Positions 1 to 64,000 of a DNA stretch of 64,000 bases are shown piece by piece. Both the position numbers and the translations under genes were made by a program. The stretch comes from Trametopsis cervina. Its lineage: Eukaryota; Basidiomycota; Agaricomycetes; Polyporales; Irpicaceae. The notes under the pieces are model-generated. The model ran no database searches. It saw nothing but the letters and a program-made list of their open reading frames with translations, and was not told where the DNA came from. Numbering within the stretch: the first letter of the stretch is position 1; the number at the start of each line of letters is the position of its first letter. Location: positions 698,805 to 762,804 of the forward strand of contig MU278354.1 in the NCBI GenBank assembly GCA_022385755.1, read 5' to 3'.

Positions 1-340
1 AACGCAGGATGTTGCTTATTCAACAGGAAGTGTTGGAACTGCGCCGCAGGGTTCATGGATCCAGGGCAACCCGCCTCCTTGGAGGAAAGCACTTTGATAG
101 CCCAGACTTCGGAGGGGCTCCAAACGCGACAGATTGGCTTGTGTATGGTCCAGTGTTTCTTTTGGCAGTCCTGAGACTAGACGGAAAATTGGCCGTCAGC
201 GAAAGAGCGATCATATTATGAAGGCGGGAGAGTACACATACGCAATATGTGACCGTTTTGCAGCGAGAGCATCTCTGGTTGACCTCGTAGGATGTTCCAC
301 AGCTCTGGCAGAGCGGCTCATCACTGGCTCGTGTCGACAT
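1..340 (-). CDS. MYND-type zinc finger protein, 5' part (runs off left edge)
   Basis: Two exons are visible: 340-242 and 176-1, with a 65 nt GT..AG intron (241-177) between them. The start at 340 is supported by an in-frame TAG two codons upstream. Residues 11-33 give LCQSCG, then RCSRC and TVTYC; after the splice the frame continues SQDCQKKHW and IHKPIC. This completes the C-C-C-C-C-C-H-C ligand pattern of a MYND finger near the N-terminus. MYND fingers bind zinc and usually mediate protein-protein contacts. The rest of the protein lies outside the window, so the full domain composition and function are unknown. It may be a short stand-alone MYND protein, of which Agaricomycetes have many, or a larger enzyme. 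Confidence 0.8.
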
Positions 341-652
341 GATTATCTAGACTTGGCGTACAAGAGCAGACGATGAGAGGTTGCGTTCGGATAGGCACCG
401 TACGTTATATATATTTCGAGGGAGTCTTTGATTACATCCCGCGCCCTTCCATTGCTTGGTGTATCGTTCGCACGACGTATTAGGGTTTAGTGTTGTCCGC
501 TTTCTAGGAGCGCTATCGGTAACTTTCTTTCTGTGGCTTACCGTATGGAGGAAATCACACACCCACTTGAAAACGCTATCAAAAGATTTATAGTGGCCTG
601 GGGTGACTGGCATACTGCAAATATAGCGAAAACAGATAAAGAAGCGTACATT

Positions 653-2298
653 TTAAGCAGGCAGGCCCCAGATCCGTACGTCTCTACCGCTCGCACCCCA
701 AATCTCCTTCCCATCTCCACTGAAGACGAAGTCAACGACTTCGCCACCCTCCTCGAATCGGACAAGCTCTTCCCAGGTCTTGTGAGCGAACACGCGGACA
801 CCTTCGCTTCCCGCAACACCAAGCAACTGCGCGCTGTAGTCGTACAGAACCTTGTGGGTCTTGAAACCGTCGCCCAACTGAATGGAGTGCGCCAACTTCG
901 GCTTGCGCAAGTCCCAAATCGCGACTGACGAAAGGGAGTCGGGGGCAAGCAGGTGGTATCCATTTTCAGAGAAGCTCAAAGAGTTCACTGTGAAAGGAAC
1001 TCCAGAGGGCGGTGTGAGCGTGGCGGCGACTGCGCCGGAGCGGATGTCGAAGATTTGAATGGTGGAGGCAGGGCCACCGACGGCGAGAAGTGTACCGTCA
1101 GGATGGACCGCAAGAGAGGTAATAGGCTCGTCCGATTCTGCTGAGCGATATACTTGGTCAAAGGTGTTCAGATCGTGTAACGAATATGTGCGGTCGGCGG
1201 AGCTGAGAGCCAAGAGGGTGGAGGTCGGGTGGACAACGAGACCTGTAATTTCACCCTTGTGGGTACGGATTGTGCCCTTGGGGATGTATTCACCAGAGGC
1301 TTCGTCTGGCGACCATGCCTTAACCATCTTGTCGGCACCACCAGAGAGGAGCAGTGTCGGTTCGCCCTCGCGCTCCCTGAAAGCGACGTGGTTGATCTTC
1401 TTCGTGTGTCCTTTGAGCGATGCCAAAACCTTGTCCGTCGACCTATCGTAAAGCTGAACAACCTTGTCGTTCCCACCAGTGAGGAATTGAGAAGGGTTTG
1501 TCTTTGAAACAGCAAGAGCCGTAACACCAGCGGGAGACGATGCATGCAGAGATGGCACGGTGTGCTTGGGGGTGAAGGTCTTGATTTCCTCCTGAGTAAC
1601 GTACCCAGCAGGGGCCTTGCGCTTCTTACGAGCGGCGGAAAGGGTCTTGTGGGTCTCATCTATCTGGCTGAGGACGTTTTCAGGGAGTCCGCCGGCCTCG
1701 GCAGCCTCTGTCATCTCAACGTCTCCAGCAGCACCGTTAGCTGGGGCAACACCCATCGTTGCGGAAACGCTGGCAAGTGCCCTGTTTACGAAAACAAATG
1801 ATATCTGTCAGTTCTCGAAACTATACGTCGCGGTGGGAGGAGTACTGACTCTCGTGCAGCGTCACGTTCGCGTATAAGACGCGCAACAACACGCGTAGCC
1901 GCATCTTGAGTGTAGAGCGAAACACTGAGTTCTTGCTTCAAGGAGTTGTTCTGTTGCTTGAGCGCGAAAACTTCGAGCATTGCAGCATCCCACTCATTCT
2001 GCAGAGTTTGCAACAAGGCCGGGATAGAAGATGCTGCCGGAGGCCGCGGAGCAGTGGTCTTTGGGTCTGAAAAGGAACAGGTCAGGTCGTTAGCCTAGAT
2101 ACAACATGATTCGCTTATAGGGTACGCACTGGCTTTGACTGAAATCAAGTCCGACTCCTCCAACTTGTCACCTGTAATGGGGTCCGTGCCATTTTCGGTG
2201 ATGTACTTGAGGATGAGGCGACGTTCATATACCTGACCAGACTTTTGAGAGACAACAGGGTCCTGCGGCAACTCGCCAGAGATCGCGCAGAAGAACAT
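653..2298 (-). CDS. PRP19: Prp19, U-box E3 ubiquitin ligase of the spliceosomal NineTeen complex
   Basis: Three exons: 2298-2130, 2066-1850 and 1781-653, joined in phase to 504 residues, the same length as human PRPF19. Residues 1-60 are a U-box beginning MFFCAISGELPQDPVV. Residues about 60-135 are the Prp19 helical and coiled-coil region (LLQTLQNEWDAAMLEVF, AATRVVARLIRERDAARE). The rest is a WD40 propeller with repeated GG.DK and LYDRSTDKV-type blades, ending in VRIWGLPA. As established for the family, Prp19 tetramerises, carries K63-linked ubiquitin activity and stabilises U5/U6 in the activated spliceosome in the nucleus. It lies head to head with Sgt2, 315 bp apart, so they probably share a promoter region. 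Family assignment is firm; the two small introns were placed by alignment to known Prp19 proteins. Confidence 0.96.
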
Positions 2299-2613
2299 TT
2301 TGGAGTCGGTTACAGAACTGAGGTTTGTAACCTAAGGGCGTTGGCGTATGAGGTGGTCCAAGGGTAGGCGTCTAATGCACCGTAAACTCTGTGAGTAAGT
2401 GCAAAACGTTACCGTGAGAATGCCTTTTGCTTACCGACTTCGTATACAGATTCCTTTACTGCAGATTTAGACGCCTTCAGATATCAGCTGCGATTGTGCC
2501 TGCGCAGTGTACACGTTCTAGGATCTTCCATCGTAAGTATAGCATTCTGAATCGTCAGCTGCAGCACTCCTCATTTTCATCTTCCTTTGTAGCCTACCCC
2601 TAGTGAGTCAAAC
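2299..2613. promoter_or_regulatory. Divergent promoter region between Prp19 and Sgt2
   Basis: 315 bp separate the two start codons. No other coding signal is visible. The upstream regions and 5' UTRs of both genes must lie here. No TATA box or named factor site can be assigned with confidence. Confidence 0.5.
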
Positions 2614-3882
2614 ATGTCCACTAAGCAACGACTTGTCCTGTCGATCGTCGACTTTCTCAACCAGTCCATCCAGGATGGGACTATCAAGCAGGACGATCAA
2701 GAGGGCATTGAGGTTGCCAGTACGTCCCTGCGGCAGCTCACCTCACTCAATCGTTACGTATATACTGACGATTTTGTTGTGCATCAGTCCAATGTATAAG
2801 TGAAGCTTTTGGCGTGGATCCCTCAAATGAAACACAACGAAACCTGCTCACCGTCAAACCCGCCACTCTTCCCTCCATATTCGATGTTTTTCTCAAGACT
2901 CGCGATAAGCTGAACCCTGCGACTGCGACTGCAGCCGCACCTTCCTCTTCGTCTGCCTCACAGCCTGCGGGTCCGTCGAGCGAAGACAAGACCGCTGCCG
3001 AGAAACTGAAGGCGACCGGAAATGAGCAGATGTCTCGCAAGCAATATGATGCTGCCATTGACTCGTACACGAAGGCTATTGCGCTTGACGCGACCAACGC
3101 GGTGTACTACTCGAACCGCGCTGCTGCATATTCCAGCAAAAACAACCACACTGCTGCGATTGCAGATGCAGAGAAGGCGATCGAAGTAGACCCTTCGTTC
3201 GTCCGCGCATACCATCGTCTTGGGTGAGTCTCCCTACTTGAGTTTTAGGACTGCCCACTCATCTACGAAATAGCCACGCATACTATTGCTCGAACGACTT
3301 CACCAAAGCGACAGACGCTTTCCAGCGGGGTCTCGACCTGGACCCTGCAAACGCCAACCTGAAGACGGGCCTCCAGAGCGCAAAGGCTCGCATCCCACAA
3401 GTGTACGAAGACACTGTAGATGAGTCTGATGTCCAGCCCCCAGCGGCAGGGGGTGCAGGCGGGATGGCAGACATGCTGAGGGGCCTGGGCTTAGGCGGTG
3501 CCGGGGGCGCAGGAGGCGCAGGGGGTATGCCCGACCTGGCGGGTATGATGAACAACCCTGCGATAATGCAGATGGCCCAGCAGATGATGGCGAACGGTGG
3601 ACTTGACTCGCTCATGCAGAACCCTGCAGTACAGGGCATGGTCAGTACCATAGCTTATCTCTGCAATTGCTGTCAGCACTCATCAGCTTTTTCTCACTCT
3701 CTATTAGATGAACCGAGTGCAGTCGGGCGGCGGTATGCCCTCAATGTCGGAGCTCATGTCTGATCCTCAATTAAGGAATCTGTGAGTGTTCAATGGCTCC
3801 AAGGGCAGATTATAACGTTTCCCTCTAATGCACCATTTTTTGTGGCAGGGCTACTCAATTTGGCAATACGTCTAGTCAATAA
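2614..3882 (+). CDS. SGT2: Sgt2/SGTA, TPR co-chaperone for tail-anchored proteins
   Basis: Five exons: 2614-2719, 2788-3223, 3274-3640, 3708-3781 and 3849-3882, giving 338 residues. The N-terminal dimerisation domain begins MSTKQRLVLSIVDFL and continues across the first splice as IQCISEAFGVDP. Three TPR repeats lie at about residues 105-220 (AEKLKATGNEQMSRKQYDAA, YYSNRAAAYSSKN, HAYYCSNDFTKA). A Gly/Met-rich region follows at about 235-310 with NNPAIMQMAQQMM and QNPAVQGM, typical of the substrate-binding C-terminus. In yeast Sgt2 passes tail-anchored membrane proteins to Get4/Get5 and Get3 and binds Hsp70/Hsp90 through its TPRs in the cytosol. Length and domain order match the family. The final exon encodes only 11 residues. 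Confidence 0.95.
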
Positions 3883-4113
3883 GCCTCAGGTGTACCACAC
3901 ATCTTGTATACGCCTCGCCAACTTGTCTCTCGCTTGCGCAGCAAGCGGCCAGCATATCCCTGTGAATTGGTTAGATAGTCAATTATAAATTTAAATACCG
4001 GAGATATTAGTGAGATATCGTCTTTGTGACACGAAAGCGACTTCACGTTGACGTGCAGAAGCAACGACGAGGATCACATGGTCCCAACAAAAAGATGCAG
4101 AAGGTATGTCAAA

Positions 4114-4191
4114 GGCGCTACCAGGGCTCGAACCTGGGTTTTGGGAAGGTGTAATCAGAATCCCAAGTGATAACCACTACACTATAGCGCC
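4114..4191 (-). tRNA. tRNA-Gln (anticodon CUG) with a short anticodon-loop intron
   Basis: The minus strand folds as a cloverleaf. The 7 bp acceptor stem is GGCGCTA with TAGCGCC. The D-arm contains GTGTAGTGGTTATCAC. The T-arm is CCAGG, loop TTCGAGC, CCTGG. The anticodon stem TGGGA/TCCCA encloses 14 nt instead of 7. Reading from the 5' side the loop is TT-CTG-A, so the anticodon is CTG, and about 7 extra bases follow position 37, the canonical tRNA intron site. CCA is not encoded, as is normal for nuclear tRNAs. The tRNA call is firm; the Gln identity depends on where the loop intron is placed. Confidence 0.85.
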
Positions 4192-4274
4192 ACATAGTTT
4201 AAGCCCAAAGCACAGCTGTATGATACTTCTAGAGCTATAACAAGATCTAATTCGTTGTAATCATAGTGCGTACA

Positions 4275-5376
4275 TCAAAGCTTTCCTTGGCTGCGCTGCT
4301 CCTCGACCCATCGTAGAACATCTTGCCAGCCGTCCACTCTTGTCAAAGGTATCCCCTCGGGAATCACTATGTTCTCCTCTTTCCAAAACTCCTTTCCTCC
4401 CTCCTTCTCCAAACGCTCTTCGAAGCTCAGCTCATCCTTGATATCCTTGTACTTCGACAGCCTCTGGTTCCACTCGTTTCTTCCGAATAACAGCACAGGC
4501 GTAGGCGTAGCATGCGTCGCGCATTTGAGCGAGTTCTCCAGCGAGTCGTCCACGAGGAATTTCGCACCCAGCTTGAAGCAGATCTGACAAAGAAACGACA
4601 TCTCAAATGAACAACGGGAACGTGCGCGACGTATCCGCGAGCCACTCACATCTGCCTTCGATAGCTTCGTGATGAACAAGCTCTCCTCCGCGAGTGTCTC
4701 CTGCGACTGCCCGGTGCAGATGATGTCCTCGAAGATGCCTGCATAATGCTTCTGCACCCAACGTGCGGTCCGGTCTATTTCGCGACGCTGCCTGGCGGTG
4801 ACAATCACCAAGCGGTAGCCGAGCTCTTTAAGCTTCTGCACGCCCTCGAGTGCACCGGGGATCGGAAGCGCGTCATCGAGACGAGTCGTCTTGTAGAATT
4901 CTTCGACTTTGCGGAAGGTCTCTTCCGGCGTTCCAAAGCCTGGGTTCTGCGGGGGCGAGGCCGAATGTTAACGGGGGGATAGCTGCAGTCCATACGGTCA
5001 ATTACCTTCCAGTAATAGTAGTCTATGGCAGCAATCAATTAGCACAATTCGCTCAAGCCTGCAGAGAATATGTAGTGCTCACAGTAAAACTGCGACAGCT
5101 CCAGCTTAGTGCCATACACATCGTTATGCCCTTCACATCCTCCCTTCAGCACGTCAATCAAAGAGCTATCAAAGTCCCATGCTCACATTGCGCGACAGTC
5201 AGATTGGTCTGGCTCAACACGTCGTCGAGATCAACAGCGATCAGCGGCTTGTCAGAGGCCGCCAGGATCTCGTCCAACGACGATCCGGGAAAGGCGAGGT
5301 GGCGCGGGGTGTCTGCGCCTCCCGCAGCTTTTTCGTGTGCTTGCGCAATCTCGAGATCTGTCTGTGCGGCGGACAT
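4275..5376 (-). CDS. HAD-superfamily hydrolase resembling 5'-nucleotidase type C
   Basis: Five exons: 5376-5187, 5130-5083, 5022-5006 (17 nt), 4946-4650 and 4583-4275, in phase for 286 residues. HAD motif I is LIAVDLDDVLS, with the nucleophile and acid/base Asp at about residues 49 and 51. A second motif, LVIVTARQ, lies mid-protein, and FLVDDSLENS is a motif IV-like acidic pair near residue 200. In the order and spacing of motifs it resembles the NT5C / YqfW-type phosphatase group, which dephosphorylates nucleotides or related small phosphates. The true substrate cannot be read from sequence. The very small third exon encodes YYYWK and is needed to keep the frame. It is a soluble protein with no signal peptide. 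Confidence 0.8.
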
Positions 5377-7471
5377 GTTTGCGATGGGTGGGTGTGGTCG
5401 GGATGGAGGAAGCGGACGCTAGCGATAGCGCACTTATCTGTCGGAGATGCGCGTATACGCACTAGTGCTAGTGAATGGCGATGTCGGGGATGGTAACTCG
5501 TCGTGCTCGAAAGTCTGATCCACTCAGATGTCACTTTCCGGCGTCTACGCGTCGCGTCGCGTCATAAATGGCCGTCGGCATACCGAGATCTTGGCTTGCA
5601 AAGATTACCGTTCTGACATGTTCTGTCAAGACAGGTCTCGATTGAATGTACAAGTCGCACAGATGCTTGAAGTCACTCGGCAGAATTTCTAAGCAGTCGG
5701 ATTTGTATTCTGTAGTACATTACAACACATGGTAACTACAATCCTGCGCGAAGAACAGCCTACAGGTTTCGGCTGCTCTGCACAAGAAGAAAGAATAGAA
5801 AGCCTACAGGTTTCGGCCTCCTATGCTTCCGCAGTCGGATACATGAACTATGTACTAGAAGAACACAAGAGCAAGAAAATGGGGGTGGGGAGAGGGGAAG
5901 GAAGGGGCAAAAGAAAGGGTAGGTTGAGTATCTAGGATGGGTGGGTGTGCATGGTAGTTCCGGATGATGATATAGAGTAGATGGTTTGTACATAGAATGG
6001 GTTTCTAGATGCTGCGAGAGGAGGAGAAAAAAAAGAAACGGAGAGGAGAGGAGAAAAAAGGAAAGGGAGACTGGGTAGTGAACGAGCCTGTGTCGTGATC
6101 ATGGGTAATAGTGTGATTGGGGTATCGGGGGATAGAAGGTGGTTGATGTTCAAGCTTGAAGATAGGTGAGGCGATGTGAGCGAGAGGTGGCCAGTGCGAA
6201 GAGCGATTAGTGAGAGCGACGAAAGCGGTGAGTAGAGCGTATTCGAGATCTTGATCAGCGACGAAAGCGAGTGAGCGAATGCGACAGAGTCTGAGGACAG
6301 CGTGTGGTGGGAGTAGTCGTGAATAGTCGTGCGCGCGGAGAATAGGTTGGTTGATGTTGTAGTCGATGATAGAGGTAGTGGCCATAGGTAGAGTGTGAGG
6401 TATGTAGGCTTGCGGTTATCAGAACGGCCCAGAATTGAGATCATCCATCTGCAGCTCTGTTAGCAACGACACGCGACCGTCCACAACAAAAGATGCTCAC
6501 CAAATTGAAGGACGATCGTCGTAGTACGCACGTGAACTCATGTGCACAAGAAATGGGGAGTCGTTGGAAAGGTGACACCAACGAAGGGATCATCATCCGA
6601 TATGAAGTAAGGATGATACGGGGGGATCTACGGTACTCTGTCAGAACACTATGCAATGAAAAGAACTGACAAGGCACTCACCCGAAGACCCATAGGTAGG
6701 TGCTTCGCGGTCCTCTGCAACCCGCGTCCAGGTTCGCAAAGGGCCACTACGCCCCATGACGGCTTCACAAGGCTGCGTCCAGCCAAGTAAAGTCGTCACA
6801 AAGCTTCCAAGCGTCCCGCTTGACCGCTTCCGGTCGCACAGGAACACCAGAAGACACAAGGGCGCGACGGAAGGAGGAGAGGAGGGGTTTCCCAAAGGTG
6901 CGTGGGAAGCGCGGTGGTACCGGGATGAAAGCCATATTGGATGGCAGGAGTTTATAGCCCTCGCGGCTGCCGGGTCCGAATCTGGTCAAGACGAAGCGGC
7001 GACGGAGAATATATGCAAATAGAATAAAGCTGTCTGTCCAGGGTATGCTGGTCTGGTCTGGTCTTATTGGATGCCAGAATATATGTCGAGTCGGGTCCAA
7101 GTCAAGAGTCAAGAGTCAAGCCTAGAGATGTTGAGGCAGAGGCAGATAAGCCAAGGTATGCGAGTCAAGTCCAGAAGCCAGAAGCCGAATCCAGAAGCCA
7201 AGAAGTCGAGTCCAGGAGCCAAGAAGCCAAGAATCCAGTGGGGGCCGGTGAAGAAGACGGCACAGATGAGACAAGTCCAGATGGAGTCTTCAATATGATA
7301 AGAATAATGATAGTATGCGTCCAGTCGTCGAGAATATCCGAGTCCAGATCCGAGAAGGTGCTTCTTGTGAGCGTATGGTCCTAATGCAATGCGGGCTATT
7401 GATGCTATTGATACTTGAGGTGATGTCTTGCGGTATTATATTATTGGGCGGGTCATGTATTGATGAAGTCT
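5377..7471. other. 2.1 kb stretch without a confident gene; purine-rich
   Basis: Holds the upstream region of the HAD hydrolase at the left, then strongly purine-rich DNA on the plus strand (about 5860-6070) and short AGTCAAG / CCAGAAGC repeats (7090-7240). On the minus strand, open frames at 6385-6005 and 6936-6765 read plausibly in part (for example HWPPLAHIASPIFKLE). However, they match no family I know, and one lies over low-complexity CT-rich sequence. A small spliced hypothetical gene is possible but not supported. Confidence 0.4.
7090..7240. repeat. Short degenerate tandem repeats (AGTCAAG and CCAGAAGC units)
   Basis: Units such as GTCAAGAGTCAAGAGTCAAG near 7100 and variants of CCAGAAGCC / CCAAGAAG to about 7230 recur with changes. 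The composition is almost entirely purine plus C. It looks like slipped-strand simple repeat; no coding frame or transposon end is evident. Confidence 0.6.
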
Positions 7472-8652
7472 TCAAAGTGCGAGGGAGCCGAGAATGCCAG
7501 TAAGCTGAACTTCGTGTACTTCGTCGACGACGGACTTGAGGAAGTCGTCGACATCACGAGCAGAAGCGACTGGTGCCTCAGGTAGAACTCCGAGGTCAGC
7601 CATGACCATGGCGAGGGATGCTACCGGGTCCTCAAGTTGGACTTCGAGGTCAACCATTCCCATCGCCAGTGCTGATAGAGGGTCCTCGAGGTAGACTTCG
7701 AAGTCAGCAAGCTCCATTACCGGTGCCGCCACAGGGGCCTCGGGGTGGACTTCGAGCTCAGCAAGCCCCATCGCTAGTGCTGCGACAGCAGGGTCCTCAG
7801 ACTCAGGTGTAGTCGACGCCTTGCCAACAGCGAACCACTCCTCGAGCTCCTTGAAGTCCAGTGCGACCTTGGATGTCTCCTTGTTGCAAGAAACCGAGTT
7901 GTCCGTTGCACGGTCAAGAATGTGGCTGGTGACTCCCCTAGTGTGCAGGTCATACGGCCAGACGCGAAGATGGAAAGGAACCTTCGACATGCTGCCCGGT
8001 ACGGTCGATGTCGATGCGGGAATGACATTGACCTTCGGCTGGGTCTTGCGTTGTTGCCTGAGGATGAGACGGTCCGAGCGTGCAGGTGGCGGTGTCGCAA
8101 GGGAGAAAGAGCTTGCTAGCGACGAGGCGAAGGAATGAGACAACGATGGGATATCTGCCGGCGTGTGCACAACGGCAGGAGCGACGGCGTTGTCAAGGAT
8201 GTTACCCAATAGAGAAGCCTCCATTGTCGAAGACATTGCATCTCGTTGAGCCTTCGCTGCATCAGCCCATAACGAGCGAAATGCCGTATCGTCGACGTCC
8301 ATGTTGACATACGTGGGCTCATCTATAGGCACGGGATGCATCCAGACATCACCGTCGTCGTCCATGGAGACAACCTTGTCCTTAAGGAAGGTCAGCGTTG
8401 GATGCACACAGCATACATAGATCAACATACCCCGTCAATGTCGACGAACATCGGCTGCGGGTCTTCGATAGACATGTTCTCGAACCACACCAACCACTCG
8501 GGGTCAAGCGAGCTTGGCGGCGTCGGGAAGACAGGCTCATCGCCAAACTCGGGGAACCTCTCGACAGTGTCGAGGTCAGGGTCCTCGACCACAAAGATCT
8601 CACTGGGTCTCCACATGTTGTACTCAAGCGGAGGGCTCGGGAAGTACGCCAT
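7472..8652 (-). CDS. Hypothetical acidic protein with four 18-19 residue C-terminal repeats
   Basis: Two exons, 8652-8431 and 8380-7472, joined in phase 0 across a GTATGT..AAG intron, give 376 residues. I do not recognise a family. The N-terminal part is Pro- and acid-rich (MAYFPSPPLEYNMWRPSEI; FVDIDG joined to DKVVSMDDDGDVWM). A Ser/Thr-rich middle follows. Near the C-terminus there are four tandem repeats, each starting E-D/A-P and ending D/E-L/F-x-V (EDPAVAALAMGLAELEV, EAPVAAPVMELADFEV, EDPLSALAMGMVDLEV, EDPVASLAMVMADLGV), encoded at about 7578-7802. No signal peptide or membrane segment is seen. The splice consensus and the frame running through both exons support a real gene; the function is unknown. 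It is probably restricted to this lineage. Confidence 0.65.
7578..7802 (-). repeat. 54-57 bp coding tandem repeats
   Basis: Four consecutive units inside the hypothetical protein share a pattern of about 18 codons. Each unit contains a GGGTCCTC / GGGGCCTC block followed by a GACTTCGA(A/G)GTCAGC-like block on the plus strand. Units differ at many positions, so the array is old or under selection at protein level. Confidence 0.7.
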
Positions 8653-10603
8653 AATGCGGACTATATTGCGGTTCACAGCGGCTGTTGTGGGGGGGAGATA
8701 AATACTTGAAGGAAGGGTAACGCAAGAGACGAAAGGTAGAGAACGTTGGGGGGCAAAGGAGAGTGGTGTTTCCTGAACTCGAACCAGGAAGTCTTGCCTA
8801 TAGGTACTTCGCGGGGTTATTTTGAAACTCCGCGTCTGTCTACGCGCACGTGATCGCGTTGCTCCACCAGCACCACGCGATCGTGCGCTCGCTGAACGCT
8901 CCAGGGAGTGTTTGTGCGTTGAAAGCACACGACCTGTATACGAGGATCAGTACAAGCCGCGATAAATAACTGGAACGGACACGCACCAACTGTTGAGTGT
9001 GAACTCCATGGCTGATGGCGACCCCTCTGCACTCATTGGAACGAACACAGACAACTGCCTGTCACGTCACTCGCTGGCAGGCAATGCAACACCACAGTGT
9101 ACGACTTTTGTTGCAGGTGAAGTTGTCCCTGCCCAGCGCAACCCGACCAAATAAGGGGGTGAGACCAGATGTGAGACTGCTAGAGAAGATGATCAGTTAC
9201 GTTCATATCATTGTTAACCATATTTGTACCTGGGCCACGAGCAGACCACACAACATGGTGCTGCACCAGTGAATACTCAGCGGTGGTCAAGTGGCATCCT
9301 CCGGTAAAGGATTACGTCCGAGCTGTATTGAGCCCATGGTCGGAGCTGGCATGTTTGCGATATGATTGCTGGACTAGGCGCGCAGAAAGTGCGGGGCGAA
9401 ATTGGCTTTCCGACTCACAAATAATTATCCCGTCACCACGTTCAAAGTCAAAGGCTCGCATTGGATTGCAGTCACCTTGAAATTGGGTGACTGAGTTTGA
9501 CATCGAGACCGGAATCCATACTGCGACGTACCTAGGATGTTTACTTCAGCTTTGGGGTACACCGCGGCAACGCAGTGAGAAAGGCGGGGTTTGAGCAAAG
9601 ATTAGCTCACTCCTGATACAGGAAATCGAACTGAGGAAACGCACCTTCCATCGCTGCGAGGTGGATCAGCAGTACGGTATTTTTAGTAGCAAGCTGTACG
9701 AGCGCGACGGGAGAGGCGAGGGCGCGGACGCGGACGAGACGTGGATGATCATCGCATCCTAACCTCACTTTGCATTCTGTTATCATCAGTGTTGTAAGGT
9801 ATCACCGAAGAGATGGCCATTGTATAGTGATTCGCTGGCCATACCTATGATAGTCCTGCAGCTCACACAGCCGTTCGCATTCACGCTGGCGGTTGGCTGG
9901 TTCTATCCGCGAACACATCCGTGATGGCTGTCGCCCAGTCTAGCCGGTTCTGGAGCAAATTGCTGTTGCGCTCCAGGACTAATCTACACGAGGCCACGGT
10001 GGCAATGTGTCCTCACAGGCGTCCGCACAGGCAGCGTCTACAGCCAACTAACACAGCCGGGTTCTCGCAGACTCTGTACCATTCATACACTACCTCCGCT
10101 CTTTCTCGGTTTTCGTTTTCCTTTCTCTCTGCGTTCTGGCCTGTCCACAGCATCCCACACGTCGCAGTCCTTGCTGCTCTGTCCTGGGGCTCCTGATTGA
10201 TTTCTGACTGGATCTGCCAGTGTCTGGACTGCCTGGGAAGAACGCCTGCCACCATTGCACGCTGCGGATATCTGGGTTTCCAGCTCGTGCAGATGGTCCG
10301 CATTTCCACCAAAACTACGGTCGAGGGAGCATCGGGGGCATTGGCATGGACAGTGGGAGCATTGTGGGCGAGTTGTCTGTTACCCCAGACATTAGGAAAA
10401 TACGTACCGTATTTGCAGCAAGTACGTATATTTGGCTTAGCGAAAGGTGCATTCATAGTCACGACTAACCCGTCTCCAGAGTTTCTTCTTCGACTGGACA
10501 CCCCCAGGGCAATCGCCACCCATCCCGACCACAGGTAGGGGTCGTGTGCTTCTACGCCTCATGGGCACTGCGTCATTTTTGGTGCTCACGATATTTGTGC
10601 GCA
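8653..10603. other. About 2 kb without a confident gene
   Basis: Contains the upstream region of the repeat protein and probably the missing first exon(s) of the membrane protein to the right. Frames of 80-168 codons exist on both strands (for example minus 10519-10013) but show no domain, no signal peptide and no splice-consistent extension. Nothing else is recognised. Confidence 0.4.
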
Positions 10604-10604
10604 G

Positions 10605-12518
10605 CACAGTGCGACTCGATACACATCACATGGGATAGGGGAAACGCTGTCGGGTAGGTCGCCTCCATAGACTCACGAGTATGAGTGTACTGACATCGAA
10701 CAGCCCCAACCCCACAGCTCCATATTTCCTGCAAATCTACACCTCGTACGTTTGAGTTAGACGCCTAATTTGCTTCCGCCTTGTATCTGACGAACCGTAA
10801 ACCTTCTCCCCGGGATTATGCAGTACCTTTGTAGTGCCATTGATCGTGCCGGCGGGAGACAGCAATTCTGACCTCTCCTTTGTGCGTCGATCTCTTTGCT
10901 CTGAGATGCTATCACATTTACTCATTGATATCGCACTCAGGATTTCCCTGTTCCATGGGTGCCGGGGACACAGTACGAAGTATGCATGGTACGCATTTTA
11001 CTCGCACTCTACATATTACTGTTCATCTTTCTTACTCGACGCCACACCATAGTTCGATGCAAACGGATACACAGGAGGATGTCAAGGCATATACACCGTA
11101 TACCCAGCGCCCAACTTCACTGACACATCACCGGTGTGTCGGAACCTTACCTATCCCCAGCCAAATCAGGTCCTCGGCGTGAATGCGCAGGTGGACAATG
11201 GACCGATGTCCCAGTTTGGCTGGGTAGACCAGGTTGGTGAAGAGTACTGCTAATACTCAAATATGCGAAACTGACTCATAATATGGTTTATAGTGCACGG
11301 ATATACAACTGACACCACAAAATGGGACGCCGCCATATACGATGACGGTAAGCGCAAACACACATACTTGATCTAGCCTGCGGACGCGTACTCACCCGGT
11401 CTATAGATAGCTCCAGCGCTGCATCCTCCGTTCAACATTACGTCTAATACAAAAGATGCGATCAACTGGACGGTCTCTCTGGTGAGTCTCATCATTCTTC
11501 ACCCTCTCCCTGCCGTAGCTGACTCCTTCGCAATGGCCGCAGTCGTACGGCTCGCCATTCTTCGTCTCCCTAGCAGATTCTACGGGGCTTACATGGCAGA
11601 ACGGCCCTCTACATAGCGGCGGAGGCGGGTCACCTGCATGTCTCGCACAAACTGACATTGCGTGAGTTACCACCTCACGTCCCAACCTATCTGCCTCTCA
11701 TCATCTTTTCCTCTTAGCACCCCATCGTCATCAGGAATCCACAGCTGGATAGCAGCAGTATCCGCCGTCGCCGGCCTGATCGCAGGGCTCATCCTAGGTC
11801 TGCTCGGGATGCTCTGCTTCTTCCGCTGGCAGCGTCGCAGACGACCAGAGCGATCGTCGCTCCACCGGAAGTCATCAAGCATGTCGATAACGACGCCCGT
11901 GCTCTCGCATTCCCATGAGCCGTTCACCGATCATCCAGAGCGTATCCAGCACCAGAGGTAAGTCCGAACATCTGATTCTTTATCTATTTCCCATGCTCAA
12001 TACTGATGGCGGCGGGCAGAGGAGGACACGATGGGCCATATCAGATAGAACCGTTCGTGATGCCCGAACGCGAGTTCGGCGTACGCTCCCCCTCGCGACA
12101 AGCCCCAGACCACTCATCAGGGTCCGGCACGCTCTACGACACAGGCGGACACTCACGTTCCGAACAACCCTCGCAAGACCACTCCCGAAACCTCAGCAGC
12201 CCGCAGCCCTCCGCCAGCCTCGGTCCCACCTCAGACATCGTCCCGCCACGACCGCTCGAGGAACGTCGCACCCCGTCGCAGGTGTTCGTGGTGCACCATG
12301 ATGCCGGAAGACCGCCTGTTACTGTGTATACGGCTGATGGCACGGAGGTTGTGGAGTTGCCACCACAGTATGTGGATTCGGGACGTGGGACGTCGGGGAG
12401 CGGGAGTGGCAGCACCACGAGCAACTCGAATGCGCCTGGTTCTGGGCACCCGCTGCAGTATGACAGACGACAAGCGGGACCGACGCCGGTCAAGCCTCGC
12501 AGAGTGGCCAACTCGTAA
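10605..12518 (+). CDS. Fungal single-pass membrane protein with secreted-type ectodomain (5' end unresolved)
   Basis: Ten exons follow each other in phase: 10605-10653, 10704-10745, 10824-10881, 10941-10988, 11053-11232, 11294-11347, 11407-11481, 11543-11661, 11718-11957 and 12020-12518. The ectodomain starts QCDSIHITWDRGNAVG and contains PLIVPAGDSNSD, FDANGYTGGCQGIYTVYPA and several N-x-S/T sites. One membrane helix follows (WIAAVSAVAGLIAGLILGLL), then an Arg-rich stop-transfer (RWQRRRRPER) and a Ser/Pro-rich cytoplasmic tail of about 200 residues. The layout and the VPAG / TGGC motifs fit a family of Agaricomycete membrane proteins of unknown function. The first exon must supply a signal peptide in phase 1 (or phase 0 if the acceptor at 10609 is used). 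An ATG at 10561 opens a short hydrophobic stretch but is out of frame with QCDS. The start is therefore left open. Confidence 0.75.
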
Positions 12519-12760
12519 CCCGGCGGATCACCACCTTCTGCTGCTATCGCCCACTCGCTCACGATTTTCATGACGCATACACTCCCTGGTTTATCTCGTG
12601 GCATGCTCGCCGTTCGCGTTACCTTACATCCCGCTTCTGGCGCCTGACGGACAGCACTCATCTAATTCACTGTCTGTTGCATGTACTATTCATATATATC
12701 TTTCAGAAATTATCGTGCAAAGCTGGATAGATGTGCGCCGTCATATAACATAGCACTTCG

Positions 12761-13517
12761 TTATACAATCTGACGGATCTGCGAACAAGGTCAATGGCTA
12801 ATACAGAATGAGAGGAGGGGTACGCTCACCTTTCCTGTACCGACCTCGTAGACCCAGCCGGTGATGGTGGTCTCGGGGAGGACGAGTTTGCTCTCCTTCA
12901 AATACTGCACGTCATCCTTCACGCTCTGCTCAATCTCAGGGAACTCCAGGAAGTCGATATGATCGACGGCATGAGCGACCGCGGGGTCATCGGTGGATGA
13001 CTTGACGATGTCCCGCAGCTGGGGCGTTGTGAACGTGAGCATGCCGCAGTCCGTGTGGTGGAACACGGCAATTTCACGCGTTCCCAGGAGACGTTGTGAA
13101 ATGATGATTGAGCGCAGAGCGTCTTTGCTGGTGGCGCGGTTTGTGAGAACGCGGTTGATTGTGTGAGAGAGTGGACGTACGCGCTGCCGCCTGCATTACG
13201 GATGATATGTGCGTCTCCCTCGTGAATGCCTAGTTCACCGTACACACTGATACCTCGCGTCAGCCACAGTTCAAGATTTTGGGCCAGGAATGAGTACATA
13301 CTTGATACGCGCATCCATGCATGTTACTGGGCAGCGGATAACAGGTCAATATGTTACCTGATGGGCAGGATGACTTTTGCTCACCAATAGCAAGCTTCTT
13401 CGCGGGCGGCAGAGGCAACTTACTCTTGTCGCCAAAGTTCTCGGCGTAGGGAGCGTTGTTTGCGACGAAGCTTTCTGCGACAGTCATGTTGGTAGCGGAT
13501 TGGGTGCTCGAGCTCAA
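12761..13517 (-). CDS. Beta-class carbonic anhydrase-like protein (short form)
   Basis: Five exons: 13517-13385, 13326-13302, 13246-13181, 13127-12830 and 12778-12761, giving 179 residues. The active-site signature is assembled across tiny exons: VTCMDARIN (Cys47, Asp49, Arg51) from exons 2-3, then NAGGSAKDALRS and VFHHTDCGM (His99, Cys102). Two Cys and one His for zinc plus the Asp/Arg dyad are the beta-carbonic anhydrase set, so reversible hydration of CO2 is the likely reaction. At about 180 residues it matches the short YvdA/CanB-like branch rather than the longer Nce103 branch. No targeting peptide is visible, so it is probably cytosolic. It is transcribed away from RINT1. Confidence 0.9.
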
Positions 13518-14307
13518 GGAGCGACGAGAGTTTAAGTAGTTGTGGATGGTGCTGAGATGCCCATGCCCATGTGCTTCCTCTGGGTTCTTCTGAACAGCGG
13601 TCAGCCTACGTCACACACGCACAACGGAACGAGAGAAATAGAGAACAAATGGCGTGTGATTGCGTGACGCGAAAGCAATTGCAGCGGGGAGCTAGGATAA
13701 ATGCGCACGTAGACAAGCACCCACGAATGGCTAAGTGTGCGAGGTCATTCACTCGGTAGACCTATCTGCAGGTGCGAGAAGCATCGCATCGTCCCACGAG
13801 ACGTGGCTGAGAAGGCCAAGCGCACTCGTCGAAAAAAGGTGAAGAGGGGACGAACATTCGTGTTCACGGGGGGCACTTGGGTCGACGTTGAGACGAGCCT
13901 GGCAAGAGTTTGTGGCTGGGTGACCGGGCGTGGCACGCGGAGAATGAGCGACCCTGTGCGCCGTCTGAGGTGGTTAAAGCCTCCGTTGTAAAGCCTGCGA
14001 GAGAGAATGTCCATGTCGTGCGCATGTGCAGAAGCGGTGAGCAGAGGGGCAACTCCAGCGGGCGAGGTGGTGGTAGCTTAATAACAAGTCAGTCAGTGAG
14101 AGTCAGAGCAAAGGATGTAAATTTTGATGACTCGTCTGTGCCTTCAGACAGGAGAGGACTGCAGAAAACTTAACCGCTATGGTCCTCGCGCGGGCACGTG
14201 GGGATCGACGTCACGCCCGACGTGTCCTAGACCCGCCCGCCTCTTGCCACCATTACGCTCGACACGACTAACGACGACAGCGCGTCGTGCGTACGACCAT
14301 CGCTCGA
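13518..14307. promoter_or_regulatory. 790 bp divergent intergenic region, carbonic anhydrase / RINT1
   Basis: Must hold both promoters. Short frames on either strand carry no recognisable domain and no codon pattern like the neighbours. Nothing else is seen. Confidence 0.4.
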
Positions 14308-17300
14308 ATGTCTTCTGCTCAGATACAGGCCTTGCTTGCGCCTCCGAGCACGTCCGACGCTCATGCACGAACGCAGGAGTACCTGAACAGCCGCTTTCGG
14401 ACCCTGCAGGATCTGGACAATGGGAATGACTTCAGTGCATTGGTGGAAGGCTCAAGCTCACGCAGCAATGAACTCAACGCCAAGGTGCGTGTTTAATGCC
14501 TCGCACGGACTTCAGCATGCCTCTTGACACCTAACCGTCTCAGTTCAGTTCACGCAATCCCAGGCGGAAGTCACCAATGTCATTAAGCAGACGAGGGACT
14601 CAATAGCGGAGCATTTGTACACAGCACAGGAACTGTCGCTTCTACGACACTCGCTGACCGACGAACTCACGTTTTTGTCTCAACAACTGGTGTCTTCGCT
14701 CACGGGGCCGGAAGGGAAGCCCACTCTGTTAGAAGATATTGAAACACTGCATAGGAACTTGAAAGAGCTGCAGAGCGTAAAAGGATATGTTCAAGTCGTG
14801 GAACATGCGCTGGGCATCAGGTGAGACGACAGCAAAAGTATCAGCCTCGCCAAACCGCTAAATGATACTTCAGCGAAGCTGCAGTTAAGCAAGCTAAATC
14901 ATCGCAGTCCCCGTTCGACTGTATATCGCAGTATGAACAGCTCCAAACCTTTGTGACGTCCGTAACAAAGGCGTGTACACCTGCCCAGAGTGTAGCAGGA
15001 GAACAGAAGCTGCATGTTGTTGCATTCCTGAAGAACATCCAAGAGCGCACCTGGAATGACATCAAAAGTGCATTTGCGGCGTGAGTTCACTACGCAAATA
15101 GTTCATGCTCGTCCAATTGACCTTCGCGTTTTATTTCTCAGCACGCTTCTCGCCGCGGCAGAAAAGCTACAATGGCCACTACCTGTGGACTATGTGTCTG
15201 CTCCTCCCGAGGACAGGAAAGCATTCGAAGCCGCCTTTGCCAACCTTCTCAAGCTCCAAAATCTGTGCGTGCAAAATTCATACTTCACTACTGCGTGTCT
15301 GAACCCTATATAGTGCGAAGAAGCTACACTCCGAGCCTCAGCCACGGACGGAACGAGATGGCGTCTACCCGATCGAGGTTCTCGTTCAGCCCGTGTCTCT
15401 CAGGTTTAAGTACCATTTCGAGGGAACCAGACAGACAAACAGACTTGACAAGGTAGGCATCATCTGGAATGACATGCGAGCGTACATTGATGATGTTTCT
15501 TTATAGCCGGAATGGTACTTCACTCATATCCTCAATATCGCTCATGAGCAACGACCTTTCATGGACAATGTTATCCAACCTTTACTTTCGTCGACTGAAT
15601 ACCGTAATATAATAGCCTGGGTAACTCGCACGTTTCCTACGCACGGAGACTCTATATTGACTCTCAGCCACCTATCCCTATAGCGCGAATTCACATTACT
15701 GCTACTTCCCTTGCTCTCCAGGAAGCTCCGCCGAAGCATGTCTGCCCTCGTCTCACATCCTCCAATCCTAGCACATACGATATATCAGGCTCTCGCGTTC
15801 GATAGCTCGCTGAAAGAAGAAGGGTTCGCGCTAGGTGGTACGAGTGCTTCTACGGCACAGGAGAAGGACAAACAAGAGGAAGCGACGTGGGAGGGCGTAA
15901 GTGAGATTATCTTGGGCAAGAAGGAGTGGTTCGAGGCATGGATGGAAGGCGAGAGAGCTTGTGAGTATTCAGAGATCCATGCGTCTGGATATTCGGACCT
16001 GACCCTCGGAAATCCACAGTCGCCATGGATCAGTACTTGGAGATCATCAGTGCCAATGATGCGTGGCTTATCGCTGATGAGAACATCGAGGACGAGGACA
16101 GCACTATCGACCGAGAACTCAAGCCGACCAACTCGGCTCGACGCGTGAAGGCTCTCGTCGAACAAGTCACCGGTATGTTTCCTGGATTTTACACTGCATC
16201 GCATAAGAACTGAAATTTTTATGATGCAGATCGGTATTCGCCGCTGCCTCAGTTTGTGCAGCGAACGCGCTTCTTGATCACCGTGCAACTCCCGCTGCTC
16301 GAGTCGTATCATGCTCGCATATCATCGTCCCTGGATGCGTTTGAGACCTTGTCCTCGGCTTTCATGCGAGCCGTTCCTGGTTCGCTGGGAACAGATACGG
16401 GACGTACTAAGGACTCGAAGAGTCTAACGGCTGGTGTGGAAGGCGTGCAGAGACTATGCAAAGCGTTAGTGAGCGCGAAGTATACTGCAGCCGCGATGGA
16501 ATCATGGGGCGAAGACTTAGTACGTTTCAATTGCACTGCACTACTCTGATTCTGGCACTAACTACACCACAGTTCTTCTTAGAACTCTGGACCCAAATCA
16601 GCCACAAGGCAGCATTGAGGGCGCGCGCGATAGCAGTCTCATCATTGCCATCGCCCATGGGTACAACTGAAGATGTCCCGGAAGGGACGATATTCGAAGA
16701 ACTCGTCATCCAATACACAAAACTCGTCACCCGCGCTGAAGACCTGATAGTGCAGACCGTGACCGGTGAAGTCGAGGCCGGGCTCAAGTCACATTTCGCA
16801 GGTGGCTCCGTGTAAGTCATTCTTCCCTTCTTCACTGCCTGCCTGCGGCTTCGCATCCGCATCACGCTTATCGCCATCACCCGTGCTAATGGGACATCTC
16901 GACGCCACAGACACTCGAGCCTGGGATCTGAAACAGACGCTATCGGGCTCCCCGCCACGCTGCTAGGCCCAATCGCGCTGCTCTCTTCCCATCTGACCTA
17001 TCTGCAGGCCGCGCTCCCACAGGCGACGGCGACGATGCTCTATCGGCGCATCGCCTCGCACCTCGCGCTGCACATCTCGCAGCGCGCTATCATGTACCGC
17101 GGTCGGTCACGCGTCACGCCCGACGAGGGACGGGCTCTTCTCGCGGAGTGCGAGCTGTGGGTCGAGACGTGTCGGCACGCCCTGGCGAGGACGCCGTCCG
17201 CGAGGGTTGAGGCGCCCTGGAGGGCATTGTTGCAAGCCGCGCGGATTATCGGTGCGCAGGGCGAGGTGTGGGAGAAGATCGTTGATGTCACTTTTGGGAT

Positions 17301-17412
17301 GGAGGGAGATCAGGAATGGGAGGCGGTTATGACGGATGTGGTGGGCTTGGCAGAGCTCAGCAGGGAGGATGCAAGTCGGGTTATCCAGACGAGGACGGAC
17401 TGTTATCGGTAG
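14308..17412 (+). CDS. TIP20: RINT1/Tip20, Dsl1-complex tethering subunit
   Basis: Eleven exons: 14308-14484, 14549-14820, 14874-15080, 15142-15264, 15314-15452, 15507-15620, 15684-15960, 16020-16172, 16230-16519, 16573-16811 and 16911-17412, in phase for 830 residues. An in-frame ATG at 14287 would add seven residues. The N-terminus is helical and coiled-coil-like (ELSLLRHSLTDELTFLSQQL). The RINT1/TIP20 domain follows, with PVSLRFKYHFEGTRQTNRLD, PEWYFTHILNIAHEQRPF and KEWFEAWMEGERAFAMDQY, all characteristic of the family. RINT1/Tip20 works with Dsl1/ZW10 and NAG/Sec39 to tether Golgi-derived COPI vesicles at the ER; the animal protein also binds Rad50. Length fits the family (yeast 701, human 792). 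Confidence 0.93.
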
Positions 17413-17590
17413 GTTCGTGATAGAATCACTGTTAGGGTAGATGTGGGTCCTCGGACGGATGTGGAATGTATTGTCTATTTATTACAACATGCGTGTGTGA
17501 CGAGTAACTACAGCGGTACTATACAAAACACGAAAGACGAGACAAAGCATGGTGACTCAAACCAACACGACAAACGAAATAACACACCCC

Positions 17591-20619
<3,029 letters not shown>

Positions 20620-22007
20620 GGCGGCGAGGTTTTGTGTGGAATAAGAGGGGAGGGGAGGACGAACACGCTCGCGAGGTCGCGGTAATTACGACGCGTTCGA
20701 CACGTCGAGCCGTGACCAAAATTCCTCACCAGCGCGAGATGACCTGCCCTAAACGTTCGCACTGTCGCCCGGCGGCCGTCCGGGCTCCGGCAAGCTTAAG
20801 GGCCGGTGTTCCGCTTCCCGCTTTACCAATGACATCGGGCGGCCAGTTGCATCGGGAACTGCTGTCAAGGACCGTCACACAATGTCAAACGGTAAATCAC
20901 GTCCGCGTCCAGTTCGAAGTGTGTGTCGGCTTCGAGTTCGAGAAGGGAGAAGAGACTCGAGTGGGATTGGCGGGAGTCTCAACTCAACCGCGGTAACTTA
21001 CTGTCCAGGCCGGGGGTGCGGGGATGGGGATGGGTGCAATTGCGCGGGCCAGGTACGTGGTTCTACATACTTGCATAACGTTCAACCTACTTAAGTGCTG
21101 CAATTTAGCCGAATGCTGAAGGTAGCGTTCTGACAGGAGTCTAACGCATTTGCGATATGCACGCCACCGGCGGATAACCTTCGGAGGCAGGCGATAGCGA
21201 ATGCGGTACACAGAGGTAAAAACGGAGATACCTCTGACGCGTACGGTACGAGTCTGCGCGAAGGTGGCCCTGGGTTCCTGGCGAAGTACACAAGCAGTAG
21301 CGGTCATACCAAGTTCGTACCCACTCCGTGCTCTGGACTCGAGCCCCGCACCCCAGCATCGGAAATTATGCCGGACGTGTCGTAACTGAGCAAACCTTCG
21401 TGAACATGTAGATTATCGCCGCCAGGCATTCTTATCGCTCGCAATAGAAATCTGTCGTCACAGGCTCTCGGTCGCTGCTTTCGTCGTATGGACTTACGAG
21501 AATGGCGAGGTACGTCTTCTGCACCACTAAGCACGCGGAGATGCGGAGTAAGTAGCGCGGTCAATAGAGTAAGGTTGCAATGAGTCAATTTACAATTGAG
21601 CGAGTCGGAAAGAGAGACGGAGAGAGACAGAGACAGAGAGACGGTAGGAACGGACAACGAGATGGAGCAAGCGAATAAACGAAGCAATAAACACGAATGA
21701 ACGGCACGGTGACGATGACTGTAGTTCGGACAAGGCCACTAGCTTTTCAAGCAGGATGTCTTCTTCGACCACTATAAGACACCAGTATTTCACGAGGCGG
21801 GTTGCAGGTTAGATTGAGGATGGATACAGTATTGTCGCGCGTCGATATACACACAACGAGGGGTCGAGGAGTACCAGTAACATGTCAAGGACTGCGGCAA
21901 GAATTACTGAGAGAGAGCGGCCGTAAGTTGGTATGTCGTGTGCGGATCACGGGAGGCGGAAACGCACCTCATTCTTTGCCTCGTCCATCAAGCCTTCAGT
22001 TCAATCT
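20620..22007. other. 1.4 kb without a gene, MCM3 upstream region
   Basis: Contains the MCM3 promoter, a GA-rich microsatellite at about 21600-21645 and the 3' flank of the micro-exon peptide gene. The 127-codon minus-strand frame at 21687-21304 is a Ser/Leu run produced by the microsatellite and is not taken as a gene. Confidence 0.4.
21600..21645 (+). repeat. GA-rich microsatellite (GAGAGAC / CAGAGA units)
   Basis: Consecutive GAGAGACGGAGAGAGACAGA-like units lie between 21608 and 21640. It is a simple repeat with no visible coding role. Confidence 0.7.
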
Positions 22008-22459
22008 TTACCAACCGCCAGCGCCCTTGTTCTGATAGATAGATGATGTCAACAGGATTGAATGGACTAAGACGACAGTCGGACGTACGTCTACGCGCTT
22101 CCAGCCGGCACCGCGTCCTCCCTAAGGAATGTGTCAGAGGGGCTTCGGGGATGTATCTACCCGACGGCTCGACTTACGCTCTGCGGGAGGGGAGCAATGT
22201 CAGTATTACACGCGACGGAAGTGAAAAGTGGGTGAACGCACATCTCCGCGTTTCCATCCTGCAGTCCCCTCATGACCCTACAAACATTGATCAGACGGCG
22301 CGCACTAGCGGCAGCATCAGGGGGCACTTACTTCCTGCAGCGGGGGGTCAGCTAGCTGTTCAATAAAAGCTACGACACGAGAATACTCACAGGGGCAGGG
22401 GCAGCGACCGCGACGGCAGCGAGGGTGAGGGTGATAAGGGCGGCAAGAGAGAATTTCAT
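22008..22459 (-). CDS. Secreted Kex2-type repeat peptide precursor with 3 nt micro-exons
   Basis: Six phase-0 exons: 22459-22391 (69 nt), 22334-22332 (3 nt, Glu), 22277-22242 (36), 22180-22178 (3 nt, Ser), 22121-22089 (33) and 22031-22008 (24 with stop), a 55-residue product. All five introns are 54-61 nt with GT..AG ends; both 3 nt exons sit exactly between CAG and GTAAGT. Exon 1 is a clear signal peptide (MKFSLAALITLTLAAVAVAA). Each of the three repeat exons carries one unit: GTAGWKR, GRGAGWKR and a final KGAGGW before the stop. Lys-Arg after Trp is a Kex2 site, so secretion and cleavage would free short Gly/Ala peptides; trimming of the KR tail is inferred. The exon-per-repeat layout and matching units argue against chance. 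I know no named family. A minimal read without the 3 nt exons would still be in frame. The last exon could also splice on at a GTAAAG donor inside the final GGTTGG. Confidence 0.75.
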
Positions 22460-25325
22460 GGTGGGGGGATATGCACGGAGCTGGGAAAAGGTGTGAGAAG
22501 CGCGATAATGTATTTATGTAGCCCGCGGGGGGACCGTCAATGCGGGTGAAGATCTTTCGACCAGGCCCGGTGATCGCTCCACTTCCACACACGTGCCGCT
22601 GGCGGGCAACAATAACGGCGCCTGTGCCTGGCACCCGGCATGTCACGCGTCACACGCGCGTGGGTTTGATCGAAATGTCCCGTATTTGGGCAGCCCGGCA
22701 GCCTTCGGAGGCCTCGCCGGCGCGCGTCTGTGCCTGCCAGGCCCGTCCCTGAAACCTAGTTCGCAGCGCCATGCGGGTCCTTACAGCGTCGTGATAACCA
22801 GCGAACCAGAGCGAAACCCGTCTGGCCTGCTGCCAGTGCACCCGCTGCGTCGCCACCGTGACCACGTCGCGACGGCAGTACGACCGGGCAACTGCTGTTG
22901 CCAGGAGATGCTCGCACGGTGCTGTACACGCACGCTCGCGAACTGCACGGCAGGCAACAAGGCACAGACACCGCGGAACGGCGAGGGGCTCGTTCGCGAC
23001 TGGTTGGCTGGTTGGCTGCTGGACTGGGGCGGTGGGTCTGAGCCCGGACCTCATCCCGATCCAACCAGTCATCGGTCCAGATTGCTGCACGGTGGTGAGC
23101 CGCGCCATTCGTATAGCAAAATGTTCAGCCAGCTCTCGTGTTCAGGCATGCACGCATAAGACTTCATTGTACGCTTCATTTAACTCTGATTAAACTCGCC
23201 GCTGTCGGGTGGAAGGTGGGGACATGCGATATCGCACCAATATGAGCTGCTAGTACCAGTACGAGCGAGCGTACGCCCGCCAAGCCGCCATCTCCGTTCC
23301 TGTAAATAATGTACCCATCCTGCAGAGCATCCGGGATCCCGTTGCACCGTAATGATTCAGCCGCAACGACAGCCAGTTTCTGCTTAAACACAGTCTCTTA
23401 CCGCGGCGGGCTGATCAAGCCCGCGTCCTGCGGATCCAACGGCGAAGACGGTGCACCGTTGTGCGTTTGCTACACAACTGCGTTGATCAGCCAGATCCCG
23501 TCTGTCGCGAGGCATGTGCAGTGTGGTCCGTGATGCATAACTTGCATGAATCACGCGACGTTTGACCACATCTACCGAACGCGCAATTACTGTAGCCACA
23601 GCACCTGAAGATTGCAGCATAAAGGAAAGCTTCCAGGCCCCGGTCAATCTGTATAGATGTTATATCAGGTATTAACGGCAGCTTCTAGAAGTAGTGCCCC
23701 ACTGCAAGAGAAATTGGACAGACGCACGCATGTATTGGGCGACCAACGAGGCACGCATAGAGAAAGTGTGCATAGGTATACCGAACTTGCTCGTCTACCT
23801 ATGCTCACTTTTACCCATTGGATTTTAGCTGTCAAGTTTCGCCGATAGAGCGTGTGCAGTTAAAGATAGCCCACGCCGTCCTGTGAGCTTGTAGCAAGTA
23901 CGTTTCCACATGAAGACACTCCAGATTGTCAGAGGTCCAAAAGCCGCAGGTACGCAACGCAATGGAAGGTCCGGGAAGTGCGAGCCACATGTCTAGGAAC
24001 AATGTATCATCTCAGGACGGATGTGGCCACCTAGAAAGAAGCAGTATGTAAGCCATTTCAAAACATGCAGTGCCCATAATTGAATACTTACGCTCGCACC
24101 CCCGAGTTGATCTTGTCATTATTGTGACACTTGTGGCTGCAAACGGGATTCAATTCCTGCCTGCGGATTAGGAAGTGTAAGCAAATTGTACGCCTTCGAT
24201 ATGATGACGATCATACAGTGAATCATAGGTGGCGCACTCACTCGAGATCGCCCTTCGCAACAAACCAGCAGTCATTCTGAAACATCACAGTGAGTATGTT
24301 GCGAAACAGTCCTGAACAACTCGAATTAGCGCCAGCGATGACAGCCAAACGGAACTGAGGATGCAACGCAGTCCGGGGGCCTCCCGCAGCTCACGGTGGC
24401 ACGCCCTCTCTCCCACGTTCTAATCGTGCACTCTTCTCGAGATTAACGTGCGCATTTGACATTGCGCATCTCCATCAGAGGCGAATGTCCAGCTCTTGCA
24501 ACTGCTCCCGCGCTACGCCCGCGCCTGATCACACCACAACATTGGGACGGGACGTCAGATAGAAGAGATATCAATGCAAGAAGGGAACGCTGACGGAAGT
24601 TTTGCTTTTACGACCGACCGAACGAACTTTGACGACGATGGCCTGATGCCTGGCAGCGCGGTGATCCCAGTGCCGACTGGACTGCGCGCGATGTTGCCGT
24701 AGCCTGTACGTTGGAAAAGAAATGGATAGGAGCGAGCTCGATGGCCATCTGATGACGCCGCGGATAGCAGCTGAACGTGTGTGGGCGCCGGACGAGCTAT
24801 TGCATCCGGTGTGCGGAAATCCCAACTAAAGGATGCGGATGCGGCACGGGCTGGACCCAAACAGTGCTCCGGTGACTTAGAGCGAGGCATGTGTTTCGCC
24901 CCTGCACTGGAACCTTCCGCCGTCCTATCAAGCTCTATCGAAAAAAGCTGGGTAGAATCCCTCCTGCATGATGCAACATCAGAACATACAGCACGAGAAG
25001 AAGCATAATGTGCAGTGCACGGTGTGCTCCGGGTAGGAAACGGAGGGGGTGTGTCCCCTGCTGCCCCATTCATTCGAGCAATGACGCGCGGCAGATAGAC
25101 GCAACTCGGCACCATGCATGCATCTCATCTCTGCACTGCAGCCACACCCACGGCCGGCATGCGCTCTCAGAATAGCACGCACCATAGCCCGCGATGCCGA
25201 ATCTGTAAGCACAGTCGTATTAATAAAACAGCAGTAACGTGTTATGTTATGAAACAAGTGGCGGCCGAGTGATGTCATGAACAGAAAACCGCGCGCGAGT
25301 AGGTACTGTACACACGTCGGGGTAA
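22460..25325. other. 2.9 kb gene-poor stretch between peptide gene and Prp17
   Basis: Left part is GC-rich and would carry the peptide gene promoter. Frames at plus 22593-23159 (188 codons) and minus 25115-24555 (186 codons) lack domains, splice-consistent extensions and a natural start context, so I do not call them. A further micro-exon gene could be hidden here; I found none by eye. Confidence 0.4.
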
Positions 25326-27512
25326 TCAGTCCTGCAGAAAGGGAAGAGAGGATCAGCATTCATTGAAAGCAGCCGTTTGCCGCCTGGGAGCGAAGACGTC
25401 CGTTAAGGCATAGAAGGAGGCGCTTACCCAAAGCTTAATGAGTCCGTCCCAGGACGCTGTGATCACTTTTGACTGCAGGACGATAAAAGTACCATAGTCA
25501 GGCGAGCAGCGAACGCGGGGGCACGGGATGACATCACGCACCGATTCGTGGGGAAGCCACTCGTGGGCAATGACCACCTTGCTGTGGGCGCGCAGCCGGG
25601 ACTTGATGCGGCCCGTCTTCCAGTCCCAGAACACGACGTTGCCGTCGCCGTCGCCGCTGCTGATCCACTTGCCATCCGGCGAAAAGCCCACCTGGCAGGC
25701 GTACCCCGCGACCGAGTGTCCGGCGAACCGCTTGTTTCTCGCCTGCCGGAAATTGTCCGTGCTGTAGACTAGGATCTGGTTGTCGAGCGACTGGGCCGCA
25801 AAGTATTTTTCTGTGGAACGGTGCGCGGAACACACACGGGAAGCACGTCAGAGCTGGCCACGCACGCACGAACGCAGACCCTCGAATCTTATCAATAGAC
25901 GCACTGTTTGGGTGTAGCGTGACGGAAGGCATCGAGTGCATATGGGGCTCGGCGATGTACTTGATTACAACTGGGATATCGAAATCCCAAGCTCGTATTG
26001 TTTTGTCATCCGAGGTGGTCACGAACCGCCGGTTTTCGTCCACAAAGGTAATTGAGTTCACAGGACCGAGATGTTGATCATATTCCTGAGTGATTTCGCC
26101 AGAGTTCATGTCATACTGCGCGTGATTTAGATATCGGCGTCAGTCAACAGGAAGGATCAGGATGTATGCCGCGCGCACCTGGATGATCTTCTTGTCGGAC
26201 ATGCCAGCGAGGAAGATGTGCTGCTTGTCCTCGTCCGGGTGGAATCGTACGACGTACGGGATCTTACCGTTGCTGAAACGCTTCAGACACTGGCCCGTCT
26301 CGGTGTCCCAGAGTTTCATCTGACGGTCGTAACCGCACGATAGGAACTTTCTTCCATCATTGGAAAACGTAACATCCTTGACAGCCTTCATGTGCCCATG
26401 GAACGTACGAAGACAGTTTCCATGCGTGTAGACGTCCCACAACTGCCATCTCGGTAAGTGCCACAACGCAGAACAACGCTAGAAACAGCACTCGCCTTGA
26501 TTTTGGTGTCCATAGAGCCGCTCAGCAGCAGGTGGCCAGTTTCGGGGAACAGACGAATGACAGACACGCCTTGTGTGTGCCCGGTCCAGGTATGTATGCA
26601 CGATTTGGGAATGAACGTCTCTTGTGAACCAGACTCGTGCTGCAGCTGCGGGGCCTCGGAAAGCGGTGGCGACATGTATGTTCTCCCCTGGTAGTCGGTC
26701 AGAGACTTGCCATGGAAGACCGACGACTCCAGGCCTGGGGCACCGCGTTTCGGCTTCGCCTTCCGTATCTGAACCTCCTCCTCTGGCTCCTCATCTTCTT
26801 CCTCCTCCTCTTCCTCTGCAGCTTCATCTCCCACTGGCGCGTGGCTCTCCTGTTCTTCACCCTGCCACTTCGCCCAAGGTCCCTCGTACGCCCCGTCCCC
26901 CTCTACAATCTCCAGGTCCCCCTTTGCCTTTCGTTTTCGCTTCAGCTCCTTCTTTTGCGCTTTCGGGGCCTTTATGGTGTCTAGCGTCGCAAACCCATTT
27001 GCTTGCGCCTTTTCTAGCGAACCCAGGATAGCGGGAGCGTTGGGGTCAACCGAGGGATTTGCAGAGTAGCCGAGAATGGAGTGCGTCAAGTGTTGCTGAC
27101 GGAAGGCATGGTCCGTCATAGATTGCTCTTCAACATGGCCTGCGAGAGCATTCTGGTTGAGGAAGCGATTGCGGTCGCCGAAGGGGTTCTCCGGGCCTTG
27201 TAAAGGCTTCATCATGTCATCGTATCCAATGTTGACGTTCATGCGAGTGTCCGTTGGTCGCATAACCAACGACGTCTGTGCCAATGGATCCTATACATGA
27301 AAACTTTCATGAGTTTGGAACACTCGCGAAGACCGTATTGTCAGACGCACCTCTGAAAGAACATGAGGCGCAGCCTCTACCGTGAGGCTCGACGACGAGG
27401 CTTCCACGCGAGGCCGCTTCGTCGCCGGGAGGGCCGCCAGCCCAAACGCGTCGTTCGCGTCGATAATAGGGCCGTCATCCTCTTCAGACGAGTATCCTTG
27501 GACGAGGGACAT
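25326..27512 (-). CDS. PRP17: Prp17/CDC40, WD40 second-step splicing factor
   Basis: Seven exons: 27512-27351, 27290-26496, 26442-26179, 26115-25905, 25810-25542, 25472-25428 and 25331-25326, in phase for 583 residues (human CDC40 has 579). The N-terminus starts [15 protein letters not shown]; an earlier in-frame ATG is at 27530. A conserved block [15 protein letters not shown] and an acidic Glu tract precede seven WD40 blades, including [39 protein letters not shown] and [14 protein letters not shown] at the very end. The final exon encodes just Asp and the stop. Intron 2 starts with GC rather than GT. Prp17 acts in the nucleus at the second catalytic step of splicing, in the same complex family as Prp19. 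It is divergent from the Myb gene. Confidence 0.95.
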
Positions 27513-27724
27513 GGTGGCAGGAGTGAACACACAGTCCAGTTATGGGAAGTTACGTAAGCGATGACTGGGCGGTTGATGAGGACAGGCGTAACCCAGTAAG
27601 TGGCGGGTCCCTCCCTCTCTTTACATATGACACTCAATCGATTCTCGACGTCCTCGGTACACATCTGGCGGGGGCTACTAAGGATACCTTCACGACGGGT
27701 GGGGTGGGGGGCGCAGTCAGGCCG
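27513..27724. promoter_or_regulatory. 212 bp divergent promoter, Prp17 / Myb factor
   Basis: Short shared upstream region between the chosen start codons. The frame of the Myb gene stays open back to 27542, so its start could be earlier and the gap as small as 29 bp. No specific factor site is identified. Confidence 0.45.
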
Positions 27725-29917
27725 ATGAATGAGAGAATTGTTGGCAAGACATGGACGAAGGAGGAAGATAATCTTCTCATCCAGGCGGTGCAGGCCTACG
27801 GCGGCGACATTAACTGGAAAGTGGCTGCCTCGTACGTGCCTGGAAGGACCAACAAGGCTTGCCGCAAGGTGAGTGCGACGACTGGTCGCCCCTAAACAAT
27901 TTTTCTGAGCGTGTTTTCGCTAGCGATGGCTGCATTCTCTATCGCCCAGCATAAAGAAGTCCATCTGGACCCAGGACGAGGATGAGCTCCTGTTGCGTCT
28001 CTACGAAAAGTATGGCACAAAGTGGTCTGTTATCGCGCGGGAGATACCGGGTAGAACAGACGACGCCTGCTCGAAGAGATACCGGGAGGCTCTGGATCCC
28101 TTCCTCAAACGGGACGAATGGACTCCCGAAGAAGATCAGATACTACTCGAAGCTTACAACCGTATGGGAACCAAATGGGGCGAAGTTGGCAAGGAACTCA
28201 ATCGCAGTAGGCTGGCGTGTCGCAACAGGTATGCTACACCGCCTGCGCCTTTATGCTACCCCTGACATATCGCCTCTGTGTAGATGGAGGATGCTCGACA
28301 GGCGAAAGATTCCCTCTCCAAATGGACCAACACGCGTGCCAGAAATTATTGAGCCTGCTGTCTCCTCCGAACCGACCCAGATGTTGTCTCAAGATTGGGA
28401 CGTTCCCATGGACTTCATCGAAACCCAGCCCTACTGGGACACCGACACCCAGCCATACACATCGCCCACAGATATGATGCAAAGCGACCTCTCCGAATAT
28501 CAACAAACGCATTCCGCGGTCTATTTATCTCCCGATTATTCCACGACCTCTGATTTGTCCCCATTGCATCCGCTAGTACCTTTCCAGTCCTCATCGTCCT
28601 CTCTCAGTTCTGCGCTCTCCCTTTCAGCTATCTCGCCCTCCTCTGCTTATGCCGGCTCCCCGATTTCGAATCGCATTCCTGAAATTCAGGTCGCAAACCG
28701 TACCCCGACTTCTAATTCTGGCTCCTCTCTAGTTTCGCCCTATCCTATCGCGACAGTTGACTCTCGCCCGCAGCATGCATCTCCAGACCAGACTTATCGT
28801 CCGTCTTCGCCTCGTTCCAACTCCAGTTCCAGTCCCGACCTCAGCGCTCTCGGCACGCAGGATCTGTCCATCCCAGTGCCGTTCGATGATACCCACCCAC
28901 AAACATACCCGTCCGCATTCGAGTCCAGCATGTCTGAACTGCAACAGACGTCTCCTGAGGCTCGATCTTACCCCACGCCTCTACCTTCGCCTACTATGGA
29001 GGGACTGACACAACCCTCCGTGGAAGACAATCAAATATCAAGAAATGATCCCACGCGCCACTACCGCACTCCCGCGCAGAAGAGGGCTGCCGATAGCAAA
29101 GATCCATCCTCTGCAAAGAAAGGCGGCCGTGTAAGCGCCAAGAACGGTCCTCCTCGTTTGTCTGCCTCGCTTCCTGCCACCACAGAGTAAGTTATTCCTC
29201 ATAATTCATGCATCTTTGCGATATTGAATTGCGTTCGTGTTAGTCCTAGCGTTTTAGCTTATGTGTGCGGTCACGACACCTGCTGGCCGCCCGGGGCCAC
29301 GATGAGCAGCAGATGCTATAACACCTCTCAAGAACTATACGATCATTGGAAAATCCAACACGCTGAAGATGCAACCTGCGAAAGGCCTTATCGGTGTGGT
29401 ATTGAAGGCTGTGGCAAAGGTTGGAAGGTACGCCATCGATCCCACGCAGTCGACACGTCGCATTAACATGCGTTGTACAGAGCATCAACGGCCTGCAATA
29501 TCATCTACAACTGTAAGCCTTGCGTTATGGCTGTCTGTAACCGCACTCATTACCAATTCCAGCTCGAAAGCACATTTCCAGAAGGCTATCTCGGCCACGA
29601 TCACAAGTCAAGCTGACGCTCCTGCCGATGGCATGGACGCGTACTCTGGTAGCGTGAAGAAGAAAATGTATGCCTGCGTTCATCCTGGATGTTCGAACCA
29701 GTACAAGCAGATGAGCGGCTTGCGCTACCACTTGATTCATGTTCGTTTTTGCGCTCTTCGATAATGGTCATAAAGACTGATTGATATGGTGCAGGGTCAT
29801 TCTCAGCAGCTACCGACTCAACTGAATTACGTCCCTCCTGCGCTGGCACGCAAGGTCGCGGGTAAGATACACGGCCGCCTGTCTCAGCAGGAGGGCGTTA
29901 TGAACCCAACGACCTAG
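27725..29917 (+). CDS. Three-repeat Myb transcription factor with C-terminal C2H2 zinc fingers
   Basis: Seven exons: 27725-27868, 27924-28228, 28284-29186, 29244-29427, 29481-29512, 29563-29740 and 29795-29917, in phase for 622 residues. Three tandem Myb/SANT repeats lie at about residues 1-160: GKTWTKEEDNLLIQAVQAYG, KSIWTQDEDELLLRLYEKYG and DEWTPEEDQILLEAYNRMG, each with spaced Trp residues. A Ser/Thr/Pro-rich middle follows, then at about 455-580 three C2H2-like fingers (YVCGHDTCWPPG..HWKIQH; YRCGIEGCGKGW..YH; YACVHPGCSNQY..YHLIHGH). It is likely a nuclear DNA-binding regulator; target genes cannot be read from sequence. The start at 27725 is conservative, because the frame extends to an ATG at 27542. 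The combination of Myb repeats and C2H2 fingers in one protein is unusual. Confidence 0.88.
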
Positions 29918-30474
29918 TTCTCGGCTCAACCCGGACGATAATGATATAAGGACTTCATTCACCTTCCTCTTCTACGTAGCAGACTGGTTTACTGGTTTCA
30001 GACTTCCAACAAAGCGCGGATATGTTTTAGTGACCTTCCCGTGAGCTTTTTACGTCTATGTGCAATTATGCAGGTGATATCCTTAGTATTCTCTTAGACG
30101 ACTCTGCATCCTGGCGGTGTTTTGTCGTCGGTGTTTTATGATAGTCTAGTCGAGTGTGTATGAGTATGTAGCAAATATGCAATCTGATGATTGTTGGAGG
30201 CGGTAGCACGAAATCCTCTGTGTATGTCTCTGGTTCTATTCGTTTGCTAGATTGAATGGGCTGTCAAAGCGTCATTGCGTGTAGGCAGCTGTGGGCGTTA
30301 GCGCGTCACATGCCGAGCCGCACTGCGCGTCGGTCTGATTCACTTCCCCAACGTTCTTGCACGCTTTCATTTCTGGACGGCATGAAGCCAGCCTCACTGA
30401 TATCTTAGCAAGCGTCATTAAACTTCGTAATTGCCTCACATTCCAGACCCATCAGTCACTAAGACTAAGACCTA
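29918..30474. other. 557 bp intergenic region
   Basis: 3' flank of the Myb factor and promoter of the Ugo1-like gene. AT-rich with no reading frame of note. Confidence 0.4.
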
Positions 30475-32116
30475 ATGGCATCCCCTCCACCAGCGTCATT
30501 ACGCGACCTTTACGCACCTCCTACTACAAGCTGGTCCTTCGCTCCTCCCGCAAACGGCTCTCAACCTGACACATCGTCACTGGCCAACGCCGCGTCGTCT
30601 TCCTCGTCGGTATCGTCATCGCATCAATGGTCGTCTCGGCCGATTCAGCACCCACTGTTCACAGGAGGGTCGGGGTACAATGACGGAGGAGTCGAGATTA
30701 CAGTGGATGTTACAGCAATGCTGCAGAGTGCGGTAACGTTTGTGCTACTCAAGTATGCGACAACGGCGGTAGCACTGCCATGGGAGGTCGGCAAGACATT
30801 GTTACAGGTGCAGTGGGTGCCGCGGGACAGCGAGGCTCCGGAAGTTATACCTGAGCATCTCGAGGCGGAGGAGCATATTGAAGAGGACGAGGTGCGTTCG
30901 CAGCATATTTCAGTGCCCTTGGTCTGTTTCTGAGTGTGGTCTCTTTGTTACCAGTTTAGTGATGCTTCTGCGGAGCACGACTCGTACTTTGTTGACCCTT
31001 CGTCTGATGAGTCGGGGCGTCGCCATCCTCCTCCGCGGCCTACAGACGAGAGGGGATATATCGTACGGCAGTCTCTCACAGATGAAGCTCTCATACCGCA
31101 GTATGTTATTCCCGTTGGAAGCGCGTCTGGGGCGACAGGGATGATGTTCCGTCTCAAAAACTTTGGACCGGAAGGCTGGCTCTCACTGTGGAAAGGTAAT
31201 GTCTGCTCCTTACTATATTCATGAGATGTCCTTATTCACGATTCTGTTAGGTCTCTTGACTTCCACGATTACGGACATGCTTTCCGAAATGATACAGCCC
31301 GCCATTAACTCTGCATTGGACAGCCTTTTAGCACCAGCATTGCCCGCGCTCGGGTCCCCACTGGCATCGTACAATCCTCCTCCGCTACTTCTTGCAGTTG
31401 CCTCGCATATAATTACAGGGTTCATCCTCTCTCCGCTCGATCTCATCCGCACGCGTCTCATCGTTCAGTCAGCGGATCCACGACATCGAATGTACAAGGG
31501 CCCTCTCGATGCTATCGACCAAATTCTTGAACACGAAGGCGGGATCCGTGGTATTTACCTGCATCCCCACCTTCTCATTCCTACTCTGGTAGACTGCACA
31601 CTCCGCGCGATCATACCATTCGCATTGCCCGCATATATCGCATCCTATTTCCGCATCACATACGAAACACATCCTGTGACCCGCAACATGGTGGAACTGC
31701 TAGGCAGCAGCGCTAGTCTACTTATCACACTGCCTTTCGAGACAGTGAGAAGGAGACTGCAGGTCCAGACCCGTGGATCTGCGAGACAGTTCAAGGGATG
31801 CGTGGAGCTCAGGCCTGCGCCGTACAACGGTATCGTCGATGCATTCTGGCATATTCTCATTGAAGAACGCTCGGATTTGCCTCTCCGGCCCCGTCGGAGA
31901 CACAGGCGGAAGAGCGGTACCAAGGAGAAAGAAGAAACGCGCTCTCATGCAAAGGAGCAGGTAGACGTGGCGGAAAGCGACAGCTGGCTGCGGCGGTCTG
32001 GAATTGGGCAGTTGTACCGAGGACTGTCGCTACGCATGGGTGCGAGCGTGTTTGTTTTTGTTCTGGCTATGGTTGTTGGTGGCGATGAGCCGGACGTAGG
32101 TTGGGCTGAACTTTGA
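30475..32116 (+). CDS. Ugo1-like mitochondrial carrier-fold protein
   Basis: Three exons: 30475-30891, 30955-31195 and 31251-32116, giving 507 residues. A long Ser/Pro-rich N-terminus is followed by degenerate mitochondrial carrier repeats. The best conserved is FILSPLDLIRTRLIVQSADP, a PxD/ExxR-type signature in helix 1 of a repeat; a second is ITLPFETVRRRLQVQTRG. Further hydrophobic segments (LLLAVASHIITGF, MGASVFVFVLAMVVGG) complete the fold. The pattern of a modified carrier with a long N-terminal extension fits Ugo1 / SLC25A46, an outer-membrane protein that links Fzo1 and Mgm1 in mitochondrial fusion, rather than a transporter. The assignment rests on architecture and motif position; a general SLC25 member is the alternative. 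Confidence 0.8.
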
Positions 32117-32607
32117 CAGGATCATTGGTATGGTCTCGAACCTTGTATAATGCAATACAGCCCCCACTTTATTGAATTACTGCTAGTATCAGTTCATTTT
32201 AGTATCGCTGAGCTTATTGCATTGAAACGAAACAGTCTCTCTGTTCTACGCGTTTATTGTTAGAGGCTCCCTCCTACGCTCCCCCTTCAGCTCGCTATGC
32301 CTGGCCGTATACAAGAGCTTTCGTGATATCATTGTGACTAGGAGCGAGACCGTGCATGCAATTTATTATGCACTTGCGGCTATTCATGACGCAGTTGGCC
32401 TACGTCGATTTGCCTAAACCAGCTATACACTCGACGATCATCGATCACTTCTCACGTGGTGAGTCCCGGTATTCACATGTGAGTGGCTTGGTGCCCTGGA
32501 ACATCGGCCGCGGTGCATTCGCCTCAGCATACACTCTCATGTCCACCCCCATGCTCTGACTTTCTCGCCCAGCTGCCTAGCTCTCACTCATATTCACAGA
32601 AGTCAAC
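32117..32607. other. 491 bp intergenic region
   Basis: 3' flank of the Ugo1-like gene and promoter of the ABC transporter. No further gene signal. Confidence 0.4.
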
Positions 32608-35600
32608 ATGCCCCTCAGGCCCAGCGAGCAACAAATAGCTCGCCTGACTGCGGCCTATGCTCGTCATCGACCTTTAATTCAGCGCGGATTGACAGCTACA
32701 TTTGTGTTCTACGTGCTTTCCAACACGTACAATGGCCTTTTCTCCAAAGCTAGCCGACCCTCTCAGAGTAGCAAGGGGAAAGGTAAAGCGAAGGCGCAGG
32801 ATAAGGATACAGACAGTAAGAAGTCCCCTCGGGTTGCTGTGCGTACTTCACTCTTCAACGTGGTCACCAGACACCCGCAGTGTTACTCATTGAACATAAT
32901 TGCTGTAGGTAGATGCATTGTTCTACGAAAGGTTGTCTGGCATCTTGAGAATAGTTATCCCGAGTCTACGCTCGAAAGAGGCATTGCTCCTGTTCATGCA
33001 CTCTGCTCTACTCATATTCCGGACTGTCATCTCGTTATATGTCGCAGCCCTGGATGGAAAGTAAGTAATATGCAATGTCTTTTCGGATAGAACGCCGGTT
33101 AACTTACACCAACAAAAGGATTGTCGCGTCTCTGGTGCGCGCGCAACCATTGCCTTTCTTTCTCAACATCTTGAAGTGGCTCTGCGTTGCTATTCCTGCG
33201 ACATGGACCAACAGCCAGCTGAACTACATTCAGAGCAAACTTGCTCTTGCATACCGCACCCGCTTGACAAAAGAGGTCATGACTAAATACCTTGGCTCAG
33301 ACGAAGAGCAAGATAAAGTATACTACAAACTTGGTGCGTCTCGCCTGCACACGGTGAATCCTCGCCTTATATATGACGTACAGCGAACTTGGATGACAGA
33401 ATAAAGAATCCTGATCAGTACGCGTCTCTGTGAAATTATGGAGATGACGTATTAATACCCTTTTAGAATGATAACCCACGACATTCAGCGTTTCTCTAAC
33501 CATCTCGCAGCAATATATTCGAACCTTGCAAAGCCTGTGCTAGATGTCATATTATACAACTACCAACTTACTCAGAACGTCGGAGCGGAAGGTCTTGTGC
33601 TCCTCACTATCCTCGTCCAGTCTTCTGCCGCTCTTTGTCAGTGTCTCGCCGCACGCTTAACCATGTGCCACACTCATTGTACCTCCTTTTTGATAGTGCG
33701 AGCACTCACACCAGCCTTCGGTGCATTTGCTGCGCAGTCAGCTCAGCTATCCGGCTCTCTTCGTCACACTCACTCCCGGCTCGTCGAGTTCTCTGAAGAA
33801 GTGGCTTTCTACGGAGGAGAGGAGACAGAAAAGCTTCTCGTCGAACGCGAGTACGCTGGGTTAGTCAAGCATGAGAACATGGTGCTTGGAAAGCGGTGGT
33901 GGCACATGTGCGTCGAAGAAGGTATCATCAAGTGGCTATGGGGAAGCTTCGGGGTACGTTTTACGTCGCCCATGGGATTTATTGACTGTTGACTCTCTTT
34001 ACATAATGGCAGCTCGCGATATGTGCCATACCCGTCTTCTTCAAGATACCCGGTGTACATTCTTTCGACCTTGGTTCTAGAACAGAAGGGTTTGTGACTA
34101 ATCGAAGGCTTCTGCTCTCGTCTTCGGGTGAGTTCATCTCAATTGGTATCAGGCACGCATGCTCATCGTGGTTGTGCTTCTTAGATGCATTTGGCCGAGT
34201 GATGTACTCGTACAAGGACCTTTCCGAACTTGCCGGATATACTGCGCGTGTGTCCCTTTTACTCGACACTATGGCCGAGGTAAAGAAGGGCAAGTTTGAC
34301 AAGGCACTCGTGAGCAGTGCTAGTACGGAGGAGAACGCCGAGAGTGAGTATCCTCAATCTATCCGTTCTTTACATACCAGCTTATTCACTCCGGCATCAG
34401 TCTTGAAAGGCCGAGGGCAAGTCATATATTCAGAGGAGATCCAATTCGAGAACGTGCCTATAGTAACGCCCAACGGCGATGTGCTAGTGAAGAGCTTGAG
34501 CTTCTACGTGAAACCTGGGGTGCGTGTCTCGTTATCCACATATATACGAGCAAAGCCGCTCATCGTTATTGATACATATAGCAACATTTGTTGATCGTCG
34601 GGCCAAATGGTCAGTGAACTACGTGTTATGATATGACCACATAGATTGATTGAGTCAATAGGATGCGGGAAGTCGTCATTGTTCAGAATTCTTGGTGGAC
34701 TTTGGCCTGTGTATGGTGAGCTTATACCTCAGTATGCATGTTACTGCTCCTGAGACCAATCATGTCATAGGAGGAATCGTTCGTAAGCCACATGCCGACC
34801 AGTTCATCCTTATCCCGCAACGGCCATACCTATCTCTTGGTACCCTTCGTGATCAAGTTATATATCCTCACTCGAAAGCAGATATGGTCAACAGTGCGTA
34901 GATGCTATGCGTTACCTCAGTCCACACCAATGATGATGACCCATGCGCTCTTCAGACGGTGTAACGGATGCAGACCTTCTCGCCGTGCTCGCTAAGGTTC
35001 AGATGGATCATATTGTCGAGCGTGAAGGTGGATGGGAGGCTGCTCGCGAATGGCGCGAAACATTGAGCGGAGGAGACCAGCAAAAGATCGCGTGGGCGAG
35101 GCTGTTTTATCATAAACCAAAGGCAAGCCTCCACCCACCGATGTCAACCTCATGTACATACTAACCCCTCGTGCCCGCGCTTGCAGTATGCTGTCTTGGA
35201 TGAGGCGACATCGCTTGTGCCTGTAGAGATGGAAGGCCTGATGATGCAGCATGCAGCAGAGCTGGGTATCACGCTTCTGACGGTCTCGCATAGACCATCG
35301 CTTTGGCGGTACCATTCAATGATTCTGCAGTATGATGGACAAGGAGGATACGTGTTGTGCGTGCTTTTTGTTTGTCACCTATCAGCCTCCATCTGACGTC
35401 CGCAATTTACCCTCGCGTGTTAGCACGAAACTGGATGCCGAGAAACGGCTTGCGCTCCAACAAGAGAAGGAGGCTCTCGAGGCAAAGTTACTTGAAGTGT
35501 GAGCAAAGCTTATCTTCTTTCCTTAATGGATTCGCTTCACGCCTACGGTACTGATCGTTCCTCAACAACAGACCGAAGATGAAGGCCAGGCTGGAAGAGT

Positions 35601-35635
35601 TAAAGGCGGCAGCAGAAGCGCGAAGAGGATGGTGA
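32608..35635 (+). CDS. Peroxisomal-type (ABCD) half ABC transporter
   Basis: Sixteen exons from 32608-32838 to 35572-35635, all in phase, give 710 residues. The others are 32909-33060, 33119-33333, 33384-33417, 33467-33636, 33697-33953, 34013-34127, 34185-34343, 34401-34519, 34582-34609, 34662-34715, 34771-34893, 34956-35122, 35187-35356 and 35424-35498. The N-terminal membrane half carries [16 protein letters not shown] and [20 protein letters not shown], the ABCD-type TMD, then [18 protein letters not shown]. The nucleotide-binding half has Walker A GPNGCGKSS (about 491-499), Q-loop IPQRPYL, signature LSGGDQQK (about 589), Walker [10 protein letters not shown] (about 609) and H-loop VSHRPS. 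In yeast, Pxa1/Pxa2 heterodimers import acyl-CoA into peroxisomes for beta-oxidation; which of the two this is, is not decided. The C-terminus is a coiled coil. Intron 13 (35123-35186) begins with GC. Confidence 0.92.
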
Positions 35636-36057
35636 TGATATATACAAGGTCACTAGTCATATGGTGAACTCTTGCTAACGCCAGGAGGCTACCAAGGTCA
35701 TCAGGATATTAAACAATGGGAGACCCAGCCTTTCGGTTTTGATTTTGGAAGTTGAGCCTGGAGAGAGAACTTCGCGAGTGAGAAGACGAGAAGATAACTC
35801 GCTTTTTACAAAGGAGTGGATTCTTTTGGCCTAACATGTGCCCTAGTACTTTGGCGGATTTGCTGCTGGGCGATATTTACGCGCTTCTTTAGCACGCTAT
35901 ATTCTGTACTTGTAGAACATTTCCATTAGGCAATCTTGCGGCCATTTGCTGCGCGAGAATTCCCACGCCACGAAGCTACTGAAGTCAACTGAAGCGTTTA
36001 GCCGCTGCTCTCCGCCATCATCCTCGCACAATCATAACTGCTCACAAGAACGGGGCT
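35636..36057. other. 422 bp intergenic region
   Basis: 3' flank of the ABC gene and promoter of Dad1. Nothing else seen. Confidence 0.4.
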
Positions 36058-36397
36058 ATGGCACAGTCTACTGAAGACCGCTCGTACTTTGAGCGCGAGC
36101 GTGCTCGGTTAACTGCGGAGATCACCAAAGTAGGTCGCTATGCGTTATCCCATCATATCAGGAGCCAACTAATATCGGGGTCGACAAACGAATAAGGGGT
36201 TTGAGGAGCTGCTCCCCAATAGCAATGCCTTGAATCGGAAACTTGAAGAGGTTCACGGGATGACTCGTGAATACGAGACCATTGCTGCCTTATGGCATAG
36301 CTTTCACGAATTGATGAAGAGACACCGAGATGACGATGATGATACGGCCAGCCAGAGCCATGGTCTACCTGGGACAGGCGGACATGTGTTGAAGTAA
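36058..36397 (+). CDS. DAD1: Dad1, DASH kinetochore complex subunit
   Basis: Two exons, 36058-36129 and 36197-36397, encode 90 residues. The sequence STEDRSYFERERARLTAEI, followed by FEELLPNSNALNRKLEEV and EYETIAALWHSFHELM, is the full Dad1 core, with an acidic tail (HRDDDDDTASQS). Dad1 is a small helical subunit of the DASH/Dam1 ring that couples kinetochores to spindle microtubules in fungi. Length fits the family (about 75-100). It is a single small gene between the ABC transporter and the UNC93-like gene, with its own 5' gap. Confidence 0.93.
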
Positions 36398-36774
36398 TGG
36401 AACACATTATACCAACGATTTATTTTAAGATAGATGGTGGACGTGCCGAACGCGAGAGAAATCCGTGCGACCATGTCAAATCTTCTGCAGGCGACAGACT
36501 TGCGTGTGTCGATGGTTATTTGTCTTTGATGCATGGCAGGTGCGTCACAGTACTGCACTATCTGACCAGGCTTACAGCAGGATTTTTGACTCCGTACCAA
36601 TTCGACAAGGATACAACTGCATTGACGTTGCACTTCAATGCTCCTGTCATAGGTCACCGTTTACTGCATAGGACCCTGTGACTGCCAAGCCCATAACGTT
36701 CACAGGGATGCCTCAAAAATCGTAGGGTGCTCCGGGGAGGAGACTTGCGCTCTGATCCCCCTTCTTTATCCCCC
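36398..36774. other. 377 bp intergenic region
   Basis: Short frames only; holds the Dad1 3' end and the upstream region of the UNC93-like gene. The in-frame ATG at 36727 could extend that gene by 16 residues. Confidence 0.4.
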
Positions 36775-39002
36775 ATGGCAGAGGAAAAGGGCTACATGCC
36801 CCAGGAGACGAAAGAGGGCAACTCTCACGATGGGTCAACCCCTCCCTCTGAGGAGCGTACAGTCCAGGCAAGCTTCAAGATGTTATACAGAAACACAACT
36901 TCCCAAATCATCCTATTAGGATTTGTGTGCTTTATGTGCCCCGGCCTCTATAATGCACTGAACGGCCTGGGAGGGGCCGGCCAAGTCTCTACGACGACGG
37001 CCGCGAACGCTAATGTGGCCCTGCTATCAACCTCAGCAGTGACCTTTGCGTTCTTTGCAGGGTGAGTACCCTGGGTCGTGCGTTCTCACAACGATTTCCT
37101 GACTCTCGTTATAGCTCTGTAAATAACGTCCTTGGATCTAAACTGACGCTTTTGCTGGGTAGCTTGGGCTACACTCTCTATATCGGCTCATTCCTGTACG
37201 TCACTCGAGCACTGTCTCCACCGCAAACCCCATCTAAACCCCCCAATTCACATTCACGTCACATGCCGTACAACGCCACATCTAGTGCTGTCAACATTCA
37301 CCCAGGTGCAGGGGCATTCGTTATCACTGCAGGTGCAATTCTAGGTCTTTGTGCTAGCTTACTATGGACGGCACAAGGTTCGTTAATGCTGGCATATCCG
37401 ACGGAAGACCAGAAGGGAAGGTTCATCGCTATCTTCTGGTCAATATTCAACCTCGGGGGCGTCGTCGGCGCGTCTGTCTCGCTCGGCCAGAACTTCCATT
37501 CCAAGGTGAGCCAACTAGGCATATACATATCAAGGTTCCCTTCGTATCGATATAGGTAGCTCATGGGCAGCATGAGATTCCTGTCCTAGTTTGACAGATG
37601 CATGTGTTATCGCTCATATCTCTCACTTCCTTTTCACACTGCTCACAAGCTGGCGCTGAATGATATTTCTTGCATCTCATAAATGAACTCGTGTGCTCCA
37701 GGGCAACTCCGGCGAGTCCAATTTGCATTTTCCGCACAATAGCAGCCCGGACTGATGCTTCGCCTGATACATTGCAGTCGGCAATGGCACTTATGTATGT
37801 ATCGGATGTGCCACTATTCACTGGACTCTGTCCTGATTGTGCTTCTAGATCGGGTTTCTTGTGTTGACACTTATCGGTGTGGTCATCCCGCTGTTTTATG
37901 ATTGATCCCAGCAAAATAATTAGGTCCGACGGCACGCGAGTAAAAGTCCCTCGCCACCCTTCGTGGAAGGCAGAATTCTACAATCATTATATCGCACTTG
38001 CCACAGATCCATGGATTATCCTACTCTTCCCCATGTTCTTCACAAGCAATTGGTTCTACACATGGCGTGCGTCATATCACAAGTGTTCTTTTCCCACCAT
38101 TTTCTGACTGCCTTGAAAAGAGTTTAACGACTTCAATGGAGCCCTCTTCAATATTCGCGCGCGTTCACTGAATAATCTGTTGTACTGGCTCTCGCAGATG
38201 ATCGGCTCTATCCTCATAGGCCTTCTTCTGGACGAAAAGCGGCTGCGCCGCAGACTGCGTGCGTTCGTAGGCTGGATTGTTTTGATGCTCATGGTGTTCG
38301 TCGTGCACACATGGGCATATTTCTACCAGAAGTACGTCTCATCTCTGCGGTCTTTCCTCAGAGTACTTTTGCGGAGACCGATACATTATTCAGAGAGTAC
38401 ACCCGCGAACAAGTCACAGAGCCTGGTTATGTGAAGATCGACATCTTCGACAAGCCATACGTCGGTCGCGTATTGCTCTATGTCTGTTGCGGAATACTCG
38501 ACGCAATGTGGCAGACGACAGCGTACTGGCTTATGGGCGCGATGTCGAATAGCCCAGCAAAGCTGGCACACCTCACAGGCTTCTGTGCGTTACGGATCGG
38601 AACCTTCGTTCGCTCTATCTCATGCTAATGATACACGGCTACAGACAAATCGCTTCAATGTGCGGGCGCGGCAGGGGTGTGGAGGGCGGATGCTGTTCGT
38701 CTGCCGTACGTATTCATTCGTGGACCATTCTCCTCGCGCTTTACGTACATCACTCCTCAGATACATGAACATATTCATTTCGACATGGGTACTGCTTGTT
38801 GCCGGCCTCGTGTTTGCCCTTCCAATGATCTATATGCGAGTGACGGACCATACCGATGAAAAGTACGATAATGCGTATGTCCATACCCTCATTCATCGAT
38901 AGGGATTTGTATTCACGGTATGACCGCGTCTTTGTTTACAGGGATGAACCAGACTACGGGATCGCAGTGACCCACACGAAGCACGATGACCTAGAGACGT
39001 AG
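36775..39002 (+). pseudogene. UNC93-like (DUF895) MFS protein, copy 1, with one-base frameshift
   Basis: Eleven exons match copy 2 one for one: 36775-37061, 37115-37195, 37286-37505, 37702-37711 (10 nt), 37778-37794 (17 nt), 37849-38066, 38121-38331, 38394-38584, 38645-38705, 38761-38874 and 38942-39002. Exons 1-5, 7, 8, 9 and 10 have exactly the lengths of copy 2. Exon 6 is 218 nt here against 217 in copy 2. The extra base is in a T run at 37894-37897: the frame of IGFLVLTLIGVVIPL stops four codons later, while MIDPSKIIRSDGTR continues one frame over. Translation would end after about 223 of 490 residues. Intron 4 starts GC (37712) where copy 2 has GT. Elsewhere no stops occur, so the lesion is recent or a sequencing error. 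The family is a membrane protein related to UNC-93, of unknown function in fungi. Repeats seen: ALNGLGGAGQV, LLWTAQGSLMLAYP, FNLGGVVGASVSLGQNF. Confidence 0.75.
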
Positions 39003-39293
39003 TCTATAAGGCAATACTCACGCAGATCATGACCTCATGAGAGCGCGACAAGAGTGCTCTGTGGAGATGACAGCACCCGTTTACTAGGGATGCATGCACT
39101 GAGCTTCGCACGACAGTCATGCGACCTGTATACACTCTCTACACATTCCAATTACATTTATACAAATGCAAGATAACCATAGCTATTATGATCCAGTATT
39201 ACATGTCGAAAATTGCAGGAAGGAGCGTGATATGCATGAATAAAAAAGACAGAAATCCACAAAAACAAAAATACGAACGTACAGCAAAGCACC

Positions 39294-42200
39294 CTAACCG
39301 AACCGACGAGGCGCGCCCACGAGTCCTTCAATCGACTGGTGCTCGAGCTCGTTTCGCGCTTTGAGGATAGACGCATGCATCTCCTTCATAGCGTTGCCCA
39401 GCTTGACACCGAATCGACTGAGGATATCACGTTGCCACGCGTCGTACTTGGCGTTCACCCGCGCCTGCACCTGCTCGTAGTCGATCACGCACACCCCAAA
39501 GGACTTAGACGTCTCAGACGTGTCAAACGTCGAGCGCGCCTTCTTAATTTCGGTGAGAAGCTGCTGCCAGTGCCCAAGGTCCTCGCCGAGGCGGTTGAAG
39601 ACGTAGTCCGCCTCAAGATCCCAGAGAGACTGGAATTGAAGCCACTTGCCGACGTACTCCTTCAGCTGTTGGACTTTGCCCTCGATGAGAGCGAATGGTC
39701 GTTCTAGGGTGGCGTCGGGGAATCGTGTCAACTGCACATGGGTTAGACGGAGGATGTGCAGACTCGACGTAACGGACGTACTAAAGAGGTATATGTTGTT
39801 TCCGCCGAAACGTTATTTTGCATCTGCAGACCGATCTCGTAGCGCGAGCTTTGAATTCTGCGCAGTCGACAGACAATCCCTGAAAGGATGATTAATGTTA
39901 ACACTCATATTGAGTCAAGAGATAGTCTAGCACCCACCCAGCCAGTCATGTAGTTGATAGATCCATGTCTGACGCGCATATTCAATGGGAGGGTCCAAGA
40001 AGATAACTTGGTTTTGTATCCGTATCTCGTGAACGATAGGTTTCACAACCATGTGAGTCTCCAGGAACTGCACCACGGTCAGCTGAATACCTCGGAGGGA
40101 AAGGGATTATAAATAGTTCACTCACCTTCTCATCCTTCAATCGCTTGTCCCCACGACGCTTGCCCGGGACGTCTTTCATAGGCTCTCGACGCCCGTCACC
40201 GTCATCTGCACGATCGAACTCCGTACACCACGACTGGATGACTGACATCAACCTCTGCAGAAGAAGAGACTCGATCCGCTGGTCGAGCTCAGCCACCCAG
40301 TGATCTAGATTTGCATAACCTTCCAGGTTAAGCCGATCGATCTAACAAAAAAATTAGAATTGTCTATAAGGTAAGCGAAGGTAGACTTACTGCTGCTTGT
40401 ATCCGGCCCAGTAGCTCAGAGAAAGCTTCCGACGTGTAAGAGCACGTTGATATCTCCTCTACGGCTCGCAAGATGTCTTTGTACAGATCAATGACGTTAT
40501 TCGTCTTGTCCTACAGGCGTGTCCGGTGTGAGTGTAGCAAACAACCCCGAGGTGGACCTGCATACCTGGAACACGGAGACGATACTAGCGAACTCTCGTA
40601 CGAACGGCACATGTCTGTTGTCACGAGCATCGCTGGACGTGGGGAACCTGCTATCACCATACGGGTTCATGAAGTAATCCCACCGTAGGTTCATGCCTAT
40701 AAAAAGCGTCAGCGTCACGACCCTCCGTACACATTCTTCATGCACTTCACCTCGTCCAACCATTCTCTGCGCCTCATTCCGATGCTCGGCAACCAACCAC
40801 TCAATCCCCTTGTTATTTTCCACAAGGTCCAGCGTCTGCCCGTACGTCCTCACAGTCTCCATCAAACTGACTGCGTGTGGGTATACCCTCTTAGCCTCCT
40901 TCGCCATATTCGTGATAACGTGTGGTATCGAAAAGTTCTGCCAGAGGAGATTCCGGACCTCCTTGAAAAGAGTGATAATCTGAGGATCGAAGTTCACAGC
41001 CAGCTGGTACCCTCCACCGCGCAGTCGAATGATTTCCAGCAGACGGCCGTTAATCCCAAGATCTCGTCGGTTAATGTCGTGTAGCCAGGCATCGAACACA
41101 GGTTTGGTCTCGAGCTTCTTCTTGAACGCTTCGCTTTCGGACTGTAGCCGTTGTCCCTCCGCGTAGTGTTCCCATTCTTTACCCAGTACGTTCTCTACAC
41201 GTTTCATGTAGGTCTGAAGCTGCCGCTCTATCTGTCTTGCCCAGATGATAGCGCCGGATATTGGAGGCAGATCACGCATTTGAGACATGTGGTAGGCTTC
41301 TGAGAATCGATACTGCGTCTTGAACTATTGGGAGTCGTAGGTTAATAGTGCACGGTAAGGACGAAGGCCATAACGCCAACCAACCTTATGATGCAGCCGC
41401 TGAATATCCTCCTTCACAGAGTCAATGAGTTGTGTTTGGTACTCTTGAATCGCACCACGGATCTGCACAGCGTCAATGAGGTCGTCGCATATGACTGCTC
41501 GGGTGGTAGCTTACCTTGGGTCGCACAAAGAGTGCGTTGAACTTGGAGAACACCCTGAACATCTCGTTTGCGTTCCTAGCCGTCCCAAGCCTATCTCGCA
41601 ACCGCGCGATGATCTGGTTCTCCACGCGCGATACATGTTCGTTGTATGCGTTCTCGGCTGCCACCCAGATCTCATTGCCGTCTTGACACAAGAGGGTTCA
41701 TCTACCACATACGATGTGAACAATATGAGCTCGCACATACCTTGTGAGACGTCCAACACATCGATCCGCTTCATGACCTCATACGCCTCCTTCACCTCCT
41801 CCTCCATGTTCATGCCACCCACTTCCAGTCCCACCCCTCCCAATCCCTTCGTTGGACCCGTCATCACCGCCAACTGCTCGTGCTGCTTCCTCCAGTCCTT
41901 GAGGTATCGTAGACGATCCTGCAGTTTCGCGTGCGCAGCGTCAATCCTGATAGGAATGAACTTCTCCGCACGTTTCCTCGTCACCTCACGCGCTACGTTT
42001 GTGAACTCCTTGATGTTATCGTCCCAGACGCGGAAGTTGTCCATTGCCGACGATAGCAGCCGTTCAAATGTCTCGTATGGGGTATAGAGGAGGCGCTGCG
42101 AGCTTAGCACGCGCAGCAGCTGATCGTTGAAGTCTTTCGAGATGGCTTCGACAAGAGGGAGAGCACGGCGGATAGGGTAGGGGGAGAGTTTGAGTTTGCG

Positions 42201-43458
42201 GGTGATATGTTGGAAAATGAGAGCTATGGACTCCTGGATCTTCTCCAGGTCAGTGGCAGCAAGCAGTTCGTTCAAGGGGAAGTCCTTCATCAATACGTTG
42301 TACTTGTGCACTGGATGTAGCGCGCTAATGAGGAGACATGCTGGTTCGTGTTCCAAGGCACTCACCTGTATCTGTGGCGTCCTTCAACCCAGTATCCGCA
42401 ATGAAACTCACGGTAGCTCGGAAACGCTTAGCATTCCGTAGACAGTCCATGACCATAGTCACTTCGTCGCTCCGCAGCTGCGCCTCAATGCCTTCAAGAG
42501 CCCGCTCCAGACTCAACCAGAAGTTGATCTCCTGCGACGCTGTGCCAGAGCTCACATCTCTGTTAAGCTTCGTCACGGTCTGTATTGACTTGATCCATGA
42601 GTTGACGTTATTATGGAGGGCATTGAGGAATGAACTGTCGTTCAGTAACCGAGGCGGGACGTCCGAAAGGCCTGGTCGGCTACCCGCTGTTCTCGCCTGC
42701 TCGACTGCGCGCTGGATGATGGGGTGGATGATGAGATGTGTTTCGGGGATTTCTACGTTCTGTTGCAGATGTAGCAACGAAAGCTCAAGTTCCGCGAATT
42801 TCTTCTTCGTCATTGGTATACCTAACTAGCGTAAGTGGCTCGTGACATACGAATGAAATGGATACATACCCATTTTCGCATCTCCATCCTTCCCTGACCC
42901 GCGCGAACCGATGAACGCTTCGAACATAGGCTTCACTCCGGAATTGACGATAGCATACAAACTCTCATAGGGTGTGTCGTCCCCACCAGGCAAGTTCAAT
43001 ATCTGCAGTTGGGATGCTAGGGGAATGAGTGGATCTAGTGTTGCCTGCGTCTGACTACGCTTCATGATCACCAGAGTGGTGACAATGGATGTATGGTAGG
43101 GCATTTGTGATGACCAGAAGTACGAGTATGTCTGATGGCTATCATCTGCGACGCGTTATACTCTATTATACGCGTCACAGACATCGCAGCACGCACCTTC
43201 CACCTCGTCCTTCTTCTTGACAATGTAGATCACACCACCACCATCCGCCGCAAAGCGCGTTACACGGCCGTCAAAGTCATCATCGAACAACGTCTCCACA
43301 TCCTCCGGTAGTGCGGCAATTAATGGGGGAAGTAGCGCAAGCAGATACGCGCGGAATATCGCAGGGTCGAAGGGTATCGCTGGCTCCGAGGGTCCATCTG
43401 GCGCACTGATCCCATTCGTATGGTGGCCATTAGTGAGAGGCGCTTCTACCGATGCCAT
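39294..43458 (-). CDS. dhc1: Cytoplasmic dynein heavy chain, tail-only gene (Dhc1 half)
   Basis: Twelve exons: 43458-43197, 43145-42870, 42821-42366, 42310-41741, 41681-41515, 41462-41385, 41324-40566, 40510-40391, 40341-40126, 40082-39938, 39879-39782 and 39731-39294, in phase for 1194 residues. Recognisable dynein tail blocks include [62 protein letters not shown]-type [39 protein letters not shown] and [20 protein letters not shown]. The frame then stops at 39294 after [18 protein letters not shown]. In ordinary dynein the linker and six AAA domains would follow; here there is none, and the next gene begins 292 bp further on. This matches the two-gene dynein heavy chain described in Agaricomycetes (dhc1 tail, dhc2 motor, studied in Schizophyllum commune). 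Dynein drives minus-end transport and nuclear migration. The motor gene is not in this window. Confidence 0.92.
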
Positions 43459-44979
43459 ACTTTCCTTAGATGAGTGAGAAGAAGAAAAGACCCCTCTCGG
43501 AGGGTCTAATCTAGTCTTGGACGGGTTCCGTGACGTCCACGAAAGGACTCGAGGGAGCGGCGTACGCGGAGAAATACTGAAACATATCGACGGTTGAGCA
43601 TTGGATGTACTGCCGAACTGCGCCAGCACTCACCTATGTTTGATTAGAGTAATCCACGCGGGCGTGGCAAGGGTGCCGTGAGGAAAAGGAAGCGTCGCAG
43701 TCGTACAAGTCGTGGTCGACAACGAGAGCTCATTCCAAAAACGCGCACCTCTCGGACGCGTGCCTTTCAAGCTCCGATCGGAATCATCCTTTCATCTTGA
43801 CCGCGACCTCGCGATTTCCATGGGTGCTTGGAAGATGTGACCGGCGAGATTCTACAAGGTCCTAGCTTCTTATTACTCTATGCTAACAGTAATTTATAGT
43901 AAGTGAATTCGCATGCGCCGAAACTCATGCCACCTGCAGCTCGTCATGGTCATCAAACGTTATGTTACTTCGTTCCCAAGGTGCCCAGGAGCTCAATGTT
44001 GACGGGATGCTACACGCAGACAACTACCTCCTTCCTCACCGTGCGTGTCAGCTGTGCGAGTTCACATGTTCGCCATATTCTATTGAACATGTCAAATATG
44101 TGAATTGTGTGCTGTTTACGTTCACATACCTTTAGCGCCCCGTAGAATCCCCAACTTTCGCGCAGCCTGTTTGGGACTTCTTTGCAGCGGGGAACAAGGG
44201 GAACCAGGCGAGTCATAAGTGTCGTATACCCTCATTGCTCCACCGTGCGCTGTGCGTCAAGATACAGATACACGGGCGCAGCAGCATCTGAATGCCACAG
44301 GAACGTTGCGTTCCCGCGAAACTTCCACCAGGATCATGATACGAACGTCGGAAGCCTTGGGCACCTGCATCCGCACCCGTGGTCAACGTAAGCGGGGGTA
44401 TTACAATTTTCCTGGATGGAGACTGATATCGCATTTCTCAATGTGCTATTCGCCGAACAGGCCTAGGAGAGAACCGGTGCTGTTGGGCCTAGAACGCATT
44501 CAACGGAGTACCGGACAGAACTCTCTTGTCGAAGGGCTTTATAAGAAGAGGGAGCGCAATACGTACGACATAGATGCAAACAGCAAAAGTCGCGCCAGTA
44601 CCACTGTCCTTCCCCAAGCCTCTCTCCGATGTTGCAGACCACAACGTACTTCGTAGATCAATCCTTGTCGGCCGCCACCCATCTTGCTGCAGCAAGAAGC
44701 TATGCTAGTCACTGCGCCACAGCTACGATGCTACATCCAGTGGCCCACATTCCCGTGCTTGCTTGAAACCTCGCTCATGTAAGTTCTGCTATCAGACTAC
44801 TCTAGTTTTGTTAAACAAGACTTCTAGTCATAGAAGGCGGTTGTAGCCTAGGTATGCTTAAATGTCTATTGAAAGCTGTATATTCCAATGCCTATATAAA
44901 CACAGGTTGAACAGTCATGGCGGGAGATAATGGATTCAATGAACCTGTGTACAGCTATCTTGAGCTCATTTGAATGCCT

Positions 44980-45000
44980 CATCTTCACCCAATGAAGATG
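44980..45000. repeat. Perfect 7 bp inverted repeat (hairpin)
   Basis: CATCTTC, a 7 nt loop, then GAAGATG. It overlaps one of two copies of TTCACCCAATGA (the other near 45030). Function unknown. Confidence 0.6.
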
Positions 45001-45117
45001 CGCGGGTAATTGCTAGCATAGAATGCAATTTCACCCAATGATAAACTCATTTGAAGGCCAGTGTATAGTTTTGAAACAATGATTCATTCAGAATGTAGAT
45101 ACGGAGTCTGGTACGGC

Positions 45118-45134
45118 CACTACAAAAAGTAGTG
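45118..45134. repeat. Perfect palindrome CACTAC-AAAAA-GTAGTG
   Basis: Six-base arms around five A residues. The CACTACAAAAA half resembles the terminal repeats of some DNA transposons, but here the two arms abut with nothing between, so only a relic or chance hairpin is supported. Confidence 0.6.
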
Positions 45135-45592
45135 ACACTATAAGGGTTTTCCAAAAATTGCTGAAAGCCGAAGCTAACAGACGTGTTCGGATGTGTAATT
45201 TGCAATCAGCAAAAGACTGTGCTTCGGTAAAGACCTCACTAGCGACAGTACGTGCCCGAGCACAAGAATGGGGAACCCGAAGCGCAGAGACCGGCCTTTA
45301 TATACGCGGGGACCTTGCGCACGGACCACTTAGACGCTGCGAGCGATTTCTGTCCCATTCAGCCGGTACGTACGCAAATTCATTATCTCCATTGTACATA
45401 CCCTCTTCGCAATCATCACGTTTGGAACATGATTCTGTCGCGGGCATGAGGCTGGTCTATTTGTGCCATAGCGGTTCGACGCGTCTCTCTCGTTTGCGTG
45501 GAATTGCGTGCTTCGTAACAGACTTCTGACCATCTTTAGACCAGAGAGTGCGTATCCTGTATTCGCACCCATTCACTCCTTGCTCTATAGTC

Positions 45593-46764
45593 ATGACGGT
45601 ACAAGAGAGGCCGTATGTGGTCTTTGGATACGGATCGCTCATCTTCAAGGTACGTGCTGTTCTGATTTCTACTAAGGGAGACCGAAAAGACGAGATGTCC
45701 CCAGCCTCCTCCTCATGTCATTGCACAAGGTGAGTACTACATCTTATCGCAATATGTAGCAGCCGTAGTAAAGCATGCCACCACAGCTCCAGGATATCTG
45801 AAGGGTTACGTCCGACGCTTTGCGCAGAAATCTCATGATCACCGCGGAACGCCTGAGGTAGATCCCTGCGTCCCATGTATGCGCGATTCGTGAGGAACTC
45901 AGGATGCCACAGAACCCGGGCAGAGTAGTGACTTTGATACACAAGGAGGATTGGGACCACTTCTCCGCGGCTGTGAGTTCCACATGGATCAGGCTTCTGT
46001 GGTATATCTCAACTACAGCAGGATCCGTTTCCGGAGGAAGATATAGTGTGGGGTTAGTAACTCGATCGCGAATTCAATACCGGTACTCAAAGCGTCGTCG
46101 TGTGTATAGGTGTTGCGTACACCATAGACCCACTTTACGAATCGGAGGTCAGAGATTATCTAGGTATGCGTCATATATCCCCAGCTTCGAAAATAGGAAT
46201 CTCATGTTTCGTTCTAAAGATTATCGGGAGAAAGACGGGTACACTCTAGAAGAGCTAGACATCCATGGAGTGGAAGATGGCAAAGAGGTCGCGTTATTTC
46301 ATAATGTGAGTGTTCATCTCATGCGAACTGTTCACTGCTGATACAGAGACACAGGCTTTCGTGAGTACCCCTCGAAAGAATGAAACTAGCGAAGTAGCTT
46401 AATCACCATCGCTAAGTGTTACGTCGGCCGTCCCGATAACCCTTCCTTCAGTGAGCACTCTACTTCTACTACGCTTACCCGTCGAATGACCTAACCGGAT
46501 GGTACAGTCGGATCAGAGCCCATAGATACACTTGCTGCGAAGATATGGCACTCCGTAGGCCCTTCAGGCCTCAACAAAGACTACCTGTATGAGTTGAGCG
46601 CGGCGGTGAGAAAGCTAGCCCCTGAGTCTCATGACTCGCATTTGTACGCCTTAGAGGTATGTGTTGGCCCCTCAGCTACTCGGCATTGTGTTGACTTGGT
46701 TTGTCAGACGAGATGTAGAAAGCTGGATGCTGATGCGGAGCAGGGTCGTTCGAACGATTCATGA
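45593..46764 (+). CDS. ChaC-type glutathione-specific gamma-glutamylcyclotransferase
   Basis: Eleven exons: 45593-45649, 45705-45729, 45787-45857, 45913-45972, 46019-46052, 46110-46163, 46220-46305, 46355-46360 (6 nt), 46417-46450, 46508-46656 and 46708-46764, about 210 residues. The substrate loop is VVFGYGSLIFK (YGSL at about 13-16). The block KGYVRRFAQKSHDHRGTPE and then GRVVTLIH follow. WGVAYTIDPLYESEVRDYL joins DYREKDGYT, whose Glu (about 104) is the expected catalytic base. VGRPDNPSFIGSEPIDTLA and LYELSAAVRKL close the fold. ChaC enzymes cut glutathione to 5-oxoproline and Cys-Gly in the cytosol. The 6 nt exon encodes Ala-Phe and is required to join ALFHN to CYVGRP. Exon 5 has two adjacent acceptors, differing by one codon. 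Confidence 0.9.
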
Positions 46765-47075
46765 AGTGAAGAGCGGATGGCCAGCCAATCATTGGAGCGT
46801 GTGTAATATTCAGTAGCTGTACTTGTTGTGTCTTCAGTTTTTGTGGTCATAACATTACTACGCACTATAAACACGTTCCGTATTTCTTTCCATTACCGGC
46901 GGACTGTTTATGCACGGCTCGGGGCGCTGCTACATGCGCTCCCCAGACCAACTGACGTCGGTCGGACCTTGGTGTGCACCTGATGTGACCGAAACACTCT
47001 ACATTTAATCGCTCGCACGCCCTGCCACCACCTCGACATTTTCGTTCGTCGTGGTTTTTACAGAGGGGACCGACG
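46765..47075. other. 311 bp intergenic region
   Basis: ChaC 3' flank and E2 promoter. Nothing else seen. Confidence 0.4.
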
Positions 47076-48822
47076 ATGCTGGCGAGATTTGTACACCGAC
47101 ACGGTCGTTCGACCGTGCTGCTCAGACCTGCACACGGACATACACACGTCAATCGGTTCCATACATCGCGCGTCTCTTGGGACAGAGTCCTGCGGACGTT
47201 CAAGCTCGCGGATATCGGAGAGGGCATAACGGAATGTGAAGTCATTCGGTGGTACGTCGCTCGAAACCGCGGTGTATGCGCACATTAGCATTCAGGAGTC
47301 TGACATTGGTGGCGTTCGCGAACAGGTCCGTGCAGCCCCCCGCCACCATCCAGTCATTCGACGCGCTATGCGAGGTGCAGAGCGACAAGGCGAGCGTGGA
47401 GATCACTAGTCCATTCGATGGTGTGATGAAAGAGCTCCTTGTGAAGGAGGGCGAGGTTGCCAAGGTCGGCGAGGGTCTGTGTATTATCGAGGTGGACTCG
47501 GCGGAGTACCCCTCCGACGAGGACAATCGTGCTCCAAGCCCACCACCCCGTCAAGAGCAGGCTCCTCCCAAGGTGGAGGAACCGTCAACACAACCTGTGT
47601 CTACCGAGGATGTCTCGCCTCCAAAGCCCGCTCGCAGGCCGCACCCTATGGATCCGAATGTGAGCTCAGATGCGAAGGCACCAGCCTCGAACGCGGAGAA
47701 CGTGCTTGCGACGCCCTCCGTGAGGCATTTTGCGAGGGAGAAAGGTGTAGATTTGGCGAAGCTGGCTCCCGGAAGTGGGAAGTGCGGCAGGGTTGAGAAG
47801 AAGGATATTGAGGTGTTCCTTGCAGGGCCAAAGGAGTCGAAGAGTCAGCGGAGTTCGGCGGTGGATGTGTCGCAGGACGTTGTGGTGGAGCTCGGACGGA
47901 CGAGGTATGGTATGTGGAAGGCGATGGTCAAGGTGAGAGTAACTTGTGCAGCATCCCATGAATATCGCTAATGATCCTGTTTGTTACAGAGTTTGGAGAT
48001 TCCACACTTTGGGTGAGCACATCGTTCAATGTTTTGTTACCACTTATTAACGAATACAACAGCTATTCTACAAGTCTCGATTTAACAGCACTTAATGACC
48101 TCATGCCAATTCTCAATACCCACATACCATCACACTACCTCCCCGCCTCCTCTCAGTCCTCCCAGCCACCCGTCATCTCCCCCGCATCCTTCTACGCAAC
48201 GCCAGCCCCTCCAGAGGTAGCCCCCTCAGGCCAATACACCAAACTCACATACCTTCCAATCCTCCTCAAGACCCTCTCGAAAGCCATGCTCGAATGGCCC
48301 ATCTTCCGCTCCTCGATAACCCCTGGCTGGTCGCCCTCCTCCTCCGAAAAACCCACCGTCACACTCCGTCCACACGCAGACATCAACGTCGCCCTCTCGA
48401 CGCCCACAGGTCTGTACACACCCACCCTCCAACGCGTCGACACCCACTCCGTCTACTCCCTCGCCTCGCAGCTGAGACACATTTCCCACCTCGGCCGCCA
48501 GGTTCCCTCAGGGCTCACGCCGGCCGAGATGCCCAAACGTGGTGGCACACTGACGGTTTCGAACATCGGTGGCATCGGCGACGGTGAAGGCGCATCGCCC
48601 GTACTCGTTCCGGGCGGGGGCGTTGCCATCGTCGCCGTCGGCCGTGCGAAATGGATATGGGACGTCGATCGTGGCGACGGGAAGGGGGAACGTAGGCTCA
48701 AGGTTAGCGTTAGCTGGAGTGCGGACCATCGAGTTGTGGAGGGCGCCGAGCTTGTCGCTTTCATCGAAGCGTGGCGGGCGTGGGTCGAGAACCCGCACAG
48801 ACTTATTGGTGAAGCCATATGA
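47076..48822 (+). CDS. Branched-chain alpha-keto acid dehydrogenase E2 (dihydrolipoyl transacylase)
   Basis: Four exons: 47076-47251, 47326-47932, 47990-48012 and 48063-48822, in phase for 521 residues. The N-terminus ([16 protein letters not shown]) is a typical mitochondrial presequence rich in Arg and hydroxyl residues. One lipoyl domain carries [15 protein letters not shown] with the lipoyl Lys near residue 80. A Pro-rich linker leads to the E1/E3-binding domain ([31 protein letters not shown]) and then the catalytic core with IPHFG and [17 protein letters not shown]. The active-site segment near 491 reads [12 protein letters not shown]: His is present, but the usual Asp of HxxxDG is Glu. 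E2 transfers acyl groups to CoA in branched-chain amino acid breakdown in the mitochondrial matrix. The core is most like BCKDH E2 rather than pyruvate dehydrogenase E2. Confidence 0.92.
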
Positions 48823-48976
48823 CGATACGGCGGCGGATTAAAAGTCGCGGACATTTAGCATGTATAGTATTACAACGTCGACTATGTTGGTCGTGCACTG
48901 AACCTTATCTCGAATGTAAACATACAGTAATTGACTCCCCTGGGGTTATCGAGATTGGGAAAGAATGCTGTGCGAA

Positions 48977-50437
48977 CTACACCACGGGGACAAACTCGAC
49001 GTCCAAGCCACCTCTCTCGATCCGCTGCTGCAATAGCGTGCGAAGGTCGTTTTCAAGCTGCTCTGCCACCGAGTTAGAGAAGCGCGAAAATCCCAATGTT
49101 AACTTGCGTAGCTGAGGCAGACGCGCAAGTGCTTCCTGTAAGCTGTGCCCGCCTACCGGTCGGTACCGTTGATCAGGGCAGAAGTCGAGCTGGAGCTTTG
49201 TAATGCTAGGAGATGCAAGATTGTCCATAAAGGACTCGAAGAGGTGGTTGGATATCCCTGTAGGTACCGTAAGGTGGACGTGGAGCGACTGGAGTTTCGC
49301 GCAAGAAGAGACTGCAACCCCTAGCTCCCGAAGTCGTGCTGCGTCACAGATATGAATCAATCATTCAAGGGGAGCATCATCTGCAAACCACTCACCTTGG
49401 TCGTACAATAGCTCTGCAGGGGATACCACTAAGGTCTCGAGTGCATGCTCATGCATCCTAAGCAATCTGGTGTGCGTTTGTATCCCCGCATTTGGTGCCG
49501 CAGGTTCGTATAGATATAAGGGGGGCGAACTCTTTTGAGTATGTATCTCCAAGGAAACGATGGGTTCTGCCAGCCCCAGGAGTACAGCTATTGCCAGATG
49601 GTTCAGTTCAGAGAATTGGCTTCCGATATGAAGGTTTCGCACGCGAGTCGGCAAGGACTGGGCAGTCCATCCAACTGGAACGCGTGGAAGGCTGTAAGGC
49701 CCCGCTGTCTTAGAGGTGTCGATCTGGAGTGTGTCAAGCCCGGCAAACAGACGGAGGAACGCCGCAAAGTTGTCTGCAAAGTCCTCATTTGTGCCGCACA
49801 AGTGGGCGTACAAGCTCTCCAGATGGAACTGATGCTGGGCAACCGGGAAGTTTTCCTCGGCCTTCTGAACGGCAATTGGACCGCGAGATAACGTTGTGTA
49901 TCGGAGTGCGAGGTGTGCGAGGCGGGGTAGCATCGCCAGAGCCGAGACGACCATCTCGTTATCCAGAATCAACCATGATACCGGCCTAACTCTGTACGTG
50001 TTTCCCCCAAAGTTACCACGATTGAAATCCATTGGGTCCCGAAAAGGCACCATTGGTATTATCTCTTCAGCTTGCCGTGTTCCTCCAAGAATGGTTAGGC
50101 GGCGTACCGCTGCAGCTGCACTGGGAGCAGAACGTAGAAAGGACGTGAACTCAGACCAAGACCTCGCCGCTGACCTATCCCATCGTGTCTCATTCGTGGG
50201 CACATCGTTGCTTGTCACCTTGACGAACAACGTGTGGAACAGGCGAGGCTCGCTTTCTGCGTGCCACGAGTAGGATACGAGATTACAAGCCGCCAGCGCA
50301 CCCTTATCGTCTTGGAGAAACCATATGATGCTACCTATGATCTCTGCGGGGAGGTGAAGCCCATGTCCAAGGTTCGACCAGGTGAACCTGAGTTCAGGAG
50401 TGGGAATGTCGATGGAATGAAGGGTATCGGAAGCCAT
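48977..50437 (-). CDS. F-box-like protein with leucine-rich C-terminal half
   Basis: Two exons, 50437-49396 and 49338-48977, give 467 residues; an in-frame ATG at 50506 would add 23. The N-terminus contains LGHGLHLPAEIIGSIIWFLQ, then ALAACNLVSYSWHAESEPRL and FHTLFV, which is an F-box-like helical unit (LPxEI..I...L...L..C.LVS..W). Further along, blocks such as LAHLALRYTTLSRG and LRKLTLGFSRFSNS resemble irregular leucine-rich repeats. F-box proteins recruit targets to SCF ubiquitin ligases through Skp1. This type is abundant and fast-evolving in mushrooms, and the substrate cannot be guessed. Single-copy in this window and unrelated in sequence to the F-box gene at the right edge. Confidence 0.8.
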
Positions 50438-50920
50438 TCTAGCTACGACTGCACGAGATGTATCAGCTTTACCCTGGAGTGAATGAAATCGGGCTGACCT
50501 CTTCACAGCCGTCCGTAGGGGATAGGGTATAGCTTCACTTCAGCGCTAGGGGTCAGCGAAAGGATGAGTGTGAGAAGAACCTGTTGATGACTTTACCAAA
50601 GTAACAATCATTCCCTATATAGAATTCGTGGTGCTGGTTTACGTTCGTTACTGCGCGATAAGATTCAGAGGATATTATATCGCCGTACAGTAACGAAGGA
50701 AGGCTATCTAGCCTTCAACACTAAATCGGAGGCTTAGTGCGTTAAGATCACTGCAGCTGACTTGCAGGCTGTCACAGGAAGAACCTGAGAGACCCATGAT
50801 ATGACAAGGGGAGGGGGTGGAGCCTGAGAGAGAATGAACACTTGGAAATGAAAGGAGTCTCACATAGGAACATTCTTGCAACTTCGAAGCAGGTAGTATG
50901 ATACAATCCGCAGGAATATC
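50438..50920. other. 483 bp intergenic region
   Basis: Upstream of the F-box-like gene and downstream of cullin-4; both are on the minus strand. No further gene signal. Confidence 0.4.
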
Positions 50921-53866
50921 CTACGCAACATAGATGAGCAAATTCATGTCGTCTTCATCTCTCCTCAGATAGTCATTCTCCACCAAGTTGTCGATTCGCT
51001 TCTTGATCATGGGTATATCAGGCTTAAAGTGCTGCTTCACAGCTTCGATCGTAGCTGTTTTGAGCTGTTCGTATTGCAGCTGCTTCTTGCCCTTCATGAC
51101 TCGGACAATGGCAGCGTCGAGTGCGTATTTGCGATCGCCTTCGATGAGAGTCTGGGTGCGTTGCGTTTCCTCAGCCTGGTGACACTTGTGTCAGTCACGG
51201 TATAAACAACGGTAGCGGGGACTACGCACCGTCTCCTTGACCTGAATAGAGTTGATGTGGACACGGTATGCATGATCCGTAAAGTCGGCATTGAAGAAGA
51301 ATATGTCTCCGTCATTAACATCTTTCCCGGGGGGTTGCTTCTTCAACACCCGCTTCTTACCACACGCCAGACTTTGCAATATTCTGCGAAGTTCGCCATC
51401 CTCTATTGTCTCATTAATACTGAGCGGGAAATCAGTTTGTCACAGGAACGTACCCATTTGTGTCAGCATCTTGATCTCCGAGAAGGGCTTCTCGTCACCC
51501 TCGTTAAAGAGAAGCAGAATAATCGCCTGATACAGGCTGACCGAAAGCTCCTTCTCCCCCGCGCTGAATCTAGCTCGGACGGTGGCAATACCGAGGCTAT
51601 GGTCCCAATCCAGCTTGTGCCCGGAATGTTTCTTTCTATAAAAGTTCATATACGCCTGTAGTTCTTCTCCCATCTGTCGACAGTTCAGAAAAGAATATCT
51701 CCCAAATAAATACAGAGCATACCCATTCCGGAAGCGCAACATTTTCTTTACGACCAGCAAAAGGCCAGACACTATGCTGCAGGACCATGACTGTTACTTT
51801 GTGGTGTGTAGTATCCACGAGTGCACCGACACGAGGCTGTAGATACTCCTTCATGAGATCTCTAGAAAGGGAGAGATCGGTGAACATCTGGTCGCCCATG
51901 CTGAACTCAGGGTCGTATTCTGTACTCAAGTATTATTAGTAACAGTAGTCAAAGACCGAACTGACTGATACGGACGTTCTTTGAGCTTCTTCAGCATTGC
52001 CTTCTCGTGATCGTCAGAGGCGGACTTCTCCAACAATAACCTCTTAGCCAGCGCTCTGTGATAGAACGCACGGAAGACATCCTTGTCATCCGTGAACCTA
52101 TACAGTCCAAGTGCAGCGTCCAATTCCGCCGTGTACGTTCTGTCTTCTTTGCCCTTCTGGCCTCGGCGCATGGCTTTATCGATATACTTAGCGATCAGTT
52201 CCGCGGGCTTGTTTCGCCTAGATTTGAAACCTTTCGCGAAGGCATCAATCATTGCATAGCCGAATTCTTTGTTTGGAATCCTGTCGGTTCGGGGTTCGAT
52301 ATCCATTGGCACAGCAGAGGTGGAAGGATTCGAAGGGATAGATTCAGACACCTTGACCTCATCGACGAACGCGGTAGAAACGAGCTTATCGCCGAAATCC
52401 TTGAACTCGAGGAGCTTGGGGACCATGTTCTCATCGTCTTTGATGTCTTTGACAATATTCACCACACCAGTCTAGAATGAGGTCTTCGGTGAACAACCAT
52501 AACGTGTAGTGAAAAAAGATCCTTACCTCCACCTGGGCTTTGAAACAGAATAACATAATCTTATGTCCATCGACGGCCGCGAACATGCGGTACATGCGGC
52601 GCAGCCCGTCGAGATCTTTGACCTCCATGAGAGGAGGAATAGCTGTTGTGCATGAGTATGTAGTTTCATTTTCAGGAGCAAAACTGATACCTTGTTTGGC
52701 TATCCATTCTAAACTATCGGACAGCTGTGCCCGGCGCACAGTGTCCTTCACTTGGCCCCAGCTCCTTGGCAGCAACACCTCCTCGCATATCTTCTGTTCT
52801 TGCAGATCGCGCTCTTCACATCGGACCAAGAATCGAGGCGCGCTAAGCGATTCGCGTAACTTGGCACTCTCCTCTAGGTAGAATTCGCGGGTAACTTTGA
52901 GGAAGAAGTGCTCGAATATCCGTTGGTACTGGTCATGATGGGCGAGACAGCCGACAAGTCGGACAATAATCCCCCGCAGATCATGCACTGTTGCTGTGAC
53001 CCTCTCAGTCTCAACCCATTCTTTGACCCCGTCTTGGATTTTGGCCACCATAGTCTGGTCCTCGAATACGCGCCCAATGAAGAGCTGATAGGCAAGTGAC
53101 CTGGTAGTAGATATGAAGGGTACTGCCGGTAACTAAGCCCAAGTTTTGAACTTACCGAATGGACGATACACCCTTATTCTTCATAGCGTAGACTTTGTCA
53201 AGATAAACCAGAAGGGACTCGAGGAGATGCTGTACAGATGGTAAATGACGGAGACCAACACACGCCACACCCCAACTTACCACTCGTCCCTCAAACCATT
53301 CACATGCCTCAACAAACGACTGGAGCCAATGAATCCCGGGTTGCGAGAGCTCCAAGAGCTGGCGAGACACCCGGCCGACACATTGCTCTAGACTGAGCTT
53401 CAGATTCTCATACAGACCTTCTCCTCGGTCGGCTTCACAGACCACAGCTCTGCACGCAGAGTAAAGTTTCTCATACGTAGCAGGCAGCTCATCCGTGATG
53501 CTGCTATCTAAGAGAATTCTGATAGATGCCCGGATGATGTTGAAGTACGAATCGTAGGTACTGCTAGCTGGTGTCTTGACTAGGATGTGTAATTGATGAG
53601 GTGATCGTAACAGAAGGGGTAAATGGCTCACTTGGAGGGCCTTGAAGTCTCAGAGCGAGCGTGTTGGTGTCGCCAACGCTAGCAGTATTGCTAGCATCAA
53701 CTAGACGCGACCTAGATGCAGAGGCGGAATCAGAGTCTGCTTCCAGACGAGGGGTCTTCCGTGGAGGTGAATCGGACCGTTCGACTGCCCCAAAGGGCGA
53801 AGACCGAAACGAAGAAAATGCCTTTGAGGATGGTAAGGTTAAGAGTGTATGAACATCGACTGCCAT
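50921..53866 (-). CDS. CUL4: Cullin-4, scaffold of DDB1-type ubiquitin ligases
   Basis: Ten exons: 53866-53632, 53579-53281, 53229-53156, 53100-52691, 52642-52527, 52471-51976, 51919-51723, 51673-51454, 51402-51230 and 51175-50921, in phase for 824 residues. A basic N-terminal segment ([10 protein letters not shown]) is a likely nuclear localisation signal. Cullin repeats follow, with [13 protein letters not shown] and [15 protein letters not shown]. The cullin homology part has [38 protein letters not shown] and [18 protein letters not shown]. The C-terminal WHB domain has [18 protein letters not shown] and [10 protein letters not shown], whose Lys (about 768) is the expected NEDD8 site. The LQSLACGK and RVLKK pattern points to cullin-4 rather than cullins 1-3. 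Cul4-DDB1 ligases act in nucleotide excision repair, chromatin and replication licensing. It is transcribed divergently from its exchange factor CAND1. Confidence 0.93.
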
Positions 53867-54155
53867 GTTGACGACGACTTAGTCCGCTTGCTTGTTGTAG
53901 TAGCGGTGCGAGATAATGAGGACGATCGTAAGCCGAGCATCATCCAGCTTCGAATCTCAGATCTCACGCGTCGAGAACGGATGTTCCCGAGCGCACTGGA
54001 ACCAAATGGGCGCCTATGCAAGATGCATAAACCGCTGCACGCGCACGCGCTTTGCTTGTACACCACGACCTGGGGCATTTCCCCTGCATATCTCCTTCAT
54101 TCACGTCTCTGCAATCCTGGAACTTGGCACGTAAATTGGTGGTAGGCTGTGCAAC
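53867..54155. promoter_or_regulatory. 289 bp divergent promoter region, CUL4 / CAND1
   Basis: The only spacer between the two start codons. Both transcripts must start here. No specific factor site identified. Confidence 0.5.
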
Positions 54156-57100
54156 ATGACGAAAGCATATGTGATGAATGGGCTCATCGAGAAGGTGATC
54201 GCATGGCGGAATTCATCTGTGGTCCTTGTGCTGAACGAATCTATGTATTGACAGATGCAATCGCCCGACCAGGACTTCCGGTAATGCCTCTGATAACGCG
54301 TGAAATGTGAATCTATACTTAATTCTTGATAAATCAGGTATATGGGCTTGAACGATCTCCTATTGGAGATCAAGCAGGATCAGAACAGCTTCATAGGTGA
54401 CGAAGGCACAGAGACCAAAGTCCTCAAGCAGGTTCTTACTCTCGTGGAGGACAAAATATCCGAAGTAAAGAACCAGGCCGTGAAGACGTGAGATTAACTA
54501 TTTACCGCCAGTGCCACACAACTCAACTTAGTACAGCCTCGGGCAACTCATCAAGATCATTCGTGAATCGCAAATGGTCATGGTTGTGGACAAGTTGATA
54601 GACTTCTCTTCATCGCAAGATGAAGAACTGAGAGATATTGCAGGCCTCGGTTAGTACCTCTCCGTTCAATTATCCACGTAAAACTAAAGTTGACTGCTGC
54701 ACAAGCCTTGAAGACAATCACTGCGGAACTACCCCAGGAAGGCAAGATTGCAGCTAAAGCATGCGAGAAGTTGACGCCTAAACTATTGACACAACTTTCC
54801 AGCGTGAGTCGTAGTGTGCAAACGTGTTGGATTTATGTTCTCATTTTTCGTTTATTATTGTAGCCAAGTATTCCTCCAGAGACTCTCCTCGAAACGCTTG
54901 CCATTCTATCGATCTTAATCACTCGATTCCCTGCTTACCTCTCAGATCCCGCATTGTCGCCAGCGCCGCTCACTGTTATCACCCCATTACTTTCACATCC
55001 CCGAGTGGCTGTGAGGAAACGGGCTATCACCACTCTAGCTCAGTTCTTGCCCATCTCACAGCCTCAGCACTTCTTGGATCTTCTCAAAACTCTCATTATA
55101 CCTAATCTTGCTCCTTCTGCAGATCTGGACAAGCAGCGGACCACCGTGCAGTTGGTTGCCGCAGTGGCACGCCACTCGCCCCATCAGATAGCACCAGTGC
55201 TCAATGACGTTGTCCCAGGAATAATCAAGGCCGTATCAAAGGAAGATGAAGAACTGCGGGAAAGCGGCTTGCAGGTCAGTACATGGATATTTGAGCATCA
55301 CGGATGCTAATAATGATGCGGCTTCTCAGGCCTTGGATGCCCTTGTGCTCAGATGTCCCACTGAAATTACACCTTTCCTCGGCAATATCATCCAGGCGGG
55401 AGCAAACTCGATCAAATATGACCCTGTATGTACCCAGCTACCCCTCCACGAACAGTCACTGACAGGATATGTAGAATTATGCAGGTGATGTAGACGACGA
55501 AGACGAAGAGATGGCCGATGATGACGAGGACGACGACGCGGAGCTGGATGAGTACGTGCTCACTGCACTCTTCAGATCGATACTCAACTAATCATTCGCA
55601 GTTATTCTGACGATGAGGATACATCATATAAGATCCGTCGATCAGCCACGAAGCTACTCGCCGCTGTTATTGGCACACGCCCAGAATTGCTCGTGACATT
55701 ATATAAGGATATCTCACCCGTCCTCATATCTCGTTTTGGAGATCGTGAAGAGACTGTCCGAGTCGAGGTATGGGCAACCTACGGTATTCTACTTTCGCAA
55801 ACGAAGGTGTACGCCGGCGTGCCCCAGGCAAAGGATGCAGAGTATAGCATAGGTGGGAAACGGAAGCGTGATGAAGGCATGGACATCGAAGAGACTCCCT
55901 TGACTCTGCTTCAGAGACAGGTACCTCAGCTTGCAAAATCGTTATTGGCCCAATTGAAGTCTCCCAAAACGTCTGCGGCCACGTTACAAGCAGGTTTCAG
56001 CCTGTTGAACTCTCTTCTTGCTGTTCTCCCTGGATGCCTATCGAGTCAAGCTCCTCAGATAATCGCCAATTCCAAAGCTGTGCTGTCTCAATCCTCCACT
56101 TCTGCTGCCAATCTGCAAGTTTCATGCTTATCATTCCTTGGTGTTTTCTTTGCTTCGCACCCGCCAGCCGCGTTCACCGGCTCTTTGGACTCGATTCTTC
56201 CTCGACTGTTGAAGTCGCTGACGGAACGGCACCCCAAGATCACCTCTGAGGCTTTCCGCACGTTTTCGTCCCTACTGACCGCCCTCAAACCAGTCAAAGG
56301 AGGGGACTGGGTGGATCATGTATACGCTGAATGCCTATCGAGGCTGAGTAATCACGATACAGATGCGGAAGTTCGAACCTGTGCCGAGAAGACTATCAGC
56401 GATCTCTGGATCTCTGCTACAGATGTGCTGAAGGCGAAGGATCGTCGAGAATGGGAGATCATTTGCCGTACTAGTGGAAGGACGGAAGGCGCCGTCGAAG
56501 TCGTCAGCCGTGTAGCGCGCGAAGTAGACATGGATGATCTTTGGGTCACCGGCTGCGTTGATTGGGCACTGAATCTTCTCAAACGAAGTGGGCGGGCGGG
56601 TAGGAACGACCTGTTTGTATGTTTGGATGCGCTGTTGAGACGGTACGTATTGCTCTATAAACGTTACATTACAGCAGCTCAGACCTTGATTTCTTCAGAT
56701 ATGGCACGGGTATTCCGTCTGACCTTCCGGCGGCCATTGTCAGTCAGATGCGGCCGTACATCTCCATTAACGACGTTGCCCTCCTGTCTCACGCTCTCAA
56801 CATTATCTCCCTTCTTCTGGAGCTCGCCCCTGCTGCTACCTTCCCCGAAGTCGAAACTGATTTCCTCGCAGAGATCTGCAACATCGCTCATTCTCCCCTT
56901 GTGGCTGGGGTTCCTTTCGAATCCGTTCTCGACTTCTTTGCCGCACTCGTTCAGGCAGACATGCAGATCGCCACTCATGTGGTGCCCAACTTGGTCGCTT
57001 CTGTGGCAACAGCGCCGAAGACGGAGGTGTCTTATTCCAACGTTGCGAGATGTATTGGACAAGTAGTGAAATGCCAACAAACCGTCGCTGCTGGCACCAT

Positions 57101-58591
57101 TGCAGAGTTTGCTAAGCATCTCAAGGTTCGCCACACGCTTGAAGTGTACCCATCTCCGTCTACTGATTCTCGTTCAGGCATCGTCGAAGGCAAAGCCGAC
57201 ACAAGTTGTACTGAGTCTTCTTGTCGTGGGTGAAGTGGGAAGGTTCATGTGAGTAAGATGTTGTGTGTGTGTGTGTTTTGCCCGAATTTATTCTACTGTA
57301 GCGACATGTCCCCTCAGCAAGATATCTTCAACGCCGCAATTGAACGGTTTGGTGCTGAACAAGAGGAGATCAGAACAGCCGCTGCCTTTGCTGCTGGTAA
57401 CATCGCCGTCGGAAACCTTCACCATTTCCTGCCTGTGATCGTCAAGATGGTTGAGAAAGACCCTGTTAAACGACTGTTGTCACTGCATGCGCTCAAAGAG
57501 GTGGTTACACATTGTTCGCATGGTCAACTCGAGAACGTTGCAGATCTACTCTGGGTACCACTGTTTTCGAATTCCGAAGACTCGGAAGAGATCACGCGCA
57601 ACGTCGCTGCGGCTTGCCTCGGAAAGCTTGCTATGACAGTGCCGTCGAGATATCTACCCCAACTACATGTGAGCGTAACATTTAACAGCAAAAATGCTCT
57701 TCTGACGCGAGAGGTGTTCATAGGAGCGTATCAAAGACGAGACTCCAGCGGCGCGAGCTACGGTTATCTCTGCGATTAGGTACACATTCGCCGAGTCAAC
57801 TCGGTCATACGATGAACTGCTGGGTTCTGTCATTATGGACTTCTTGAGCCTGATTGCAGATGCTGACCTCGTGAGTTTTCGACGTATTCGGTCCGACGCA
57901 CGAACAATATGCTTATCGTCGTGAATAACACACCAGACTGTCCGCCGCCTTGCCTTGTCAGCTTTGAACTCGGCAGCTCGCACCAAACCTCATCTCATTC
58001 GTGACCACCTGCCCACCATCTTACCCACGCTGTACCAAGAGACAGTGATCAAGTCAGAGCTGATCCGTACGGTCCAGATGGGTCCTTGGACCCACAAGGT
58101 CGACGACGGCCTCGAGGCCCGAAAGACGGCGTACGAGACGCTATACACTCTAGTACGTCTTCATCTCAATAACGTATCTCACTCCATGCGCTAACACGTT
58201 CATTGAACATCAGCTCGACACATGCCTCACAAAGCTCGATCTGCACGAGTTCCTCGGGCACGTCCTCTCCGGTCTCTCCGACGACTCAGACGAGGTCAAG
58301 GTCATCTGCCACATGATGCTGTTCCGCCTCGCGCAGGTGGCGCCAACGGCGATCTCGCAGCGGCTGGACGACATCACGCCGACGCTCGAGAAGAGCATGC
58401 AGGGCGCAACGGTCACGAAGGACACCGTCAAACAGGACCTAGAGCGCGCGGGTGAGCTGCAGCGCAGTACGCTGCGTGCCGTCGTTGCGCTCAGCCGGGT
58501 GTCGCAGGCAGGCGCGTCGCCCAAGTTTGACGCGTTTGTGGAGGCAATGAAGAGGAATGCGGATTGGAGCCACGAATTCAAGGAGCTCTGA
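54156..58591 (+). CDS. CAND1: CAND1 (TIP120), cullin exchange factor
   Basis: Fifteen exons: 54156-54194, 54255-54280, 54338-54487, 54537-54649, 54706-54803, 54864-55274, 55330-55425, 55475-55551, 55602-56642, 56699-57125, 57178-57248, 57302-57668, 57724-57870, 57937-58152 and 58214-58591, in phase for 1218 residues (human CAND1 1230). The first two exons give the start MTKAYVMNGLIEK then MQSPDQDFR. HEAT repeats run throughout (RVAVRKRAITTLAQFLP, ALDALVLRCPTEITPFL). An acidic loop (DEDEEMADDDEDDDAELDD) lies at about 318-337. The C-terminal TIP120 region has HLPTILPTLYQETVIKSEL and VDDGLEARKTAYETLYTLLD. CAND1 wraps un-neddylated cullin-RING cores and swaps their substrate receptors. It sits next to cullin-4. 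Confidence 0.95.
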
Positions 58592-59014
58592 GATGGAACG
58601 GCTGTATGAGCTATGTAGCATACAAAGACGAAAAACGCACCGATGTAATTTTGCTTTGGGTCTCATGTACTTCACTTTGACCTCCAATGTATCCAACACG
58701 CCACTCAAATTTCACTTCACTTGACGACTGATCAGGGCCGGTTTTCGCGAGTAATTGTAATAGTAAGTAGAAGAATGGAGAATGTTAAGGAGTGTTCTGG
58801 CCGCTGCGCGGCAATACTAAGGCAGGTAAGCATATTTTTCGAAACTATCAAAAATGAAAGAGAGTACGGTACAACATTACGAAAGTAAGAACATACATCA
58901 GGGCAGGGAATACTCTGATATCCAAACTATAAACCCTAGTGAACACCACGCAGCTATAGCTATAGCTGGCTAGCTAGTATGGGTCCACCCAACACCCGAA
59001 CCGAGGACGTGGAG
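58592..59014. other. 423 bp convergent 3' region
   Basis: 3' flanks of CAND1 and of the UNC93-like paralogue, which point toward each other. No gene seen. Confidence 0.4.
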
Positions 59015-61270
59015 CTACTTCTCAACGTCATGGTGCTCGGCATGTGCACGGTCGGCATCATATCTGCAACAGGGACCGACGTAAATGAGTCGACAGCGCA
59101 AATCGGAAGCGAAGCGTGGGGGGACGTACAGCTCATCCTGTGCCTCGTCCGTGTGGTCCTTCACACGCATGTGGATCATAGGGAGCGCGAACACGAGGCC
59201 GCCGACGAGCAGCGCCCAGGTCGAAATGAAGATGTTCATGAATCTGCATGCGCAAATACAGCCGTGCGCACGGTCCATGTGGTCAGTGCGAGGAGAAGCG
59301 GATAATGTGGCGCTAAGGTACGTACGGCAGTCCGACGGCATCCGCCCGCCACACGCCCGCGGCACCGGCACTCTGCAGCGATTTGTCTGACGAGCAATTT
59401 GTTTTTGTTAGAGGCAACATTGGATGCGGGGACACGATGGGACGTACAGAAGCCGGCGAAATGCGCGAGCTTGGCGGGGTTGTTCGACATGGCGCCCATG
59501 AGCCAGTATGACGCGGTCTGCCACATCGAGTCGAGCAGCCCGCAGGCTACGTACAAGAAGGCGCGTCCGATGTACGCGCGGTCGAAGACGTCGATCTTGT
59601 GGTAGTCGGGTGCAGTAACCTGTTCGCGGGTGTATTCCCTGGATAGGCACGAATTTCGATCAGGGCTGCGGCCTCGATAGAAATATAAACGTGGTACAAA
59701 CGTACTTTTGGTAGAAATACGCCCAGGTGTGCACAACGAAGACCATGATGACGAGGACGGACCAGCCTGCAAACGCACGCAGCCTACGGCTGAGGCGTGT
59801 ATTATCGAGGAGGATGCCGATAAGGATAGAGCCGATAATCTGCGAGGACCAGTAGAGCAGGTTGTTCAGCGAACGCGCACGGATATTGAAAATCGCCCCG
59901 TTGAAGTCGTTGAATTCTACGTGTTGCCATCGCCGTTAGTTCCAATGCTCAATGCGGGTAGGAGCCAGCAAATAGACTCACGCCAAGTGTAGAACCAGTT
60001 ACTAGCGAAAAACATAGGGAAGAGAAGAACAATCCACGGGTCGGTTACGAGCGCGATGTAGAGGCTGTAGAACTCGGTCTTCCACGACGGGCGATGCGAG
60101 ATAATGACCCGCGTGCCGTCGGACCTGACCATCTTCGTCGGGTCGATCATCAAAAGCGGGATGACGACGCCGATGAGAGTGAGGACGAGGAAGCCAATCT
60201 AACGGAGAGACGAGAACTGAGAACGCGGAAATGGGCAATGCGGAGAGGACAACGCACGTATGTTCCGTTACCGACTGTATGGTGTATCGAAGAGGAAGAT
60301 CAGCGGTCAACTCATGTTTGAAGGATAGATGCTTCGTGCTCACCGGAGTTGGCCTATTACACAGTAAAAGAGAATGAAATCCATTCAGTACATGTTCGGG
60401 AACAGAGTGCAAGCAAAGATGATGAGATAACAAGCAAGAAGACGTCGCTCTTCGCATGGCAAGGCGGTTCAGAGACTCCCACGCACGCTGGTCCGGCACG
60501 CACTTCCACATGCAATATCTGCAGCCGAAGGACAAACACAGATGGTCAAGCTCACCTCAGAATTAAAGTTCTGTCCAAGCGAGACAGACGCGCCGACGAC
60601 ACCTCCGAGGTTGAATATTGACCAGAAGATAGCGATAAACTTGCCCTTCTGGTTCTCCGTCGGGTACGCCAGCATGAGCGAGCCCTGCGCCGTCCACAAA
60701 AGACCAGCACAGATACCGAGGATTGCGCCAGCCGTAATAACGAACGCGCCTGCACCTGGGTGGATGTTGATGGCACTACATTCCGTAACAAAATGGAGGG
60801 AAGGTTAATAAGGTGATTGTGGCGGACCGATATTATGATGGACGCACAGATACGAGCCGATGTATAGAGCGTAGCCAAGACTGCCTAGAAGTAAGGTCAG
60901 CTTGGAACCCAGGACATTGTTGATAGAGCTGTGCAAAGGGATGTCAGTACGCCCGTTATTGCGTTAGAGGAGACCTCACTCACCCGGCAAAGAATGCGAA
61001 GAATGCAAAGGTTGAGTACAGCGCGACGTTCGCATTCGCGCTTGTCGTCGCGGTGACCTGGCCACCTCCTCCTAGGCCGTTCAGAGCATTGAATAGACCG
61101 GGGCACATGAAACAAACGAATCCGAGCAATGCGATCTGCGTGGTCGTGCTGTGGTAGAGTCCTTTGAAACCCGCCGGCTGGTGGTACTCCTCACGAGGAA
61201 CATGGCTCGCTCCGTCATGGGAGCTGTCGCCCGTAGACTCCTTGCGCAAGGACGCTGTGTTGTCCGCCAT
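59015..61270 (-). CDS. UNC93-like (DUF895) MFS membrane protein, copy 2, intact
   Basis: Eleven exons: 61270-60984, 60928-60848, 60775-60556, 60352-60343 (10 nt), 60274-60258 (17 nt), 60198-59982, 59916-59706, 59638-59448, 59386-59326, 59243-59130 and 59063-59015, in phase for 485 residues. An in-frame ATG lies at 61309. Eleven or twelve membrane segments include TTQIALLGFVCFMCPGLFNA, NVLGSKLTLLLGSLGYALYI, AFVITAGAILGICAGLLWTA and FIAIFWSIFNLGGVVGA. The tiny exons 4 and 5 supply ANS and VGNGTY in a loop. Related to UNC-93 of animals, an MFS-like protein that regulates a potassium channel; fungal members are thought to be membrane proteins with unknown substrate. It is the inverted, uninterrupted paralogue of the gene at 36.8-39.0 kb, with identical intron positions. 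Confidence 0.9.
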
Positions 61271-62666
61271 GTCGAGAGAGAGTAGAGAGACAAGGGATGG
61301 TAGAGGCAAAGACTGAGCCAGGCGCAGGCTAGAACTTGTTTATGTATTTATATATCGAAGTGACGCCCCGAATGGGCGTTAGGTGCGGCTGTATGATGGA
61401 GAGTCATGCGTCCGTGCGACTGCCCGTGTCCGGACACGGAGCCAGGTGGACGAGGTTCGCGAAGGTTTGATAAAGGACCGAGATAATGTGCGTGCGATTG
61501 AGCCTCGTTCGAATCGACGGCTTCCAGGTGAGCTGAGAGCAGGGCTTGTTGCCATCGCACTGATCGACCGCTGCGTGGTGCCCTGCATACGAGGCTTGCG
61601 CACCGGCGACCAGAGGTATTTCGGTACGTGCTAGTCGCTTCGGCTGTCGAAGGTCGTGTGAGAGCGCATCAGGCAGCGTCACGCAACGGCATAAAGTATA
61701 CGGCCTCTGTCTCGCCGCGTGGAGGCTACAGCACGCATGTGCGCGAGCCTCACCCTTGACGAGTTGGCACAGTGTTGGCACGAACTAGCGAGCCTGACGC
61801 GGGTCAGCTGGACATCCCACCACGCAGTCGACTTATCCACCACGAACGCGTGCAGCTCATCGTCCCCCTAGCGTACTAAGAGCCACGCACCTCCTAGCAC
61901 GTTGCTTTCCAGCTTCTTTGATATCGTCGGTGTCCTAGGCAAGACGATACTTTACCTTCAGTTACTCAATGAATTCAGATAGCACGACGTCGCCGTCACG
62001 GCTGGACCGATAGTGGCTTGTAACGTTATGGCCATCGCAGGGTAATTGCAATCGGTGTGTTTAGTTCGCGGTACCGCATGCATCGTGTTTCGGCCCCTTG
62101 GAATCCTGCGTGGTCGAGGGGTCTCAAACAGTGCGGCAATATGGTAGCAGAGGTCGAAGAGGTTCGCTCTAAACCCGGCACCGTAACGCGTCCTGAATTT
62201 GATTGATTTGATGCGCTCGTCCAATTCAGGCGTTGATAGGCTCGCCCCTTGCTAAGGTCACATCTGGAGGATGTGTGCACTCAAGCAGCACCCTAGCGAC
62301 TATTTCAGAGCTCCACGACGACAGCATCACTAGCAGTAGCAAATCATTCTGGCAGCTTTGACGTGAACGACTGGCCAGAGCCGTCCGAAAGGCTGCGGTC
62401 AAAGCTTTAGTGTGATGTACGTCGCCGCCTATCTTTTACATAGATTTTGGGGCTTGAAACGATTACGTGATGTGTGAAACCACGACTTCATATATACTGA
62501 CAGGTCGGTGTCTCTTGCGCTGTCGCCGTTACTAACATCATTTGGTTCGTATTCCCTGTCTTCGCACAAAGCTCACGCATTGAACGATACAGCTAGCATT
62601 GTGACAAAGCACCGGAAGCAGGAAGTCTCCCGTACTGGCGCGCGCAAGGATACTGGCGACGAAATA
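61271..62666. other. 1.4 kb without a confident gene
   Basis: Upstream regions of the UNC93-like gene (left) and the F-box gene (right). Frames of 70-125 codons on either strand show no domain. The F-box reading frame stays open back to 62508. Confidence 0.4.
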
Positions 62667-64000
62667 ATGACGAACCAGACTTCAAAGGAAGATATTTCTA
62701 GCGACGAGTCGAGTGAGCTCATGGACTCTGGCAACCGCGGCGACGGTGCCGTACCAGTTGCAAAGCATGCAAAGCCCGCGCGTCGGAGGAAATCGAGAGC
62801 GAAGAACGTAGTTGTTGAGCTCCCTCTTGATGTACTGTATGAGGTATGTATCTTTCTCAACTTAACGCTGTATTCTTCTATGAATTAACAAACACAATGA
62901 AAAGATCCTTCAACTGGTGCCTCCCGATGACCTCCTAAGCGTTGCTCGTACTTCACGACTCTTCTGGAGCATTCTCTCATCTTCACACAGTCAGGGGCTC
63001 TGGCGGGCGTCGAGAAAGAACGAGAGGCTATTTGATAAAATAGAGATACCAGATCCTCCTTCCCATGTCACTGAACGGCGCTGGGCGTACCTATTATTTG
63101 GACGATTAAGATGCCACGTGAGTACCTGTTCATCTAGTCCTATGCATATATGGCCTAACAATGGATTGAGTCATGCGATGCTCCCTGGTGCTATAATATC
63201 ATGTTTTCGCTGCTTAGACGGTCTTGCCTGACGTGCATGGAGAAGAAGTAGGGTACCCATTCCGTCGGGTCATCTCATCTATTCTGACAAGCGATAATCC
63301 TAGTCTCGTCTTGTCAAGCGAATTATCCTCTGTGTCCCGTCATTATGACAAAAGGATCCTAGACTTCATCCCGTATGTTGATTGTCAGTGCCTACTAAAG
63401 TTACTAGTCAAATCTTGTCCACGATCACTGACTGACTGGCTCCAGTTCCAGCTGATAGTCACCTGCAAGAGCATACAGCAGACACTCGGTTCTACTGGAA
63501 GGACGACGTGTATGCGATGATACAGCAGCACGGCCGTCTAGTTAACAACGTTCGTATGGGGAAACGGGGTGCCCTGAATCGGCTCGCATTATTTGAGGCA
63601 AGCCGGGTCAAACTTGTTTTGGAAATGAAAGAGGTGAGTTCATCTGTCTGCCAGAGCCATTGCGCTTATCTACTCACACTCACTTTGATCTATAGTTTGA
63701 TTCCAAAATGCGGAGTTGGATAGCCAACCTTCAGGAGGAGCAGTGCGAAGAGTATGTGCTCCTCTCCCTTTTTGTCCCCCTCTACTTACAACAGTCTTCA
63801 AATGGCAGAATCAGAAGGCGGCTCGCCCTACTGGGCTGGACCCCCGATGAGATACGTGACGCATCGCTAGATGCCGACATGTACAGGATAACACTCTTAA
63901 CGAATCGCTGTGAGCATATATGAAGCTATTTATGCATCATGACGGACAAACTGATGAGGGCTGCAGCTTGGAACTTACTGCTCACCACACTTGAACATCG
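62667..64000 (+). CDS. F-box protein of the mushroom family with CxxC knuckle (partial, runs off right edge)
   Basis: Exons seen: 62667-62843, 62904/5-63117, 63171-63247, 63304-63383, 63479-63633, 63696-63751, 63809-63909 and 63967 onward (open at the edge), about 296 residues so far. After a Ser/Lys-rich start, the F-box is VVELPLDVLYEILQLVPPDD and LLSVARTSRLFWSILSS, with GLWRASRKNERL following. A cysteine knuckle is assembled from RLRCH, SCDAPWCY and RRSCLTCMEKN. The later part (YWKDDVYAMIQQHGRLVNNV, MGKRGALNRLALFEASRVKL, RRRLALLGWTPDEI) is the tail typical of a large Agaricomycete F-box family. Such proteins act as SCF adaptors; the target is unknown. The acceptor of exon 3 (after GATTGAG) was chosen because it alone gives the knuckle in frame. 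Confidence 0.82.

Follow-up and report, generated by a model that had tools for sequence, protein, structure and literature searches.

Kex2-processed repeat proteins (KEPs) have been surveyed twice in fungi and, as far as the texts are available, both surveys begin from annotated proteins and a minimum segment number (PMC6339444, PMC7329392). Le Marquer et al. require at least four fragments after KR/RR cuts (PMC6339444), and Umemura et al. at least three tandem repeats of at least 8 aa between Kex2 sites, with a 40-aa seed (PMC7329392). In the available parts of the first survey, the peptide size class 9-24 is the commonest in Dikarya except yeast-like basidiomycetes, a basidiomycete motif, XSDW, ends in Trp, the roles named for Kex2-processed repeats are in the cell wall, as toxins and in signalling, and the Rep1 peptides of Ustilago attach to hyphae (PMC6339444). 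Another secreted basidiomycete peptide is Qsp1, which acts in quorum sensing in Cryptococcus; the accessible passages describe an 11-residue peptide that leaves the cell as a propeptide, owes its maturation to the wall protease Pqp1 and is re-imported (PMC7537855, PMC5959062).

On the side of gene architecture, schistosome micro-exon genes (MEGs) are described in the available excerpt as genes for secreted proteins with a signal peptide, built of 10-20 short exons, most of them divisible by three in length, with introns from 100 to almost 5000 bp, and as hard for automatic annotation (PMC10526429). Excerpts of the fungal literature report a very short spliced exon in Trichoderma Xlr2 (PMC11121469), micro-exons in Phanerochaete P450 genes, the shortest of 6 nt (PMC1184071), and a 1-nt exon in Fusarium CYP621A (PMC12940212); these lie in enzymes or a regulator and, within those excerpts, none is a peptide precursor. 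The strings exon, intron and splic- do not occur in the main texts of the two KEP surveys (PMC6339444, PMC7329392), and among the matches listed for a literature query with the unhyphenated spelling, none paired Kex2 with the word microexon.

What is new in the locus described here is that a predicted Kex2-cut peptide precursor is housed in an unusual micro-exon gene. Its host, Trametopsis cervina, is a white-rot polypore, and the window analysed is a stretch of 64,000 nt of its genome. We consider it probable that a single-copy gene with six phase-0 exons is spliced and processed here into three secreted peptides ending in Trp. The precursor begins with a signal-like sequence and contains Lys-Arg at two sites and three segments ending in Gly-Trp; its predicted secreted part comprises 36 residues. 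With the schistosome MEGs the gene shares the signal peptide and short exons in multiples of three, but it has six exons instead of 10-20 very short ones, and its introns measure 54-61 nt, not 100 to 5000 bp; MEGs are animal genes and the likeness is architectural only.

In function, KEPs come nearest to this precursor. The KEP likeness proposed in an earlier, sequence-only reading of this DNA held for the secreted format, in which a signal sequence precedes short, similar segments with Lys-Arg between them, as in the available KEP descriptions (PMC6339444, PMC7329392), but fell short of the rule of Le Marquer et al., since two KR sites give three fragments and not at least four. Measured against the rule of Umemura et al., the precursor has three similar segments of 9-10 aa, the first after APAP trimming, but its secreted part is shorter than the 40-residue seed, so that this rule cannot judge it. 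The N-terminal ER signal peptide of KEPs is present by our own post-hoc rule of hydropathy, charge and A-x-A, which is not the SignalP of the KEP surveys. Unlike KEPs, the gene has its peptide-coding sequence divided into symmetric micro-exons and only two cleavage sites; by analogy, the precursor would function like a KEP despite too few sites. The same reading had also found no named match for the design, but Trp-ending repeat peptides of basidiomycetes have a precedent in the XSDW motif, on the evidence of the available text (PMC6339444). Judged by eye and from partial sources, Qsp1 is similar in being a short Gly-containing basidiomycete peptide with a Trp end that comes from a secreted propeptide, and different in being a single peptide matured via Pqp1 where the present gene has segments between Lys-Arg sites (PMC7537855, PMC5959062). 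Because the available KEP procedures need annotation and a minimum number of segments, a gene of the present kind escapes both surveys, and mushroom peptide signals may be undercounted.

Exon and intron structure of the gene

The six-exon gene lies at 22459-22008 on the minus strand of the window, spans 452 bp and encodes a precursor of 55 residues by a splice model read from the sequence (Table 1). These coordinates, the splice phases and both 3-nt exons had been proposed beforehand, and all of them were exact on re-reading. All five junctions are in phase 0, and the joined translation reads MKFSLAALITLTLAAVAVAAPAP-E-GHEGTAGWKRGD-S-GGRGAGWKRVD-NKGAGGW-stop, every exon staying open and in frame. 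The 3-nt exons stand in the contexts CTGCAG/GAA/GTAAGT and CCGCAG/AGC/GTAAGT. Judged from the sequence, the micro-exon gene is very likely real.

Table 1. Features of the gene, with positions in the window; exon and intron lengths are those of the splice model.
Feature	Position	Strand	Basis
TATA-like stretch TACATAAATA, ~52 nt upstream of ATG, then pyrimidine-rich tract	22511..22520	-	by eye
Exon 1: start codon and signal sequence MKFSLAALITLTLAAVAVA/APAP, 69 nt	22391..22459	-	sequence; signal-likeness by post-hoc rule
Intron 1, 56 nt, GTGAGT...CTGAC...CAG	22335..22390	-	splice model
Exon 2: 3-nt micro-exon GAA (Glu)	22332..22334	-	splice model, shuffles
Intron 2, 54 nt, GTAAGT...CTGAT...TAG	22278..22331	-	splice model
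Exon 3: GHEGTAGW-KR-GD, 36 nt, first Kex2-type site	22242..22277	-	splice model, motif search
Intron 3, 61 nt, GTGCGT...CTGAC...CAG	22181..22241	-	splice model
Exon 4: 3-nt micro-exon AGC (Ser)	22178..22180	-	splice model, shuffles
Intron 4, 56 nt, GTAAGT...CTGAC...TAG	22122..22177	-	splice model
Exon 5: GGRGAGW-KR-VD, 33 nt, second Kex2-type site	22089..22121	-	splice model, motif search
Intron 5, 57 nt, GTACGT...TTGAC...CAG, in frame, stop-free	22032..22088	-	splice model
Exon 6: NKGAGGW and stop, 24 nt	22008..22031	-	splice model

All five introns start with GTNNGT, end in YAG and contain a branch-like YTGAY, the A of which lies 13, 13, 19, 12 and 17 nt from the 3' end in introns 1-5, respectively; intron 2 has an additional YTGAY farther upstream. 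Keeping any single one of introns 1-4 leads to stops. Retained intron 5 is read through to the identical ending and, as it is in frame and without a stop, the frame does not force its removal. Since the internal exons are in phase 0 and multiples of three, skipping a micro-exon drops one peptide residue with the frame intact; skipping of the E exon, of the S exon, or of exons 3 and 4 jointly preserves the frame. The peptides could be tuned by splicing, although no sign of actual tuning was observed. That splicing edits the output of a peptide-signal gene at single-codon resolution, with symmetric units of a 3-nt exon and a repeat exon setting both the residues and the number of Trp-ending peptides, seems to us unlikely; if true, the gene would be a fungal counterpart of the schistosome MEGs and open a class that gene finders miss in mushrooms. 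Two 3-nt exons within 452 bp would offer a compact natural test of one-codon exon definition by the fungal spliceosome.

The repeat units were compared at the level of single codons. Between exon 3 and exon 5 the AGWKR core shows three base differences, each in a third position and each synonymous, where 10 of the 45 single changes possible in this core are synonymous. The D codons of the KRx-D element differ synonymously as well, whereas the codon between KR and D differs in its residue (Gly/Val), as do the two codons ahead of the core (Gly-Thr/Arg-Gly). It seems that the AGWKR core was kept while the flanking DNA diverged, or that the units are very old; the sample is small, with three to four changes, and the five-codon core was selected afterwards. 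Among the introns, one of ten pairs (introns 4 and 5) gave a shuffle p of 0.012 and the other nine a p of at least 0.21; given this lack of convincing likeness there is no case for a recent duplication of a unit, and the duplicated unit is read from the exons alone. E, S and N occupy corresponding places, E and S as micro-exons and N joined to the last exon. From the sequence, we infer an ancestral unit made of a one-codon exon and a core-KR-x-D exon, with the separating intron absent in the last unit.

Predicted processing and possible role of the peptides

Secretion and cleavage of the precursor are likely on the basis of its sequence. Signal peptidase would cut after AVA, a dipeptidyl peptidase may remove both Ala-Pro pairs, a Kex2-type protease would cut behind each Lys-Arg, and a carboxypeptidase would trim off the Lys-Arg. 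Cuts after each Lys-Arg yield APAPEGHEGTAGW, GDSGGRGAGW and VDNKGAGGW, and removal of the two AP pairs turns the first fragment into EGHEGTAGW, so that three linear peptides of 9, 10 and 9 residues would be released. These lengths fall within the KEP size class 9-24 as given in the available text (PMC6339444).

Because Kex2 cuts after KR, the residues that close the repeat exons, GD and VD, go to the following peptide. In peptide 1, the Glu of exon 2 is the first residue after the predicted APAP trimming; peptide 2 takes GD from exon 3, its third residue, S, from the micro-exon and GGRGAGW from exon 5; and peptide 3 joins VD from exon 5 to NKGAGGW from exon 6. Each predicted peptide crosses a splice junction in this way, and released peptides and exons do not coincide. 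The exon-per-repeat design of the sequence-only reading therefore had to be given up for the released peptides, as the micro-exon residues end up inside peptides 1 and 2.

The genome was searched for proteins that could carry out these steps. For the Kex2-type protease that is also part of the KEP definition, we found one P_proprotein place (a count of at least one; E 8.5e-22), which by this domain is a candidate Kex2-type protease. DPPIV_N matched one gene, in three pieces (again at least one), and with both in the same genome, candidate processing machinery exists. In the alpha-type pheromone signature, as the available text gives it, STE13-type dipeptides (XA/XP) follow the Kex2 sites (PMC6339444), whereas here GD and VD follow KR and AP-AP occurs once, behind the signal sequence. 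The STE2 receptor had no match in the genome, and the control genomes likewise gave none.

By analogy with known secreted fungal peptides, we tentatively propose that the released linear peptides would signal extracellularly between hyphae of the same fungus. If active, they would enlarge the set of Trp-ending peptides secreted by basidiomycetes, which includes Qsp1 and the XSDW repeats. It is possible, if somewhat unlikely, that the peptides are not signals and are instead surface-active, defensive, cell-wall-bound in the manner of Rep1 or spacer-like by-products, all of which is compatible with the same gene and processing; the cell-wall and toxin roles and the hypha-attached Rep1 among Kex2-processed repeats, described in the available text, speak for such uses (PMC6339444). 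Gly-rich peptides ending in Trp could, by inference, bind surfaces. Against a non-signal role, a precursor of 55 residues supplies merely three very short peptides, and the known surface repellents of the Rep1 type are longer than these.

Rarity of the arrangement and search for relatives

Rarity was gauged in 264 kb on both strands, comprising 21 sequences (the window and twenty chosen 10-kb pieces), with the reversed sequence as control, and in whole-genome searches of the 29.4-Mb assembly in 59 contigs. The rules were composed after the gene was known, and the counts gauge rarity rather than constitute a blind test. Intron-like segments numbered 512 against 285 in the reversed control under a loose rule and 104 against 20 under a strict rule, so that the majority of the strict segments should be real introns. 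A chain of five or more intron-like segments, with 3-45 nt of exon between neighbours, was found only once in the 264 kb, under the loose and strict rules alike; it is the Trp-peptide locus, and the control had none. Pairs of intron-like segments exactly 3 nt apart occurred twice in the same sample, both times at this locus (control 0). Throughout the 29.4 Mb, W-K-R-x-D/GTRNGT has two matches, both in the gene, and none in the control. Among 4611 frames that begin with ATG and stay open for 23 codons or more, exon 1 was the one to reach the threshold of signal-likeness, which was set at the gene's own value.

In the 264 kb, intron-like segments enclosed a candidate exon of 13-30 nt in 15 cases, against 0 in the reversed control, and ordinary micro-exons, unlike 3-nt ones, seem common in the T. 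cervina genome. Besides the gene's two 3-nt exons, the sole candidate below 8 nt in the 264 kb is a 6-nt exon between two intron-like segments at L041 (plus strand, ~8203-8317).

The same data bear on whether the 3-nt exons are used at all. In a real gene without them, introns 1 and 2 would leave as a single 113-nt intron and introns 3 and 4 as one of 120 nt, or else splicing would mostly skip the micro-exons; the product would be the same three-peptide precursor minus Glu and Ser, and the frame is intact without either or both micro-exons. Genome-wide, the pattern branch-acceptor-NNN-GTRAGT matched 16 times, compared with 18 times in the reversed control; without enrichment, 3-nt exons are no detectable class in the T. 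cervina genome, which favours the longer introns. However, 2 of the 16 matches fall inside this one 452-bp gene, 154 bp apart, and each of the four introns that make up the two compound ones has canonical length, ends and branch site. When the interiors of the compound introns were shuffled, the 3-nt-exon model was restored in 25 and 14 of 20,000 trials (54 and 40 of 20,000 for any exon of 3, 6, 9 or 12 nt). We regard a gene lacking the 3-nt exons as improbable.

A search of the whole 29.4-Mb genome for a paralogue of the full precursor recovered only the Trp-peptide locus, as did three motif patterns, for which one control had 1 match and two had 0. A loose GxxGWKR-like pattern occurred at 20 places against 14 in controls; one of the 20 is the gene's second repeat, the first lying outside the pattern. 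Of the other 19 places, 5 have further W-[KR]-R runs on the same strand no more than 400 nt away (7 runs, with 1 WKR and 0 AGWKR), and in the gene itself TAGWKR lies 153 nt from the second repeat. At one place, L013 (G000:C17, ~113027, minus strand), a GTGWKR run is followed 104 nt on by an AGGWRR run in another frame, which may be chance.

Among annotated proteins of ~30-96 aa sharing three 5-residue words with the 55-residue precursor, no homologue candidate was found, MEG or other. As a positive control, a Prp19 fragment (653-1756, minus strand) matched a T. cervina protein at 100%, with related polypores among the best 120 of 497 matches; among the matches listed, Cytidiella melzeri (89%) and Irpex lacteus (86%) were the next named after T. 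cervina, and Phanerochaete sordida (82%) was among the nearer species. Annotated proteins of T. cervina and its relatives are thus present in the database, and the precursor, having no match there, is seemingly not annotated as modelled within the length range and word requirement above. This suggests a micro-exon precursor gene so far unannotated in the form modelled from the sequence, in agreement with the earlier expectation that gene finders would miss it. The sequence-only reading had also made a homologue in related species its touchstone; none appeared among annotated proteins, which is what the search covered.

A bait of 105 residues, partly invented, was also run against annotated proteins of ~58-184 aa and gave 498 candidates, one of which matched at E <=10: P0121 (E 0.017), a 179-residue predicted protein from an environmental contig (ena); its start looks signal-like by eye, and it has nine GW-KR segments. 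It resembles the Trp-peptide precursor in the signal-like start and the GW-KR format, and presumably resembles an animal-type neuropeptide precursor. With its acidic spacer, different core and different context, we judged it likely convergent and did not retain it as a relative.

That the repeats and splice-like sites are a chance or decayed set without an expressed gene is very improbable: the failure to find a homologue among annotated proteins or a paralogue in the genome would fit it, but the motif, chain, shuffle and signal-sequence counts speak against it, as do exons that are all free of stops and frame breaks. A micro-exon gene for a secreted, Lys-Arg-cut precursor of Trp-ending peptides, as first read, is supported by the layout, the single chain in 264 kb and the shuffles. 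A gene with six exons, spliced and processed as modelled, is the best explanation because of this exact layout, the five canonical introns, the unique chain, the shuffle-supported 3-nt exons and the unique W-K-R-x-D unit, and also because of the synonymous differences in the core, the outstanding signal sequence and the stops on retaining introns 1-4. Counting against it are the lack of an annotated homologue or a paralogue, the two cleavage sites only and the 3-nt exons not being enriched.

Surroundings of the gene

The gene sits in a 4.7-kb stretch between MCM domains, which we take to be those of MCM5, and a WD40 gene, presumably Prp17-like. The description of this stretch as gene-poor was borne out by Pfam, where the 24 ORFs listed from the MCM to the WD40 gene, each 60 residues or longer, match no family. 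No RNA family reached its gathering score within 20000-26000.

That the locus encodes the precursor of a UstYa-modified cyclic peptide of the dikaritin type is extremely improbable: it does share the precursor format of signal sequence, Kex2 sites and short repeats, as the available text describes it (PMC7329392), but its three peptides are without Tyr, and of the UstYa (DUF3328) genes that dikaritin/ustiloxin precursors have nearby, the at least five matches in the genome lie on C1, C11 and C18 and none on the gene's contig C7, which counts against modification by a neighbouring UstYa protein.

Some of the UstYa matches are closely paired, at G000:C1:888669-890303 and G000:C18:502119-508294, and these pairs may mark gene clusters for modified peptides. 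Elsewhere in the window, the ORF at 7472-8428 (minus strand) encodes 318 residues with 18-residue repeats, and within it, at 7576-7706, lies a 54-nt repeat of 2.4 copies with 76% matches.
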